From contig CALMYL010000011.1 of the NCBI GenBank assembly GCA_937873695.1, forward strand, positions 1-64,000: a DNA stretch of 64,000 nt, read 5' to 3'. Each line of letters opens with the position of its first letter. Position 1 is the first letter of the stretch. The DNA is from an uncultured Ignavibacteria bacterium (GTDB lineage Bacteria > Bacteroidota > Ignavibacteria > Tepidaquicellales > OLB5). Made by a program: the position numbers and the translations under genes. Positions 1-64,000 of this stretch are shown piece after piece. The notes beneath the pieces were generated by a model. It ran no database searches. It saw only the letters and a program-made list of their open reading frames with translations, and was not told the origin of the DNA.

Positions 1-59
1 ATAATTATGAAAACCATTTAATTAATTTTGGCTTGCCTTTTTACATAAAAGGGGGGAGT

Positions 60-1046
60 ATGAAATATATTTTATCAGTCTTAATTATATTTGTTTTATT
101 GTTTGCTGCAGCAGAATTTAATGCAGAAAATACTGCAGTTACAAAAACTGCGTATGCCGCATTTTATGTTGTACCGCCAACCTACGCAGGTGTTCAGGGA
201 ACAGGAACATTTTTAGGACCATTAAGTAATGCGCAAAGGACATACCAGATGCTTATCAGGGATTCAATTTTAACCGGACTGGTTGGTCAGCAGATCACTG
301 CACTCACATTCAGGCTGCTAGCCTCTGCAAGCAGTAACTGGCCGGCATCTGATGTTACTTTTACAAACTACGATATTTATTTAAGCCAGAGTGTTGCGCC
401 TGAAAACAGGAGCTTTACTTTTGCTCAAAACGTAGTTGGGGAACAAAAAAGGGTCCGTTCAGGAAGTTTAACCATTACAGCAGGTTCATTCCCGTTCGGA
501 GGTTCACCTACGACTTTTGGTACAGATATTACTTTTGATTCCGCTTATGTATACAACGGCGGACATTTACTCATTGAGATAAGACATACAGGTTTTACCG
601 GTACATCAGCATCAACTGATGCGATATTGACATCTACTGCAGGTTATGGATTTTTATTCAGTGCATGCTGGGCTGGTAGTTATACCGCAATATCCACTAC
701 TACACAGGGAAATTTTGTGGTTACCAGGCTTAATGCAAGTCCGCTTACAGCTATAGAAAATGGTTCTGAGACAGCAAAGTCGTTTTCGCTTAAGCAGAAC
801 TATCCGAATCCCTTCAATCCAGTTACAAATATATCATTTGAGCTCGAGCGTTCTGCTGTAGTTTCTCTGAAGGTCTATGATGTATCGGGAGCCGAAGTAG
901 AGACCCTGATAAACAATGAAACCATGAAGGCCGGCAGCACTACAATGCTTTACAATGCTGAAAAACTGAGTTCCGGAATTTATTTCTACTCATTGTATAT
1001 TGATGGTCAGAAAGCAGATACCAGAAAAATGATGCTGGTAAAGTAA
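60..1046 (+). CDS. Secreted protein with T9SS C-terminal sorting domain
   Basis: Product of 328 residues. I start it at the ATG at 60 and not at an upstream in-frame ATG at 33, because a purine-rich GGGGGAG sits just before it and the protein then begins MKYIL followed by a hydrophobic signal peptide. The body (about residues 35-235) matches no family I can name; it is rich in Thr, Ser, Gly and aromatic residues, as in extracellular beta-rich proteins. The last 88 residues form a Por_Secre_tail type sorting domain: NYPNPFNPVT, then LKVYDVSG, then SGIYFYSL and a terminal KMMLVK. By family knowledge such proteins cross the outer membrane by the type IX system and are anchored or released at the cell surface. 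The function of the body is unknown. Confidence 0.85.
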   Translation: MKYILSVLIIFVLLFAAAEFNAENTAVTKTAYAAFYVVPPTYAGVQGTGTFLGPLSNAQRTYQMLIRDSILTGLVGQQITALTFRLLASASSNWPASDVTFTNYDIYLSQSVAPENRSFTFAQNVVGEQKRVRSGSLTITAGSFPFGGSPTTFGTDITFDSAYVYNGGHLLIEIRHTGFTGTSASTDAILTSTAGYGFLFSACWAGSYTAISTTTQGNFVVTRLNASPLTAIENGSETAKSFSLKQNYPNPFNPVTNISFELERSAVVSLKVYDVSGAEVETLINNETMKAGSTTMLYNAEKLSSGIYFYSLYIDGQKADTRKMMLVK

Positions 1047-1423
1047 CAAAACAGGAAAAATAGATAATTTTGCAGCAGATTGCAGTTTATGATTTGACCC
1101 GGAGGCGGACGTATGCCGCCTCTGCTGTTTTTTAGTAACTAATTGTCTGTGGGTCTAATGATATTTATCTCTTATAATATAGCTATATTATCTAATAAGC
1201 ACCTTTATGTTTGTAAGATATTCTGAAGTGGCAGTAGCTATTTTCTCTAATACAAGTTTTTGTACTTGTAAGATATTTTGAGGCGCTGATAGCTTAAGTA
1301 ATTAGAATTTAAATGTAACTACTTGGCAAAAATTTAGCTTGCCAAAACTTTTTATTCCCTTTATCTTGAAACTCAATTTACAATAATAATGAAACTTACC
1401 AGAATCTCGAAAGGGGGATTACT
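1047..1423. other. Intergenic region with imperfect repeats and an inverted repeat
   Basis: No convincing gene. Besides the terminator it holds two imperfect direct copies of about 30 bp (near 1210-1239 and 1265-1294, both containing TTGTAAGATATT). It also holds a perfect 7-bp inverted repeat TTGGCAA / TTGCCAA at 1323-1345 followed by CTTTTTATT, which could be a weak terminator or an operator for the downstream gene. Confidence 0.5.
1102..1132 (+). terminator. Rho-independent terminator after the first secreted protein
   Basis: Inverted repeat GAGGCGG / CCGCCTC with a 7-base loop, followed a few bases later by a run of six T. It lies 55 bp after the stop codon. Confidence 0.75.
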
Positions 1424-3556
1424 ATGAAGAGAAATTTACTCTTTGCTGCTGCATTGATGTTAATTACAGTTGTCTCATATTCACAGCTTTCATGGAAGTG
1501 GATGCATCCTACACCACAGGGGAACACTCTGAGGTACGCAAAGATGTTTTCGGCAACTGACTGGATTGCCGTTGGTTACGGTGGTACGTTTATGAAAACA
1601 ACCAATGCCGGAGTTAACTGGTATATAACCCACGATGCGGCCGGAGTTAAAACAAGCTCGCAGATACTGCTTTACAATGCGTGGTTTTTTAATATGACAA
1701 CAGGTATTGTATGCGGTTCCAGCGGACAGATCTGGAGAACAACAAACGGAGGTCTGAATTTTGATTCCATTCCAAGCGGTGTAACCGCTACTTTGTACGG
1801 AATTCATTTTATTGACGCGAACACAGGTTATATTGGCGGTACTTCAGGTACGGTATTAAAAACCACCAATGCAGGCGCAAACTGGACAGCAACACCGACA
1901 GGCACAACTTTTACTATAAATAATATTTTCGCTCTGAATAACAGGGTATATTGTCCAACCAGCACTGCATCAATTTTGCTTACATCTTATGATGGCGGTA
2001 CAACTTGGTTTAACGATACAACTGCTGCTACTGCAAATTCATTATACGATGTTGCATTTAAAGATTCATTAAATGGAATTGTTTCAGGGGCAACCGCAAC
2101 TGTAAGGAAAACTACGGATGCCGGTTTAACATGGGTTCCGTTTACCGGTCTGCCTTCAACATCATTCTGGAGCATACTTTATAATACGAATACATGGTAT
2201 CTTTCAGGTAATTCAAGCTGGATCTTCAGAAGCACAAATGACGGTGTTACCTGGGATTCGCTTGCTCAGACGGGTAACCAGTATTATACTTCGACTTATT
2301 ATTATGTTGACAGAAATGCATCTAACATGCTTAATGTTGGAGCCTTTGGGCTGCTGAACAGCACTACTAATTCCGGCGCAAACTGGACTGCTCACAATTA
2401 CCTTGGTTACTCAAGTACATTTAATGATATATGGTGTGATAATATGAATGGCAAAGTTATTGTAGTTGGCTCTGTTGCACCTACACCGTTTTTGGTATCA
2501 ACAAACGGCGGAACGAACTGGATATACGATGTAGGAACAGGTATCACAAATGCGATATACGGAATTAAAATGGTTAACTCCAATACAGGCTATGCTTCAG
2601 GATCATCCGGTAAGATGTTCAAAACAACAAATGGCGGTATGAACTGGGATTCAGTTTCATTTGTTGGCGCAACCAGTACATTGTACAGCACTGATTTTAT
2701 CAGTGTAGATACGGGCTGGGCAAGCGGTTCATCAGGAACTGTGTACAAAACGGAGAATGGCGGCGCAAACTGGACATTACAAACTACCGGCGTAACTGCA
2801 ACGCTATACAGAATTGATATGGTAAACGCACTTACCGGTTACTTTATCGGATCTTCGGGAACAGTTAAGAATACTACTGACGGCGGTACGACGTGGAATA
2901 CGCAGAACGCTAATTACACATCAACTTTGTACTGGATAAATATGGTGAACGCTACATCCGGATATCTCGCCGGAATTGGCGGTACTTTGAGAAGAACTAC
3001 GAACGGAGGCGCAAACTGGGATACAGTGTTAACACCAATTTCAGCTTCGCAGTATTCAATTTCGTTCCCGACGATGAATACTGGATATGTTGTAGGAGCT
3101 TCGGGATATACATACAGAACCTCTAATGGCGGAACCAGCTGGGAGATAAAAAACAGCGGCGCATCTACTCTGAATACTGTTTTCGCAAAAGGGTATGATT
3201 CAGCTTTTACGGCAGGTTCAAGCGCGATGGTACAGAAATACTACAACGGACTTGTAGGCGGAATTACATGGCATAATACTGCCCCTGAAAAATTCACGCT
3301 GGAGCAGAATTATCCTAATCCTTTTAACCCGGTTACTACTATTAAATTCGGATTGCCAAAAACCGCAAAAGTAACGCTTAAAGTATACGATATTCTTGGC
3401 AGAGAAGTAAGTATTCTGTTCAACAATGTCGATCTTAATGCGGGTACTGTTGTCTATAATTTCGATGGTTCTGAACTTGCCTCAGGAGTTTATTTCTATT
3501 CGCTAATTGTAAACAACTCAATGATAGATACGAAGAGAATGGTGCTCATAAAGTAA
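1424..3556 (+). CDS. YCF48/BNR-repeat secreted beta-propeller protein with T9SS sorting domain (copy 1)
   Basis: Product of 710 residues. A signal peptide (MKRNLLFAAALMLI, ending near SYS) precedes a WKWMHPTPQGN opening block shared with the next two genes. The body is many repeats of about 45 residues with the pattern TGY-x2-G-x2-G-x3-KTTNGG-x-NW, as in YCF48/HCF136 and BNR-type propellers. The last 88 residues (about 623-710) are a T9SS domain opening with NYPNPFNPVTT. YCF48 is a photosystem II assembly factor in cyanobacteria, but nothing here suggests photosynthesis; such repeats are common in Bacteroidota surface proteins. A clear AAAGGGGG ribosome binding site precedes the ATG. First of three tandem paralogues. 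The actual ligand or role is unknown. Confidence 0.88.
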   Translation: MKRNLLFAAALMLITVVSYSQLSWKWMHPTPQGNTLRYAKMFSATDWIAVGYGGTFMKTTNAGVNWYITHDAAGVKTSSQILLYNAWFFNMTTGIVCGSSGQIWRTTNGGLNFDSIPSGVTATLYGIHFIDANTGYIGGTSGTVLKTTNAGANWTATPTGTTFTINNIFALNNRVYCPTSTASILLTSYDGGTTWFNDTTAATANSLYDVAFKDSLNGIVSGATATVRKTTDAGLTWVPFTGLPSTSFWSILYNTNTWYLSGNSSWIFRSTNDGVTWDSLAQTGNQYYTSTYYYVDRNASNMLNVGAFGLLNSTTNSGANWTAHNYLGYSSTFNDIWCDNMNGKVIVVGSVAPTPFLVSTNGGTNWIYDVGTGITNAIYGIKMVNSNTGYASGSSGKMFKTTNGGMNWDSVSFVGATSTLYSTDFISVDTGWASGSSGTVYKTENGGANWTLQTTGVTATLYRIDMVNALTGYFIGSSGTVKNTTDGGTTWNTQNANYTSTLYWINMVNATSGYLAGIGGTLRRTTNGGANWDTVLTPISASQYSISFPTMNTGYVVGASGYTYRTSNGGTSWEIKNSGASTLNTVFAKGYDSAFTAGSSAMVQKYYNGLVGGITWHNTAPEKFTLEQNYPNPFNPVTTIKFGLPKTAKVTLKVYDILGREVSILFNNVDLNAGTVVYNFDGSELASGVYFYSLIVNNSMIDTKRMVLIK

Positions 3557-3579
3557 AACAATAGTTCAATGAGCATTTC

Positions 3580-3613
3580 AAAAACCAGGGTCATTTGATC
3601 CTGGTTTTTTTTT
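3580..3613 (+). terminator. Rho-independent terminator
   Basis: About a 10-bp stem (AACCAGG... / ...CCTGGTT with one G-T pair) with a 4-base ATTT loop, followed by nine T. It closes the first YCF48-repeat gene. Confidence 0.85.
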
Positions 3614-3864
3614 GTACAAACGTAAACGTAAGATAGAGATCATCAAAAGAACTGATGGGTGTAACATAGCTGTAACATTTTAAATTAACTGTTTAATTCA
3701 TAAAACTCGTAATCCGTTCAGCGATGCAGTAACTTATGTAATTAAATAGTTTTATTAACTAATAGCATAATTATTACGTTGCTTATAGTGATCTAATAAA
3801 TATCTTAAATATTCTGAAGTTGTTTTTTCAGCTCATCGTTAGAAGTCCCAAAACTAAAAATAGA

Positions 3865-5985
3865 ATGAAAAAATATATATTGTTTATACTGTTTTTATTT
3901 ATTTCATCTGTTTCTTTTTCACAATTTGATTGGAAGTGGCTGCATCCCAGACCGCAGGGAAATGCGCTTAAATATGTCAAAGTTTTTTCCGCAGCAGATT
4001 GGCTTGCCGTTGGTGATGGCGGAACTTTCATGAAGACTGCCAGCGGGGGAGCTAACTGGTATATTACACATGATGTAACAGGTTATAAACCATATGGACC
4101 GGTGTACACCAATGACGCATTTTTCTTTAATATGACAACCGGTATAGTTTGCGGACCCGGCGGAATGATCCGGAGAACCTCAAACGGAGGGTTGAGTTTT
4201 GATTCTGTTCCAAGCGGTACTGTTTCCGGATTGAACAGTATGCATTTTATAAATGACCTTACAGGATTTATAGCGGGTGATAGCGGAATTGTACTGAAAA
4301 CAACTAATTCCGGTGTGAACTGGAATATTATCAGTACAGGTTCAAGCCAAAGGATCTCAGGCATATTTGTTATAGATAACAGGATATATTGTACAACAAC
4401 TTCAGGCTCAATATTGCTCTTCTCATATGATGGAGGAAACGAGTGGAGAAGCGCGGCTGTAAGCTCAGGTTCGTATTCTCTGGAAAACCCGGTTTTCAGA
4501 GATACTTTGAATGGTTTACTGAGCGGTTCTTCATACGTTTTTTCCACTACCAACGGCGGGATAAACTGGACTCAACTTCCTATAGTAACAACCAACAGGA
4601 AAATTTATTTTCATGATAATAATTGGTATATAACAGGTAGCAGCAGATTTATACTTAGAAGCGCCGACGACAGGGTGAACTGGGATTCACTTCTTATTCC
4701 TTTAACAACAAATTTTTCTTCATTAAATGGTCCTTTAGGAATAAGCGGCTCTTATTTTCTCCTGGGTGGAGATCTGGGGTCGCTGTATGTTTCCAAGAAC
4801 AACGGGAATAGCTGGAGCCAGGTAACATATAAAGTAAGCGTATCCGGTTTTCGTAATATCTGGTGTGATAACATGAACGGAAGGATCATAGCTTCGGGTA
4901 CATTCAGCACTCCGTATCTGGTTTCAACTAATGGCGGTTCTATATGGATACCTTCAGAAGGTGATAATATTTCAGGTGATATTTATGGAATGAAGATGAT
5001 AAATTCAACAACAGGATATTCATGTGGTGAAAATGGAAAAGTATATATTACAAGAAATGGCGGTTTGAACTGGAATACTATAGCATCCTTAGATGATGGA
5101 AATTCAATATTGTTTAGTATAGATTTTGCCGGTCAGGATACAGGATATGTAAGCAGTGAATACGGCAAAATATACAAAACAATTGACGCGGGGTTAAACT
5201 GGGTACTTGTACTGGCACAGAATCCCATTGGAGTTTACAGGATTGATGCAGTTGATGCAAATAATGTATGGATGGCCGGTTACTACGGGATCTGCCGTTA
5301 CACTACAAATGGCGGTGTAAACTGGATCTCAAGCACTAGTAATACTAGTTACGATATTGCATATATTCAGATGGTTGATAAACAAACAGGATATATCGCC
5401 GGGTTAGAAGGCACAATACGCCGAACGACGGATTCGGGTATCAGCTGGGATACTATCAGAACGCCATATACAATAACGTACAGGAGTATTTCTTTTGTTA
5501 ATGAGAGTACAGGTTATGTTGTGGGAGATTATGGCTGTGTCATGAGGACTTCAACCGGCGGAGAGGATTGGGAAATTAAGCACAGCGGAGCTGAATGGCT
5601 GAATACTGTTTATTGCAAGGGGTATGATTCAGCATTAGCAGGCGGCGGCGGCGGTACTATTCTCAGACTTTATAATTCACTGACCGGTGGAGTAACCTGG
5701 AACAATCATGTTCCGGAAAAGTTTACCCTTGAGCAAAATTACCCCAATCCGTTTAATCCGGTTACCGCTATTAAGTTTGGATTACCCAAAACTTCAAAAG
5801 TTACATTGAAAGTATATGATATAGTAGGCAGGGAAGTAAGTGTGCTCATTTATGAAAATGAGCTTAATGCAGGCACAGTTGTTTATAATTTTGATGCAGG
5901 CGGTCTTGCTTCCGGGGTTTATTTTTATTCACTAATTATAAACAGCGAAGTTATCATCACAAGGAAAATGGTGCTGATCAAGTAA
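3865..5985 (+). CDS. YCF48/BNR-repeat secreted protein with T9SS sorting domain (copy 2)
   Basis: Product of 706 residues from the ATG at 3865. The reading frame is open from 3820, but the signal peptide (MKKYILFILFLFISSVSFSQ) begins at 3865. The opening block WKWLHPRPQGN and the run of TGY/TTNGG/NW propeller repeats parallel the genes on either side, but this copy is more diverged, with repeats such as TTDSG and TSTGG in place of TTNGG. The C-terminal sorting domain again opens NYPNPFNPVT and ends KMVLIK. No strong Shine-Dalgarno sequence precedes the ATG. It is probably an exported surface protein; the partner is unknown. Confidence 0.87.
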   Translation: MKKYILFILFLFISSVSFSQFDWKWLHPRPQGNALKYVKVFSAADWLAVGDGGTFMKTASGGANWYITHDVTGYKPYGPVYTNDAFFFNMTTGIVCGPGGMIRRTSNGGLSFDSVPSGTVSGLNSMHFINDLTGFIAGDSGIVLKTTNSGVNWNIISTGSSQRISGIFVIDNRIYCTTTSGSILLFSYDGGNEWRSAAVSSGSYSLENPVFRDTLNGLLSGSSYVFSTTNGGINWTQLPIVTTNRKIYFHDNNWYITGSSRFILRSADDRVNWDSLLIPLTTNFSSLNGPLGISGSYFLLGGDLGSLYVSKNNGNSWSQVTYKVSVSGFRNIWCDNMNGRIIASGTFSTPYLVSTNGGSIWIPSEGDNISGDIYGMKMINSTTGYSCGENGKVYITRNGGLNWNTIASLDDGNSILFSIDFAGQDTGYVSSEYGKIYKTIDAGLNWVLVLAQNPIGVYRIDAVDANNVWMAGYYGICRYTTNGGVNWISSTSNTSYDIAYIQMVDKQTGYIAGLEGTIRRTTDSGISWDTIRTPYTITYRSISFVNESTGYVVGDYGCVMRTSTGGEDWEIKHSGAEWLNTVYCKGYDSALAGGGGGTILRLYNSLTGGVTWNNHVPEKFTLEQNYPNPFNPVTAIKFGLPKTSKVTLKVYDIVGREVSVLIYENELNAGTVVYNFDAGGLASGVYFYSLIINSEVIITRKMVLIK

Positions 5986-6005
5986 AAATATATTACCTGG
6001 TTAAA

Positions 6006-6038
6006 GGCGTTACTATTAGCTTAGTAACGCCTTTTTTT
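6006..6038 (+). terminator. Rho-independent terminator
   Basis: Stem GGCGTTACTA / TAGTAACGCC with a short loop, followed by seven T, 20 bp after the stop codon of copy 2. Confidence 0.88.
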
Positions 6039-6254
6039 ATAAGAAAATCACAACAACCTCCCTAACAACGTATATCACGTAAAATTAATAAGTTAGGTAA
6101 TTCTTTCAAAGAAGCTCTTAAAGTAGGAAAACTATTAAATACAATGTAGGAATTTATTACCCTTGCTGTAGGAGAAAAATAGATATATATTAGTTTGTCT
6201 AACTAACTTTTTAATAGCAATTTAATCAACTTTTCATTAAAGGAGAAACTTAAG

Positions 6255-8423
6255 ATGAAATTTCTAAATTTACTTTTGTTGTGTTTGCTGTTGGTGATTT
6301 CAAATCTTGAAGTGAATTCGCAGGTGAATTCACCGTGGAAATGGGTGCACCCTACACCACAGGGCAATACATTACGTTATGTGAAAGCGTTCAATTCAAC
6401 AACTTTCTACGCCTTAGGTTACGCAGGAACGTTTATCAAGACGACGAATTCCGGTACAAACTGGTTCATTACTCATGATGTATTCGGTACTCAGGAAAAT
6501 AGCCAGATATTTGCATATAGCGGCTGGTTCATTGATCAGAATACAGGATTTGCATCAGGCGGGTCAGGAAAATTTGCCAGAACTACAAACGGCGGCACAA
6601 CCTGGGATACAATTTCAACCGGGCAGACAGCGACACTTTACGGAATGCATTTTATCAATTCAACAACCGGTTTTATCTGCACTTCTACAGGCGGTAATAT
6701 CATAAAGACAACAAACGCAGGTTTGAACTGGACTCCGATATCTACGGGAGCTTCTGCTACGCTGTACAATATTTTCGCTTTGGATGTTAACCATATTTAT
6801 TGTACTACAACCAGCGGAAACATAAGGTATACAACCAACGGCGGTACAAACTGGAGCATAGTTTCCACCGGCGCTTCAGTTACGCTGTATGACATAAATT
6901 TTAAAGATATGAACACAGGCTGGGTTTGCGGTTCATCTACATCAATTAGGGTAACAACAAACGGCGGCGCAAACTGGACACAAACAAGCACGGGATTGCC
7001 GACAAGCACATTTTATGAATTAACTTTTTCGCCGAATGTTCTGAATTCAGGTGTTGACCACATATACGTATCAGGTAATTCGTTTTATACTTTCAGAAGT
7101 ATGGATAATGGTAATACATGGGATTCTGTTTCTATTGCGGGAAATCAGTTTTACGTATCAACGTACTACTCCCTTGACAGGAACGCGGCCAATATGGTAA
7201 CCGGCGGAGCATTTGGTTTGATAAATACTTCAACCAATGGCGGCTCAAACTGGATTGCTCACAATTACCTGGGATACTCCAGCACACTAAATGATATTTG
7301 GTGCGATAACATGAACGGCAGAGTAATAGCTGTAGGGTCAGTTGCACCGGTGCCGATAATTGTTTCCAGCAATGGCGGAGCCAACTGGAATTTCGACGCG
7401 GCATCAAACGTAACATTTACATGTTACGGCATTAAAATGCTTAATGCCAATACAGGTTTTGTTTCGGGTGCATCAAGCAAGCTGGCAAAAACGACTAACG
7501 GCGGATTGAATTGGGATACTTCAACAGTTTATTCAACTGCAACAACCATGTATAACCTTGATTTTGCTAACAGCACAACAGGTTATATTTCAGGTTCATC
7601 GGGGAGGATATTTAAGACCACTAACGGCGGTACCAACTGGGAACTGCAAACAACAGGAATTACCAATACTCTTTACAATATAGAAATGCTGGACGCTAAC
7701 ACAGGATGGTTTGTTGGCACCACAGGAACTATCAGGAAAACCACAAATGGCGGAACGAACTGGGTAGCGCAAACTCCCGGAACCACTTCATCTTTATATG
7801 ATGTACAAATGTTTGACGCTAACACAGGATATCTTTGCGGTTTAACCGGCACGGTAAGAAAAACCACAAACGGCGGCGCAAACTGGGATACAGTTGCGGT
7901 TCCGTTTACAACAAGTCTATATATGGTTTCGTTTTCAAATGTTAATACAGGATTTATTGCCGGAGCTTCAGGTCTAACATACAGAACTTCGAATGGAGGG
8001 AATGTATGGCAGATACTGAATACAGGAGGCTCAACAACCAACGGAATTTATGCCAAAGGGTATGACTCAGCATACGCATGCGCTTCATCTGCAGGTATTC
8101 TGAAGTTATATAATCCGTTAACCGGAGGAATAACATGGCAAAATCAGATCCCTGAAAGATTTACGCTTGAACAAAATTATCCTAATCCGTTTAATCCTGT
8201 AACGACGATAAGATTCGGTTTGCCGAGGGCTGCGAAAGTAACCTTGAAAGTATATGATATACTTGGACGGGAAGTAAGTATCCTGTTTAATAACACAGAT
8301 ATTAACGCAGGTACAATAACGTATGATTTTAACGGAACGGATCTGGCATCAGGGGTCTATTTCTATTCATTAATAGCTGATAATAATCTGGTAGAAACTA
8401 AACGAATGGTATTGGTGAAATAA
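6255..8423 (+). CDS. YCF48/BNR-repeat secreted protein with T9SS sorting domain (copy 3)
   Basis: Product of 722 residues. AGGAG lies 10 bp before the ATG. A signal peptide is followed by the shared WKWVHPTPQGN block, then at least ten highly regular repeats with KTTNGG-x-NW cores, the most uniform of the three paralogues. The sorting domain (about the last 88 residues) opens NYPNPFNPVTT and ends KRMVLVK. The regularity of repeats at DNA level (AACGGCGGC-type codon runs) suggests recent internal duplication or gene conversion with copy 1, to which it is closer than to copy 2. By family knowledge it is exported by T9SS to the cell surface. No enzymatic motif is visible. Confidence 0.88.
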   Translation: MKFLNLLLLCLLLVISNLEVNSQVNSPWKWVHPTPQGNTLRYVKAFNSTTFYALGYAGTFIKTTNSGTNWFITHDVFGTQENSQIFAYSGWFIDQNTGFASGGSGKFARTTNGGTTWDTISTGQTATLYGMHFINSTTGFICTSTGGNIIKTTNAGLNWTPISTGASATLYNIFALDVNHIYCTTTSGNIRYTTNGGTNWSIVSTGASVTLYDINFKDMNTGWVCGSSTSIRVTTNGGANWTQTSTGLPTSTFYELTFSPNVLNSGVDHIYVSGNSFYTFRSMDNGNTWDSVSIAGNQFYVSTYYSLDRNAANMVTGGAFGLINTSTNGGSNWIAHNYLGYSSTLNDIWCDNMNGRVIAVGSVAPVPIIVSSNGGANWNFDAASNVTFTCYGIKMLNANTGFVSGASSKLAKTTNGGLNWDTSTVYSTATTMYNLDFANSTTGYISGSSGRIFKTTNGGTNWELQTTGITNTLYNIEMLDANTGWFVGTTGTIRKTTNGGTNWVAQTPGTTSSLYDVQMFDANTGYLCGLTGTVRKTTNGGANWDTVAVPFTTSLYMVSFSNVNTGFIAGASGLTYRTSNGGNVWQILNTGGSTTNGIYAKGYDSAYACASSAGILKLYNPLTGGITWQNQIPERFTLEQNYPNPFNPVTTIRFGLPRAAKVTLKVYDILGREVSILFNNTDINAGTITYDFNGTDLASGVYFYSLIADNNLVETKRMVLVK

Positions 8424-8469
8424 ATTATAATTCATTTGAAGGATCTGAAATCGATTTAAACTTCTCACG

Positions 8470-8500
8470 AACAAGGGGCTGTAAGCCCCTTGTTCATTTT
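8470..8500 (+). terminator. Rho-independent terminator
   Basis: Perfect 11-bp stem AACAAGGGGCT / AGCCCCTTGTT with a GTA loop, then CATTTT. Confidence 0.82.
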
Positions 8501-8947
8501 ATCCCTCGGAGATGTTGAGCATGTATGAAATCTTTATTTTTAAAAATGAGTAACATTAATTTGGTAACGCTGAAGATTATTTATTTCTCAAAAGTTTGAA
8601 ATTCTCTTTTAATTATTATACTTAGCGAAACAATTAATTAGTTCACGGTAAAAAAAATTATGATGCACATCATTGTTCTGCCTCAATTGCTGTATTATAT
8701 TTGTATTGACTCTATAAATACTCATAGTTAACTGTAAATACCCGAGCCTTGATGCTGAAATATACCGTAAATATATCATAAAATTTATTATACAAAAAAT
8801 TACAGGAATTAGCGTTTTTTAATAAACAATTGGAAATCACGTTAATCAAGAAAATCATGGTTGTTAATTGCTAAAAAGTGTATTATTCTAAATAAACTTA
8901 CTATATATCCTGTTGTTTCTAATGCGGAAAATTTGAAATAAACAAAT
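8501..8947. other. AT-rich intergenic region without a visible gene
   Basis: About 450 bp beyond the terminator. I see no open frame with coding character, no tRNA and no clear TAnnTTTG promoter. It presumably holds the promoter of the next secreted-protein gene. Confidence 0.5.
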
Positions 8948-10423
8948 ATGAATAAAAATACTCAATATAACCTGAAATCCAGCCAAAAGTTTAAAGTTAT
9001 GCTAATTTTAATTTTAAGTTTATTGTTTTGCAGATATGCATACAGTCAAAGTATTACATGGCAGCGGACATATGATGGACCATATGTTGTAGATTATGGA
9101 TACGAAATCCTACCTGCACCCAATAATGAATTTTATTTAACGGGTTACTTATCAAATACAAATGACTATGCTTATGTTATAAAACTTAACCAGTTTGGAG
9201 ACACGTTATGGAGTAAAAAAGTATTTGCGGGGAACAATGGCAGAGTCTACAGTGCAACAAATTCATCAGACGGAGGATGCGTCTTTGCTATTGAAATGTC
9301 AGATTCTTCACTTCTGGTAAAGTTAGACCCTGATGGTAATGTGATTTGGGCTAAAGGTTCAAATGTATCAGCAACAATATGGGAAATTAAATTAGTTTCA
9401 GATGGCGGTTTTATAGCTTGTGGCAATCAAAGCCTTGTCGGCTATGTGGCTAAATATAATTCCACAGGTGAAATGGTTTGGCATCGTCAGTATTCAGGAG
9501 GTTCAGGGAAAAGTTTTCAATCAGTTCTCGAAAAAACCGGAGAAGGTTATATACTAACAGGTGATATAGATTTGCGACCAGTTGTTGATTCTGCTAAAGC
9601 TCTGTTGACAAAACTTGACTATACAGGAAATATTATTACTGAAAAGTATTTTGGTGCTGATAAATTATCTATAGGTATTAAAATAACTGAAACTGGAAAT
9701 GATTTACTTATTGGTGGAAATTGCTTCCTTAATACGAATGATAATAAAATTTTTATATTAAGAATTAACGAAAATCTTGTACTATTACAAACTAAAATCT
9801 TACCGCATAGTGCATCTACAGACGAATTCTTGGATGATTTTGAAGTTGTAAATAATAACAGATATATTATTTGTAACAGGCTTGATACAAACCAGCCTGT
9901 TTTTCAAACCCATGCTAAAGTTAGGATACTAGATTCAAATCTTAATATTACCCATCAGTGGTTGTCACCCAGTTATGGTTATTCATCTTTTACTTCGGTA
10001 ATTCCTTTAATTAACGGAGACCTTATTTTTGGCGGAACTTTTGAATATGGAACAGTTTGGGTTGAAAGAGGTTTTGATTATTATGCCGCAAGAACAGACA
10101 GTAATTTAAACCTGCCGCCATTGCCCCCAATTTCAATAAATTCCAATTCTAATGAAATTCCAATAACATCAACTATTTATCAAAATTATCCTAATCCATT
10201 CAATCCGGCAACTACAATAAAATACGAAATACCGAAGGACGCCGAGGTTACAATTAAAGTATATGACTTATTAGGCAGGGAAGTATTTAGTATTAATGAA
10301 TACAAAAAAGCCGGAAGTTATGAATTTCAGTTTGATGGTTCTAATTTTGCATCGGGTATGTATTTCTATGCATTCGAGGTTAATGGATATAAGGATACGA
10401 AAAAGATGGTTCTGGTTAAATAA
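8948..10423 (+). CDS. Secreted beta-propeller-like protein with T9SS sorting domain
   Basis: Product of 491 residues. The signal peptide is preceded by a longer basic N-terminus (MNKNTQYNLKSSQKFK). The body has recurring segments such as GYLSNTNDYAYVIKLNQFGDTLWSK and VKLDPDGNVIWAKG, a pattern of propeller repeats with D-x-GD/N-x-x-W turns found in many Bacteroidota surface proteins. It is not the YCF48 type of the three upstream genes. The last 90 residues are a sorting domain (NYPNPFNPATT ... KMVLVK). The gene is more AT-rich than its neighbours. Residue 1 is taken as the ATG at 8948; a start at the later in-frame ATG at 8999 is possible and would give a more standard signal peptide. Confidence 0.8.
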   Translation: MNKNTQYNLKSSQKFKVMLILILSLLFCRYAYSQSITWQRTYDGPYVVDYGYEILPAPNNEFYLTGYLSNTNDYAYVIKLNQFGDTLWSKKVFAGNNGRVYSATNSSDGGCVFAIEMSDSSLLVKLDPDGNVIWAKGSNVSATIWEIKLVSDGGFIACGNQSLVGYVAKYNSTGEMVWHRQYSGGSGKSFQSVLEKTGEGYILTGDIDLRPVVDSAKALLTKLDYTGNIITEKYFGADKLSIGIKITETGNDLLIGGNCFLNTNDNKIFILRINENLVLLQTKILPHSASTDEFLDDFEVVNNNRYIICNRLDTNQPVFQTHAKVRILDSNLNITHQWLSPSYGYSSFTSVIPLINGDLIFGGTFEYGTVWVERGFDYYAARTDSNLNLPPLPPISINSNSNEIPITSTIYQNYPNPFNPATTIKYEIPKDAEVTIKVYDLLGREVFSINEYKKAGSYEFQFDGSNFASGMYFYAFEVNGYKDTKKMVLVK

Positions 10424-10474
10424 TCCAACAATGCGGGAACATTCATAGCAAGGTTTCTGCTTCGGGAATTTAAT

Positions 10475-10508
10475 AAAACCTGTCAGGTCTCAAAACTTGG
10501 CAGGTTTT
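10475..10508 (+). terminator. Rho-independent terminator
   Basis: About a 14-bp stem AAAACCTGTCAGG.. / ..TTGGCAGGTTTT containing G-T pairs. It separates the secreted-protein cluster from the ribosomal protein operon. Confidence 0.78.
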
Positions 10509-10619
10509 GTTACCTATATTATATACGTCATACGTCATACATGCGGTGCATCTGTAACGCACCGTTTACAAAACCTTAAAAAACACCCATAAACGCATTT
10601 TTTATGAGGAGAACTAGTT

Positions 10620-10635
10620 ATACTATATATAGTAT
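10620..10635. promoter_or_regulatory. Perfect 16-bp palindrome, possible operator
   Basis: ATACTATATATAGTAT reads the same on both strands. It lies between the preceding terminator and the rplB promoter. No regulator is identifiable, and AT-rich palindromes can occur by chance. Confidence 0.3.
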
Positions 10636-10765
10636 GAATTAGGTTTTAAAAATCGCCAAAAAACAGCCATTCTGACTTGACAATTGTCATAATTGAAGAT
10701 GATTAACAATCCCTATCCTACCTAATATAATACCTTAGCTATGGAGTTTACCATCATTCCTTACA

Positions 10766-10796
10766 TTGACATTAAATAATAAAACCGCTATATTTG
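10766..10796 (+). promoter_or_regulatory. Promoter of the ribosomal protein operon
   Basis: TTGACA at 10766 is followed, 20 bp after its TTG, by TATATTTG at 10789-10796, a full match to the Bacteroidota-type TTG-N20-TAnnTTTG pattern. The same stretch also reads as TTGACA-N17-TATATT. Transcription would start near 10803, giving a leader of about 80 nt before rplB. That length could accommodate autoregulation, but I see no named leader structure. Confidence 0.75.
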
Positions 10797-10884
10797 TCTT
10801 CTGTACCAAACTATTTCAATCGTTTTTTGCAAATTTGTGTAATTTTTATAAAATAGACTAAAATCTGATCAGGATTATATTGTA

Positions 10885-11709
10885 ATGGCATTAAAAAAGT
10901 TAAAACCAATGACACCGGCAACAAGGTACTACACAATTTCTTCATTCGAAGAAATTACAAAGTCCACGCCGGAAAAATCTCTGTTAAAACCTTTAAAGAA
11001 ATCCGGCGGTAGAAATAATACCGGAAGGATAACTTCAAGACGCAGAGGCGGCGGGCATAAAAGAATGTACCGCGTAATTGATTTCAAAAGGGAAAAGACG
11101 GGCGTTGAAGGAAAAGTTGAGGCTATTGAATACGATCCTAACCGTTCAGCGAGAATTGCGTTGGTAAAATATCCTGACGGAGAAATTGCCTATATTATTG
11201 CACCCGATAGTCTAAAGGTCGGAACATCAATTTTTTCAGGCGTTGATTCCGATATCACAGTAGGAAACACATTACCTCTTGCAAATATACCTCTTGGAAC
11301 GTTCATACATAATTTGGAATTAAAGCCCGGTAAGGGCGGACAGCTTGCGCGCAGCGCCGGCAGTTCATGTATTGTTGTTGCCAAAGATGAAAGGTACTCA
11401 CAGGTTAAGCTTCCTTCAGGTGAAGTTAGAATGGTGCTTAATACATGCAAAGCCACAATTGGTGTTGTAAGTAATCTTGAGCATGAAAACATTTCGCTTG
11501 GTAAAGCGGGACGCTCAAGATGGTTGGGCAGAAGACCAAAAGTTAGAGGTGTTGCGATGAATCCGGTTGATCACCCGATGGGCGGCGGTGAAGGTAAAAC
11601 TTCAGGCGGCGGACATCCGGTAAGTCCGTGGGGAATTCCTGCCAAAGGTTACAAAACAAGAAAGAAAAAGAATCTGTCAAATAAATTCATAGTTAAGAGA
11701 AGAAAGTAA
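10885..11709 (+). CDS. rplB: 50S ribosomal protein L2
   Basis: Product of 274 residues, the usual bacterial L2 length. It shows the rRNA-binding N-terminal block with [10 protein letters not shown] and RRRGGGHKR, the GGQLARSAG loop, and the C-terminal [18 protein letters not shown] segment with the conserved His near the peptidyl transferase centre. It binds 23S rRNA and supports subunit joining. It is the first gene of the cluster here: the genes that normally precede it (rpsJ, rplC, rplD, rplW) are absent, and a terminator plus a promoter lie directly upstream. AGGA lies about 10 bp before the ATG. rpsS follows after 11 bp. Confidence 0.97.
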
Positions 11710-11720
11710 TTCTATAATAA

Positions 11721-11996
11721 ATGCCAAGATCACTTAAAAAAGGACCGTTCATAGATCCAAAGCTTCTTAAGAAAGTTGAAGATTTAAATAAAGCTAACCA
11801 GAAAAAAGTTTTAAAAACCTGGTCAAGATCAACCACTATTACTCCGGATTTTGTAGGTCATACTTTTGCTGTGCATAACGGCAATAAGTTTGTGCCTGTT
11901 TTTGTATCAGAGAACATGGTTGGTCATAAGCTCGGTGAGTTTTCTCCGACAAGGATCTTCAGAACACACTCAGGTAACAGGAAAGACGAAAAATAG
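11721..11996 (+). CDS. rpsS: 30S ribosomal protein S19
   Basis: Product of 91 residues, standard length. It opens [12 protein letters not shown] and contains [16 protein letters not shown] and [21 protein letters not shown], all hallmark S19 segments. It binds the 16S rRNA head together with S13, near the A site. It lies 11 bp after rplB in the usual order. Confidence 0.97.
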
Positions 11997-12082
11997 TTTT
12001 ACGGCTTTTTGTTAAAAGTTAAAGTTTCGCAGAATTATTAAGAAAAAGTATAACACAGGAAAGTATAACTCAGAAAAGTATA

Positions 12083-12433
12083 ATGGAAGCAAGAGCAATT
12101 AAAAGATATATCCAGAGTTCACCCAGGAAAATGAGACTGGTCGTTGATCTCATAAGAGGAAAAGCTGTAAGCGAAGCGCTTAACATACTTCATTTTTCGC
12201 CCAAGCACGGTTCAAAGGTTGTTGAAATGACCCTCAGGTCAGCGGTATCAAACCTTTCGAACAAGCTTGATTCAGGCAGGGTGGAAGAAAAAGATATTTT
12301 TGTTAAAACGGTTTATGTAAACGGCGGTCCGGTCTTAAAGAGAATGCTTCCTGCTCCGCAGGGAAGAGCATACAGGGTAAGGAAACGCTCTAACCATTTG
12401 ACGATTGTAGTTGCAGAAAAAGAAAAAAACTGA
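12083..12433 (+). CDS. rplV: 50S ribosomal protein L22
   Basis: Product of 116 residues. It begins MEARAIKRYIQSSPRKMRLV and contains the extended hairpin with LKRMLPAPQGRAYRVRKRSNH that lines the nascent peptide tunnel in bacterial ribosomes. The gap of 86 bp from rpsS is longer than its neighbours' and contains repeated AAAAGTATAA-like stretches but no terminator. Start chosen at the only ATG giving the conserved N-terminus. Confidence 0.96.
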   Translation: MEARAIKRYIQSSPRKMRLVVDLIRGKAVSEALNILHFSPKHGSKVVEMTLRSAVSNLSNKLDSGRVEEKDIFVKTVYVNGGPVLKRMLPAPQGRAYRVRKRSNHLTIVVAEKEKN

Positions 12434-12477
12434 TTTTAATACCAAACAATTATATATATAATTAACAGGAGATTTAT

Positions 12478-13110
12478 TTGGGACAAAAGACACATCCGGT
12501 AGGTTTCAGAGTTGGAGTCATAAATGGCTGGGATTCAAGCTGGTATGACGATAAAAGCTTTGCAACAAAGCTCATGGAAGATAATATGATACGCGGCTAT
12601 ATCCGCAAAAGATTTGATAATGCCGGCATATCTAAGATAGAAGTAGAAAGAACTCCCAAGAAGATTACACTTACTATTCATACATCAAGACCGGGATATG
12701 TGATAGGTAAAAGCGGAAAAGAAATAACGCATCTTGAAGGTGAGCTGAAAAAGGTTACCAATAAAGATATAAAAGTACTGGTTACTGAAATAAAGAAACC
12801 TGAGCTTGACGCATATCTTGTGGCTGAAACAATAGCAAACCAGATATCGAACAGGGTTTCATACAGAAGAGCTATAAAGACTGCCATTGCATCCAGCATG
12901 AGAATGGGCGCAGAAGGCATCAAGATATACGTTGGCGGCAGGCTGAACGGCGCGGAAATTGCAAGGGCCGAGCAGTTCAAAGAAGGAAGAATTCCTTTGC
13001 AGACTATCAGGGCTAATATAGATTACGCAAGTCTGGCTGCAAGTACAATTTACGGTAAGATCGGTGTAAAAGTGTGGATATGTATTGGCGATAAGCTGAT
13101 AAGAAAATAA
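12478..13110 (+). CDS. rpsC: 30S ribosomal protein S3
   Basis: Product of 210 residues, starting with TTG at 12478; CAGGAGA lies just upstream and the protein then begins with the invariant [12 protein letters not shown]. The KH RNA-binding motif [11 protein letters not shown] lies near residues 74-84, and the C-terminal domain carries the [21 protein letters not shown] segment. It is part of the mRNA entry site of the 30S subunit. It is slightly shorter than E. coli S3 (233), lacking a C-terminal tail. Confidence 0.96.
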
Positions 13111-13159
13111 TTTAAGTAAGTATAATTTTAGAATTTTTCTTGTTTAGGAGAGTGTTTTT

Positions 13160-13582
13160 ATGGCTTTAATGCCGAAAAGAGTTAAGTTCAGAAAAGCGCA
13201 CAGGGGCAGAAGAGCCGGTAAAGCTACGCGCGGCTACACAGTTTCATTCGGTAACTTCGGATTGAAAGCAATGGAACCGGCATGGATAACCCAGAGACAG
13301 ATAGAAGCTGCCAGGGTTGCAATTACCAGGGAAATGAAACGTGACGGTAAGGTGTGGATCAGGATATTCCCTGATAAGCCGTACACAAAAAAGCCGCTGG
13401 AAACACGAATGGGTAAAGGTAAAGGCGCTCCTGAATTTTGGGTAGCGGTAGTAAAACCCGGTACTATTATGTTCGAAGTTGGCGGCGTTACAAAAGCTAT
13501 TGCTGAAGAGGCAATAAGGCTTGCAGCCCACAAACTTCCTATAAGAACCAAATTTGTTGTAAGGCACGATTACGCTGAATAA
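13160..13582 (+). CDS. rplP: 50S ribosomal protein L16
   Basis: Product of 140 residues. It contains the [14 protein letters not shown] start, [15 protein letters not shown], and the [16 protein letters not shown] segment. L16 helps form the A-site tRNA and aminoacyl stem contacts of the 50S subunit. AGGAG sits about 12 bp before the ATG. Between rpsC and rpmC as usual. Confidence 0.96.
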
Positions 13583-13631
13583 AAGGATTTATTATATAGT
13601 TTTTTAGAGGCAATAACAATATTTATTTAGA

Positions 13632-13838
13632 ATGAAATACTACGAAATAAAAACAATATCAACTGAGGATCTGAAAAACAGACTGAAAGAAGAAAACGAA
13701 GGTCTCGAGAACCTTAGATTCCAGAAATCAATTGGTCAGCTTGAGAACTTTAAAGGCATTCAGAATACCAAAAAACTGATCGCCAGGATTCAAACAGTTC
13801 TTAAAGAAAGAGAATTATCAGATAAAAAGGATAAATAA
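13632..13838 (+). CDS. rpmC: 50S ribosomal protein L29
   Basis: Product of 68 residues, a two-helix coiled protein typical of L29, with the ENLRFQKSIGQLENFKGIQNTKKLIARI core. It sits at the polypeptide exit tunnel, where chaperones such as trigger factor dock close to L23 and L29. Seven bp separate it from rpsQ. Confidence 0.93.
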   Translation: MKYYEIKTISTEDLKNRLKEENEGLENLRFQKSIGQLENFKGIQNTKKLIARIQTVLKERELSDKKDK

Positions 13839-13845
13839 TTAACTA

Positions 13846-14184
13846 ATGAGCGAAAATTTAGAACAAGTTAATAATACACCGGATGCTTCTACGGCTCCAG
13901 CCAGCAGCGAAGCTGTAAACGGTTCTTTGGTTAAACGAGGCAGAAGAAAGACCCGTATTGGCAAGGTTGTAAGCAATAAGATGGATAAGAGCATTATTGT
14001 TGCCATTGAAAGAAGGATCATACATCCTATCTACAAGAAATATTTCAAGAAGACAACAAAGTTTATGGCTCATGACCAGAATAATGTTGCCAATATCGGT
14101 GATATAGTCAAGATCATGGAAACCAGGCCGCTTAGCGCCCGGAAAAGATGGAGACTTGTGGAAGTAATTGAAAAAGTAAAATAA
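13846..14184 (+). CDS. rpsQ: 30S ribosomal protein S17 with N-terminal extension
   Basis: Product of 112 residues against about 85 in most bacteria. The S17 core starts near residue 30 ([20 protein letters not shown]) and carries the OB-fold segment [24 protein letters not shown]. The first 28 residues are an extra low-complexity tail rich in Ala, Ser, Asn, Glu. The extension is read in frame from the only upstream ATG, 7 bp after rpmC; an internal start at a later codon is less likely because no ATG occurs before the core. S17 is a primary 16S rRNA binder. Confidence 0.93.
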
Positions 14185-14205
14185 TATTATATCTAGGATT
14201 ATAAA

Positions 14206-14574
14206 ATGGTTCAGGAAGAAACAAATCTAGTTGTTGCTGATAATTCCGGTGCAAAAAAAGTAAGATGCATAAGGGTATTAGGCGGTTCCGACAGAAGGTA
14301 TGCCGGAGTCGGAGATCTTATCGTAGTATCAGTAAAATCTGCTATCCCCGGCGGTAACGTTAAAAAAGGCGAAGTTTCTAAAGCCGTTATCGTAAGAACA
14401 AAAAAAGAAACAAGAAGAAAAGACGGATCTTATATAAGATTTGATGAAAACGCTGCGGTTTTAATTAACGCAGAAAATGAACCCCGCGGTACCCGTATTT
14501 TCGGGCCGGTAGCAAGAGAGCTAAGGGAGAAGCAATTCATGAAGATCATATCATTAGCTCCGGAGGTATTATAA
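14206..14574 (+). CDS. rplN: 50S ribosomal protein L14
   Basis: Product of 122 residues, standard length. It begins [27 protein letters not shown] and contains [13 protein letters not shown] and [12 protein letters not shown]. It is a 23S rRNA binder at the intersubunit face. The rplX gene starts 3 bp after the stop codon. Confidence 0.97.
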
Positions 14575-14576
14575 TT

Positions 14577-14906
14577 ATGACAAAACTAAGAAAAAACGAT
14601 AAAGTAAAAGTTATTGCGGGCAACAACAAAGGAAGAGAAGGGAAGATCCTTAAGATCTACCGTTCAACTGACAGAGTGATAGTAGAGGGCGTAAATATTA
14701 TTAAGCGCCATACGCGTCCAAGCCAGAAGAATCCGCAGGGCGGCATCACTCAGAAGGAAGCGCCGATACAGGTATCAAACGTAATGCTGATAGACCCTAA
14801 AGCAGGCGAGCCCACAAGGCTTGGCGTGCAGGTGATTGTTGAAGGAGAAGGCAAGAAGAAAAGAATGAGATACGGTAAAAAAAGCGGCGAAATTATTTTA
14901 AGTTAA
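14577..14906 (+). CDS. rplX: 50S ribosomal protein L24
   Basis: Product of 109 residues with a KOW motif ([20 protein letters not shown]) at the N-terminus and the conserved [17 protein letters not shown] block. It is an early-assembly 23S rRNA binder. It is tightly packed between rplN and rplE, so co-translation is likely. Confidence 0.96.
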
Positions 14907-14927
14907 AAGTATAAATTATTCATATAG

Positions 14928-15602
14928 ATGGCTAACGAGAAAAAAGAAAAGAAAGCACCTAAGACGGAAAAACAGGAAGATCCAAAGGGTAAAAAATCCG
15001 CAAAAAAACCTGAAGTGAAGGAAGATTTTATTGAGGAAAAGTTACCCGTAAGGATGCAGGATTTTTACAAGAGTGATGTAGTTAAATCACTTTCAGATAA
15101 ATTCGGATATAAGAATCCTTTCCAGGTGCCAAAGCTTGAAAAAATCGCGATCAACGTTGGGATTGGGGCTGCTACCCAGGACCCCAAGATGGTTGATGTG
15201 ATTGTTAAAGAACTTGAAAATATTGTGGGTCAGAAGCCGGTTGTGGCAAAAGCCAAAAAATCAGTTTCTAACTTCAAACTCAGAGAAGGAATGAAGATAG
15301 GCTGCAAGGTTACTTTAAGGAAAGCAAGGATGTATGAGTTCCTTGATAAGCTGATAAATATCGCAATTCCGCGTATCAGAGATTTTAAAGGTATCCCAGA
15401 TAAGTCATTTGACGGCAACGGTAACTACACTCTTGGACTTAAAGAACATGTTATCTTTCCTGAAGTAAATATTGATAACGTTACAAAACATTTTGGAATG
15501 GATATTACCTTTGTTACATCAGCCCAGACAGATGATGAAGCAAGAGAGCTTTTAAGGGCTTTTGGTATGCCGTTCGTTAAAAGAGAAGTATCACTAAATT
15601 AA
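14928..15602 (+). CDS. rplE: 50S ribosomal protein L5 with lysine-rich N-terminal extension
   Basis: Product of 224 residues against about 180 in most bacteria. The L5 core ([22 protein letters not shown], then [15 protein letters not shown] and [12 protein letters not shown]) starts near residue 45. The first 40 or so residues are Lys/Glu-rich low complexity ([16 protein letters not shown]...). L5 contacts 5S rRNA and the P-site tRNA. The ATG at 14928 is the only one with an upstream spacing typical of this operon; the extension appears genuine, as no frame break separates it from the core. Confidence 0.94.
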
Positions 15603-15629
15603 AATACAACTAATTTACAGGAGCATATA

Positions 15630-15899
15630 TTGGCAAAAACATCACAGATAGCCAGAGAGAACAAAAGAAAAAAATTAGTAGAAAAGTTCGCTGAAAAAAG
15701 AAAAGCGCTTAAAGCTTCAGGTGATTATGACGCTTTAACAGAACTTCCTCGTAACAGCAATCCTATTAGGCTTCATAACAGGTGCGCTGTAACAGGCAGG
15801 GCAAGAGGTTTCTACAGGAAGTTCGGTATCTCCAGGCTGACTTTCAGGAAAATGGCGCTCGAAGGAAAGATCCCCGGCGTTAAAAAAGCAAGCTGGTAA
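15630..15899 (+). CDS. rpsN: 30S ribosomal protein S14 (zinc-free form)
   Basis: Product of 89 residues with a TTG start; CAGGAG lies 6-11 bp before it. It is the longer, cysteine-poor C-minus S14 type (no CxxC pairs) seen in E. coli and Bacteroidota, with [22 protein letters not shown] and [12 protein letters not shown] motifs. It assembles late into the 30S head. Confidence 0.96.
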
Positions 15900-15928
15900 T
15901 AAATTTAAAAGTTAAAATAAAGTAAATA

Positions 15929-16324
15929 ATGTACACCGATCCAATATCAGATTATTTAACAAGAATAAGGAACGCTCAGAAAGCAAAGAAAAAAACTGTT
16001 GAAATACCGGCTTCTAAAATGAAGCTTAGGATAACAGAGATCCTTAACAGGAACGGCTTTATAGGCGATTTTAACGTTGTTGAAACCAAAACAAAGCAGG
16101 GCAGCATTGTTATTAAGCTTAAATATAATAACAGTGAAGGCGTCATAATAGGGCTCGAAAGGGTCAGCCGTCCGGGCATACGCAAGTATGTTGAAAGTAC
16201 CGCGATACCTAAAGTGCTCAATGGACTTGGTATAGCGATAGTTTCTACTTCCAGAGGTTTGATGACAGATAAAGAAGCCAGGAAACTTGGTGTTGGCGGA
16301 GAAGTTGTCTGCAGCATTTGGTAA
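15929..16324 (+). CDS. rpsH: 30S ribosomal protein S8
   Basis: Product of 131 residues. It begins [17 protein letters not shown] and ends with the [23 protein letters not shown]-type C-terminus typical of S8. It is a primary 16S rRNA binder of the central domain; in E. coli S8 also represses the spc operon, which would fit its place here, though no such target site is visible to me. Confidence 0.97.
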
Positions 16325-16360
16325 TTTAAATAAGTTTAAGAGATAAAACATCAGAAATAA

Positions 16361-16900
16361 ATGTCAAGAATAGGTAAAAAACCGGTTAAAATATTAAAAG
16401 GCGTTAAAGTTGAGAAATCAGGCGATAACATTACTGTTAACGGCCCCAAAGGTTCTTTGAGCCTGTATGTTAATCCAGTGATCAAATCAGAGATCAGAGA
16501 TGATGAGATCGAATTTACACGCGGCTCTGAGCTGAAAAGGGAAAAATCACTGCACGGGCTGTATGCTATATTGGTTAAGAATATGATCAATGGTGTTACT
16601 GAAGGCTTTTCAAGGAAACTGGAGCTTGTGGGTATAGGTTACCGCGCGGAAATAAAACAGGGACTTTTATATCTGAGTCTTGGATTTTCGCATCCTGTGA
16701 TCTTTACACCGCCAGAGGGAATTAAAATAGATGTACTTACTGATACGTCTATTCAGATATCAGGTATTGATAAACAGCTTGTTGGACTTGTTGCTGCAAA
16801 GATAAGATCACTAAAGAAACCTGAACCGTATAAAGGCAAAGGAATCAAGTATGAAGGCGAATTCATAAGAAGAAAAGCCGGAAAAGCAGCAGCAAAATAA
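16361..16900 (+). CDS. rplF: 50S ribosomal protein L6
   Basis: Product of 179 residues, standard length. MSRIGKKPVKI start, VTVNGPKG-like segment (ITVNGPKGSLSL), LELVGIGYRAE and the C-terminal PEPYKGKGIKYEGE. It sits near the factor-binding site of the 50S subunit. Confidence 0.97.
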   Translation: MSRIGKKPVKILKGVKVEKSGDNITVNGPKGSLSLYVNPVIKSEIRDDEIEFTRGSELKREKSLHGLYAILVKNMINGVTEGFSRKLELVGIGYRAEIKQGLLYLSLGFSHPVIFTPPEGIKIDVLTDTSIQISGIDKQLVGLVAAKIRSLKKPEPYKGKGIKYEGEFIRRKAGKAAAK

Positions 16901-16947
16901 CATTATATTCACAGTTAAATAAGAAAAGAAATTAATTTTTATCGATA

Positions 16948-17313
16948 ATGCCGACTAAAACAAAATTAGAACCACGTAAGAAGATCAAGTTAAGGATCAG
17001 AAAAAGAATAATAGGTACCCCTGACGTACCGAGACTGGTAGTATTCAGAAGTCTGAGCAATGTATATGCGCAGCTGATAGATGATATAAACGGCAAAACA
17101 CTTTGTTCAGTTTCATCAATTGCAAAGGATGTCAAATCAGAAACGACCAAAGCGAGCAAGACAGATAAAAGCAAGCTGATCGGCAAAAAGATCGCGGAAA
17201 AAGCCGCAGAAAAAAACATCTCGAAAGTTGTTTTCGATAGAAACGGCTACCTTTATCACGGTAGGGTCAAAGCAATTGCAGATGCCGCCCGCGAAGCAGG
17301 GCTCAAGTTCTAG
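16948..17313 (+). CDS. rplR: 50S ribosomal protein L18
   Basis: Product of 121 residues. It contains RKRIIGTPDVPRLVVFRS, the YAQLIDD segment and the C-terminal FDRNGYLYHGRVKAIADAAREAGL. It binds 5S rRNA. A gap of 209 bp follows before rpsE, unusually long for this operon, and it carries a tRNA gene. Confidence 0.97.
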   Translation: MPTKTKLEPRKKIKLRIRKRIIGTPDVPRLVVFRSLSNVYAQLIDDINGKTLCSVSSIAKDVKSETTKASKTDKSKLIGKKIAEKAAEKNISKVVFDRNGYLYHGRVKAIADAAREAGLKF

Positions 17314-17361
17314 TTTCACTGCATTAGCGGCCCTAACTCCACTTGAATTATTAGTTTAAAT

Positions 17362-17432
17362 TCTCGGGTCGTCTAATGGCAGGACAGCGGCCTTTGGAGC
17401 CGTTAGTGGAGGTTCGAATCCTCCCCTGAGAA
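17362..17432 (+). tRNA. tRNA-Gln (anticodon TTG)
   Basis: Folds into a full cloverleaf. The acceptor stem is TCTCGGG / CCTGAGA (one G-T pair). The D arm is GTCT...GGAC. The anticodon stem is GCGGC / GCCGT with loop CTTTGGA, giving anticodon TTG. The T arm is GGAGG TTCGAAT CCTCC. The discriminator is A and no CCA is encoded. It sits between rplR and rpsE in the middle of the ribosomal operon, with no TTG-N20-TAnnTTTG promoter of its own upstream, so it is probably cut out of the ribosomal protein transcript. Confidence 0.93.
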
Positions 17433-17457
17433 CACAAATCATTAAAAAAGTAGCATA

Positions 17458-17491
17458 TTGTGGATTTTTATATTTTTTTTATATATATTTG
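17458..17491 (+). promoter_or_regulatory. Possible promoter before rpsE
   Basis: TATATTTG at 17484-17491 matches the TAnnTTTG element, but the nearest TTG upstream is 23 bp away instead of 19-20. It could restart transcription after the tRNA-Gln gene. Weak evidence. Confidence 0.3.
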
Positions 17492-17522
17492 TAATTAGAA
17501 TCGTTTAGGAAAATATCGTTTA

Positions 17523-18029
17523 ATGGCAAAAAAAGTAAAAGCAGGCGAATTACAGTTAAAAGATAAGTTAGTCTACATTGGTAGGGTAGCAAAAGTTGTT
17601 AAAGGCGGAAGAAGATTCAGTTTTACCTCGGTTATTGTGGTAGGCGATGGTAACGGGCATGTTGGTATAGGCTTAGGCAAAGCCAACGAAGTATCCGCGG
17701 CAATTGCCAAAGGTTCAGATGATGCAAGGAAGAACCTGGTTTATGTACCTTTAAGAAAAGGCACTTTACCCCATGAAGTAATAGGCAAATACGGAGCAGG
17801 CAAGGTTTTATTGAAACCGGCAACACCCGGTACCGGGTTAATTGCTGGCGGCGGTGTTAGAGCCGTTTTAGAGGCTGCCGGAATTCAGGATGTGCTTACA
17901 AAGTCACTTGGTTCTTCAAATCCGCATAACATGGTTAAGGCCACAATGAACGCTTTGAGGAACATTTTTGACGCTAAAACACTATCAGGCAGAAGAGGCG
18001 TTGATATCCAGACAATTTTCATGAATTAA
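17523..18029 (+). CDS. rpsE: 30S ribosomal protein S5
   Basis: Product of 168 residues. The N-terminal dsRBD-like domain carries [30 protein letters not shown]; the C-terminal domain carries [23 protein letters not shown]. It helps shape the mRNA entry channel and decoding accuracy. rpmD follows after 17 bp. Confidence 0.97.
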
Positions 18030-18046
18030 TTTAAGTTTCGTATAAA

Positions 18047-18223
18047 ATGGCAAAGATAAAAGTAACTCAAATAGCAAGCACGATAGACAGACCAAAGAAC
18101 CAGAAATTGGTTATTGCGGCACTTGGTTTGGGAAAGATCTCAAAAGTCAGAGAGCACAACGATACGCCTCAGATAAGAGGAATGATCAATAAAGTTAAAC
18201 ATCTGGTAAAAGTTACCGGATAA
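18047..18223 (+). CDS. rpmD: 50S ribosomal protein L30
   Basis: A short gene of 58 codons. The product begins MAKIKVTQIASTIDRP and contains the typical L30 stretch GLGKISKVREHNDTPQIRGMINKVKHLV. It sits at the conserved position between rpsE and rplO, although an unrelated gene is inserted before rplO here. Confidence 0.94.
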   Translation: MAKIKVTQIASTIDRPKNQKLVIAALGLGKISKVREHNDTPQIRGMINKVKHLVKVTG

Positions 18224-18331
18224 AGATTATACACTTAAGACGGAAATTGTCATGAAAGACGTCATCGTGACTAAAGTACAGATTGAGTGAATTAAACAAC
18301 ATTAATAAACATTATAGGAGGAAAAAAAGTA

Positions 18332-19552
18332 ATGTTAAAACATTTTCTAGCAGTTATGTTACTGTTTGTTTTAGGCGTGAGTGCTTACTCACAGTCTATA
18401 CCAAGCGGAACTGGTAGATACACAGCTTTAGGCGGTTCACCGTTCATATTGGATGCTCATGTTGATATGTTGAACAACCCGGCTTGGAACAATTATTACA
18501 GAGATTATGCATTTGCAGATCTTACACCTGAAACAGGCGCCGGCTTTGACGGACATGCTGGTGTAACATTCGGTGTAGGTAAAAAATGGAACCTCGGTTT
18601 CGTCGTTAACAGAAGAAGCGATATGTGGGAAAACTTCAGAGATTCAACAAACACACTTTTCCCTGGTAACGTTCAGTCACCAATAGTACCTTTCATGGGT
18701 CTTATTGGAACATCTGTTAACAAGAATTTCCACATTGGTTTAGCTCCATATGTTGCTATGTGGAACAGCAAAACAACATCAACAGATACATTAGTTGGTA
18801 ACAACGATGCAAGTTCAAACTCAATGGGTGCTAACTTAGGTTTCATCTACATGATCAAAAAAGGATGGATCGAAGGTAACTTCACATTTAGAATGAACAA
18901 ATACAAAAACGAAAACACACTCGGAAATACAACAACAACAACTGAAAACGATGGCGGCATTCAGTTTGGCGCTAACTTTAGAGGATGGATCTATCCTTCA
19001 AAAGGCAGCAAAGTTGCTTTAGTTCCGGTATTAGGTTTCAACACATTCAGCTTCCAGCCAAAAAGCACATCAGGTTCAACAACAGTTACAGGTTTAAACT
19101 ATAGCTGGATGAGCATCAATGGCGGCGTTGGCTTGAACTGGCCTATAATGGATGATATCCAGATCGCTGGCGGTGTTACAGCATTCTATAACACAGCTAA
19201 AGCTGATTCAGGAAACATAGAAGTAAAGAGCACAGATTTCATCGCTCCTAACTTCCATATGGCAGTTGAAACAAGGATCGCTGACTGGTTAACAGGCAGA
19301 CTTGGTTTCTCAAAAGGTATCAACTCAGAGAACACCAAAGTTACTTCAGGTTCAACAACCGGCGAGCAGTCAGGTTTAAGCGTAGTGAACTCATCATCAA
19401 TCAGCCTTGGTGCTGGTTTCCATTTCGGCAGACTTAGCATTGATGCTACAGTTTCCGAAAGATGGTTCAGACACGGCTTTAACTTCTTAAGCGGCGGAGA
19501 TAACGAAGATATGTTCGGTATTATTTCTGCTTCATATAACTTCGCTAAGTAA
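18332..19552 (+). CDS. Outer membrane beta-barrel protein inserted in the ribosomal operon
   Basis: Product of 406 residues. A signal peptide (MLKHFLAVMLLFVLGVSAYSQS) is followed by SGTGRYTALGGSPFILDAHVDMLNNPAW, an opening reminiscent of PorV/FadL-like Bacteroidota barrels (GTAR-x-x-x-GG, then an N-P dipeptide), and then alternating aromatic/polar strands ending in ISASYNFAK with an aromatic near the C-terminus. Family assignment is tentative. The strong AGGAGG ribosome binding site and the narrow codon choice suggest an abundant protein. It lies between rpmD and rplO and has its own terminator, so it splits the spc operon. Confidence 0.75.
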   Translation: MLKHFLAVMLLFVLGVSAYSQSIPSGTGRYTALGGSPFILDAHVDMLNNPAWNNYYRDYAFADLTPETGAGFDGHAGVTFGVGKKWNLGFVVNRRSDMWENFRDSTNTLFPGNVQSPIVPFMGLIGTSVNKNFHIGLAPYVAMWNSKTTSTDTLVGNNDASSNSMGANLGFIYMIKKGWIEGNFTFRMNKYKNENTLGNTTTTTENDGGIQFGANFRGWIYPSKGSKVALVPVLGFNTFSFQPKSTSGSTTVTGLNYSWMSINGGVGLNWPIMDDIQIAGGVTAFYNTAKADSGNIEVKSTDFIAPNFHMAVETRIADWLTGRLGFSKGINSENTKVTSGSTTGEQSGLSVVNSSSISLGAGFHFGRLSIDATVSERWFRHGFNFLSGGDNEDMFGIISASYNFAK

Positions 19553-19574
19553 AATAATATTTTAATATTAATTT

Positions 19575-19608
19575 AGGCCCCTCGTAGAAATACGAGGGGT
19601 CTTTATTG
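19575..19608 (+). terminator. Rho-independent terminator after the outer membrane protein gene
   Basis: Stem of about 9-10 bp (CCCCTCGTA / TACGAGGGG) closed by a GAAA tetraloop, followed by TCTTTATTG. It would reduce transcription into rplO; no obvious promoter lies between it and rplO. Confidence 0.8.
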
Positions 19609-19628
19609 TAAGACTTTAGGAAAAGATA

Positions 19629-20087
19629 ATGGACGTTTTAAGCAATCTAAAATACGCAGAAGGCTCAAAGAAAAAGAGAAAGAGAATCGGAAGAGGTGTT
19701 GGTTCCGGTCATGGAAAAACTTCAACCAGAGGTATGAACGGTCAGGGCTCAAGATCAGGCAGCGGAGTAAGAGCCTGGTTTGAAGGCGGACAGATGCCGA
19801 TACAAAGAAGACTCCCGAAGTTCGGATTTACTAATCCCGGCAGAATAGAATTTCAAGTTTTAAATCTTGGTAAACTTCAAAGCTTTTTTGATAAAGGCAA
19901 AGTAAGTGACCAGAATTTAAATCCTGAAACACTGTACAAATTAGGGATAATTTCCAACGGAAAAATGCCGCTGAAGATTTTAGGAGAAGGTGATTTTAAA
20001 CAGAAACTGGAAATAAGCGCTCATAAGTTCAGCAAAACTGCGCTCGATAAGATTGAAAAAAGCGGGGGCAAGGCAATCACTTTATGA
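19629..20087 (+). CDS. rplO: 50S ribosomal protein L15
   Basis: Product of 152 residues. The Gly/Arg-rich N-terminus (RIGRGVGSGHGKTSTRGMNGQGSR) is the L15 signature; the C-terminal half carries the NLGKLQSFFDKG and SAHKFSKTALDKIEKSGG segments. Its stop overlaps the start of secY by 4 bp, indicating translational coupling. Confidence 0.97.
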   Translation: MDVLSNLKYAEGSKKKRKRIGRGVGSGHGKTSTRGMNGQGSRSGSGVRAWFEGGQMPIQRRLPKFGFTNPGRIEFQVLNLGKLQSFFDKGKVSDQNLNPETLYKLGIISNGKMPLKILGEGDFKQKLEISAHKFSKTALDKIEKSGGKAITL

Positions 20088-21421
20088 GCAGTTTGGTAGA
20101 TAGCTTCAGAAATATATTTAAGATTCAGGAACTGAGACAAAGGATAATATTTACAATATTACTCCTTATTGTCGTTAGAATAGGTGCCCACATAACTTTG
20201 CCCGGTATTGATACCGGTCTGCTTGCTGAGGCAACCAAGAATCAGGCTGATAATACTCTATTTGGATTGTATGACCTTTTTGTAGGCGGCGCATTCAGTA
20301 ATGCGGCTCTGTTTGCATTAGGTATTATGCCGTATATCAGCGCATCCATTATCATACAGCTCCTTGGGGCTGTTGTTCCGTATTTCCAGAAACTCCAGAA
20401 AGAGGGAGAAGCCGGAAGAAAGAAAATTAACCAGCTTACAAGATACGGTACCGTGCCCGTTGCTTTAATGCAGGCATGGGGCGTAAGTGTTCAGCTAAAG
20501 AGCAGAAACGTTGCCGGAGTAAGCATTGTGTCACCGGATGTATCCCCGGTTCTCTTTGCGATCTCTTGTATAGTTCTTATGACAGCGGGAACTATCTTCA
20601 TGATGTGGCTTGGTGAGCAGATTACAGAACGCGGAATTGGTAACGGTATTTCTCTTATCATTTTTGTAGGTATTATTGACAGATTGCCATATGCATTCTT
20701 AGATGAGTACCAGGTAGTTGCTTCAGGAGCAAGAAGTATTATTGTTGAGCTGATCATTATCGCAGGTTTGGTTTTCATAATTGCCGGTGTTGTTATGGTA
20801 ACGCAGGCAATGAGAAGGATCCCTGTTCAGTACGCAAAACGTGTTGTTGGCAGAAAAATATATGGCGGTGTCACACAGTATATCCCGCTTAGAGTGAACC
20901 AGGCAGGTGTTATGCCTATAATTTTCGCTCAGTCAATTATGTTTGTTCCTAATACTATTCTGACATTTTTCCCCAACAGTCAGTTCATGCAGGATCTTTC
21001 AAAATACTTCGATCATACAAGTTTGGTATACGCGTTTCTTTACGGTACGCTGATAGTATTCTTCACTTATTTCTATACAGCTATCGCGTTTAACCCTAAG
21101 GATGTTTCTGATAATATGAAGAAGCAGGGCGGTTTTGTACCGGGCGTTAGGCCGGGTAAGGCTACTTCAGATTTTATAGATAATATATTAACAAAGATAA
21201 CATTGCCGGGTTCAATATTCCTGGCAATAATAGCAATTATGCCTGCATTCATTGCGCAGGCGGGCGTAACCCAGGGGTTGGCCCAGTTTTTTGGCGGCAC
21301 CAGTTTGCTTATTGTGGTTGGTGTAGCGCTTGATACTCTTCAGCAGATTGAATCTCACCTTGTAATGAGGCATTATGACGGCTTTATGAAAAGCGGCAAA
21401 ATAAAGGGCAGAAGAGGATAG
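20084..21421 (+). CDS. secY: Protein translocase subunit SecY
   Basis: Product of 445 residues with about ten membrane segments. It shows the plug/TM2 region (FVGGAFSNAALFALGIMPYISASIIIQLL), a cytoplasmic loop with KEGEAGRKKINQLTRYGT, and the C-terminal QQIESHLVMRHYDGFMKSGKIKGR. It is the channel of the Sec export system in the inner membrane, through which the signal-peptide proteins of this window would pass. Standard length and position after rplO. Confidence 0.97.
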   Translation: MSSLVDSFRNIFKIQELRQRIIFTILLLIVVRIGAHITLPGIDTGLLAEATKNQADNTLFGLYDLFVGGAFSNAALFALGIMPYISASIIIQLLGAVVPYFQKLQKEGEAGRKKINQLTRYGTVPVALMQAWGVSVQLKSRNVAGVSIVSPDVSPVLFAISCIVLMTAGTIFMMWLGEQITERGIGNGISLIIFVGIIDRLPYAFLDEYQVVASGARSIIVELIIIAGLVFIIAGVVMVTQAMRRIPVQYAKRVVGRKIYGGVTQYIPLRVNQAGVMPIIFAQSIMFVPNTILTFFPNSQFMQDLSKYFDHTSLVYAFLYGTLIVFFTYFYTAIAFNPKDVSDNMKKQGGFVPGVRPGKATSDFIDNILTKITLPGSIFLAIIAIMPAFIAQAGVTQGLAQFFGGTSLLIVVGVALDTLQQIESHLVMRHYDGFMKSGKIKGRRG

Positions 21422-21430
21422 GAATTTAAA

Positions 21431-22189
21431 TTGTTGATCAAAACCCCCGGCGAAATAGATGCCATAAGGGAAAGCTGTTCAATAGTAGCGGGTGTTCTTT
21501 CTTATACAGAAAAATTCCTGAAACCGGGAATAACAACTTTGGAAATTGACAAAATTGTTGAAGATTTCATTAAGTCCAAAGACGGGATTCCCGCATTTAA
21601 AGGTTACAAAGTTCACAAAAACGTATTTCCGGCAAGTTCCTGTATATCAATAAATGAAGAAGTTGTTCACGGTATCCCCGGCGGCAGAAAGCTGATTGCA
21701 GGAGATATTGTAAGTATTGATGTAGGTGTTAAGAAAAACGGCTATTTTGGAGATGGCGCCAGAACCTACGCAGTAGGAGAAGTTGATTCCGCCAAAAAGA
21801 AGCTGCTGAAAATAACGGAAGAAAGCCTTCATCTTGGGCTTGAAAACGCGACTGACGGAAATTACATAAATGATGTTTCACTGGCAATACAACAGCATGT
21901 AGAGTCAGCAGGTTTTTCAGTTGTGAGAGATCTGGTTGGACACGGAATAGGAAAAGAACTCCACGAAGAGCCGCCCATTCCAAATTACTATCACAGCGGT
22001 TACAGAACAAAGTTCAGAGAAGGTATGACGGTTGCAATTGAACCGATGGTTAATTACGGTACTTATAAGGTTAAGGTTTTGAACGACAAATGGACATATG
22101 TAACTGCGGACGGTAAGCCAAGCGCGCATTTTGAACATTCAGTCTTAATTACCAAGGGGCAGCCTGAAATTTTAACTAAGGAGAATTAA
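21431..22189 (+). CDS. map: Methionine aminopeptidase type I
   Basis: Product of 252 residues, TTG start (two consecutive TTG codons at 21431 and 21434; either may be used). It begins IKTPGEIDAIRESC and has the metal ligands in order: VSIDVGVKKNGYFGDGA (two Asp), GHGIGKELHEEP (His) and IEPMVNYG (Glu), then the final EHSVLIT Glu. It removes the initiator methionine from nascent proteins. secY-map-infA is a conserved order. Confidence 0.95.
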   Translation: MLIKTPGEIDAIRESCSIVAGVLSYTEKFLKPGITTLEIDKIVEDFIKSKDGIPAFKGYKVHKNVFPASSCISINEEVVHGIPGGRKLIAGDIVSIDVGVKKNGYFGDGARTYAVGEVDSAKKKLLKITEESLHLGLENATDGNYINDVSLAIQQHVESAGFSVVRDLVGHGIGKELHEEPPIPNYYHSGYRTKFREGMTVAIEPMVNYGTYKVKVLNDKWTYVTADGKPSAHFEHSVLITKGQPEILTKEN

Positions 22190-22198
22190 AGTTAAGTA

Positions 22199-22417
22199 AT
22201 GTCTAAGCAGGGAACAATCAAAGTTGACGGCATCATTACGGACACTCTGCCCAACGCAGCATTTAAGGTAAAACTTGAAAACGGGCATGAGATCATTGCT
22301 CATATATCAGGCAAAATGAGAATGAATTTTATAAAAATACTTGAAGGTGATAAAGTTTCAGTAGAGCTATCGCCATATGACCTGACCAGAGGCAGGATAA
22401 CATACAGGTATAAATAA
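22199..22417 (+). CDS. infA: Translation initiation factor IF-1
   Basis: Product of 72 residues, exactly the usual length. OB-fold protein with [29 protein letters not shown] and [15 protein letters not shown]. Binds the 30S A site during initiation. 9 bp after map. Confidence 0.97.
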
Positions 22418-22509
22418 TTTTTTTTTAAAAAAAGCAAAATCGTAACAACAGCATCATAGATTTAGAAATTTCCAGGCATTTTTATAAAAGCTGAAAAGAG
22501 GTAAGTAAA

Positions 22510-22623
22510 ATGAAAGTAAGAAGTTCTGTTAAGAAAATGTGCGAACACTGCAAGATCATCAAGAGAAAAGGTGTTATCAGAGTTATTTGCAAAAACCCGA
22601 AACATAAACAAAGACAGGGATAA
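22510..22623 (+). CDS. rpmJ: 50S ribosomal protein L36
   Basis: A 37-residue protein. [21 protein letters not shown] contains the Cys11-x2-Cys14 pair, with Cys27 and His32 completing the zinc ribbon. This is the zinc-binding form. AGAGG lies about 10 bp before the ATG. Position between infA and rpsM is standard. Confidence 0.95.
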
Positions 22624-22647
22624 TAAATTTATCAGGAGTAATTTTAA

Positions 22648-23031
22648 TTGGCAAGAATAGCAGGAATTGATCTTCCAAAAAATAAAAGAGTAGTAATAGG
22701 TTTAACTTCAATTTTCGGTATCGGCAGAACCACCTCCGAGGATATACTTAACCGTACCGGTATCAGTCACGATAAAAAAGTTGCTGACCTGACCGATGAC
22801 GAAGTTAACCAGATCCGTAATATAATTACATCAGAAATTAAAGTGGAAGGCGCTTTAAAATCTGAAGTACAGGCTAATATTAAAAGGCTTATGGATATTG
22901 GTTCTAACAGAGGAAAGAGGCATAGAAGAGGATTACCTGTTCGCGGCCAGAGAACTAAAACCAATGCAAGAACCAGAAAAGGCAAGAGAAAGACCGTTGC
23001 AGGCAAGAAAAAAGCAGCAGCCAAGAAATAA
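22648..23031 (+). CDS. rpsM: 30S ribosomal protein S13
   Basis: Product of 127 residues, TTG start with CAGGAG upstream. It begins [14 protein letters not shown], contains the [11 protein letters not shown] helix-hairpin-helix and ends with the basic [19 protein letters not shown] tail that contacts tRNA and 16S rRNA. Confidence 0.97.
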
Positions 23032-23082
23032 TATAGCTGCATAGCCGCGTAAATCTCAGTAAAAAAAGTTAATTAATTTATA

Positions 23083-23469
23083 ATGACACAGCAGGTAAAA
23101 AAAGTAAAGAAGAAAGCAACCGTAGAATCGACCGGTGTAGCTCATATCAAAGCGACATTCAATAATGTAATTGTCACTTTAACTGATGTTACAGGAAATA
23201 CAATTTCTTGGGCATCCTCCGGTAAGATGGGGTTCAAAGGTTCTAAAAAGAACACACCGTTCGCTGCACAGGTAGCCGCAGAGAGCGCCGCAAAAACAGC
23301 ACTTGATGCAGGATTGAGAAAAGTGGATGTGTTTATAAAAGGTCCCGGCTCAGGACGCGAAGCTGCAATAAGATCACTTCAGACCTCAGGGCTGGAAATA
23401 TTGAGTATAAAGGATATTACCCCTATCCCGCATAACGGCTGCAGACCGCCGAAGAGAAGAAGAGTATAA
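23083..23469 (+). CDS. rpsK: 30S ribosomal protein S11
   Basis: Product of 128 residues. [56 protein letters not shown] and the C-terminal [18 protein letters not shown] are all canonical S11. It is part of the 30S platform near the mRNA exit. Confidence 0.98.
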
Positions 23470-23526
23470 CGAGGCTTTTATTCCAGGCCTACACCAGTTT
23501 AAAAAGAATAAAATTAATATATATAA

Positions 23527-24156
23527 ATGGCAAGATACACAGGACCAAGCTGCAAACTTTGCAGAAGAGAAAAAACCAAATTATTTCTTAAAGGGACTAA
23601 ATGTTTCACTGAAAAATGTCCGCTTGAAAGAAAAAATTATGCGCCGGGTCAGCATGGACTTTCAAGAAGAGCAAAAGTCTCTGATTATTCGATCCAGCTG
23701 AGAGAGAAACAGAAAGTAAAAAGAACGTACGGTGTTCTTGAAACGCAGTTCAGGAATTATTTTGAGCTCGCTTCAAAGCAGAAGGGCAGAACCGGTGAGA
23801 ACCTTGTAAAACTTCTTGAAAGAAGACTTGATAATATTGTTTACCGCTCAGGTCTGGCTCCTTCAAGAAAAGCTGCAAGACAGCTTATTCTGCATAAACA
23901 TTTTAAAATAAACGGTTCAACCGTAAATATTCCTTCATTCCTTTTGAAGGCCGGAGATTCTATACAGGTAAAAGATAAGAGCAAACAGGTAAAAGCATTC
24001 CATGAATCCATGAAACGGGTTAAGGATGATATGCTGCCGGGATGGATCTCAGTTGATAAATCTGCTTTAAAAGGAACACTCTTGGCAATTCCGGAAAGAA
24101 TTGATATTCCGTTTACAGCCAACGAACAATTAATAGTTGAATTATATTCAAAATAG
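23527..24156 (+). CDS. rpsD: 30S ribosomal protein S4 (zinc-binding form)
   Basis: Product of 209 residues. The N-terminus carries four cysteines (Cys9, Cys12, Cys26, Cys31) as in zinc-binding S4 proteins. The S4 RNA-binding domain includes RRLDNIVYRSGLAPSRKAARQLILHKHF. It nucleates 30S assembly; in E. coli it also represses the alpha operon, which matches its position before rpoA. Confidence 0.97.
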   Translation: MARYTGPSCKLCRREKTKLFLKGTKCFTEKCPLERKNYAPGQHGLSRRAKVSDYSIQLREKQKVKRTYGVLETQFRNYFELASKQKGRTGENLVKLLERRLDNIVYRSGLAPSRKAARQLILHKHFKINGSTVNIPSFLLKAGDSIQVKDKSKQVKAFHESMKRVKDDMLPGWISVDKSALKGTLLAIPERIDIPFTANEQLIVELYSK

Positions 24157-24164
24157 AAATAAAC

Positions 24165-25154
24165 ATGACAAATCAATATATTCAGTACCCCGAAAAATTA
24201 GATTTAGAAAAAGAAACTAATACGCGTTATTTCGGACGCTTCACGATACAGCCGCTTGATAAAGGTTACGGCATCACGCTTGGCAACGCATTGAGAAGAG
24301 TGCTTATTTCTTCGCTGCCGGGTACAGCCATAACCGGGATAAAAGTGAATAACGTTCCGCACGAATTTACAACTATTAAGGATGTTGTGGAAGATGTTTC
24401 TGAAATTATTCTTAATTTAAAAGAAGTAAGATTTAAACAGAACATCAAAGGGGCAAATAAAGTTGAATTAAGGCTTAAAGGTCCCATAGATTTTATTGCA
24501 AGGCACATACAGGAAGCTACTGAAGATTTTGAAATTCTGAATCCGAACCATCACATAGCAACACTTAACAAAAACGCTGATGTGAGCATTACACTGAAGA
24601 TAGGTTCCGGCATCGGCTACGTTCCTTCTGAAGAGAACAAGGATCCCGAACAGGACCTGTTAATGCTGCCCATTGATTCAATTTTCACTCCCATAAAGAA
24701 TGTGAAATATGAAGTGTTAAATACCAGGGTTGGACAGAAAACAGATTACGAAAAACTTGTACTTGAAATTACCACAGATGGTACAATTATTCCTGTTGAT
24801 GCTCTGACACAGGCAGCTTCTATTCTGAATGAGCATGTTGCGATGTTTGAGAATTTTGGAAAGGTTACTGAAGAGAAGAAGGCCCCGGTTAAGGACGAAG
24901 AAACTGAATTTGCCAGGATCCGGAAAATGCTTCTTACTAATGTTGATGAACTTAAACTATCCGTCAGAGCTCAGAACTGTCTGCGCTCGGCAAATATTAA
25001 GACACTTGGCGATCTTGTAAGACACCAGGAAGTTGAAATGCTGCAGTTCAGGAACTTCGGAAGAAAATCACTGGCTGAATTGGGTGAAATTCTCCAGGAA
25101 AACGGACTTTCCTTTGGCATGGATGTTGATAAATATATTAAAGAAGAAAATTAA
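24165..25154 (+). CDS. rpoA: RNA polymerase subunit alpha
   Basis: Product of 329 residues. The N-terminal dimerisation domain (RFTIQPLDKGYGITLGNALRRVLISSLPG) is followed by the C-terminal helix-hairpin-helix DNA-binding domain (SVRAQNCLRSANIKTLGDLV and FGRKSLAELGEIL), joined by an acidic/Lys linker around residues 232-248. Standard length. It lies 8 bp after rpsD. Confidence 0.98.
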   Translation: MTNQYIQYPEKLDLEKETNTRYFGRFTIQPLDKGYGITLGNALRRVLISSLPGTAITGIKVNNVPHEFTTIKDVVEDVSEIILNLKEVRFKQNIKGANKVELRLKGPIDFIARHIQEATEDFEILNPNHHIATLNKNADVSITLKIGSGIGYVPSEENKDPEQDLLMLPIDSIFTPIKNVKYEVLNTRVGQKTDYEKLVLEITTDGTIIPVDALTQAASILNEHVAMFENFGKVTEEKKAPVKDEETEFARIRKMLLTNVDELKLSVRAQNCLRSANIKTLGDLVRHQEVEMLQFRNFGRKSLAELGEILQENGLSFGMDVDKYIKEEN

Positions 25155-25177
25155 ACTAAAAGCTGGATTGAACTGAT

Positions 25178-25747
25178 ATGATACACAGAAGAAAAGGCAG
25201 AAAATTAAAAAGAACAGCTACGCACAGGAAAGCATTACTTTCCAATCTTTCTGTTTCTTTGATAAAACATAAAAAACTGAAAACTACTTTAGCTAAAGCT
25301 AAAGAGCTGAGAGTATATATTGAACCCATAATTACCAAGTCAAGAAAAGCGCTGAATGCAGATAAGACTGAAGCGGGTGTACATTTAAGAAGAGAAGTGA
25401 ATAAATTCCTTCAGGATAAAGGCGCGGTAACTATGCTTTTCAATGAAATAGCGCCTAAGGTTGCAAACCGTAACGGCGGTTATACCAGGGTTCTTAAAAT
25501 GGGCAGACGCCTTGGCGATGGAGCTGAGCTTGCCCTGATTGAGCTTGTTGACTATAATATGGAACAGGCACCTGAAAAAACAGAAACTGCTGATAAAGAA
25601 ACCAAAGGCAAACCAAAGGCAAAGACAACCAAAACAGCGGCTAAGACAACTAAATCAACAAAGACAGCGAAAACAAAAAAAACCGCGGCTGCTGAAGAAA
25701 CAAAAAAGACAACAAAGCCCAGAAAGAAAAAAGAAGCAGCTGAGTAA
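25178..25747 (+). CDS. rplQ: 50S ribosomal protein L17 with long C-terminal tail
   Basis: Product of 189 residues against about 115-130 usual. The L17 core (MIHRRKGRKLKRTATHRKALL, then NRNGGYTRVLKMGRRLGDGAELALIEL) ends near residue 126. After it comes a tail of about 60 residues made almost only of Lys, Thr, Ala and Glu, unlike typical L17. The tail is likely disordered and could bind RNA. Last gene of the ribosomal superoperon. Confidence 0.95.
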   Translation: MIHRRKGRKLKRTATHRKALLSNLSVSLIKHKKLKTTLAKAKELRVYIEPIITKSRKALNADKTEAGVHLRREVNKFLQDKGAVTMLFNEIAPKVANRNGGYTRVLKMGRRLGDGAELALIELVDYNMEQAPEKTETADKETKGKPKAKTTKTAAKTTKSTKTAKTKKTAAAEETKKTTKPRKKKEAAE

Positions 25748-25785
25748 TTAACGTAATTAGAGGTAAGAAGCACTTATCAGATTTA

Positions 25786-26376
25786 ATGAAAATAACAACA
25801 GCTGAATTCGTAAATAGTGTTTCAGATCTGAGCCAGCTTCCAACGGCTCATTTACCGGAGATTGTTTTTATTGGCCGTTCTAATGTTGGTAAATCTTCCT
25901 TAATTAACAAGATCTGTAACAAAGCTAAGCTTGCAAAAACAAGCTCAGTGCCAGGCAGAACCAGAATGCTGAACTACTATCTTATAAACGAGGAGTTCTA
26001 TTTTGTCGATCTTCCGGGGTACGGTTATGCAAAAGTTCCCGAGCAGATCAAAACCGGCTGGCGCAAACTTGTAGAAGAGTATATAAGCACAAGAAAGAAC
26101 ATTAAGCTTGTTTTTGAGCTTATGGATTCACGTCATGACCCTACGTATCTTGACCAGTTAATGGTTAACTGGCTTGAGTATTACGAAATAAACTACGCTA
26201 TAGTTTTAACCAAAGCAGATAAGATATCATCAAACAAAATGGAGCGCCAGATCTACCGCACCAGCAAAATTGTAAGTAATGATGAGCTCTGCAAAGATTA
26301 CGTGCCTTTTTCCGCTATTACTGCCGAAGGCAAAGATACTGTAGTTAAACTTATCACTGAAAGTCTGAATTCATAA
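25786..26376 (+). CDS. engB: Ribosome biogenesis GTPase EngB/YsxC
   Basis: Product of 196 residues with GTPase motifs in order: G1 GRSNVGKSS, G2 Thr in the SVPGRTRML stretch, G3 DLPGYG and G4 TKAD. It belongs to the YihA/YsxC family needed for 50S assembly (and cell division in some bacteria). It follows rplQ by 38 bp and may be co-transcribed. Confidence 0.94.
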   Translation: MKITTAEFVNSVSDLSQLPTAHLPEIVFIGRSNVGKSSLINKICNKAKLAKTSSVPGRTRMLNYYLINEEFYFVDLPGYGYAKVPEQIKTGWRKLVEEYISTRKNIKLVFELMDSRHDPTYLDQLMVNWLEYYEINYAIVLTKADKISSNKMERQIYRTSKIVSNDELCKDYVPFSAITAEGKDTVVKLITESLNS

Positions 26377-26397
26377 ATCTTTTAACCGGAGATATCT

Positions 26398-27480
26398 TTG
26401 CTGAACAAAAAGATATTCACCCCGGGACCCACTCAGGTCCATCCCGACGTTTTAAAAGCCACAATATCATTTGATACATACCACAGAAGCCCTGAATTTA
26501 AGGCATTCCACGGAGAATTAATTGCCAAGCTAAAGCATATTTTCCAAACCGCACAAAATCTCAATATATTAACAACCTCAGGAACGGGTTCACTTGAAAC
26601 CGCTGTAATCAATTTCTGCAATCCGAAGGAAAATGTACTTTTCATAAATCAGGGAAGGTTTGGTGCAAGGTGGGGAGCGATATGCAAAGCATATAACATT
26701 AATGCAGTTGAGCTGCCGATTGAATACGGCAAAAGTGCAGATGTAAACGATCTTGAAGGTGTGAACCTCGAAAATATATCTGCGGTATTATTAACTCACA
26801 CCGAAACTTCCACTGCCTCACTTACTGATATTAAAAAACTAACAGAATATATAAAGAGCAGATCAGATGCGCTCGTAATTGTTGATGCGGTAACTTCTGT
26901 AGGTGCAATTGAGTTCAGATTTGATAAGTGGAATATTGATGTTGCGGTATCTGCTTCGCAAAAAGGATTAATGACTCAGCCCGGAATAGCAATCATTGCT
27001 TACAGCGAAAAAGCCCGTGTAAAAATGGAAAACAATGATATGCCAAGATTTTTCTTTGATCTTAGGAAGGAATACAAGTCAGTTAAGGAAGATGGTGTTA
27101 CCATGTGGACTCCTGCTGTTGGATTATTCTACGGTGTAGATAAGGCATGTGATATTATTTTAGAAGAAGGACTTCCCGACAGGTGGAAAAGAACACATGA
27201 AATGGCTGAGTATTTCAGAACAGAATCATTGAAGAATGGCTTTGGGTTGTTTTCTTCATCACCAAGCGATTCACTGACTGCAATTACATTGCCGGGAAAT
27301 ATCCAGACTGGTAAGCTTATTAGAGCGATGAAGGATAATTACGGCGTCCAGATGGCAAACGGTCAGGCAGAAATGAAAGATAAAATTGCCAGAATTTCAC
27401 ATATGGGTGACCTGGAAATGAATGATTTTGTGGAACTTAATAAGATGCTCGTAACAGAATTCAAAAAACTTCAGTCATGA
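26398..27480 (+). CDS. Class V aminotransferase, probable phosphoserine or serine-glyoxylate type
   Basis: Product of 360 residues, TTG start with CCGGAGA upstream. It starts with the FTPGPTQVHPDVL signature of the alanine-glyoxylate/serine-pyruvate aminotransferase group, has the TSGTGSLE phosphate-binding loop, VDAVTSVG (Asp that contacts the PLP ring nitrogen) and SASQKGLM (PLP-binding Lys). A 2-hydroxyacid dehydrogenase resembling phosphoglycerate dehydrogenase follows 6 bp later. In some bacteria and archaea AGT-type enzymes paired with SerA act as phosphoserine aminotransferase, so I infer a role in serine synthesis; serine-glyoxylate transamination is the alternative. Confidence 0.8.
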   Translation: MLNKKIFTPGPTQVHPDVLKATISFDTYHRSPEFKAFHGELIAKLKHIFQTAQNLNILTTSGTGSLETAVINFCNPKENVLFINQGRFGARWGAICKAYNINAVELPIEYGKSADVNDLEGVNLENISAVLLTHTETSTASLTDIKKLTEYIKSRSDALVIVDAVTSVGAIEFRFDKWNIDVAVSASQKGLMTQPGIAIIAYSEKARVKMENNDMPRFFFDLRKEYKSVKEDGVTMWTPAVGLFYGVDKACDIILEEGLPDRWKRTHEMAEYFRTESLKNGFGLFSSSPSDSLTAITLPGNIQTGKLIRAMKDNYGVQMANGQAEMKDKIARISHMGDLEMNDFVELNKMLVTEFKKLQS

Positions 27481-27486
27481 TGTTAA

Positions 27487-28461
27487 ATGAATAAGAAAGT
27501 AAAAATCTTCCTGGCAGATGACTTGCATCCCGCAGGGATAAATTTACTTAAAAAACATTTTACTTTAATTTCCCTTAAAGGACTTGATAACAATTCATTA
27601 TTACATAAAATAGCAGATTACTGCTCTGGAGCGAATACTTGCTCTGCGCTGCTTGTTAGATCAGTAAGGAAAATTTGTAAAAGTGAACTTACTTTTATTA
27701 AAAACAATACTAGTGTTAACTTGATATGTACAGTATCTGCCGGATTTGATAACCTGGATATTCATCAGGCAGAGAAGCTTGGCATCAGAATTATGAATGT
27801 AGCCGGTGCCAACAGTATTTCCGCGGCAGAATTCACATGGGCATTGATCCTCGCCATAACAAAACGCCTCCTCAAAGCGGATTCATTGATGAAACGGGGG
27901 ATATATGATTACAGCAAGTTTGCTAACACAGAACTTAATGGCAAAACTATCGGCATAATTGGCGTGGGTAATATTGGTTCAAAGGTCGCTAAAATTGCAA
28001 AGGCATTTGGCATGAAAGTGCTGGGAAATGACATTAAACCTTCCCTGAAGAACAGATATCCTTTTATAAAGTTTGTTTCCCTGAACAAGCTGCTCAAAAT
28101 GTCTGATATTGTTACAATTCACACACCGCTTGATGACTCAACAAAATACCTGTTAAACAATACTAACATTAAGCTGATGCAGAAGCACTCAGTTTTAATA
28201 AATTGCTCGCGCGGAGGTACAATTGACGAAAAAGCGCTGCAAACAGCTTTGAAGCGCGGCAGACTTTCATATGCGGGTGTTGATGTGTTTGAAAAAGAAC
28301 CAGCATTCAATAAGACTTTTTCTAAACTGGATAACGTTATTTTATCACCGCACCTGGCGGGTAAAACAGTTGAAAGTAAGGAAAGAATGGCGCGCGTTGC
28401 GGCAGAAAAGATCATCAATTTCTACAAAAAATCGGGTAAGAGAGCAAAATTAATTAATTGA
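27487..28461 (+). CDS. D-2-hydroxyacid dehydrogenase, probable phosphoglycerate dehydrogenase
   Basis: Product of 324 residues with no ACT domain. The NAD-binding motif is GIIGVGNIGSKVAKIAKAFGM. The catalytic trio of the family is visible: Arg in NCSRGGTIDE, Glu in the VFEKEPA region, and His in LSPHLAGKT. It oxidises a D-2-hydroxyacid with NAD; the pairing with the upstream aminotransferase suggests 3-phosphoglycerate. The substrate could instead be glycerate or another hydroxyacid, since short PGDH-like enzymes vary. Confidence 0.8.
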   Translation: MNKKVKIFLADDLHPAGINLLKKHFTLISLKGLDNNSLLHKIADYCSGANTCSALLVRSVRKICKSELTFIKNNTSVNLICTVSAGFDNLDIHQAEKLGIRIMNVAGANSISAAEFTWALILAITKRLLKADSLMKRGIYDYSKFANTELNGKTIGIIGVGNIGSKVAKIAKAFGMKVLGNDIKPSLKNRYPFIKFVSLNKLLKMSDIVTIHTPLDDSTKYLLNNTNIKLMQKHSVLINCSRGGTIDEKALQTALKRGRLSYAGVDVFEKEPAFNKTFSKLDNVILSPHLAGKTVESKERMARVAAEKIINFYKKSGKRAKLIN

Positions 28462-28488
28462 AATAGACAAGAAAAATCCGTAAATTTG
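28458..28488 (+). promoter_or_regulatory. Promoter of dnaN-recF-gyrB
   Basis: TTG at 28458-28460, 20 bp, then TAAATTTG at 28481-28488: a full match to TTG-N20-TAnnTTTG. Start of transcription expected near 28495, about 22 nt before the dnaN ATG. Confidence 0.75.
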
Positions 28489-28516
28489 TCAAATTAAGCA
28501 ATTTTTGGGAGGTTTA

Positions 28517-29683
28517 ATGAAGTTCACTGTTAAGAGCAATGATCTCATCAGCGCTATAAATAAGGTTATTTCCGTCACACCAACACGCTCCACATTACCA
28601 ATTTTAAGTAATTTATTTTTCAGCCTCGAAGGCAAAGAACTCACTATCATGGGCTCTGACCTTGAAGTATATATTGAGGTAAAAATGAATGTTGATGGTA
28701 AAAGCGACGGACAGGTTGCACTGCCTGCAAAAAAACTTGAAACATTATTGCAGAATCTCTCAGGTAAAGATCTGAGCTTTGACCTGCAGAATGGTTACAA
28801 AACCATAATTAAAACTAAAGGCGGCAAATGGACCCTGACTGGCGAAGACCCCAATGACTTCCCGATGCCTGCCGAGGTTGAAGACTCCAAAGAAATTGAT
28901 ATATCAGGTGCGCTTATCACAAGATATCTTCCAAAAGCAATTCACGCTGCAAGCAATGATGAGCTTCGCAGAAGCATGAATGGCGTTTACTTTGAAATCA
29001 AAAAAGGTGAATTCAAAGTAGTAGCAACTGATGGTCACAGGCTTGTAAAAATTATTAACAGCAACTTTGATTATTCCGGCGAAAAAACTACAATGCTTGT
29101 TCCCATAAAGACATGCCAGCTTATGACCAAGCTGTTTAAAGGTAAACAGGGAAGTGACGCTGAACCTTCTGCCGAAGGCGAAGAAATTAGCGACAGCCAG
29201 AAAGTAAAAGTTTTCTTCAGTAATGAATTTCTGAGATGCTCATTTAATAATGTTACCATCAATTCCAGGTTAATTGATGATACTTTCCCGAATTATGAAT
29301 CAGTTATACCCAATGATAATGAAAAGATCCTGAAAGTCGCTAAGAACGATCTGATAGGCTCGGTAAAAAGGAGCATAATCCTTTCTGACCAGGTAACGAA
29401 TAAAACTTCATTCAGTATTTCTGAAAGCGAGCTGAAAGTAAGGGCGGCTAATAATGAATACGGCACAGACGCGGATGAAACAATTGACTGCAGTTTTACG
29501 GAAAGTGAAGAATTTGAAATAGCCTTTAACGGTAAATACCTCCTTGAAGCAATTCAGCATTTTGAAGCTGATGAATTGCTGTTTGATTTTTCAACACCGC
29601 TTAAGGCTTCGATAATAAGGCCATCTGAACAGCGTGAAAATGAAGACCTGATGATGCTTGTTATGCCTGTTAGAAATATCTGA
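28517..29683 (+). CDS. dnaN: DNA polymerase III beta sliding clamp
   Basis: Product of 388 residues. I start at the ATG at 28517 (MKFTVKSNDLI), 7 bp after GGGAGG; the frame is open from a TTG at 28505 that overlaps that ribosome binding site. Three clamp domains are present: the first with TPTRSTLPILSNLF, the second with LRRSMNGVYFE and ATDGHRL, and the third ending in LLVMPVR-like MLVMPVRNI. It tethers replicative polymerase to DNA. dnaN-recF-DUF721-gyrB is a classic order near the origin in many bacteria, but dnaA is not in the window. Confidence 0.97.
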   Translation: MKFTVKSNDLISAINKVISVTPTRSTLPILSNLFFSLEGKELTIMGSDLEVYIEVKMNVDGKSDGQVALPAKKLETLLQNLSGKDLSFDLQNGYKTIIKTKGGKWTLTGEDPNDFPMPAEVEDSKEIDISGALITRYLPKAIHAASNDELRRSMNGVYFEIKKGEFKVVATDGHRLVKIINSNFDYSGEKTTMLVPIKTCQLMTKLFKGKQGSDAEPSAEGEEISDSQKVKVFFSNEFLRCSFNNVTINSRLIDDTFPNYESVIPNDNEKILKVAKNDLIGSVKRSIILSDQVTNKTSFSISESELKVRAANNEYGTDADETIDCSFTESEEFEIAFNGKYLLEAIQHFEADELLFDFSTPLKASIIRPSEQRENEDLMMLVMPVRNI

Positions 29684-29699
29684 TAAGGTGTAAGTGGTA

Positions 29700-30868
29700 A
29701 TGATATTAGATGACCTGCTATTAGCTGATTTTAAAAATTATCACAATTGTTCTTTCTCGTTCAGCCCGAAACTGAATTTTATATACGGTGAAAACGGTAA
29801 TGGTAAAACAAACATCCTTGAATCAATTTCGATGCTTTGTTACACCAAAAGTTTTCTTATGAACTCAGAGGCTGACTGTATTAAGCACGGTGAGAATGCT
29901 TTTGAGATCACCGGCAGTTTCAGAAATCGTGTAGAAACCAAAAGCAGTGTAAAGTTCCTGTACCGCCGCGAAGAAAACTCTAAACAGATCATTTGTGATA
30001 ATGATAAAGTAACGCGTTCAAATGAATTTTTGGGGAGATTTCCTCTTGTTGTTCTTTCACCATATGATCTGAAACTTACAATGGGACTTCAGCAGGATAG
30101 AAGACGCAATTTTGATCTGCTGATATCACAAATAAGCAGAGTATATCTTAACGACCTGAGGAAGTATTCCAAGATAATCAAGCAGAAAAATTCGCTGCTG
30201 AAAGAAAATCTTGTTACAAGAAGATACTCTAACGGTGAATTGAAAGAACTTGTACGAGTGTGGAATGCTGAGTTACTTGATCTTGCAGTTAAGCTAATGA
30301 TAAGGCGGCTGGATTTTATAGAGGAGTTCAAAAGTTATATAACAGCCTGTTTCTACAGAATTGTCGGATCAAAATATGTACCGGTTATTTCATATGAAAG
30401 CGAGATACTTGATGAAAACGACCTTGCAGGCTACAGCATTGATACTTTGAAAAATAAGCTGCAAAGAGTGCTGGAAGAGAAACTTGATACTGAGATCAAA
30501 AGAGGTATATCCCTCTCCGGACCGCATAAAGATAATTACATGTTCTGCATGGATAAGGCCGGCGAAATTTTTGAAATGCGCACATCTGCGTCGCAGGGTG
30601 AGCACAAAACCTTCGTAGTAGCATTAAAACTTTCAGAGTTTGGTTATTTAAATGCGAATCTGAAACATACTAATACCGGTGAACCGGTTTTGCTGCTTGA
30701 TGACGTTTTTTCGGAACTGGATAAGAGCAGGATCAATAGAATTTCTGAGCTGATCACAGATTTTAACCAGGTGTTTGTTACCACTACGGATAAGGACCAT
30801 TTTGGGATATTGAAAGATAACTTCACCGATTCAAGAACTTTTCATATTGTAAACGGACAGGCCGAATA

Positions 30869-30869
<1 letters not shown>
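29700..30869 (+). CDS. recF: DNA replication and repair protein RecF
   Basis: Product of 389 residues from the ATG at 29700, which follows AAGGTG at good spacing; a GTG at 29694 is in frame. SMC/ABC-like ATPase: Walker A IYGENGNGKTN, the QDRRRNFD segment, signature SASQGEHKTF and Walker B LLLDDVFSELD. It loads RecA at gaps with RecO and RecR. The last base of its stop overlaps the start of the next gene. Confidence 0.95.
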
Positions 30870-33189
<2,320 letters not shown>

Positions 33190-33192
33190 TTT

Positions 33193-33876
33193 TTGAAAAA
33201 TAGAATATTTATATTTCTGGCAGCATTTATTTTTATAAATGCTGCTTTGTTTTCTCAGGGTAAAATTCCGTTTAAGAAGCATCTTGCTTTTTATACAGGG
33301 ATGGGAATTAATTACGGTATTACCCCTGAATTCAGGGATTATCTTGTAGCAAGTATTCCTTACAGTACCTCTGATAGTATCAGATCATTTAACGCCGGCG
33401 TGGAATTCCTTGGCGGATTGGAGTACGATCTTTCTGCGGATGTTTCAGCTGGCATTGATTATTCATATTACATCCGTGGACTTTCCTATGTTTATTCGCC
33501 GGCTGTGTTTGATTACACAATTACCAATCATCAGCCGTATTTGTTCGTAAATTATAATATCAGGAAACTGAAGTACCATATGAAACTCGGTGCCTCAGCG
33601 GGATATCACTTTCAGCAGCTGGATAACAAGATCAATAATTCCACTACGCTGAAATATACTTCATCGGGGCCCTCTTTGAGGGTATCAATGACATTTATGC
33701 CCAAGTTTTCTGAGAACTTCTTCATTTACCTGAATGGTTTTGGTTTTGCAAATCTGTACGGGAAACTGAAGGATGAAAACGGTGACCCGGTTACCGCGCC
33801 AAACTCAACTGTGGAAGCAGATCTGAGAGGTTATGGAGTGGGCGTAAGACTTGGTATTTTATTTAACATTAATTAA
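33193..33876 (+). CDS. Small outer membrane beta-barrel protein
   Basis: Product of 227 residues with a TTG start 3 bp after gyrB. Signal peptide MKNRIFIFLAAFIFINAALFSQ, then alternating beta strands (for example AGIDYSYYIRGLSYVYS and LGASAGYHFQ) and a glycine-rich final strand GYGVGVRLGILFNI. It looks like an OmpW/OmpA-barrel-like porin of about eight strands; no closer family is recognised. Its stop overlaps the uppP start by 1 bp, so the two are likely co-translated. A link to gyrase is not implied. Confidence 0.72.
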   Translation: MKNRIFIFLAAFIFINAALFSQGKIPFKKHLAFYTGMGINYGITPEFRDYLVASIPYSTSDSIRSFNAGVEFLGGLEYDLSADVSAGIDYSYYIRGLSYVYSPAVFDYTITNHQPYLFVNYNIRKLKYHMKLGASAGYHFQQLDNKINNSTTLKYTSSGPSLRVSMTFMPKFSENFFIYLNGFGFANLYGKLKDENGDPVTAPNSTVEADLRGYGVGVRLGILFNIN

Positions 33877-34703
33877 TGACGGAGATACTAAAAGCTATAT
33901 TACTGGGGGTTGTGCAGGGGCTGACAGAGTTCCTCCCCGTAAGCAGTACAGCTCATTTGAGGATAATTCCCTCATTCTTTGGATGGGGTGATATCGGCGC
34001 TTCTTATACGGCAGTAATTCAGGTAGGAACAATGATCGCCATTATTCTATACTTTCGCAATGACCTAATGAATATGACAAAAGCGATGCTGCTGAGCCTT
34101 AAAACTAAGGATTTTAACAGCAAAGATACACGCCTGCTTTTAATGATAATAATCGGAACTATACCGATAGTAATTGCCGGATTCCTATTGAAGGACCTTA
34201 TCAGGCATCAGTTCAGGAATATGTATATTGTCGCGGCCAGTTTAATATTCTTTTCAATTATACTAATGATAGCCGACAGAATCACCAAAAAGAAGGTTGA
34301 CCTGAACAGTATAACGTATAAAGATGGTATTATTATTGGAATATTCCAGGCTATGGCGCTGATTCCCGGTGCATCACGCTCGGGTTCAACAATTTCAGGC
34401 GCGTTTTTCAGAAATATGACCCGTGAAGATGCTGCCAGATTTTCATTCCTGTTAAGTATTCCTGCGGTATTGTTAAGCGGTGTTTACGAGCTTTTCAGTC
34501 AGCGGGCGACGCTGCTTAGCGGTGAAAGCGCTGTTCTTAGCATTGTAATTGCCACAGTTGTATCTGGAGTTGTTGGTTACTGGTCAATCTGGTTTTTACT
34601 TTCATTTATTAAAAAACACTCAATGATGCTCTTCGTTGTATACAGGGTGTTTTTTGGAATACTCATCATTGTTTTGCTGTCATTGGGTATTATTCAGAAC
34701 TAA
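33876..34703 (+). CDS. uppP: Undecaprenyl-diphosphate phosphatase
   Basis: Product of 275 residues with about eight membrane segments. Both BacA/UppP motifs are present: GVVQGLTEFLPVSSTAHL (Glu and Ser/Thr-rich loop) and ALIPGASRSGSTI (catalytic Ser/Arg region). It recycles the undecaprenyl carrier lipid for peptidoglycan and polysaccharide synthesis, and confers bacitracin tolerance in some species. Confidence 0.96.
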   Translation: MTEILKAILLGVVQGLTEFLPVSSTAHLRIIPSFFGWGDIGASYTAVIQVGTMIAIILYFRNDLMNMTKAMLLSLKTKDFNSKDTRLLLMIIIGTIPIVIAGFLLKDLIRHQFRNMYIVAASLIFFSIILMIADRITKKKVDLNSITYKDGIIIGIFQAMALIPGASRSGSTISGAFFRNMTREDAARFSFLLSIPAVLLSGVYELFSQRATLLSGESAVLSIVIATVVSGVVGYWSIWFLLSFIKKHSMMLFVVYRVFFGILIIVLLSLGIIQN

Positions 34704-34744
34704 AAAACATAATTTAAAATATATACAGAAAGGAATTTAGACTA

Positions 34745-35467
34745 ATGAAACTAACTGCAATAAAATTAATGCTGTTACCGGCATTTATCTTAAGCTTTTT
34801 TGCATTCGTTTGCGGAGATAGTAAAACTGATCAAACAGAGGTGAAGAAACAGGATAATACTACTCAGCAGCAAACACAGCAGCAGAACACACAAACACAA
34901 AATACTCAACAGAAAACAGACAGTATGACGACTAAAACAGATTCGACCGATTCAAAAGATAAAAAAGATTCCAAGGAATCAAACACAGTGATTCTGAAAA
35001 CCAGCATGGGTGATATTGAAATTGAACTTAACGAAAAAGATGCCCCCCAGCACGTAGCAAACTTCAAAAAGCTTGTTAAATCAGGTTTTTACGAAGGAAC
35101 AACATTTCACAGGGTAATTCCCGGATTTATGATCCAGGGCGGTGACCCCAATTCAAAAGATAGCGACAGATCAAATGACGGACAGGGCGGACCCGGCTAC
35201 ACAATACCCGCAGAAATCAAAGCAGGACATGTAAAAGGCTCAATAGCCGGCGCAAGACTTGGTGATGCTGTAAATCCCAAAAAGGAATCAAGCGGAAGCC
35301 AGTTCTACATTGTTACAGGCGAAGCTTCTCATCTTGACGGTCAGTATACAGTTTACGGAAAAGTAACAAAGGGTATGGATGTTGCTTTAAAGATAGAAAA
35401 TGTTAAAAGAGATGAAAGGGATAACCCTATCGAAAAAGTAGTTATCCAGAAAGTTTCATTTAAATAG
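34745..35467 (+). CDS. Exported cyclophilin-type peptidyl-prolyl isomerase, probable lipoprotein
   Basis: Product of 240 residues. A hydrophobic N-terminus ends at FAFVCGDSK; the Cys at residue 23 could be a lipidation site, though the box is imperfect. Residues about 30-75 are a Gln/Thr/Lys/Asp-rich linker. The cyclophilin domain follows: TFHRVIPGFMIQGGDPN, GSQFYIVTG and LDGQYTVYGKV (the family's FHRVI and F.I motifs). It would assist folding of envelope proteins in the periplasm. Confidence 0.88.
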   Translation: MKLTAIKLMLLPAFILSFFAFVCGDSKTDQTEVKKQDNTTQQQTQQQNTQTQNTQQKTDSMTTKTDSTDSKDKKDSKESNTVILKTSMGDIEIELNEKDAPQHVANFKKLVKSGFYEGTTFHRVIPGFMIQGGDPNSKDSDRSNDGQGGPGYTIPAEIKAGHVKGSIAGARLGDAVNPKKESSGSQFYIVTGEASHLDGQYTVYGKVTKGMDVALKIENVKRDERDNPIEKVVIQKVSFK

Positions 35468-35484
35468 TAAAGAAGTTAAGAATT

Positions 35485-36486
35485 ATGCGTACATTTCTCG
35501 ATTTCAGGAAAGAAATATCTTCAGGAAAGATGAGGAATGTGTATTATGTTGCCTCGGTAGATAATTATTTTCTGCTGAAGGCAGGCGAAATTTTAAGGGA
35601 GAAGTTGTTCGGCTCAAAAGAAAGCAAAGAGAACTTCTTCCTTAAATATGCCGATGAAACCCCAATGCAGGAGTTGTTCGATCTTACCGGCGGCGGAGCT
35701 TCGCTTTTTTCATCGCAAAAGCTTGTAATAGTTAAACGATGCGAAAAGTATTCCCGGAAGATGAGCGAATTTATTGATCATACAAAAAAAATATCAGAGG
35801 ATTCATACGTGCTGTACGCTTTTGATACATCCTTTGTTATCGAAAAAAAGCTGGATCAGGCAAAGGACATCGAATTCTATGATTTTTCGGAGCTTCCGCA
35901 AAGAGAGCTGTATGACTGGGCTAAACAGGAATTTGGCTCGCGGGGAATAATGATAGATACAGACGCGCTTGATCTTTTCATAACCTCAATACCATCTTCG
36001 TTTGACCTTTTAAGCTCTGAAATAGAGAAGGTTAGCAATTATGACTTTGAAGGTAAAGAGCCCCTATTAACAAAGGAGATAATCCTGCAGTTCATAGGAT
36101 ATGACAGGGATTACAGCCCTGAAGAACTGATGGTTTCCATTGTAAAAAAGGACCAAAACAGGGCTTTTACTATCCTCAATAATTTGCTTAATACAAAAGG
36201 TTTAAATGAAGTATATTTGCTTTCGTTAATCAGCAATTATTATATGGATATGCTTTCTTTTAAATCCCGGGGTGTTGATTCAATGGATAGCAGAATGATC
36301 TATCAGAAGTATAAGATTTGGGGAGACCGTGTAAAATTCGCTAAAAATTACCATAAATCACTTAATATCAGTGCATTAGAGTCGAGTTTTGAGAAGATCA
36401 TAGATACAGATAAGAAGCTGAAAACAAGTATGCTAGATCCCAAAATATTATTGACATCCCTTGTAGATGAGCTTATAAATGCTTAA
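35485..36486 (+). CDS. holA: DNA polymerase III subunit delta
   Basis: Product of 333 residues. It fits HolA/DnaX-like delta: residues with YFLLKAGEILREKLFG near the start, LFSSQKLVIVKRCEKY, then the C-terminal collar domain with LYLLSLISNYYMDML-like helices. Delta opens the beta clamp during loading. Sequence identity in this family is low, so the call rests on length and overall pattern. Confidence 0.8.
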   Translation: MRTFLDFRKEISSGKMRNVYYVASVDNYFLLKAGEILREKLFGSKESKENFFLKYADETPMQELFDLTGGGASLFSSQKLVIVKRCEKYSRKMSEFIDHTKKISEDSYVLYAFDTSFVIEKKLDQAKDIEFYDFSELPQRELYDWAKQEFGSRGIMIDTDALDLFITSIPSSFDLLSSEIEKVSNYDFEGKEPLLTKEIILQFIGYDRDYSPEELMVSIVKKDQNRAFTILNNLLNTKGLNEVYLLSLISNYYMDMLSFKSRGVDSMDSRMIYQKYKIWGDRVKFAKNYHKSLNISALESSFEKIIDTDKKLKTSMLDPKILLTSLVDELINA

Positions 36487-36541
36487 TTTTTGTAGAACCG
36501 GAACAAAAAACCAATTTTTTCGTTAAATTAATAGGGTACAG

Positions 36542-37147
36542 ATGGCGCCTTCGAAAGAAGGAATAAATACTAAGAGACTGACTGATGAAGAACTGATCTT
36601 CAATTTTCAGGAAGGCGATATTACCGCCTACAATGAAATAGTTGCCAGGTATAAAGACAGGCTTACAAACTATATATACCGCTATGTTGGCAGCTATGAT
36701 GAATGTGATGATATTGTTCAGGATACGTTCGTGAAAGTATATACGTCTAAACATCTGTACAAAGAGATCGCTAAGTTTTCGACATGGATATATACCATTG
36801 CCATAAACCTGGCGAAAACAAAGTTAGTTAAAGCACAGAAGTACAAAACATTTTCTATAAGCGATGTATATGATGACGAGAACAAGGATTTTGACCTGCC
36901 CGATGAAGCATACGGCGGACCCGAAGTTGACGCAAATTCAAAATTTTTAAGCGCACATATTCAGAAGGCGCTGGATAAAATAAACGAGAATTACAGGGAG
37001 CTTGTTATACTGAGAGATATAGAAGATTTTTCATATGAAGAAATTGTAGATATGACAGGATTACCGATGGGTACAGTTAAATCAAGGATCAACAGGGGCA
37101 GAGAGAAGCTGCAGGAGCTCCTGAAAGATATTTACAAAGAAGAATAA
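36542..37147 (+). CDS. ECF RNA polymerase sigma factor
   Basis: Product of 201 residues. Region 2: FQEGDITAYNEIVARYKDR and YDECDDIVQDTFVKVY; region 4: YRELVILRDIEDFSYEEI and MTGLPMGTVKSRINRGREKL. A sigma-70 family group 4 (RpoE/SigW-like) factor. The following gene encodes a single-pass membrane protein at a spacing of 36 bp, likely its regulator. No target promoter motif could be identified. Confidence 0.92.
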   Translation: MAPSKEGINTKRLTDEELIFNFQEGDITAYNEIVARYKDRLTNYIYRYVGSYDECDDIVQDTFVKVYTSKHLYKEIAKFSTWIYTIAINLAKTKLVKAQKYKTFSISDVYDDENKDFDLPDEAYGGPEVDANSKFLSAHIQKALDKINENYRELVILRDIEDFSYEEIVDMTGLPMGTVKSRINRGREKLQELLKDIYKEE

Positions 37148-37183
37148 AACAGGATCGACCATCTCCTTTAAAGGAGGAAAACA

Positions 37184-38098
37184 ATGTTACAGGAAGACGA
37201 AAAATATAAAGCTTTAAGAGATCAGCTCAGAACGCTGCCGCGTGTAAAAGCAAAGCAGGATTTTGAGGACCGTCTTTTGCGAAGGATCAGGGAAGCTGAA
37301 GCCCCGGCTGTTAAGCTTTCAGGGGCAGTATCGCAGCCGGTGATAAAACATCAGCCTGCCCGGAAAAGCTGGTTTGAAAGTCTTTTCAGGCCTTCTTTAG
37401 TACCTGCGCTGGGCTTAACGGTAGTACTGCTTGTTGCGGTCGTTGTTTATTTTGGATACTTCTCGAAACTGAACCAAAGCGATACATCGAATACGGAGCA
37501 GTTTGTGTCATCTACTAATCAGGGCGACCTGATAATCTACATGAAAAAAGACGGCGAAGATATAAGCAGCAATTATCCGAAGGAGTACAGCGCGGTAAAT
37601 CCCGAAGATACCAGGAGCGGTGATTATGCTCCTTCGCCCACCGAAACATCTACTGACTTTTTTGCTAAGCCGGATCCGGGAAGAACTATTGCGCCGGAAT
37701 TGAAGCCTGACAGGGTAAGCGAAGAACAGAGGATCGAAATGCAGCGCTCAGTTGATCTTGATAAAGACAAGGGCGTTGATGTTAAAGGCGAAAGAAAAAG
37801 TGACGATGGGATAATGAAGAAGGAATCAAAAAGTGATTTTAAGACCGAAACGAAAGGTGAAATGAAGAAAGACGTCAATCAGCCGAAAAAGAAAGTTTCT
37901 GATGAGAAAAAGAATATTTTGATCGATGAGGAATCGCCTAATGTGAACCAGGAACAGAAAGTGAAGGATAAGTTTGAAGGCAATCTGAGCAATGAAGATG
38001 AAACCGGAAACAGAATAAGCCGGGCAACGAAAAAAGACTCTACAAAAAATAAATCTGAAAGCGAAGCTGATGAAAAGGAAACGATCCGGCAGAAATAA
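37184..38098 (+). CDS. Probable membrane regulator of the ECF sigma factor
   Basis: Product of 304 residues; strong AGGAGG ribosome binding site. About 65 cytoplasmic N-terminal residues (KYKALRDQLRTLPRVKAKQDFEDRLLRRI), one membrane segment near residues 70-93, then about 210 residues of very charged, low-complexity sequence rich in Lys, Glu, Asp and Ser. No zinc anti-sigma motif (HxxxCxxC) is visible. The position after the sigma gene and the topology suggest an anti-sigma or sigma-associated role, but this is inference; the family is not recognised. Confidence 0.6.
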   Translation: MLQEDEKYKALRDQLRTLPRVKAKQDFEDRLLRRIREAEAPAVKLSGAVSQPVIKHQPARKSWFESLFRPSLVPALGLTVVLLVAVVVYFGYFSKLNQSDTSNTEQFVSSTNQGDLIIYMKKDGEDISSNYPKEYSAVNPEDTRSGDYAPSPTETSTDFFAKPDPGRTIAPELKPDRVSEEQRIEMQRSVDLDKDKGVDVKGERKSDDGIMKKESKSDFKTETKGEMKKDVNQPKKKVSDEKKNILIDEESPNVNQEQKVKDKFEGNLSNEDETGNRISRATKKDSTKNKSESEADEKETIRQK

Positions 38099-38125
38099 GA
38101 TTTGATCTAAACGATTATCCCAAAT

Positions 38126-38157
38126 AAAAAAAGGATACTTGAAAAAGTATCCTTTTT
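38126..38157. terminator. Bidirectional terminator between the sigma operon and clpP
   Basis: AAAAAGGATACTT / AAGTATCCTTTTT stem with a GAAA loop. It has A and T runs on both sides and lies between converging genes, so it can serve both strands. Confidence 0.85.
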
Positions 38158-38178
38158 GTTTTATATAAATGAATAGTA

Positions 38179-38838
38179 TTATTTTTTATCAATAATTCTT
38201 TTTTCAAGGATGTTATCAATAAGACCGTATTCCTTTGCTTCTTCAGCCGACATGAAATTATCACGGTCGCAATCACGTTTAATTGTTTCAAAATCCTTTC
38301 CTGTATGCCTTGAAAGAATGTTATACAATGCATCACGCGTCTTTATCATTTCCTTTGTGTATATCTCAATATCAGTAGCCTGACCCTGTGTGCCGCCCAA
38401 AGGCTGATGTATCATGATCTTTGAATGGGGAAGAGATGTCCTTTTACCGCTTGTACCTCCAGCAAGAAGAACAGCGCCCATTGATGCTGCCATTCCGGTG
38501 CAAATAGTGGCTACATTAGGCTTAATGTACTGCATTGTATCATATATAGCCAATCCCGCGCTAACGCTGCCGCCCGGAGAGTTAATGTATACCATTACAT
38601 CTTTATCGGCATCTTCTGATTCAAGGAAAAGCAGCTGCGCAATAACAAGACTTGCAGTATGGTCATCCACCGGGAAGCCAAGGAAAATTATTCTTTCCCT
38701 TAGCAGCCTTGAGTAAATATCCATGCCTCTTTCGCCCCTGGCAGTCTGCTCAACCACCATAGGTACTAACTGATTTGTAACATTGAGGCCTTTTTCAATT
38801 TCCAGCTTATTGCCGGATATTATTTTCTGATAATTCAT
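38179..38838 (-). CDS. clpP: ATP-dependent Clp protease proteolytic subunit
   Basis: Product of 219 residues. The serine protease triad is visible: Ser119 in GMAASMGA, His144 in MIHQPLGG and Asp193 in [15 protein letters not shown]. It forms the barrel protease that works with ClpX or ClpA/C. It follows tig by 59 bp in the common tig-clpP arrangement; clpX, which often comes next, is not there. Confidence 0.97.
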
Positions 38839-38897
38839 TTATTTCCTCTTAATTATGAAATTTTCTAAATTCCCGGTGAAAACAAGTGTACATTTGC

Positions 38898-40292
38898 TTA
38901 TTCAGCTTTTTTCTTCCTCGGTTTCTTTGGTTTTGCTTCTTTCCTGGTTTCTTTTGCTTCATGGTCATGGTCATGGTCGTGGTCGTGATCATGGTCGTGA
39001 TCATGGTCGTGATCATGGTCATCGTGTGAATGATCGTGTTTTTCAACATCATTTATCTTTGCATTTTCTATCAGGAAGTTCATCAGTTTATCATCAAGCA
39101 CCCTGTATTTAACATCAGGATTGTTTTCGTAAACACTCTTTATTTTATCAACCGGAAGGTTATATTTCTTCGCATCAGCTTCAATTACCGGTTCAATATC
39201 CTTATCGGTAACTTCCATTTTCTCTGCTTCAATTATCTTATCCCTTATGAGATACCATTTTACCTGCAGAATAGCATCGACCCGTTTCTGCTTCCTGTAT
39301 TCCTCTTCATCAAATTCCTTCGGAAGCTGGCGTTTGGGGCTCTGGTTCTTTACATCTTCTATGTATGAATTAAGGATATTCTCAACCAGCGCATCCGGAG
39401 CTGTAACATCATTTAATTTAATCAATTCATTAACAATATTGTTCCTTATTTCCTGGTCGCCAATGTTTTTATAGATACCTTCAAGGTCATTTTTCACTTT
39501 TTCCCTGAATGCTTCAATAGTTTTTATCTCATCATCCTTATAAATATTCTTAAAGAACTCTTCATTCAGCTCAGGGAAGATAACTTTTTCAACTTTTTTG
39601 CAAAGAACCTTATACTTTTCTGTTTTTCCTTCTTCCTGCGCAGGCAGGTTAAGTATTCTTTCTTCACCTACAGCAACTTCTTCAAGCTGTTCTTTAAACT
39701 CCTTATTAATCTGCGGGTCGTTCAGGTAAAATCTAACGTCTTTATCACCCTGACCTATTATTTCAATACCCGTTTCATCAAGCTTCTGTACATCCATTGT
39801 AATCGTGAATTCATCACCGTCAGCTTTAGGGGCCTCTTCATATGTGACGTGTTTGGACTGCAGATATTTTACTTCATCATCAATCATCTTTTCGTCTACA
39901 TTATGTATTGTCCTGTTTACTTCAACGGCTTTATATTCAGCAAGCTCAAAATCAGGTCTCGTTTCATATTTTATCTTAAATTTGAAGATCTGTTTTGCCT
40001 CATAATCCATATCAACCATTTGTGCTTCGCCAAGCGGCTGAACCTTGTTCTCATCCAGATAATTCTTGTACACTTCGTTTGCTACATCTTCCAGCGAAGC
40101 CTGTTCAATCATATCGCCGTACATGCGTTTTATCATTGATACCGGCGCTTTTCCTTTGCGAAAACCTGGGATTTCAGCCTTTTTTTGATATTTTTGGAAT
40201 GCCTTTTCAAAGTGGGGAGCCAAATCAGCGTATGTTAATTCAAACTCGACTTCCTGTTTTACCGCGTCAATTTTATTTACCTTAAATTCCAT
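38898..40292 (-). CDS. tig: Trigger factor with a His-Asp metal-binding-like tail
   Basis: Product of 464 residues. The ribosome-binding N-terminal domain contains the FRKGKAPVSMIKRMYG signature (a variant of the usual GFRxGKxP motif that docks on L23), followed by the FKBP-type domain and helical arms with EAEKMEVTDKDI. After the usual end comes a tail: residues about 419-444 alternate His and Asp (roughly thirteen His), then a Lys-rich end. SlyD, another FKBP chaperone, has a His-rich nickel-binding tail, so metal binding is a plausible inference. A good promoter lies just upstream. Confidence 0.94.
   Translation of the reverse strand: MEFKVNKIDAVKQEVEFELTYADLAPHFEKAFQKYQKKAEIPGFRKGKAPVSMIKRMYGDMIEQASLEDVANEVYKNYLDENKVQPLGEAQMVDMDYEAKQIFKFKIKYETRPDFELAEYKAVEVNRTIHNVDEKMIDDEVKYLQSKHVTYEEAPKADGDEFTITMDVQKLDETGIEIIGQGDKDVRFYLNDPQINKEFKEQLEEVAVGEERILNLPAQEEGKTEKYKVLCKKVEKVIFPELNEEFFKNIYKDDEIKTIEAFREKVKNDLEGIYKNIGDQEIRNNIVNELIKLNDVTAPDALVENILNSYIEDVKNQSPKRQLPKEFDEEEYRKQKRVDAILQVKWYLIRDKIIEAEKMEVTDKDIEPVIEADAKKYNLPVDKIKSVYENNPDVKYRVLDDKLMNFLIENAKINDVEKHDHSHDDHDHDHDHDHDHDHDHDHDHEAKETRKEAKPKKPRKKKAE
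38961..39038. repeat. Short tandem repeat encoding the His-Asp tail of trigger factor
   Basis: Repeats of a 6-bp unit (GGTCAT / GATCGT variants on the plus strand) translate as alternating Asp and His on the minus strand. Such arrays can expand or shrink by slippage, always in frame because the unit is 6 bp. Confidence 0.85.
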
Positions 40293-40312
40293 ATTTATAA
40301 ATTAGTTATCGG

Positions 40313-40343
40313 CAAATATAGCTTTATTTAGATTTTCGTTCAA
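40313..40343 (-). promoter_or_regulatory. Promoter of tig-clpP
   Basis: On the minus strand TTG, 20 bp, TATATTTG: exact match to the TTG-N20-TAnnTTTG pattern. Expected start of transcription about 14 nt before the tig ATG. Confidence 0.75.
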
Positions 40344-40440
40344 TGCACTCTTTTTTGTCACTGCACTGTAAACTATTACAGCAATCGAAGCCCATTATTG
40401 TGTAGTTTATTCTTCATTTTATGAATAAATTTGCAGTAAT

Positions 40441-41622
40441 ATGAATAAAAGGCTCATAAAATTACTAAAGAAGAACAAAAAGACAGTCATCGGACTCCTG
40501 TCCGGAACTTCTGTTGATTCCATAGATGCTGTCCTGGTTCAGATCGCCGGAAGCGGTTTAGAAACAAGGATCAAGGTCACTGATTTTACAGAACTGCCCA
40601 TTCCAAAGGATGTCAGGCAGGCAATATTCAGGAATTCAGATAAAAAGACCGCAAGAGTTGATGAGATCTCAGGACTTAATACCATTATAGGCGCATTGTT
40701 TTCTGATGCTGTCCTGAAAATCCTTAGAAGAAACAAATTGAATCCGGCTTCCGTTGATCTGATTGGTTCACACGGGCAAACCATTCACCATTTACCCGCC
40801 AAAACTGATTATGTTGGCTACAGGATGAAATCAACTCTTCAGATCGGCGATCCTTCAATAATTGCTAATTTGACAGGTATTACCACTGTGGGTGATTTCA
40901 GAATAGCGGATTGCGCAGTTGATGGCGACGGTGCTCCGCTGGTGCCTTATCTCGATCATGTAATGTTCACCCACAAAAGCAAAAACCGTGCTTTGCTGAA
41001 TATTGGCGGAATAGCAAATATTACGGTACTGAAAAAAAATGCCCGTAAGCAGGACGTTTTTGCTTTTGATACGGGTCCGGGTAATATGCTTATTGACGGA
41101 ACAATGTACCACCTTTTTAAAATGAAATATGACAAGAACAGTTTTGCCGGCAAAAGAGGAATTCTTGCACCTGAATTGTTCAACTTTCTGCTAACTGACC
41201 CGGTATACCAGGCTCAGCCACCAAAATCAACCGGGAGGGAGCATTACGGAATGGAATTCCAGAAAAGGCTCCTGGGAAAATTCAGGAAGGTGAATAAGTT
41301 CGATTTTATCAGAACGGTCACGGAATTCACTGCATTTTCGATCTGGTATAATTACAATAATTTTATTGAGAATGAAGTCAAGGTAGATGAGCTAATAGTA
41401 AGCGGGGGCGGAGCGCATAACCCGCTTTTGATGAAGTTACTGAAGAATTATTTCAAAGGAGTAAAAGTATCAAAGTTAGAAATGAACGGAATAACAGCGA
41501 AGAACAAGGAAGCAGTGTTGTTTGCTGTTCTTGCAAATGAGTGTATTGCAGGGAATCCGGCTAATATGAACCGCGTTACAGGCTCAACCAAGGATGTTAT
41601 TCTGGGGAAGATATGCCAGTAA
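40441..41622 (+). CDS. anmK: Anhydro-N-acetylmuramic acid kinase
   Basis: Product of 393 residues. GLLSGTSVDSIDAVLVQI is the family's N-terminal phosphate-binding signature; IGSHGQTIHH, ADCAVDGDGAPLVPYLD and FDTGPGNMLID follow in order, and the C-terminal part has the SGGGAHNPLLM segment. It recycles anhydroMurNAc released from peptidoglycan by phosphorylation and ring opening. A TAAATTTG element lies only 8 bp before the ATG without a matching TTG box. Confidence 0.95.
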   Translation: MNKRLIKLLKKNKKTVIGLLSGTSVDSIDAVLVQIAGSGLETRIKVTDFTELPIPKDVRQAIFRNSDKKTARVDEISGLNTIIGALFSDAVLKILRRNKLNPASVDLIGSHGQTIHHLPAKTDYVGYRMKSTLQIGDPSIIANLTGITTVGDFRIADCAVDGDGAPLVPYLDHVMFTHKSKNRALLNIGGIANITVLKKNARKQDVFAFDTGPGNMLIDGTMYHLFKMKYDKNSFAGKRGILAPELFNFLLTDPVYQAQPPKSTGREHYGMEFQKRLLGKFRKVNKFDFIRTVTEFTAFSIWYNYNNFIENEVKVDELIVSGGGAHNPLLMKLLKNYFKGVKVSKLEMNGITAKNKEAVLFAVLANECIAGNPANMNRVTGSTKDVILGKICQ

Positions 41623-41726
41623 AATGATATTTATTCAGAGTCCTTTTTGGGGGAGACTTTGTTATTAAATTTAAGATTTACGAGCCGTGAATTTGCGGCT
41701 AAAGCCATTTCTTTCTTTGTAATTAT

Positions 41727-41746
41727 CCACGACCTGAAGGTCGTGG
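41727..41746. repeat. REP-like palindrome CCACGACCT..AGGTCGTGG
   Basis: A 9-bp perfect stem with a 2-base centre; the partner at 41824-41843 has the same ends but a different core, which points to a related family rather than a simple duplicate. Confidence 0.7.
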
Positions 41747-41823
41747 CAATACATGCACATAAGCAATGACTGGTATTGCATTTTTTCAGGAATTAAAGTG
41801 AAGTGTAAATATTTATTTAATAG

Positions 41824-41843
41824 CCACGGTCTTCAGACCGTGG
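41824..41843. repeat. REP-like palindrome CCACGGTCT..AGACCGTGG
   Basis: A 9-bp perfect stem with a 2-base centre, about 80 bp from a sister palindrome with the same ends. Not followed by a T-run, so it is not an ordinary terminator. Confidence 0.7.
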
Positions 41844-41997
41844 GTTTGATTAACATCATAAATAGGGCTTTAGCCCTGATTTCTGTAGCTTTATTAAAGA
41901 CAAAAGCAGTTCAGTTATTTTTATCATTTCTTTAAAACAATCTGAATACATTTATGTACAGACAGGAATCTCTGTGCTGCTAATTGGAATAAAATTT

Positions 41998-42720
41998 ATG
42001 TTCAAAGATAAAGTAGCAATCGTAACGGGCGGCACGGGAGCATTAGGCAGGGTAATTGTCAATCATTTTGCGGCTCAGGGGATGAAGGTCTATGTTCCTG
42101 TGCGCTCAATGCCTGAATTTATGAAGGTTTTTGAGCAAAATGATGAAGCAGAGTTCCGGGGATTACCCAAGCGTTACGGATTGCCATGTGATGCCACCAA
42201 TGAAGGAGAAGTAAAGGAATTCTGCGATAATGTGGTTAAGCAGGAAAAACGGATTGATTTCCTTATCAACACCGTCGGTGGTTATCACCCCAAAAAAATG
42301 ATAGCTGATACTGACAGAGAGCTTATTGAGAAGCAGCTAATGCTGAACTTCTACACTACGTTTAACTTTACGAAGCACGCATTAACTTATTTCAAAATAA
42401 ATAACTTCGGGCGGGTTGTCTCGATCGGAGCTAAGCCCGCAGTTGAAACAACTGCCGGCAAGTTTGCATATTCATTCAGCAAAGCAGGAGTAATAAATCT
42501 GATGCAAACCCTCGTCGAAGAGCATAAGGCGGATAATATCACATTCAATTCCATCATACCAAGTGTTATTGATACTCCGGCAAATCGCGAAAGCATGCAG
42601 AACCAGGACTTTTCGACTTGGGTAACTCCACAGGAAATTGCCGAAACATGTTTATTTTTGATGGGGGATGGAGCGAGATCATTCAGGGGTAATGTTGTGA
42701 AGATGTATGGGGCAGCGTGA
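41998..42720 (+). CDS. Short-chain dehydrogenase/reductase
   Basis: Product of 240 residues from the ATG at 41998 (MFKDKVAIVTGGTGALG); the frame is open from 41974 but the shorter start gives the usual SDR N-terminus. The NAD(P) motif TGGTGALG is near residues 9-16, NTVGG corresponds to the NAG-type loop, and the catalytic Tyr-x3-Lys is YSFSKAG (Tyr and Lys present); a serine precedes it at VVSIGAK. The substrate is unknown. Palindrome-rich DNA precedes it and an AT-rich module follows, so it is at the edge of an accessory region. Confidence 0.82.
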   Translation: MFKDKVAIVTGGTGALGRVIVNHFAAQGMKVYVPVRSMPEFMKVFEQNDEAEFRGLPKRYGLPCDATNEGEVKEFCDNVVKQEKRIDFLINTVGGYHPKKMIADTDRELIEKQLMLNFYTTFNFTKHALTYFKINNFGRVVSIGAKPAVETTAGKFAYSFSKAGVINLMQTLVEEHKADNITFNSIIPSVIDTPANRESMQNQDFSTWVTPQEIAETCLFLMGDGARSFRGNVVKMYGAA

Positions 42721-42766
42721 TAAAAAATAAGGTGTTTTTTAAACTCATTTTTAATTAATTTGAATT

Positions 42767-44008
42767 ATGAAGAGTAACAATTTTTACATATCTAGTGTTA
42801 GCATAACTGATTACAAATCAATCCAAGAAGTGGAAGTTGAATTAGATGATAGTCTAGCAATAATAATCGGACCTAATGGCGCAGGAAAGTCTAATTTTCT
42901 AGAAGTTCTAAATCATATTGGTTATAATCAAATTCTTTTTCCGCGAGGATTAAATAATGTCCCACGAAATTTAAGCTATTCTGTTACGTTCAAGAGGAAC
43001 TCTAAAGAAAAAGTAAAAGAAGTTATATTATCGATTTCACCTACAACTAATCTTAAAGACAAAAACAACGAATTCCTTTCTTTTAATGTAACCGTTATAA
43101 TGAAAAGTGAAGGTGAAGATAACAAAGAATTGACTTTTAATACTTCAAATGAAGAGGATACACAAACCAAATTAATTGAAATAAGAAAAGAAGTCCGACC
43201 ATTATTGAATAATTTTGTTAGATTTATTAAATATAATTTTGACTATAACTCTGTTTTTTTGAGTAAACCGCAATCTTATATCTTCAATAAACGAAACGAA
43301 ACCATAGATGCTAAAGAAAAAATAGATGGAAGTTTATTCTTGCTTAGGTATTTGAATTTAAGATATCAGTTTTCAATGGATGATGAGATAACGGATATAA
43401 TTACTTCGGAAGGTACTGTTGATGAAAATCTCATAATTGAAAATAAAATACGAGAAATATTGTTGACTGAATTTAATGACACAATAAACGAAAGTGTGAG
43501 AGAGGATTTTGCAACATACAGCCCCATCAAAGATATTAGATTAAGCAAGAATATTAATGTCAATCTAAACGAGGATAATATTATTATATCAAATATTATT
43601 ATGGAATTCAATGTTAATGATGATTGGGTTCCTTGGGATTGGCTTTCTGATGGAACTAAAAGATTATTTTATATAATTTCTGAAGTCTCTTTAACTTATG
43701 GTGGAATAATTTTAATTGAAGAACCTGAACTTGGTATACATCCTCATCAGTTACATATATTAATGGATTATATAAAAAGCAAATCTACTAATAATCAATT
43801 TATTATCTCTACACATTCACCCCAAGTTTTAAATTGCCTTAAACCCAATGAATTAGAAAAAATCATTATTTCGAAGATGTCTCAAAATGGATCAACATTT
43901 AGACATTTGAATGAAGTTGAAATTAAGAAAGCAAATGTGTATATGAAGGAAGTAGGTTATCTCAGTCAATATTGGTTGCATTCGACGTTAGAGGATGAGA
44001 ATGACTAA
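42767..44008 (+). CDS. AAA/ABC-type ATPase of an OLD/RloA/PARIS-like defence pair
   Basis: Product of 413 residues. N-terminal Walker A GPNGAGKSNFLE near residues 34-45, as in SMC-like AAA_15/AAA_21 ATPases; ABC-type signature WLSDGTKRLF, Walker B ILIEEPELGIHPHQ and switch histidine ISTHSPQVL in the C-terminal half. No nuclease motif is visible in this protein itself. The next gene, overlapping by 8-14 bp, is a small protein with TOPRIM-like acidic motifs. The pair resembles split OLD, RloA-RloB or PARIS (AriA-AriB) modules by organisation; family membership is inferred. The gene is conspicuously AT-rich compared with its surroundings, which suggests acquisition by transfer. Confidence 0.78.
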   Translation: MKSNNFYISSVSITDYKSIQEVEVELDDSLAIIIGPNGAGKSNFLEVLNHIGYNQILFPRGLNNVPRNLSYSVTFKRNSKEKVKEVILSISPTTNLKDKNNEFLSFNVTVIMKSEGEDNKELTFNTSNEEDTQTKLIEIRKEVRPLLNNFVRFIKYNFDYNSVFLSKPQSYIFNKRNETIDAKEKIDGSLFLLRYLNLRYQFSMDDEITDIITSEGTVDENLIIENKIREILLTEFNDTINESVREDFATYSPIKDIRLSKNINVNLNEDNIIISNIIMEFNVNDDWVPWDWLSDGTKRLFYIISEVSLTYGGIILIEEPELGIHPHQLHILMDYIKSKSTNNQFIISTHSPQVLNCLKPNELEKIIISKMSQNGSTFRHLNEVEIKKANVYMKEVGYLSQYWLHSTLEDEND

Positions 44009-44582
44009 ATTAAAAATAGGTTTGATTGGTGAAGACCCTAATGATACAAACTCTATACAGAATTTATTAATTCGAAAATATTCTGAAAAAGTATATTTCA
44101 AAAAATTGATAAGAAATATAAAAGGGTTCTATTTGGACAATCCTAAAACACTACGCTCTTTAGAGATAGAATTTGAGGATCAAAAGCCTTTTTTTGTAAT
44201 TGTGATAAGGGATTTAGATGGATTACCAGAAGATAGTGCAAAAATAGGAGTAATAACAAACTGGTTTGATTCAATTAATAAGAAGCTCAATAACACGGGC
44301 ATTTTTTTACTAAATATTTTTGAATTAGAAGCTCTGATTTTTGCAAATATTGATGTGTTTAATAAAGCATATAAAACTAAGATCAAACAAAATAGGAATC
44401 CTATGTATATTAAGGAACCAAAGGAAGAATTAATGAGGAAATCAAGGCAAGTGAATATTAAAAAGGAATATGAAGAGAGTCACGCACCAGCTATATTCGA
44501 AAAACTAGATTTAGATGTTTTGGCAAAAAATTGTTTGTACTTCAGGCAATTTATGGATGCTTTTGAGAAACAATTGAGCTAA
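43995..44582 (+). CDS. Small TOPRIM-like (possible nuclease) partner of the AAA ATPase
   Basis: Product of 195 residues (or 193 from ATG 44001, which has GAGGA at better spacing). It begins LKIGLIGEDPNDTNSIQNLL, placing a Glu (Glu13) where TOPRIM folds carry their first acid; Asp73-Leu-Asp75 in FVIVIRDLDGL matches the D-x-D of TOPRIM; FELEALIFANI and LKN-like helices follow. This resembles DUF4276/DUF4435/RloB-type small TOPRIM proteins, but I cannot assign the exact family. It overlaps the ATPase gene, so the two are probably translated together. It shares the same AT-rich base composition. A nuclease that cuts host RNA or DNA after phage sensing is the leading hypothesis. Confidence 0.68.
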   Translation: MRMTKLKIGLIGEDPNDTNSIQNLLIRKYSEKVYFKKLIRNIKGFYLDNPKTLRSLEIEFEDQKPFFVIVIRDLDGLPEDSAKIGVITNWFDSINKKLNNTGIFLLNIFELEALIFANIDVFNKAYKTKIKQNRNPMYIKEPKEELMRKSRQVNIKKEYEESHAPAIFEKLDLDVLAKNCLYFRQFMDAFEKQLS

Positions 44583-44617
44583 ATCGTTATGAATAACATT
44601 TTAAAAAACGCAATTCG

Positions 44618-45568
44618 TCAATACTTATAATCGATCCTAAGGATCTTCAGTTTATTTTCGTCTGTAGCCGCATAAATAAACTTACCATCTACTACCGCTA
44701 TCCTGTTCAATTTATCTTTGAATTTATAGTTCCCCGCAAAATAATATGAGCCCGGAGAGTCGTTGTAAAATCCTTCAATTGACTTATCATCGGCTACCCA
44801 TACATAAAAATTCGAAGCAACTACCTGGTGTGAGTTCTTCCTGCCGAAGATGTTAAATTCCCATTTGGGGTTGGGCAGTTTGGAAATATCAAGCACCTGC
44901 ACTCCAGTAGAGCCCTGCGGAATGTACGCGGTAATGCCATCTACATATGGCTCATAAAAGCTGGAGCCTGAGCTGTATGAACCGACAATTTGTAATGTTG
45001 ATTTATCCGCAACATCGATAATTGAAAGATTTCCGCTTGAGCTTGATATATATGCTTTATTATTTGATACAAATAAGCCATTTGAATTAAATGGTACTAT
45101 CTGTGTGTTTTTGTAAACGGGAAAGTCAGCTACATTTACATCATAAACCTGCAAACCGGCGTCTTCGTTGAGAGCATATAGATAACCTTTATCTATCACA
45201 ATTTTCTTTACAGATCCGTTAATGCTGATAGATGTCCTTTTTGCTATTGGTGATTTGGAGAAATCAAAAACACCAATAGAATTATTGGAATAAAGGGCGT
45301 AACAAAAATGTCCAATGAACGCAATACTCTTTGCCCCGCTAATTTCGCTTAATTCAGTTGCAGTTATATTATAGGGGTCTTTGATCGAAACCGCGTAAAC
45401 TGATCCTTGTGTGATTACGTATGCATTATCAAATAATACTATATCATAGGGTTCGTTTGTGAATTTGACCTCATTTATCTGTTCTAAATATATCTTACCG
45501 GCCATTGTATTGCTGAATAAGGGCGAAAGAACCAGAATTACAAGTAATGCTAAGAGAGCGTTTTTCAT
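44618..45568 (-). CDS. Exported beta-propeller protein (LVIVD-like repeats)
   Basis: Product of 316 residues. Signal peptide MKNALLALLVILVLSPLFSNTMAG, then repeats with GYLYALNEDAGLQVYDV, KAYISSSSGNLSIIDVADKS and GSTGVQVLDISKLPN, the pattern of LVIVD-repeat propellers. No T9SS tail and no lipobox are seen, so a periplasmic location is most likely. It converges on the ATPase/TOPRIM pair with 35 bp between the stop codons. Role unknown. Confidence 0.7.
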   Translation of the reverse strand: MKNALLALLVILVLSPLFSNTMAGKIYLEQINEVKFTNEPYDIVLFDNAYVITQGSVYAVSIKDPYNITATELSEISGAKSIAFIGHFCYALYSNNSIGVFDFSKSPIAKRTSISINGSVKKIVIDKGYLYALNEDAGLQVYDVNVADFPVYKNTQIVPFNSNGLFVSNNKAYISSSSGNLSIIDVADKSTLQIVGSYSSGSSFYEPYVDGITAYIPQGSTGVQVLDISKLPNPKWEFNIFGRKNSHQVVASNFYVWVADDKSIEGFYNDSPGSYYFAGNYKFKDKLNRIAVVDGKFIYAATDENKLKILRIDYKY

Positions 45569-45594
45569 AATATTTTTCTAATTTAGGTATAGTA

Positions 45595-45624
45595 CAAAAT
45601 TGCAGAAAAATACAAAAAAATCAA
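45595..45624 (-). promoter_or_regulatory. Probable promoter of the propeller protein gene
   Basis: On the minus strand TTG, 19 bp, CAATTTTG, one mismatch from TAnnTTTG; it would start transcription about 20 nt before the gene's ATG. Confidence 0.45.
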
Positions 45625-45686
45625 AGTGAGATGAAGTTTTGAAGTTGTAAATTTTTGTAAACTAAAAACTGACCTCACCCCATGCA

Positions 45687-45730
45687 GCACTTTGAGTGCC
45701 GTATACCCCTCTCCAAAGGAAAGGGGTATA
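45687..45730. repeat. Pair of AAAG-centred palindromes
   Basis: GCACTTTGAGTGC at 45687-45699 and TATACCCCT..AGGGGTATA at 45702-45730, the second with an inner TCCAAAGGA. No T-run follows on the minus strand, so they are not a normal terminator for the aminotransferase gene. They share the CAAAG/CTTTG centre with the hairpins inserted in the tRNA-Val-like copies near 50 kb. Confidence 0.65.
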
Positions 45731-45740
45731 AATGCACAGC

Positions 45741-46898
45741 CTATAAAACTGACTTAATTCTTTTTATAGCTTCGTTGATATTTTCAACTGAATTGGCATA
45801 TGAGAATCTTATATAGCCTTCGCCGTAAGAACCGAAAGATGTTCCCGATAGACATGCTACGCCTGCTTCATAAAGCAGCTTATCAGCCAGTTCCTTTGAT
45901 TTATATCCTGTTCCGGTTATATTGGGGAATGCGTAGAAAGCGCCATCCGGGGTTGAGCAGTTGAATCCTTTAATTGAATTCAAGCCATCAACTATGATAT
46001 GCCTTCTCCTGTCGAACTCAGCTACAATTGCGTCAACCGCATCCTGCGGACCTGTTAATGCTTCAATGCAGCCTTTCTGCACAAATGCGTTGTTGCAGGA
46101 ATTACTGTTAACCATAAGTTTGGTTATTACCGGCGCAAGTTCAGTATTCATGATGCCGTAACCGGCTCTCCAGCCTGTCATAGCATATGTCTTTGAAAAT
46201 CCATCAAGGATGATTGTTCTGTCTTTGTATCCGGGTAATTTGGAAATTGAAAACGATTCAGCTCCGTCATAACATATCCTTGAATATATTTCATCGGATA
46301 GAACCATGCAATCTCTGTTCTTAAGTATCTCAGCGATAGCTTCTATATCTTTCCTTGGAATTGTTTTACCTGTGGGATTTCCCGGTGTATTAATAATTAC
46401 AAGTCTTGTTTTATCTGTAACATTTTTCTCAAATTCCTTCAAATCAATATTAAAGTTATTTTCCTGTGTTAAAGGAATCGGCACCGCTTTGGCACCGGTG
46501 AAGTTGATCATAGATTCATAAATAGGGAAACCCGGATTTGGGTACATAGCTTCATCACCATGCTGCAGAAGAGCGAGTATTACAAAAAACATGATAGGCT
46601 TTGCTCCTGGGGTCATAACAACGTTATCTGCGGTAAAATCTACACCGCGTGTTCTTGAAACATATTCAGCAATAACTTTCCTGAGCTCAGGTGTTCCTGC
46701 TGCGCCTGTGTAATGAGTATCACCTGCCTGTATCGATCTTACAGCGGCATCGCAAATGTTTTTTGGGGTAGGGAAGTCCGGTTCACCTATTTGTAAATGT
46801 ATAATATTTTTGCCTTCTGCTTCAAGTGCTTTGGCTTTTGCAAGGACCTCAAATGCTGTTTCTGTTCCCAGTCTGGATATTCCGTCAGCGAATTTCAT
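45741..46898 (-). CDS. Class I/II pyridoxal-phosphate aminotransferase (aspartate aminotransferase-like)
   Basis: Product of 385 residues. N-terminal HLQIGEPDFPTPKNICDAA, INTPGNPTGKTIPR (substrate/PLP Asn region), LSDEIYSRICYDG (Asp and Tyr), and LDGFSKTYAMTGWRAGYGI, which contains the PLP-binding Lys and the phosphate-binding Arg. It most resembles the AspC/PatA branch, so aspartate or another amino acid with 2-oxoglutarate is likely; exact specificity cannot be read. Confidence 0.88.
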   Translation of the reverse strand: MKFADGISRLGTETAFEVLAKAKALEAEGKNIIHLQIGEPDFPTPKNICDAAVRSIQAGDTHYTGAAGTPELRKVIAEYVSRTRGVDFTADNVVMTPGAKPIMFFVILALLQHGDEAMYPNPGFPIYESMINFTGAKAVPIPLTQENNFNIDLKEFEKNVTDKTRLVIINTPGNPTGKTIPRKDIEAIAEILKNRDCMVLSDEIYSRICYDGAESFSISKLPGYKDRTIILDGFSKTYAMTGWRAGYGIMNTELAPVITKLMVNSNSCNNAFVQKGCIEALTGPQDAVDAIVAEFDRRRHIIVDGLNSIKGFNCSTPDGAFYAFPNITGTGYKSKELADKLLYEAGVACLSGTSFGSYGEGYIRFSYANSVENINEAIKRIKSVL

Positions 46899-46999
46899 GA
46901 TTATTTAATTTTTATTTTGTTTTGAATAGGTCTTTAACTGATTTATTGATACAATAATTTTTTTCTTATTAAATTTCTGATTCCGCAATCCGCAATCCA

Positions 47000-47713
47000 T
47001 CATGTTTCTCCAAGGTACGCTTTTCTCACCTCGGGATTGCTTTCAAGCTCTTTTGCGGGACCCTCAAGAATTATCCTCCCTGTTTCAAGCACATAACCGT
47101 AATTGGCAACTGATAAAGCCAAGTTAGCATTCTGTTCTACAAGCAGGATTGTCATTCCAAGCGTTTTATTTATCTCAACAATTTTTTCAAAAATTGTTTT
47201 TGTGAGTAGCGGCGCAATTCCAAGTGATGGCTCATCCAGCAGAAGCATTTTTGGTTTTGACATCAACGCCCTGGAAATTGCCAGCATTTGCTGTTCGCCT
47301 CCTGAAAGTGTGCCGCCCGGCTGTTTTATTCTTTCTTTAAGCCTGGGGAAAATGGCGAATATAAAATCAAGGTCTTTAGCAAAGTTCTCTTTATCTTTCC
47401 TTAAGTACGCTCCCATATCCAGGTTCTCTTTAACAGTAAGGTTAGCAAATATCAGCCTTCCTTCAGGTACCTGGCACAGACCCATTTCAACAATTTTATG
47501 TGCAGGCAGAGATGTGATATCCTTGCCGTCATATAACACTTTGCTGCCTTCGGCAGCTTTTACAATATTTGAAATGGCCCTGAGAGTTGTGGTTTTACCG
47601 GCGCCGTTAGCGCCTATGAGCGTAATGATAGACTTTTCAGGAACATCTATAGAAATTCCCTTGATTGCATTAATAGCGCCGTAATTTACCCGCAGGTTCT
47701 CTACTTTAAGCAT
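47000..47713 (-). CDS. livF: Branched-chain amino acid ABC transporter ATP-binding protein (LivF-like)
   Basis: Product of 237 residues. Walker A GANGAGKTTTLRAISNIV, ABC signature LSGGEQQMLAISRAL, Walker B LLLDEPSLGIAPLL, with the LivF-specific VPEGRLIFANLTVKENLDMGAYLR segment. It powers uptake through LivH/LivM-type channels. It starts 1 bp after the livG stop, in one minus-strand operon livM-livG-livF. Confidence 0.92.
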   Translation of the reverse strand: MLKVENLRVNYGAINAIKGISIDVPEKSIITLIGANGAGKTTTLRAISNIVKAAEGSKVLYDGKDITSLPAHKIVEMGLCQVPEGRLIFANLTVKENLDMGAYLRKDKENFAKDLDFIFAIFPRLKERIKQPGGTLSGGEQQMLAISRALMSKPKMLLLDEPSLGIAPLLTKTIFEKIVEINKTLGMTILLVEQNANLALSVANYGYVLETGRIILEGPAKELESNPEVRKAYLGET

Positions 47714-47714
47714 A

Positions 47715-48485
47715 CTATTTTTTTGCCGGTTCTCCTAAATACGCTTCTATTACTTTGGGATCGTTTTGTATCTCTGCCGGTTTGCCTTCGGCTATTTTTT
47801 TGCCGTAATCAATAACATATATGCGCTCGCAAATACCCATAACTACGTTCATATCATGCTCTACAAGTAATATAGAAATATTGAACTTATCCTTAACTGT
47901 CTGAATCAGTTTCATCAGGTCCTTTTTTTCAGAGGGGTTCATTCCGGCAGCGGGTTCATCAAGCAAAAGCAGCTTTGGTTTTGTGGCAAGCGCCCTTACT
48001 ATTTCAAGCTTTCTCTGGTCGCCGTACGGCAGATTCTTAGCATATTCGTCTTTATCAACATGCAGGTCAAATATTTCAAGCAGTGAGTGGATCTCATCAT
48101 CAATTTCCTTCTCTTCTGCGTGATATTTCTTAAGCTGGATCACAGAACTGAAAAGTTTTGACTTACAGCTATTATTGTATGAAACTCTTACGTTATCCTT
48201 AACCGATAAACTCTGGCAAAGCCTGATGTTCTGAAAAGTTCTGGCAATTCCTTTATGCGTAACCTGGAAGGGTTTATACTTTACAATACTCTCGCCATTA
48301 AACAGCACATCACCTTCGGTGGGGTCATAAACGCCGGTAATAATGTTGAATACAGTAGTTTTGCCTGCACCGTTTGGACCGATCAATCCAACGAGTTCGT
48401 TCTGCCGCACAACTGCATCCAATGAATCGACCGCCGTTAAACCGCCGAATCTTATAGTGCAATTATTTAGTGTTAATATATCCAA
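47715..48485 (-). CDS. livG: Branched-chain amino acid ABC transporter ATP-binding protein (LivG-like)
   Basis: Product of 256 residues. Walker A GPNGAGKTTVFNIITG, signature LPYGDQRKLEIVRALA (as usual for LivG), Walker B LLLDEPAAGMNPSEK, and VTHKGIARTFQNIRLCQSLSVKDN. The C-terminal MNVVMGICERIYVIDYGKKIAEG is typical of LivG. Partner ATPase of LivF. Confidence 0.93.
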   Translation of the reverse strand: MDILTLNNCTIRFGGLTAVDSLDAVVRQNELVGLIGPNGAGKTTVFNIITGVYDPTEGDVLFNGESIVKYKPFQVTHKGIARTFQNIRLCQSLSVKDNVRVSYNNSCKSKLFSSVIQLKKYHAEEKEIDDEIHSLLEIFDLHVDKDEYAKNLPYGDQRKLEIVRALATKPKLLLLDEPAAGMNPSEKKDLMKLIQTVKDKFNISILLVEHDMNVVMGICERIYVIDYGKKIAEGKPAEIQNDPKVIEAYLGEPAKK

Positions 48486-48494
48486 TATAGCTTT

Positions 48495-49556
48495 CTAGTC
48501 TTTTAAAGTTACATCCGGTGCTTCTTCAGGTGTGATCTTCTTCTTTTTCCGCTCAAGCTTTATACCAAACAATCCCTGCGGCCTCAGCAGCATCATAACA
48601 ATAAGGAGAAGTGCGTAAATGATCATTCTGTATTGCTGTACATCTCTCAGAAGCTCGGGTAAAACAGTAAGCACAATAGCTGCAATAACAACGCCAAGTG
48701 TCGAGCCCATACCACCCAGTATAACCATTGCTACAATTTCCACAGATTTCAGGAAATTGAAATCTTCCGGATTTATATATTGAAGGAAGTGCGCATACAG
48801 GCCGCCTGCAACTCCCGCAAAAAATGCGCCTATAACAAATGCGTTAACCTTAAACTTAGTAGTGTTAATACCCATCGCTTCGGCCGCAATTTCATCATCT
48901 TTCACGGCAATAAATCCGCGGCCGTAGGTTGACCGCATAAGATTGGTTATTCCGAAAATGATAACCGCAACTATCAAAAAAGCCCAGAAGAAATCCGTGT
49001 ATTTGGGAATATCGTAAAATCTGTATGCAACATTGCTCAGTTCAGGAACCATCTCAAGGCTTCTTACACCATTATCGTAAATGTACACCCCGCGGAAACC
49101 CTGTGAAGCGCCGATGACACTGAGATTCTGTATGACCACTCTTATTATCTCACTGAAACCAAGTGTTGTGATGGCAAGATAGTCGCCTTTTAACCTTAGT
49201 GAAGGAACACCTACAATTATTCCTGCTAAAGCGGCTCCTCCGCCGCCTAAAGCAAGCACGGCTATGAACCAAATTGACCTGCCAAACACACCATCACCAA
49301 AAAGCGATAATAATGTTGGCGCGAAATAAGTGCTTAGCGCGGCTGATACATATGCGCCAATTGCCATAAATCCCGCGTGACCAAGCGAAAACTGCCCTGT
49401 GTAACCGTTGATTAAATTCAGACTTGTTGCCAGTACAATGTTAATTCCGCAGTAAATAATTATTTGATAGTAATAAGAGTTTATTGAGCCTGAAAGTAAG
49501 TTAACTCCAAAAATCACAGCTATGGCAATCAGTAACAGTATCTTGGTATTCTTCAC
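48495..49556 (-). CDS. livM: Branched-chain amino acid ABC transporter permease (LivM-like)
   Basis: Product of 353 residues with about ten membrane segments; signature GYTGQFSLGHAGFMAIGAY near residue 50 and the loop DDEIAAEAMGINTTKFKVNAF, both characteristic of LivM. A LivH permease and a periplasmic binding protein, normally encoded alongside, are not in the window: upstream of livM there is only non-coding DNA with tRNA-like sequences. They may be elsewhere, or the channel could be unusual. Confidence 0.9.
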   Translation of the reverse strand: MKNTKILLLIAIAVIFGVNLLSGSINSYYYQIIIYCGINIVLATSLNLINGYTGQFSLGHAGFMAIGAYVSAALSTYFAPTLLSLFGDGVFGRSIWFIAVLALGGGGAALAGIIVGVPSLRLKGDYLAITTLGFSEIIRVVIQNLSVIGASQGFRGVYIYDNGVRSLEMVPELSNVAYRFYDIPKYTDFFWAFLIVAVIIFGITNLMRSTYGRGFIAVKDDEIAAEAMGINTTKFKVNAFVIGAFFAGVAGGLYAHFLQYINPEDFNFLKSVEIVAMVILGGMGSTLGVVIAAIVLTVLPELLRDVQQYRMIIYALLLIVMMLLRPQGLFGIKLERKKKKITPEEAPDVTLKD

Positions 49557-49598
49557 TTAATCCCTTAAAAAATGAATGAAATTAACTTTACATATATA

Positions 49599-49628
49599 CA
49601 AAATTAAGGGTTTTTAGGTCATTTTCAA
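49599..49628 (-). promoter_or_regulatory. Promoter of livM-livG-livF
   Basis: Minus strand TTG, 19 bp, TAATTTTG; start of transcription about 36 nt before the livM ATG. It shows that livM is the first gene of its transcript. Confidence 0.65.
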
Positions 49629-49720
49629 GGTTAAATATATTAAATCTTTAGATAATTTAAATGAATTGGTCTCTGATTTAACGGATAAAAACGGATTTTG
49701 TTAGAAGGATAAATTTTAGT

Positions 49721-49747
49721 GTCATACCTGCGAAAGCAGGTATCCAG
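49721..49747 (+). repeat. Hairpin ACCTGCGAAAGCAGGT, left arm of an inverted pair
   Basis: GTCATACCTGCGAAAGCAGGTATCC forms a hairpin and recurs in reverse orientation at 49870-49895. Similar sequences are common dispersed repeats in Bacteroidota and other genomes. Confidence 0.6.
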
Positions 49748-49869
49748 AAGTTTATTGTTTTAGAAACTTTTAAGGAGGAATTGATTTATTCTTAAAGGAA
49801 CGTCAATATCTTTATTTGATCTTAAGTGATTAATCTATTATTGTGGTTAATGATCTTAGATGATTTATC

Positions 49870-49895
49870 GGCACCTGCCTTCGCAGGTATGACAA
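49870..49895 (-). repeat. Hairpin ACCTGCCTTCGCAGGT, right arm of the inverted pair
   Basis: Reverse-complement partner of the repeat at 49721-49747, about 120 bp apart. The spacer shows no gene. Confidence 0.6.
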
Positions 49896-49905
49896 GCGTC
49901 TAACA

Positions 49906-49939
49906 AAAAAGCTCAATTCTTTCGATTTTAGCTTTTTCT
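49906..49939 (-). terminator. Terminator-like hairpin after tRNA-like copy A
   Basis: On the minus strand AAAGCTAAAATC-like stem with its GCTTTTTTG end, resembling the hairpin that follows copy B. Kept from the ancestral tRNA + terminator unit. Confidence 0.5.
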
Positions 49940-49940
49940 G

Positions 49941-50144
49941 TGGGCAGTGCCACGAAGTGGTCACCGTGGGAAGGGATTCCTGCGAAGGTCCAAAGGACCT
50001 GAAGCAGTCCCTTTGGGGCTCCAAAGGTCAGTAGGACTTAAAAGAATCACTGCGTGAAACCCCTCTACGAGTCAACGACTCTTTGAGTCGTGTACCGACA
50101 TCTTGTTCCGCAAGGCGGGACGCTCTTGAATCGGCGAGCTAACC
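49941..50144 (-). pseudogene. Degenerate tRNA-Val-like copy A with several hairpin insertions
   Basis: Recognisable tRNA-Val pieces occur in order (plus strand): TGGGCAGTG, AGGGATTC, ACCCC, CCGACATCTTG, CGCTCTTGAA and GGCGAGCTAACC. Between them stand insertions: CCACGAAGTGG and more after the acceptor stem, about 80 bp of nested hairpins in the T loop (including GGTCCAAAGGACC), a GAGTCAACGACTCTTTGAGTCG block in the T stem, and a 7-bp-stem hairpin in place of the anticodon arm. It is about 204 bp long against 75 for the intact tRNA. It cannot act as a tRNA. Confidence 0.75.
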
Positions 50145-50196
50145 TTTTAAATTTACCCCGTTGTTGGTGTTGTCTCCAACAACATAATCAAACAAA

Positions 50197-50226
50197 AAAG
50201 CCCAAATCTTTCGATTTGAGCTTTAT
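50197..50226 (-). terminator. Terminator-like hairpin after tRNA-like copy B
   Basis: Stem AAAGCCCAAATC / GATTTGAGCTTT with a TTTC loop; on the minus strand a T-run follows (complement of AAAAAA at its left end). Confidence 0.6.
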
Positions 50227-50229
50227 CTG

Positions 50230-50328
50230 TGGGCAGTGAGGGATTCCTCCAAAGGAGTCCCTTCGGGAGAACCCCCGACATCTTGTCCGGCAGTTGCCAG
50301 ACGCTCTGAACCAGCTGAGCTAATGGAG
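50230..50328 (-). pseudogene. Degenerate tRNA-Val-like copy B with T-loop insertion
   Basis: Matches tRNA-Val except that the T loop (TTCGAA) is split by an insertion of two small hairpins (CTCCAAAGGAG and TCCCTTCGGGA), the anticodon arm is replaced by a 7-bp-stem hairpin with a 4-base loop, and the acceptor stem 5' side is lost (TAATGGAG). Unit length of 135 bp to copy C and from C to the intact tRNA indicates tandem duplication. Confidence 0.8.
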
Positions 50329-50335
50329 TAAAAAT

Positions 50336-50363
50336 AGAAAAGGACGCATATTGCGTCCTTTCT
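50336..50363 (-). terminator. Terminator after tRNA-like copy C
   Basis: AAAGGACGCA TAT TGCGTCCTTT; identical to the hairpin that follows the intact tRNA-Val, so it was duplicated with it. Confidence 0.7.
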
Positions 50364-50364
50364 G

Positions 50365-50463
50365 TGGGCAGTGAGGGATTCCTCCAAAGGAGTCCCTTCG
50401 GGAGAACCCCCGACATCTTGTCCCGCTAAAGCGGGACACTCTTGAACCGCTGAGCTAACGGTG
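50365..50463 (-). pseudogene. Degenerate tRNA-Val-like copy C with T-loop insertion
   Basis: Same T-loop insertion as copy B at the same base, but its anticodon arm is GTCCCGC-TAAA-GCGGGAC, a perfect 7-bp stem that differs from B. The D arm is recognisable (GCTGAGCTAACG on the plus strand). The acceptor stem is broken. No promoter of its own is seen. Confidence 0.8.
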
Positions 50464-50470
50464 TAAAAAT

Positions 50471-50498
50471 AGAAAAGGACGCATATTGCGTCCTTTCT
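50471..50498 (-). terminator. Terminator of tRNA-Val
   Basis: AAAGGACGCA TAT TGCGTCCTTT directly after the 3' end of tRNA-Val on the minus strand, ending in TTTTCT. Confidence 0.78.
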
Positions 50499-50499
50499 G

Positions 50500-50574
50500 T
50501 GGGCAGTGAGGGATTCGAACCCCCGACATCTTGCTTGTAAGGCAAGCGCTCTGAACCAGCTGAGCTAACCGCCC
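50500..50574 (-). tRNA. tRNA-Val (anticodon TAC)
   Basis: Cloverleaf on the minus strand: acceptor GGGCGGT / ACTGCCC (one G-T), D arm GCTC..GAGC, anticodon stem CTTGC / GCAAG with loop CTTACAA, and T arm GGGGG TTCGAAT CCCTC-type (one wobble). Anticodon TAC reads GTN Val codons. CCA is not encoded. It heads an array of decayed copies of itself. Confidence 0.95.
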
Positions 50575-50594
50575 GTACTTTTGGTAAAGTCATA

Positions 50595-50624
50595 CAAAAT
50601 TACAGCTTTTTTCAAAACCTTCAA
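50595..50624 (-). promoter_or_regulatory. Promoter of tRNA-Val
   Basis: Minus strand TTG, 19 bp, TAATTTTG, placing the transcript start about 14 nt before the mature tRNA. Confidence 0.72.
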
Positions 50625-50625
50625 G

Positions 50626-51906
50626 TCAGTTTTTGGTAAGTTTTTTACTTTCTTTCCACATCATTATTCCCCCAAGCATAAACAAAAATGCTGAAAGGTA
50701 GAAAGAATACTCAATTTCGAATATCTTCATAACGGCATAGCCAAGGGCTGGACTGAACACGCCGCGAACACCTGTAAGCGTAATATGAACCGCCTGGTAG
50801 TTGGAAACCTCATTTTTGGGAGCGTAGAAAATCGAGCTTAGAGTCCATGCAATAGTAACACCGCTCATTGCGAATCCAAAAATGAAGTATGATATATAGA
50901 CGGTAATTTCTGTGTTTGTTATGAGTCCTGCCGCTGCGAAGTATTTTGCCGAAACCAATACTAATGGAAATAATGCCAGTATACTGAATACATATCCGCA
51001 GAATTTTGTGGGATTGCCCGTGCCGTGATACCTTCCCATTATGGGGGTAACAAGAATTAATGCAGTGTGAAAGATCATTCCTTTTGCAAATGAAATAGGG
51101 GAGTACGAGAGCTTAAGGTCATCCACCAGGAAAACAGGTATGACAGGTGAAAGTACCATGAATGCCATTCCGTATAAAAAGAAATACGCTTCGAATCTGA
51201 GGAACGCTTTATTTTCTTTGAATATCCTGAGGGTATTTCTTAATGGCAGTATTGCGATATCTTTTATAAGCCTGAGGTTATAATGTGACTTATGTACTTT
51301 ATCTTTGCCGGAATAATCATCAAGGCTTAATGTGATCATTCTTGCAAGGCTCCAGTAAACAAGTATGCCGAATACTCCGGCTACAGGAAAAATCACTTTA
51401 TAGATATTACCATTGATATCAAGAAAATAACCGGTGACAGTAGTCACAATTACAACAAATAAAGTTTGCAGTGATGATGCGTATGAGTATAGCTTACTTC
51501 TGTTCTTATCTGTGTAGTTATGCTTAAAGACAATGTTCCAGATCGAAAGCAGTAATGCATCCAGGTACGCGCCGATAGCAATACAAGTGATATAAAAAAC
51601 AGGGTTATTAAACAGCGGGATGATAATGAGGAAGAACTTTGCAGTAACACCAATTATTAAAATAGTCCTTGCACGGCTGCGCGAGCGGTTAACAAGTTCG
51701 CTGCCATAAATGGAAAATAAAAATGATGAACTGACAAGGAAGGTAAGTATCATCACCTGGAAATTACTGCCTCCAAGTGTCTTTTTCAGTATAACATCCT
51801 GCAGCAGGATAATGCCAATAGCAATTCCGTTAAAAACCTGTGATATTAAATGAAGTGTAAAGGTCCTTTTTTCCAGTATTTGAAGGCTGGAATCTATCTT
51901 ATCCAA
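50626..51906 (-). CDS. Major facilitator superfamily transporter
   Basis: Product of 426 residues with about twelve membrane segments and a cytoplasmic loop in the middle (SLDDYSGKDKVHKSHYNLR). Features typical of MFS are the N-terminal half LISQVFNGIAIGIILLQD and the basic loop VNRSRSRARTIL between segments 2 and 3. No substrate signature can be recognised. It is a single-gene unit between the tRNA-Val array and the rapZ-like gene. Confidence 0.8.
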   Translation of the reverse strand: MDKIDSSLQILEKRTFTLHLISQVFNGIAIGIILLQDVILKKTLGGSNFQVMILTFLVSSSFLFSIYGSELVNRSRSRARTILIIGVTAKFFLIIIPLFNNPVFYITCIAIGAYLDALLLSIWNIVFKHNYTDKNRSKLYSYASSLQTLFVVIVTTVTGYFLDINGNIYKVIFPVAGVFGILVYWSLARMITLSLDDYSGKDKVHKSHYNLRLIKDIAILPLRNTLRIFKENKAFLRFEAYFFLYGMAFMVLSPVIPVFLVDDLKLSYSPISFAKGMIFHTALILVTPIMGRYHGTGNPTKFCGYVFSILALFPLVLVSAKYFAAAGLITNTEITVYISYFIFGFAMSGVTIAWTLSSIFYAPKNEVSNYQAVHITLTGVRGVFSPALGYAVMKIFEIEYSFYLSAFLFMLGGIMMWKESKKLTKN

Positions 51907-51942
51907 TCGTATGAATTACTTTCCTCTATATGTTTTAATTCT

Positions 51943-52365
51943 TTATTGCCTGAGATCCTGACTGTTGAGTTCAGGAAATTCATTGTGTGAAACAGATACG
52001 TTTATTTTATTTCCGTACTTTTCCTTAAGATATTCCGCGAGTCTTTCAGCTGAGTAAACTGAACGGTGCTGCCCCCCTGTGCATCCAAAACTGAACATCA
52101 AATTGGTAAAATTTCTGTGAAGGTAATTATCAACCGCCGCCGATGAAATTGAGAAAACGCTGTTAAGGAATTCCTGCATTACATTATTATTATCCAGAAA
52201 TTCAATAATAGCTTTATCTTTCCCTGTGAGTATTCTAAATGATTCTTCTCTTCCCGGGTTGTAAATAAACCGGCAGTCGAAAACAAAACCACCGCCATTT
52301 GAAGAATCATCAACCGGTATGCCGCTTTTTTTATAGCTGAATGAGTATATCTTTACATTAAGCAA
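51943..52365 (-). CDS. Stand-alone RapZ C-terminal domain protein
   Basis: Product of 140 residues from a TTG at 52365 (LNVKIYSFSYKKSGIPV), preceded by AGGACC. The longer open frame starts inside tRNA-Gly and its first 24 residues are translated tRNA, so I reject that start. The sequence has FVFDCRFIYNPGR, and SFGCTGGQHRSVYSAERLAEYL, the hallmark of the C-terminal domain of RapZ (YvcJ), which in E. coli binds sRNA and senses GlcN6P. The N-terminal ATP-binding half of RapZ (Walker A kinase-like) is missing. Function inferred: a sugar or nucleotide sensor of unknown target. Confidence 0.75.
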   Translation of the reverse strand: MLNVKIYSFSYKKSGIPVDDSSNGGGFVFDCRFIYNPGREESFRILTGKDKAIIEFLDNNNVMQEFLNSVFSISSAAVDNYLHRNFTNLMFSFGCTGGQHRSVYSAERLAEYLKEKYGNKINVSVSHNEFPELNSQDLRQ

Positions 52366-52390
52366 ATTTTGCCAGGTCCTGTTATATGTG

Positions 52391-52462
<72 letters not shown>

Positions 52463-52469
52463 TTATCTG

Positions 52470-52500
52470 CAAAAATACTTAAAAATTAACCACTATTCAA
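52470..52500 (-). promoter_or_regulatory. Promoter of tRNA-Gly
   Basis: Minus strand TTG, 20 bp, TATTTTTG, so transcription would start almost at the mature 5' end of the tRNA. Confidence 0.7.
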
Positions 52501-52588
52501 TTTATAATATTATCAGTTTGCTATAGATTTAAATATTGATTTTTTGTAAATTAAAACAATTAATTTCCCGTAATTTAAAAATTAATAT

Positions 52589-52963
52589 ATGGCTAAGAAA
52601 AATATTGCTATTGTTGAAGATGAAGGTATTGTAGCAATGGATATCAGCAAGTGCCTTACAAGCCTTGGCTATGATGTTGCCTTTATATCAGATTCCGGTG
52701 AAAAAGTCCTTGAATTGGTCGAAAACGCGCAACCTGATCTCATTCTGATGGATGTTGAACTCAAAGGCAGACTCAACGGTCTGGAAACAGCAAAACTTCT
52801 TAGGGAAAAATATGAAATTCACATAGTCTTTCTTACAGCGTTTGAAGATGAAACAACGCTGAACAGAATCGGTGAGTTAAGTCCCGATGGTTACCTTGTG
52901 AAACCCTTTGAGGATGAACATTTGGAAAAAACATTGAAGAGAGTTTTGAAAGTTCAGGTCTAA
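52589..52963 (+). CDS. Single-domain response regulator receiver
   Basis: Product of 124 residues, essentially a bare CheY-like receiver. NIAIVEDEGIVAMDISK has the acidic pair near residues 10-12; the phosphoacceptor Asp is in ILMDVELKG; Thr and Lys follow in FLTAFEDE and YLVKPFEDEH. No output domain and no histidine kinase nearby. In Bacteroidota such receivers often act in multi-component relay chains. Confidence 0.9.
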   Translation: MAKKNIAIVEDEGIVAMDISKCLTSLGYDVAFISDSGEKVLELVENAQPDLILMDVELKGRLNGLETAKLLREKYEIHIVFLTAFEDETTLNRIGELSPDGYLVKPFEDEHLEKTLKRVLKVQV

Positions 52964-52971
52964 GAGTATTT

Positions 52972-53997
52972 TCAGTCACCTCCGCTTATGGTATTTATAA
53001 CTGTGCCGAATTCACCTGCAGCCCAGCCTGTTTGTGCGTTGATAAAAAAGGAGCTTCTCAGGTAATTCTGCGTTACCGGATTGCTTCTTGTAAACGTTTC
53101 GCCGCCATTCACAGTTTTAACTATTAATCCTTGATCTCCCGTAAGAAATCCTGTGGTTTCATTAATAAAAAATACCGAAGTAAATTCACTGCTTATGGGT
53201 GAGTTTAACAGACTCCAGTTTGCGCCTTTGTTGGTAGTTTTTATTATTGTTCCGGCCTGTCCGCATACATAACCGGTATTTGTATTTACAAATGAGATCG
53301 ATTTTAATGTATAACTTGTTCCTGATGACAGCAGGATCCATGTAGTTCCAAAATTGCTGCTGTACAGAAGTGTGCCGGCATCACCGCAGGTAAATGCTTC
53401 TCCTGCCGGACTTGCATATAGGCAGTACAATGCATTCTGTGTGCCTGTTACTGCAGGTGACCAAGTTACGCCTTCATCTGTGGTTTTTATTATTGTCCCT
53501 CCCGTTCCGCAGGAAACTGCGTTCTGTGTATCAAAAAATTTGATGTCATACAGGTAGCTGCTGCTGCCGGTTGGCAAATTGATCCAGTTCTCTCCGCCGT
53601 CAACAGTTTTGTTGATCTTTCCCCGGGAGCCTGCGACATATCCTGTTAGCGGATTCCTGAAATAGACTGAATTGTAGCTGGAAGTATCATAAACATCCAA
53701 AGGTGTCCTGAACCAGTTATTCCCGCCATCTGTTGTTTTAATTAATTTGTTTGTATCATTCGGGAATGAGTTTCCTACCGCATATCCTGTTAAAGCATCT
53801 GTGAAATAAAGAGCTTTTAGGTTATTAGTTATGTTAGTATTTTGAACGTTCCAGGTTATAAGCGGTTCTTCCGGTATTACGGGTGAATCGTTTTGTTTGC
53901 AGGAAAAAAGGATGAGAGAAAAACACAGAAATGCATGAGAAAATAATTTAAGAATGGGTGCAGGTGCAGCTTTACTCGGGATCTGATCTTCTTCCAT
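52972..53997 (-). CDS. YCF48/BNR-repeat lipoprotein
   Basis: Product of 341 residues. The N-terminal hydrophobic stretch ends LILFSC, a good lipobox with Cys33, so a lipoprotein. The body has TGYAVG, TTDGGNNW, TVDGGENW and TNKGANW propeller repeats akin to the secreted paralogues at 1.4-8.4 kb, but it lacks the T9SS sorting tail. It probably sits on the outer membrane or in the periplasm. Its role is unknown. Confidence 0.82.
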   Translation of the reverse strand: MEEDQIPSKAAPAPILKLFSHAFLCFSLILFSCKQNDSPVIPEEPLITWNVQNTNITNNLKALYFTDALTGYAVGNSFPNDTNKLIKTTDGGNNWFRTPLDVYDTSSYNSVYFRNPLTGYVAGSRGKINKTVDGGENWINLPTGSSSYLYDIKFFDTQNAVSCGTGGTIIKTTDEGVTWSPAVTGTQNALYCLYASPAGEAFTCGDAGTLLYSSNFGTTWILLSSGTSYTLKSISFVNTNTGYVCGQAGTIIKTTNKGANWSLLNSPISSEFTSVFFINETTGFLTGDQGLIVKTVNGGETFTRSNPVTQNYLRSSFFINAQTGWAAGEFGTVINTISGGD

Positions 53998-54157
53998 ATA
54001 TTAATACAAATTAGCAATTTTGCAGCAAACTTTCAATTTAAATTCTTCAAGCATTTTGCACAGCAGATATGCAGAACTTTGAGTATGTAACTCTTGTTTT
54101 ATTGATGATTAATGAATATATTTATACAACAAATTTTTTAAAATATCGGCTAAAAAA

Positions 54158-54676
54158 ATGAAAAATCTAACTTCTGTATTAATTCTGCTCTTGCTGCTCT
54201 CATTTACTTCAATGAGTTTTGATTCAAAGGATGATTATTCAAATGAAAGCATCGGTAAAATTTCAGGGGCTTTCCTGGAAGGCAAACTTGATTTTGAAAA
54301 CCCTGTAATGGTAGATGTAGATAAGGACGGAGATTTTGACGCCCTGAAGTTTGATAATGGCAATGTTTCTTATTATAAGAATTTAGGTACAAACGAGAAT
54401 CCATCTTTTGTGCTGGAAAATGAAAATTATGAAACTTACAGCCGCACTTTTTTTATAGATCCTAAGATGCCCTATCCTATGTTCTTTGCTGATAAAGATG
54501 GCGATGGCGATATGGATATGTTTGTTGTGAAGGATAAACAATACAATAAGCAGCAGCAGAAATATGAGTATAAAGTTTCAAACGCTGAAAACTCGATGGA
54601 TCTAAGCACCGGAACCCTGATAACAATAATACTGGTATTGGTAATTGTGCTGCTTGTTCTTGCGATAATAAGGTAA
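54158..54676 (+). CDS. Exported protein with calcium-binding-like motifs and a C-terminal membrane anchor
   Basis: Product of 172 residues. N-terminal signal peptide (MKNLTSVLILLLLLSFTSMS), two acidic repeats DVDKDGDFDALKF and DKDGDGDMDMFVV, which match the D-x-D-G-D-x-D pattern of FG-GAP/VCBS or calcium-binding loops, and a C-terminal hydrophobic helix (LITIILVLVIVLLVLAII) ending in Arg. A protein anchored by its C-terminus after export is unusual. The family is not recognised. Confidence 0.7.
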   Translation: MKNLTSVLILLLLLSFTSMSFDSKDDYSNESIGKISGAFLEGKLDFENPVMVDVDKDGDFDALKFDNGNVSYYKNLGTNENPSFVLENENYETYSRTFFIDPKMPYPMFFADKDGDGDMDMFVVKDKQYNKQQQKYEYKVSNAENSMDLSTGTLITIILVLVIVLLVLAIIR

Positions 54677-54700
54677 TATTTATGATATGATTTTAGATAT

Positions 54701-54737
54701 AAAAAATGGGAGTGTCCGGCTCCCATTTGTTTTTTTT
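54701..54737. terminator. Bidirectional terminator
   Basis: AAATGGGAG / CTCCCATTT with A-run on the left and a run of eight T on the right, between two converging genes. Confidence 0.85.
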
Positions 54738-54750
54738 GATTTATGGTTAT

Positions 54751-55173
54751 TTATTCAATAATTACCTTTGAACTTTCCTGCACATCTGCAGAAGAAAGAA
54801 CACAGGTATAATTTCCTTTATCCAGGTTTGTTGAATTGATATTTATTTCATAAGTTCCTGCCTTCAGGTTATTATATAAATAAGTTCTGATAAGATTATT
54901 GTTATTATCATAAAGACCTATCTTTACGAATGATACTTCAGGAAGCTCAAATTTTATCACATTCTGTGAATATTGATATATTCTGTAATTGGCATTGGTA
55001 TTGATCCTGCTTTCAGTTCCGGCCACTGAACCATCCGGGAAATTGACTTCTTTGAATTGCTGAGCAAATAGAATATTTGTGTTCGCAAAAATGGACAAAG
55101 CGATCATCATTGCGAATGCAAGTATTATATTGAATTTTTGTAACCTTTTGTTTTTTAATTCCATTGATGACAT
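54751..55173 (-). CDS. Small secreted protein consisting mainly of a T9SS-tail-like domain
   Basis: Product of 140 residues. A signal peptide ends near ILFAQQ. The rest has the spacing of a Por_Secre_tail domain: VIKFELPEVSFVKIGLYDNNNN, NLKAGTYEININSTNLDKGNYTCVL and a final KVIIE. It lacks the NYPNPFNP leader seen in the other cargo and lacks any cargo domain. It may be a solitary immunoglobulin-like domain, a remnant, or a T9SS accessory. Confidence 0.65.
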   Translation of the reverse strand: MSSMELKNKRLQKFNIILAFAMMIALSIFANTNILFAQQFKEVNFPDGSVAGTESRINTNANYRIYQYSQNVIKFELPEVSFVKIGLYDNNNNLIRTYLYNNLKAGTYEININSTNLDKGNYTCVLSSADVQESSKVIIE

Positions 55174-55297
55174 TTATAACTCCATAATTGTTAAATTACC
55201 ATAAATACACTACATAAAAATATTATCTATCTACCCTGATTTCAATACCTTGTATGGGGTATAGTTTGCATAAGTATGTTGTTTTTATGTATTTTCA

Positions 55298-55328
55298 TTG
55301 AGTTTTTTGCATATAAATGATATATTCG
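55298..55328 (+). promoter_or_regulatory. Probable promoter of proS
   Basis: TTG, 20 bp, TATATTCG: one mismatch from TAnnTTTG. Start of transcription near 55335, about 15 nt before the ATG. Confidence 0.55.
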
Positions 55329-55349
55329 TAAAAATTCACTAAAGAAAAG

Positions 55350-57074
55350 ATGAAATTCAGCCAGTATTTTTTACCCACATTAAAGGAAGTACCCTCAGAT
55401 TCAGTGATTCCCTCACATATTTTGATGGTTCGCTCAGGTATGATAAGACAGCTGACTTCCGGAGTATATTCTTATTTACCGCTTGGATTAAGGGTTTTTA
55501 AGAAGGTTGAAAAAATAGTCAGGGAAGAAATGAATGCTATTGGCGGGTGTGAGTTTTATTTGCCGGCTCTTTCGCCAAATGAGTTGTGGGCCGAAACCGG
55601 CCGACTTGAAGATTATGGAGATGACATATTCAGGATAAAGAACCGCGAACTGGTGCTGGCGCCTACGCATGAGGAAGTTTTCACTTCAATTGCCAAGCCC
55701 AATCTAATATCATATAAGCAGCTTCCGCAGATTTGGTATCAGATACAGACGAAATTCCGCAATGAACCCAGGCCCCGAGGGGGCGTTCTTAGAGGCAGGC
55801 AGTTCACAATGAAGGACGCATACTCATTTGACACAACATGGGAGGGATTGGATGGATCATACGATAAACATGCGCAGGCATACAGAAATATTTTCACAAG
55901 GTGCGGATTGAGGTTTTTTACCGTATCAGCATTCAGCGGGGCAATGGGCGGAAGTGAATCTGAAGAATTTATGGTTGAAGCAGAGGCGGGTGAAGATACT
56001 GTTGTGCTGAGCAGCGATAATAAATATGCCTCAAATATTGAAGTTGCAGTTTCGCACTCAGAACTAATCGGGAGAATGAATACAGACCTGCCGCTGGAAG
56101 AATTTTACACTCCCGATATTAAGAGCATAGATGAACTTGCCGGATTTCTTGGCATTACAGACAGATCAAGGCTGGCAAAATCAAGGTTATTTGTTGTTCC
56201 ATCGAAGTCAGAACGTAAAAAAGATGACTATGTTCTGGCTCTGGTTTGCGGTGATGATGAGTTCAGCGAAACAAAACTAGCGAATAAGTTTGCAGGTATA
56301 AGACCCGGTCACCCTGAAGAACTGCTTGATATAGCGGGCGCAGATGCCGGTTATATAGGTCCGGTAAATTTCCGCAATAAGGATGTGAAAATAATCGCAG
56401 ATCTGAGATTAAGTGATGCTGATGAACTGATCAGCGGGGCATGCAGGAATGATTATCACATAAAAAATATCGATCTTAAGCGCGATGTACCGGGGATTAC
56501 TTATATGGATATCAGGACGGTTAAAGATGGTGAAAAGACATATGATCAAAGCGCAAACTTACGGATGACCAAAGCAATAGAAGTTGGCCACATATTTAAG
56601 CTTGGTACAAGGTATGCCGAAGCGCTTGGGGCAAAATACCTTGATGTTAACGGGAAGGAAAATGTTATTATAATGGGAAGTTACGGGATCGGTATAGAGC
56701 GTATTGCTGCCGCCTATATTGAACAGAATCATGACAAAGATGGTATTGTATGGAGCGGTGAGATCTCACCATTTGATATCCACCTGGTAAGTGTTAACAA
56801 AAAATCAGACCCTGTAAAGGAAGCAGCTCAGAAATTGTATGAAGAACTATCCGGAATGGGTTACGAAGTATTATTTGATGACAGGGATGATATAAGCCCG
56901 GGCGTGAAATTCAAAGATGCAGATCTTATCGGAATTCCCATTCAGCTTGTAGTTAGTGATAAAAACATGAAGAATGATGAAATTGAAGTAAAATTCAGAA
57001 AAACCGGTGAACGTGAAAGGATAAAGAGGGAACTTATGCTTGAAGCAATTCCGGATTTAATGGCAAAGTTATAA
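55350..57074 (+). CDS. proS: Prolyl-tRNA synthetase
   Basis: Product of 574 residues, the long bacterial ProS type. Class II motif 1 region MIRQLTSGVYSYLPLGLRV, motif 2 FRNEPRPRGGVLRGRQFTMKDAYSFD, an editing-domain insertion in the middle (about residues 230-390), motif 3 GSYGIGIERIAAA, then the anticodon-binding domain with VLFDDRDDISPGVKFKDADLIG. It charges tRNA-Pro. Confidence 0.97.
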   Translation: MKFSQYFLPTLKEVPSDSVIPSHILMVRSGMIRQLTSGVYSYLPLGLRVFKKVEKIVREEMNAIGGCEFYLPALSPNELWAETGRLEDYGDDIFRIKNRELVLAPTHEEVFTSIAKPNLISYKQLPQIWYQIQTKFRNEPRPRGGVLRGRQFTMKDAYSFDTTWEGLDGSYDKHAQAYRNIFTRCGLRFFTVSAFSGAMGGSESEEFMVEAEAGEDTVVLSSDNKYASNIEVAVSHSELIGRMNTDLPLEEFYTPDIKSIDELAGFLGITDRSRLAKSRLFVVPSKSERKKDDYVLALVCGDDEFSETKLANKFAGIRPGHPEELLDIAGADAGYIGPVNFRNKDVKIIADLRLSDADELISGACRNDYHIKNIDLKRDVPGITYMDIRTVKDGEKTYDQSANLRMTKAIEVGHIFKLGTRYAEALGAKYLDVNGKENVIIMGSYGIGIERIAAAYIEQNHDKDGIVWSGEISPFDIHLVSVNKKSDPVKEAAQKLYEELSGMGYEVLFDDRDDISPGVKFKDADLIGIPIQLVVSDKNMKNDEIEVKFRKTGERERIKRELMLEAIPDLMAKL

Positions 57075-57210
57075 TATTGCTAATTAATCAAAAAATTGTA
57101 ATTTTACGCCTGATTCAGGTAAACTCAACAATCAATAATTCCACAAGAAAGTAAATACAACTCTATAGCTAAAAGTTTATACCATTCTATTTTAAACTAA
57201 ATTTATATTT

Positions 57211-58785
57211 TTGGGCTTAAGTTTATCTAACAGGCAGCTTTTTTTATTCGGGCTTGTAGTTATAATTGCAGGAGCTGTTTTTGGAGGCGTCAGCCTGACG
57301 TATCCCTTTGGTAGAGACCAGGCAATTTATGCGTACGCCGGAAAACTGCTGCTTGAAGGAAAGATGAACTACCTTCATGTATTTGATCTTAAGCCCCCGG
57401 GAATTCATTTCCTCTTCGCTTTTATCCAGTTTGTTTCAGGTGAATCCATGCTCAATGCAAGGATCTTTGATATTGCATGGCAGGTTATAACTGGATTTGT
57501 ATTATTTCTGATTTCAATCAGGCTCACTAAGCAGAAATATTTATCCCTTCTTTCTTCTCTAATATACCTGTTCCTTTACTACAGGCAGGATTACTGGCAT
57601 ACTTTGCAGGCAGATGGTTCATTAAATCTTTTGTTTGCTCTGGTTATACTTTTGCTGCTTTCAAGTTATGAGCAACATTCATTTGTAAAGATATTTTTTG
57701 CCGGCGTATTATTTGCTCTTGCCTTAATATTCAAATATACTATAATTTCCTTTGTTCCATTGCTGTTTCTTGTGTTTCTTCTGGATAGAAAAAGCCTGTT
57801 TTCCATCAGAGTCAAAAATGCAGTAATTTTTACTTTTGGACTAATGATAACCGGTGGAGCGATGGTTTTGTTTTATTATTTCAGTGGTGCGCTGAGCGCT
57901 TTCTGGGATATTCAGTTCACACAGACTCCACTTTACACAAAGATTGCATATGAAACTGAAACCAAAGGATACATTGCCAGCCAGCTCGTGAAGTTATTTA
58001 CTTACTCGGTCTATAGCCCGCTGATAGTACTTTCAGTTTTTGCTTTTCTGTTCGTGAGCTTCAGGAAAAAATTTGAATTCCCGAATTTACTTCTCTTCAT
58101 ATGGATATTTTCATCTCTGTTCAGCCTTATCATACAATGGAAATTCTATTATTATCACTTTCTTGTAATTATTCCTGCACTTTCGGCAGGTGCTGTTTTT
58201 GCTTTGTCGAAGATAAAAGATATTCTGAAAAACAGGAATATCCTTTATATGTTTTTTGTGGCAGCATTTTCAGCAGGATTGTTTGTTTTTGCGGTAAAAC
58301 CATATTTATCCGGATATCCTCTACTGATAAGTTATTTATCGGGAAATGAAGATCTGGAGAGTGCATATATAAAGAATGGCTTTACAGCAGATTCAGTATT
58401 TATGATAGGTAAGACCCTGAAAGCAGCTGAGATAGTGAAGAATGAAACAAACATTGATGATGGAATTTTTGTATGGGGATTTGATCCTCTCATTTATTAC
58501 CTTTCAGGAAGAAAGTGTGTTTCAAGGTTTATTTATAATTTTCCTTTATTGTGGAAAGGAGAAAATTCCTCTTTTAAAAGGGAGTTTCTGAATGAAATTG
58601 AAAGAAAGAATCCTAAATTGATTATTGTAGCCTCAAATGACCCATTGTATTTTATTTCTGGATACGATGAAGATTCAAAGAAACTTATTAAGCGATTTCC
58701 TGAATTCGATTCATTCCTTAGTTCTAAATATGAGTTTCTGGATATTGCCGGAGATTACGAGGTGTATGAATTAAAGAAATGGTAA
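57211..58785 (+). CDS. Family 39-type membrane glycosyltransferase (PMT/ArnT-like)
   Basis: Product of 524 residues with a TTG start; the first alternative start comes much later. About twelve membrane segments. The first periplasmic loop has GRDQAIYAYAGKLLLEGKMNYLHVFDLKPPG, the acidic-loop pattern of PMT_2/ArnT enzymes that use a polyprenyl-phosphate sugar. It probably glycosylates lipid A, a glycan or a protein on the outer face of the inner membrane. It overlaps maf by 7 bp and opens a likely envelope run. Confidence 0.8.
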   Translation: MGLSLSNRQLFLFGLVVIIAGAVFGGVSLTYPFGRDQAIYAYAGKLLLEGKMNYLHVFDLKPPGIHFLFAFIQFVSGESMLNARIFDIAWQVITGFVLFLISIRLTKQKYLSLLSSLIYLFLYYRQDYWHTLQADGSLNLLFALVILLLLSSYEQHSFVKIFFAGVLFALALIFKYTIISFVPLLFLVFLLDRKSLFSIRVKNAVIFTFGLMITGGAMVLFYYFSGALSAFWDIQFTQTPLYTKIAYETETKGYIASQLVKLFTYSVYSPLIVLSVFAFLFVSFRKKFEFPNLLLFIWIFSSLFSLIIQWKFYYYHFLVIIPALSAGAVFALSKIKDILKNRNILYMFFVAAFSAGLFVFAVKPYLSGYPLLISYLSGNEDLESAYIKNGFTADSVFMIGKTLKAAEIVKNETNIDDGIFVWGFDPLIYYLSGRKCVSRFIYNFPLLWKGENSSFKREFLNEIERKNPKLIIVASNDPLYFISGYDEDSKKLIKRFPEFDSFLSSKYEFLDIAGDYEVYELKKW

Positions 58786-59378
58786 AAAATAAGAAAATAA
58801 TCCTCGCTTCGGCTTCACCCAGAAGAAAATTGCTTTTAAATGCATTATTAAAGAATTTTGGATTGAAGTTTGATGTAATACAAGCTAATATTGTTGAATA
58901 TATACCTGAAAAAGTCAAAAATTATGGCAAATTTGCAGCTGATTTGGCTGAGCTTAAAGCGCTTGAAGTTGCCGTAAACAATAATGGATTAATTATAGCA
59001 GCTGATACCATCGTAGTTTTCAACGGAAGGATTCTGGGGAAACCGTCATCACCCTCAGAAGCTGTGAAAATGCTGAATACTCTGAGCGGAAATCAACACA
59101 GAGTATATACTGGTTTAGTAGTTTTTGATACGGAAGGCGATAAGTTATATAAAACATTTGAAGTTACTTCTGTTAAGTTCAGGAAGATCCAGCGTAAAGA
59201 GATCAATTTTTATGTGAAATCCGGTTCACCTCTGGATAAAGCGGGGGCATACGGGATCCAGGATGATTTTGGAAGTACTTTTGTGGAGAAGATAAACGGT
59301 GATTACTTTAATGTTGTTGGATTGCCGGTTTATAAACTTTATGATGCATTGAGTGATTTTATAAAATTGATAAATTGA
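58779..59378 (+). CDS. maf: Maf-type nucleotide pyrophosphatase
   Basis: Product of 199 residues. ILASASPRRKLLLNAL is the Maf N-terminal signature; DTIVVFNGRILGKPSSPSEA and GLVVFD, then SGSPLDKAGAYGIQDDFG complete the fold. Maf proteins hydrolyse dTTP/UTP or modified nucleotides, a housecleaning role. Which subtype (YhdE or YceF) cannot be told. Confidence 0.92.
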   Translation: MVKNKKIILASASPRRKLLLNALLKNFGLKFDVIQANIVEYIPEKVKNYGKFAADLAELKALEVAVNNNGLIIAADTIVVFNGRILGKPSSPSEAVKMLNTLSGNQHRVYTGLVVFDTEGDKLYKTFEVTSVKFRKIQRKEINFYVKSGSPLDKAGAYGIQDDFGSTFVEKINGDYFNVVGLPVYKLYDALSDFIKLIN

Positions 59379-60353
59379 TTGTACCAGAAGTATAAAAAAA
59401 AGATAATATTTTCGGTGGTTTTAGGGGCTGTAGTGTTCCTTGGGTTGAGCATTTATGCAAATTTTGAAGAATTGATGGAGGCGTTTGCCTTGTACAACTG
59501 GATCATGTTTCCGGTTATTTTGATTCTTTCGCTGTGTAATTATTGTTTCAGATTTTTGCGGTGGGAATATTATACAAAAGTGCTGGATATTAAAATTGAC
59601 AGAAAAATGAGCTTTGTGATCTTCCTTTCATCATTTATTATGTCAGTTACTCCGGGTAAAATAGGCGAAGTGTTTAAATCTTATTTACTTAAAGAACAAA
59701 ATGGTACACCCGTAAGCAAGAGTGCGCCCATTGTTTTTGCAGAGAGAATTACTGATTTTCTCTCGCTGGTTCTGCTGAGTTTGACTGGTGCGCTTATGTT
59801 TGGTTATGGTACAAATCTGATTATTGGGTTCGGGCTTCTGTTTGTATTGACAGTTTTTGTCATAAGCAATAAAAAACTTTCATACGCAATAATAGGTCTG
59901 CTTGAAAAGATCAGTTTTATTTCCAGAAAATCACACAAAATTCATACCGCTTATGACAGCATATATCAAATGGTAAAATTTAAGGAATTAATAATAACCA
60001 TAATTTTGAGTATTTTTGCCTGGTCATTTGAATGTTTGAGTTTTTACCTGGTTATAAACGGTTTCAGTGTCTTTGGGGCGCCGCATATTGATATTTTTAT
60101 AGCTACTTTTGTATATGGCTTTGCTACTATCGCTGGCGCCGCGACAATGCTTCCGGGCGGATTAGGGGCAACTGACGCAAGTATAACCGGTTTACTGGTT
60201 CTTCTTGCAATTCCAAAGAGTGTTTCAGTAGCGGCTACTTTGATCATAAGGGCAGCTACATTGTGGTTTGCCGTAATTGTTGGAATTGCGGCAGTTATGA
60301 TTTATCAGAAGATATCTCATAAAAATATTAACGAAATTGTTTTGGAATCATAA
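59379..60353 (+). CDS. Lysylphosphatidylglycerol synthase TM region / flippase-like protein
   Basis: Product of 324 residues with a TTG start 1 bp after the maf stop. About eight membrane segments. Motifs of the UPF0104/YbhN family: RFLRWEYYTKVLDIKI, SVTPGKIGEVFKSYLLKE, ERITDFLSLVLLS and MLPGGLGATDASITGLL. Family members act as membrane lipid or lipid-sugar flippase-like proteins. No catalytic MprF domain is fused. Confidence 0.82.
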   Translation: MYQKYKKKIIFSVVLGAVVFLGLSIYANFEELMEAFALYNWIMFPVILILSLCNYCFRFLRWEYYTKVLDIKIDRKMSFVIFLSSFIMSVTPGKIGEVFKSYLLKEQNGTPVSKSAPIVFAERITDFLSLVLLSLTGALMFGYGTNLIIGFGLLFVLTVFVISNKKLSYAIIGLLEKISFISRKSHKIHTAYDSIYQMVKFKELIITIILSIFAWSFECLSFYLVINGFSVFGAPHIDIFIATFVYGFATIAGAATMLPGGLGATDASITGLLVLLAIPKSVSVAATLIIRAATLWFAVIVGIAAVMIYQKISHKNINEIVLES

Positions 60354-60365
60354 CAATTATATATT

Positions 60366-60779
60366 ATGGAAAGAAAAATACGTGTAATTATCGCTAAAGC
60401 CGGTCTTGACGGCCACGATAGGGGTGCGAAAGTAATTGCAGCTGCATTCAGGGATGCAGGAATTGAAGTGATTTATTTAGGCTTAAGGCAAACCCCTGAA
60501 ATGATAGTGGAAGCAGCCCTTCAGGAAGATGCAGACGCTATTGGAATAAGTATTCTAAGCGGGGCTCACATGACTGTATTCAGGAAGATACTTGACACCA
60601 TGAAAACAAAACAGGTGGATAATGTACTGCTTTTTGGCGGTGGTATAATTCCTAAAGAGGATATTGATAAGCTAAAGGCTATCGGCGTGGGAGAGTTGTT
60701 TACACCGGGGACTCCCACAACTGAGACTATTGAATATGTAAAAAACTGGGTAGCAGAACACAGGAAACTTGAAGTTTAA
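60366..60779 (+). CDS. Cobalamin-binding domain protein (methylmalonyl-CoA mutase C-terminal type)
   Basis: Product of 137 residues: a stand-alone B12-binding domain. The DxHxxG cobalamin motif is DGHDRG near residues 15-20; SGAHMTVFR and [16 protein letters not shown] match the methylmalonyl-CoA mutase small domain. The large catalytic subunit is not nearby. It would need a partner encoded elsewhere. Confidence 0.88.
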
Positions 60780-60804
60780 GAACAATTATTAATTAATATC
60801 AGAA

Positions 60805-62199
60805 ATGGCAATCAAATTTGGTACTGATGGCTGGAGAGCAGTCATTGCAGATGAATATACTTTTGATAATTTAAGAAAGATATCTAAGGCAACGGCAATA
60901 GCTTTTGAAGGTCACCCAAAGATAAAAAACGGAATAGTTATCGGCTATGATACAAGGTTCCTTTCTAAGGAATTTTCCGAATGCGCTGCAGAAGTTTTCG
61001 CAAATCACGGCGTGAAGGTATTCCTTACCGATTCCTTTGTAACTACCCCAACAGTATCTCTTTTGAGCAGAGATAAAAATCTGGCTTACGGAGTTATGAT
61101 CACATCTTCACATAATCCTGCAAAATATAACGGCTTTAAACTGAAAGACGAATTCGGCGGCTCAATGGGGCCGATTCATCTGAATGTTATTGAAGAAAGG
61201 CTGAAAGATTCCGATAGTTTTGACTACGGCAGCGGTACGCTTGTTGAATTCATAAATTCGGGCAAAATTGAATATATAAAAGGTAAGGAATATTACAGGA
61301 AAACTTTAGAAGAAAAAATAGAAACCACAAAGATAAACTCATCCGGAATAAAGATCATTTATGACGCAATGTATGGTTCCGGTCAGGGAATGATGGAGGG
61401 TATTATTAATTTTACCGCGCTTCGCAGTGAGGTGAATCCCTCATTCGGTGGTTCAAGTCCGGAACCCGTAAGGAAGAATCTGGATCTTATATCCTCCGAG
61501 ATCAAAAATGGCAGTTATGATATTGGTATTGTTACCGATGGTGACGCTGATAGAATAGCTATTTTTGATGAGAATGGTGAGTTTGTTGATGCCCAGAAAA
61601 CATTTGCTCTGCTGCTTACTTACATGGTGGAAAATAAAAAAATGACCGGCGGCGTTGTGAGAGGATTTTCCTCAAGTGATGTTATAAAAGAAATATGCGA
61701 TGAGTATGGTCTAAAGCTTTATACTGTGCCTATCGGTTTTAAGTATATCAGTGAGTTGATGATAAAAGAGGATATTCTCATTGGCGCAGAAGAAAGCGGC
61801 GGCATAGGTTTAAAGCATCATTTGCCTGAACGTGACGGAATCTTTAATGGTATGATGTTTTCTGAGATGCTTGCGGTTAAAAAGAAAAAAATGAGCGAGT
61901 TGATTTCTGAAATTGAAAAGAAGTATGGTAAGTATTATTACAAAAGGATTGACCAGCATCTTTCAAGCAATGAGCTTAAATCCGAATTGATTGAGCTTAC
62001 AAAGGGATTGAAAGAAGTTGCGGGACTTAAAGTCATTGGGCAGGATACGCTGGATGGCTGCAAACTGCTGTTTGAAAACGGTTGGCTTTTAGTCAGAGCC
62101 TCGGGAACCGAACCATTGCTGAGGATTTATACGGAAACCACAGGTGAAAACAAAACCGAAGAAATATTAAGTGATATTAAAAAGAAGTTTAAACTATAA
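60805..62199 (+). CDS. Phosphohexomutase (phosphoglucomutase/phosphomannomutase family)
   Basis: Product of 464 residues. Catalytic serine loop TSSHNPAKYNGFK, metal loop DGDADRIAIFD, sugar-binding EESGG and phosphate-binding RASGTEPLLRIY. It interconverts hexose 1- and 6-phosphates; placed before an export gene, it probably supplies sugars for polysaccharide synthesis. Confidence 0.93.
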   Translation: MAIKFGTDGWRAVIADEYTFDNLRKISKATAIAFEGHPKIKNGIVIGYDTRFLSKEFSECAAEVFANHGVKVFLTDSFVTTPTVSLLSRDKNLAYGVMITSSHNPAKYNGFKLKDEFGGSMGPIHLNVIEERLKDSDSFDYGSGTLVEFINSGKIEYIKGKEYYRKTLEEKIETTKINSSGIKIIYDAMYGSGQGMMEGIINFTALRSEVNPSFGGSSPEPVRKNLDLISSEIKNGSYDIGIVTDGDADRIAIFDENGEFVDAQKTFALLLTYMVENKKMTGGVVRGFSSSDVIKEICDEYGLKLYTVPIGFKYISELMIKEDILIGAEESGGIGLKHHLPERDGIFNGMMFSEMLAVKKKKMSELISEIEKKYGKYYYKRIDQHLSSNELKSELIELTKGLKEVAGLKVIGQDTLDGCKLLFENGWLLVRASGTEPLLRIYTETTGENKTEEILSDIKKKFKL

Positions 62200-62201
62200 G
62201 A

Positions 62202-63917
62202 ATGAGAATTAGACTAAATTTATTTTTGGCATTTATATTTACTGTAGTAAATCTAAGTGTATTTTCGCAAAGCGGCTTGAATGATAAGGACCCCACTTCC
62301 AAAAGCAACCCGTTAAAGCAGTTGGATCTGAATATGAATACCAACAAGATGGATCTACAGAACATGGATATTCTGAAACAGATCGAGCCATCAGCAAATA
62401 CAAGTACAATATATAATGATCAATTGCTGGAAGGTGCAGTTGATGCAGGTAAGTATATTGTTGGTCCAAATGACATATTTTCGCTGGGTATATGGGGTGT
62501 TGTAAACACTCCTTTGCCGCTTGCTGTTAGTCCCGAAGGATCTTTAATTATACCAAGCGTGGGCGAGGTCGCAGTCTCAGGGTTAACTTTGAGTGAAGCG
62601 AAAAACAGGGTTGTTGCAGCGGTGAAAAAGAGATTTATTTCCGCTGAAATAACTTTGACTCTTGTATCACCTCGCAGATTCCTGGTTACGGTTTCAGGAG
62701 TTGGTCAGGGTACTTATCCAACTTCAGCAATTATGAGGGCAAGTTCTTTGATTGCGTTTATTTTTAGTGATAGTTTATCACTCATGAAATCAGGAACAAC
62801 TCCCGGCGAAAAATATAATTTCAGCTTCAGAAACATTAAACTGAAACGCAAAAATGGTGAAATTCAGAGGATTGATCTTTATGAATATTTTGCTACGCAG
62901 AATGAACGGTATAATCCATTTTTACGAGAGGGTGATGTTATAACACTTCAAAAATATGACTGGGAAGGAAAGTTTATTGCGGTACAGGGGGCGGTTCAGT
63001 TCCCCGGAGTGTTTGAATATATCCCCGGTGATGACCTTGAGACAGCAATACAACTGGTTAGGGGAGTTGCTTCTGTAGCAAATCTGGATAGTATTACTGT
63101 TTCAAGGATGGATCCAACTGCAACGAAAATGGAAAAGATCTATCTGAATTTTGAAAAGGATAAGAATTTTAAATTAGAACCTAATGACAGGGTGTACGTA
63201 AACGCGTTTGCGGAGCAAAGAAGAGATTTTAAGGTCTTGGTTTTAGGAGAGGTTGTAAGACCGGGAAACTATCCGATTACGCTTAATACAACCAGACTTT
63301 CTGATATTATAAACGAAGCAGGGGGGCTGTTGCCAAATTCTTATCTGCCGAATTCAGAGGTTTACAGAAAACTTGATACATTTTTTATCCAGACAAAGAA
63401 CAGGGATACTCTTGAAAATGTGTATACCAGACGACTTAATGATATTGTTTCAAACAAAGAAGAGAAGGAAAGTTTTGATCAGGACCTGCTATATAAGATT
63501 GGCAGAGTGAATGTTGATTTTAGTAAACTTGAAAAAGGTGATAATTCACAGGATATTATTCTTAAGAATGGCGATATTGTATATATTGCTGATAATAAGA
63601 AGGAAGTTTATGTATATGGCCAGGTGAACCGGCCGGGCTTTGTTCCATACAAAGAAGGGGCTGACGCGCAGTACTACATAGATGCCGCAGGTGGATATGG
63701 CGAGCGCGCAGATGAAGATGAGATCCGGGTCATTAAATTCAAAACACGTGAATGGCTTGAGCCCGATGAGGCGACAATCCAGTCAAGTGATTTTGTATAC
63801 GTTCCAAGAGTAATAAAACGTGACTTTGCCTACGATATTGATCTCATATCAAAAGTAGCCGGAGTAATTGTTAGCGTCATAACATTAACATTATTAGTAA
63901 TTCAATCACAAAAATAA
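62202..63917 (+). CDS. Polysaccharide export protein with SLBB domains
   Basis: Product of 571 residues. Signal peptide (MRIRLNLFLAFIFTVVNLSVFSQ), a Poly_export domain (YIVGPNDIFSLGIWGVVNTPLPLAVSPEG), then SLBB-type repeats with VQGAVQFPGVFEYIPGDDL, VLVLGEVVRPGNYPITL and VYVYGQVNRPGFVPYKEG. A hydrophobic helix near the C-terminus (KVAGVIVSVITLTLLVI) replaces the outer membrane helix of Wza. It is the outer membrane channel part of a capsule or exopolysaccharide exporter; the next gene looks like its chain-length partner. Confidence 0.9.
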   Translation: MRIRLNLFLAFIFTVVNLSVFSQSGLNDKDPTSKSNPLKQLDLNMNTNKMDLQNMDILKQIEPSANTSTIYNDQLLEGAVDAGKYIVGPNDIFSLGIWGVVNTPLPLAVSPEGSLIIPSVGEVAVSGLTLSEAKNRVVAAVKKRFISAEITLTLVSPRRFLVTVSGVGQGTYPTSAIMRASSLIAFIFSDSLSLMKSGTTPGEKYNFSFRNIKLKRKNGEIQRIDLYEYFATQNERYNPFLREGDVITLQKYDWEGKFIAVQGAVQFPGVFEYIPGDDLETAIQLVRGVASVANLDSITVSRMDPTATKMEKIYLNFEKDKNFKLEPNDRVYVNAFAEQRRDFKVLVLGEVVRPGNYPITLNTTRLSDIINEAGGLLPNSYLPNSEVYRKLDTFFIQTKNRDTLENVYTRRLNDIVSNKEEKESFDQDLLYKIGRVNVDFSKLEKGDNSQDIILKNGDIVYIADNKKEVYVYGQVNRPGFVPYKEGADAQYYIDAAGGYGERADEDEIRVIKFKTREWLEPDEATIQSSDFVYVPRVIKRDFAYDIDLISKVAGVIVSVITLTLLVIQSQK

Positions 63918-63924
63918 AGTAATT

Positions 63925-64000
63925 TTGGAAAATCAGAATCATACTCAACAAGCTAGTACATTTACATTAATCGATGTTTTATCAGTTTATTTCAAGTACA
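63925..64000 (+). CDS. Start of a Wzz-like chain-length determinant protein (cut by the window end)
   Basis: Only about 25 codons are visible: TTG start, then ENQNHTQQASTFTLIDVLSVYFKY, which has the LIDVL-x-x-YF pattern at the start of the first membrane helix of Wzz/GumC-type polysaccharide co-polymerases. It starts 7 bp after the SLBB export gene. The rest of the gene is outside the window. Confidence 0.5.
   Translation, partial: MENQNHTQQASTFTLIDVLSVYFKY

Follow-up and report, generated by a model that had tools for sequence, protein, structure and literature searches.

A putative HEC-01-type defence module of an OLD-like ATPase and a DUF4276 protein in a variable cargo slot of an Ignavibacteria genome

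Introduction

Several bacterial systems join an OLD-like ATPase to a TOPRIM nuclease, either within one polypeptide, as in class 2 OLD nucleases and the Gabija protein GajA, or as the products of separate genes, as in PARIS. In the OLD nuclease of B. pseudomallei (Bp), two Mg2+ ions are bound by E400, E404, D455, D457, T506, and E508 (PMC6755086), and the equivalent residues of GajA are E379, E383, D432, D434, D511, and D513 (PMC10822852). In PARIS, the sensor AriA frees AriB, a Toprim endoribonuclease, in dimeric form, and AriB then cuts host tRNA (PMC12409363). The AbiL (AbiLi/AbiLii) and RloA-RloB systems likewise comprise an ATPase and a small TOPRIM-like protein, and AAA ATPase:TOPRIM_OLD pairs have been found to act as toxin and neutraliser in E. 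coli assays, their authors reading the pairs as likely defence systems (PMC10440598). A further type, HEC-01 (“Hma-embedded candidate”), combines an AAA_21 ATPase with a DUF4276 protein and is listed as a candidate in PADLOC-DB 2.0. HECs are candidates obtained through “guilt by embedding,” and several of them, including HEC-06, are antivirally active (PMC12988326). In the literature searched, which did not extend to the defining preprint (10.1101/2024.01.29.577857), no functional test or mechanism was found for HEC-01, and no experiment was found on any protein named as DUF4276.

This article describes a pair of this kind in an uncultured Ignavibacteria bacterium, lying within a contiguous stretch of 64,000 nucleotides, here called the window. 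An earlier note, made from the sequence of this DNA, had read the pair as a candidate anti-phage defence module of an ATPase and a TOPRIM-like protein, and the analysis reported below supports that reading.

The Locus

The two genes and their surroundings are listed in Table 1. The ORF list agrees exactly with the frames that the earlier note had described, including a second product of 195 residues and an overlap of 8–14 bp, a range that arises because the DUF4276 gene has two alternative ATGs, the overlap being 14 bp from the first and 8 bp from the second (M3). The overlap is likely to provide translational coupling. Both ORFs are real genes and not chance ORFs, since their products match Pfam families above the cut-offs (1e-28 and 3e-12) and homologous adjacent pairs exist elsewhere.

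Table 1. Features of the gene pair and its insertion site (positions within the window).
Feature	Position	Strand	Size	Prediction or distribution	Basis
Left flank, short-chain dehydrogenase gene	41974..42720	+		orthologue of at least 74% identity in 11/13 genus genomes	
AT-rich insert	42711..44617	.		absent from closest congener G011	alignment, repeat scan
OLD-like ABC ATPase gene	42767..44008	+	413 aa	predicted sensor/regulator	ORF list, Pfam, PADLOC, PDB relatives
Gene overlap	43995..44008	+	14 bp		ORF coordinates
DUF4276 protein gene (predicted TOPRIM fold)	43995..44582	+	195 aa	predicted two-metal nuclease effector	Pfam, PADLOC, structure model
Right flank, beta-propeller/LVIVD-like exported protein gene	44618..45568	-		orthologue of at least 51% identity in 11/13 genus genomes	

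The pair is also more AT-rich than its neighbours, as had been claimed for it: its G+C content is 28% against 38.5% for the 64-kb window, and its GC3 is 0.23–0.26 against 0.34–0.46 in neighbouring genes. The lowest-GC 1.8-kb stretch of the window begins no more than 70 bp from the pair, which ranks sixth of 1244 sliding positions. Two other parts of the window (8948–10423 and 54158–55173) are low in GC as well (31–33%); their genes encode small proteins of unknown kind or unremarkable exported proteins whose C-terminal tails are of the sorting type, and none is recognisable as a defence gene. No integrase was found among the ORFs near the insert, its edges carry no tRNA and no flanking direct or terminal repeats apparent in a repeat scan, and no further known defence genes were seen in the part of the window that was inspected.

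The ATPase

Judged by its sequence, the 413-aa protein is an OLD-type ABC ATPase. Pfam AAA_21 (1e-28) and AAA_15 (4e-24) both match above their cut-offs, and the translation contains the Walker A motif GPNGAGKS, the signature LSDGT (S294-D295-G296-T297), and the switch histidine that the earlier note had picked out, the last being H350 of an STHS motif, together with EEPELGIHP in the Walker B region (318–326). These motifs are conserved in full-length close relatives, with small changes in Walker A (GKNAAGKT). The PADLOC models that match are those of HEC-01A (PDLC04175, 1.1e-30; PDLC04178, 1.8e-27; plus others), AriA (7e-30), AbiLi (3e-21), and PtuA (4e-19). The AriA match is apparently a generic signal of the AAA_21/AAA_15 type, because the AriA models, in their 304 positions and in score, resemble the profiles of those families. 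The closest PDB sequences are PtuA-type proteins (1e-13 to 1e-10), followed by AriA, GajA, and one OLD-family protein, and models of RecF, SMC, and Rad50 also match, weakly.

The DUF4276 Protein

DUF4276 is the sole Pfam match of the second protein (3.2e-12), its score of 47.5 bits exceeding the cut-off of 30.2. The PADLOC model of HEC-01B, PDLC04207, matches weakly (1.2e-7, 29 bits), as do five more HEC-01B models, and no sequence relatives were found in the PDB by phmmer or profile search. The fold was approached through profile comparison and structure prediction. Profiles of the wider DUF4276 family matched OLD-TOPRIM at 62%, with the motif-1 glutamate aligned, and RloB at 49%, compared with 0.4% for an SDR control. 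The link to TOPRIM runs through this wider family because the profile of the close subfamily, built from four sequences, is too thin, giving 0.2–3% against RloB, OLD-TOPRIM, and DUF4435.

An AlphaFold2 model built from a six-sequence input has a mean pLDDT of 74.8 and a pTM of 0.72; an earlier model from two sequences (pLDDT 44) was kept out of fold searching. In the six-sequence model, strand 6–12 ends at E13 and strand 66–72 ends at D73-L-D75, reproducing the core feature of TOPRIM domains, a beta-alpha-beta unit with a glutamate after strand 1 and a DxD after a later strand. Its best structural match is the C-terminal TOPRIM domain of B. pseudomallei OLD (6nk8; Z 7.5, rmsd 4.6, 165 residues aligned), followed by X. 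campestris OLD (Z 6.4–6.6), the PARIS AriB chain 8ux9_A (Z 6.1), and GajA (Z 5.0–6.0), and its top viral fold match is an RloB-like protein (probability 0.99). These scores are middling, as no Z is above 7.5 and Foldseek gave no PDB match with an E under 0.001, and non-TOPRIM Rossmann-like folds score close behind (lumazine synthase-type chains, Z 6 to 6.5). The Foldseek list from the PDB is by itself no proof of a TOPRIM fold, as the non-TOPRIM folds NVL, lumazine synthase, and KaiC rank in it at E 0.03–0.3. Despite the middling Z scores, the TOPRIM reading is strengthened by the repeated appearance of a single family among the highest-ranking matches and by the fit of the ligand residues.

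The candidate metal ligands are E13, D17, D73, D75, E110, and E112, and K143 or K149 is a candidate catalytic lysine. The glutamate, the D73-L-D75 motif, and the ELE block (E110-L-E112) that the earlier note had compared with TOPRIM folds are thus all present. By order and spacing, all six metal positions of Bp OLD have counterparts in the DUF4276 protein, E110 sitting in the position of T506; the spacing (E-x3-D ... D-x-D ... E-x-E) is the same in both, being 4 for E13/D17, 2 for D73/D75, and 2 for E110/E112. Within the close subfamily, all six ligands are kept in each of the four proteins that are intact, namely the window protein and those of genomes G008, G086, and G194, which are 38–46% identical to it. 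Conservation extends to more distant sequences: E13, D73, E110, and E112 are invariant in a six-sequence alignment at 17–37% identity, and among 30 aligned proteins of the wider DUF4276 family, equivalents of E13, D73, and E112 occur in every one and of E110 in 28. Together, the predicted structure and the ligand pattern support a TOPRIM fold for the DUF4276 protein, as the earlier note had proposed.

Comparison With Described Systems

Among described systems, the pair fits a divergent member of the HEC-01 type, by model matches taken without PADLOC's own coverage and score thresholds. HEC-01A and HEC-01B models match the respective proteins, whose genes lie side by side on the same strand with the ATPase first; in contrast to the candidates from which the type takes its name, the window pair is not embedded in Hma, and it belongs to a divergent subfamily with weak HEC-01B scores.

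The earlier note had named Gabija, RloA-RloB, and PARIS as systems to which the pair might belong, and for each of these a defining partner or feature is missing. PARIS shares separate genes for an OLD-like ATPase and a TOPRIM protein as well as the structural likeness to AriB, but the DUF4276 protein is not AriB/DUF4435, having 195 aa against the 306-residue chain in 8ux9; by AriB sequence PARIS was rejected, there being no AriB model match and a DUF4435 profile comparison of 0.2% with the thin four-sequence profile. RloA-RloB and AbiL resemble the pair in organisation, in the AbiLi match of the ATPase, and in the RloB-like viral fold match, but the second protein has no RloB (PF13707) or AbiLii match, and the RloB comparison likewise gave 0.2% with the thin profile. 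PtuA-type proteins of Septu and retron Ec78 are nearest to the ATPase in the PDB; the partner of PtuA in Septu is the HNH nuclease PtuB, and no HNH is present here. Wadjet and retrons were set aside because their partner genes are lacking.

Gabija and class 2 OLD nucleases have the same two modules and the corresponding six metal-site positions (PMC6755086, PMC10822852), but the window ATPase and TOPRIM protein are unfused, in two separate ORFs, and no GajB helicase occurs among the neighbouring genes. The likeness to these enzymes bears on how the module might act, since the best structural matches, 6nk8 and 6njw, are C-terminal domains of OLD proteins that cut DNA (PMC6755086). The pair could accordingly be a variant that restricts incoming DNA directly, in the manner of fused OLD or GajA, with survival of the host. 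This is the less likely form of a defence role: a small separate TOPRIM protein beside a stand-alone ATPase is the arrangement of PARIS, whose substrate is tRNA, a Gabija-type helicase partner is missing, and a substrate cannot be read from similarity of fold.

Insertion Site and Distribution

The pair has been gained recently, probably by horizontal transfer, into a small variable cargo slot between the dehydrogenase and propeller genes. In seven congeners (G011, G005, G002, G004, G010, G012, and G007) the slot is empty, the two flanking genes being 38–145 bp apart, and the alignment of the window to the closest of these, G011, halts at 42710 and restarts at 44618. With the lowest-GC region of the window at this point and homologues at other sites, the recent gain suggested by the earlier note is borne out, and the comparison of neighbours did not find a conserved non-defence context. 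Other genomes carry different cargo in the slot. In G003 (L061:2314-4388, G003:C45) it holds another AT-rich (23–28% GC) two-gene cassette, encoding a 260-aa protein with putAbiC (Pfam 1.5e-8) and a weak AbiP match and a 411-aa protein without a Pfam or PADLOC match, possibly an uncharacterised defence pair. The cargo in G009 (L062:1920-2333, G009:C2) is a DUF559 endonuclease-like gene. Both the putAbiC pair and the DUF559 gene are predicted to be defensive. The DUF559 gene is bracketed by a CTCCTG...CAGGAGGGGAGCT-type repeat sequence, which is also found in the empty G011 site.

A homologue occurs in one of the 12 congeners (G008, 38% identity, at a different site), and homologues of the subfamily occupy different genomic sites in each carrier. 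The close subfamily is patchy, being found in 5 of 395 genomes of the phylum, and DUF4276 overall occurs in 45 of the 247 genomes of a phylum sample. Intact subfamily pairs are present in G008, G086, and G194, and the order of ATPase then DUF4276 is kept in 4/4 close relatives. Across the phylum, in 29 of the 29 DUF4276 loci with upstream sequence, the DUF4276 match starts at or before the end of an OLD-like ATPase gene; in the phylum examined, DUF4276 is inseparable from such a gene. A decayed pair was seen in G151 (L086:3590-4451, G151:C4), where the TOPRIM gene is split into frames of 53 and 120 codons and a 98-codon 3' piece is all that is listed as open of the ATPase gene, a state that would fit the loss of a module that is costly to keep.

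Viral contigs carry pairs of the wider family as well. On L143 (1188-4668), an ATPase and DUF4276 pair has a phage repressor on one side and an integrase on the other, which is a typical cargo position, and on L145 a pair follows directly after a CI-like repressor. The close subfamily itself gave no match on plasmids or phages in tblastn with the TOPRIM protein, nor on viral contigs in scans with close-subfamily alignments. A scan of genome contigs with the window protein alone gave no match, and with a two-sequence alignment it matched only the record of G008 (Ignavibacteria bacterium).

The overlapping genes, their position as lone cargo between core genes, and their patchy distribution are features that a toxin-antitoxin-like addiction pair would also show, the DUF4276 protein being a toxin neutralised by the ATPase and the pair serving mainly its own selfish maintenance; the neutralisation of toxicity by AAA:TOPRIM_OLD pairs in E. 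coli (PMC10440598) points the same way. This explanation is improbable, although it overlaps mechanistically with defence. The authors of those assays favour a defence role, and defence is preferred here because the viral copies adjoin repressor and integrase genes and the slot is shared with the putAbiC pair. A housekeeping role in RNA or DNA processing (RNase M5-like, or RecF/SMC-like repair), to which the weak RecF/SMC/Rad50 matches of the ATPase and the same TOPRIM active-site geometry in M5 might point, is very improbable, as absence of homologues from 11 of the 12 congeners, sites that differ per carrier, and low GC are not the pattern of a housekeeping gene.

Discussion

The pair is most probably a compact defence module of the abortive-infection type, of the HEC-01 kind, in which an OLD ATPase is coupled with a separate TOPRIM nuclease and which was acquired horizontally into its slot. 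The simplest reading, by analogy with PARIS and AAA:TOPRIM_OLD pairs, is that the same logic may apply here, the ATPase serving as sensor and restraint and the DUF4276 protein as a two-metal nuclease. In such a scheme the ATPase would dimerise on ATP, bind the DUF4276 protein, and hold the nuclease inactive. A phage-derived cue, which might be a protein, a nucleic-acid structure, or a drop in NTP, would alter the state of the ATPase, and the nuclease would then be freed or licensed. With two Mg2+ ions at E13/D73/D75 and D17/E110/E112, it would cut nucleic acid, and infection would be aborted either by a halt of translation, if tRNA were cut as by AriB, or by destruction of DNA, as by OLD and GajA. 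Complex formation, sensing, nuclease activity, the substrate, and protection from phage are thus properties that we infer for the pair. On balance the substrate leans towards RNA (tRNA-like), and DNA is the less likely of the two.

The pairing of an ATPase with DUF4276 has already been catalogued as HEC-01; what this analysis adds is the evidence for DUF4276 as an OLD-type TOPRIM protein, together with the cargo slot. It is conceivable, and is put forward tentatively, that DUF4276 proteins form a branch of their own among separate TOPRIM effectors, with a divergent subfamily that has a trigger and target unlike those of PARIS and resides in small one-system cargo slots of Ignavibacteria. The dehydrogenase-propeller slot, which may be empty or hold the DUF4276 pair, the putAbiC pair, or DUF559, is a site to mine in Ignavibacteria. 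Pfam assigns DUF4276 no function and none of the literature searched mentions it by name; the evidence for a TOPRIM fold with a full OLD metal site provides this common family with a function that is directly testable, and the HEC-01 candidate type with a testable nuclease function.
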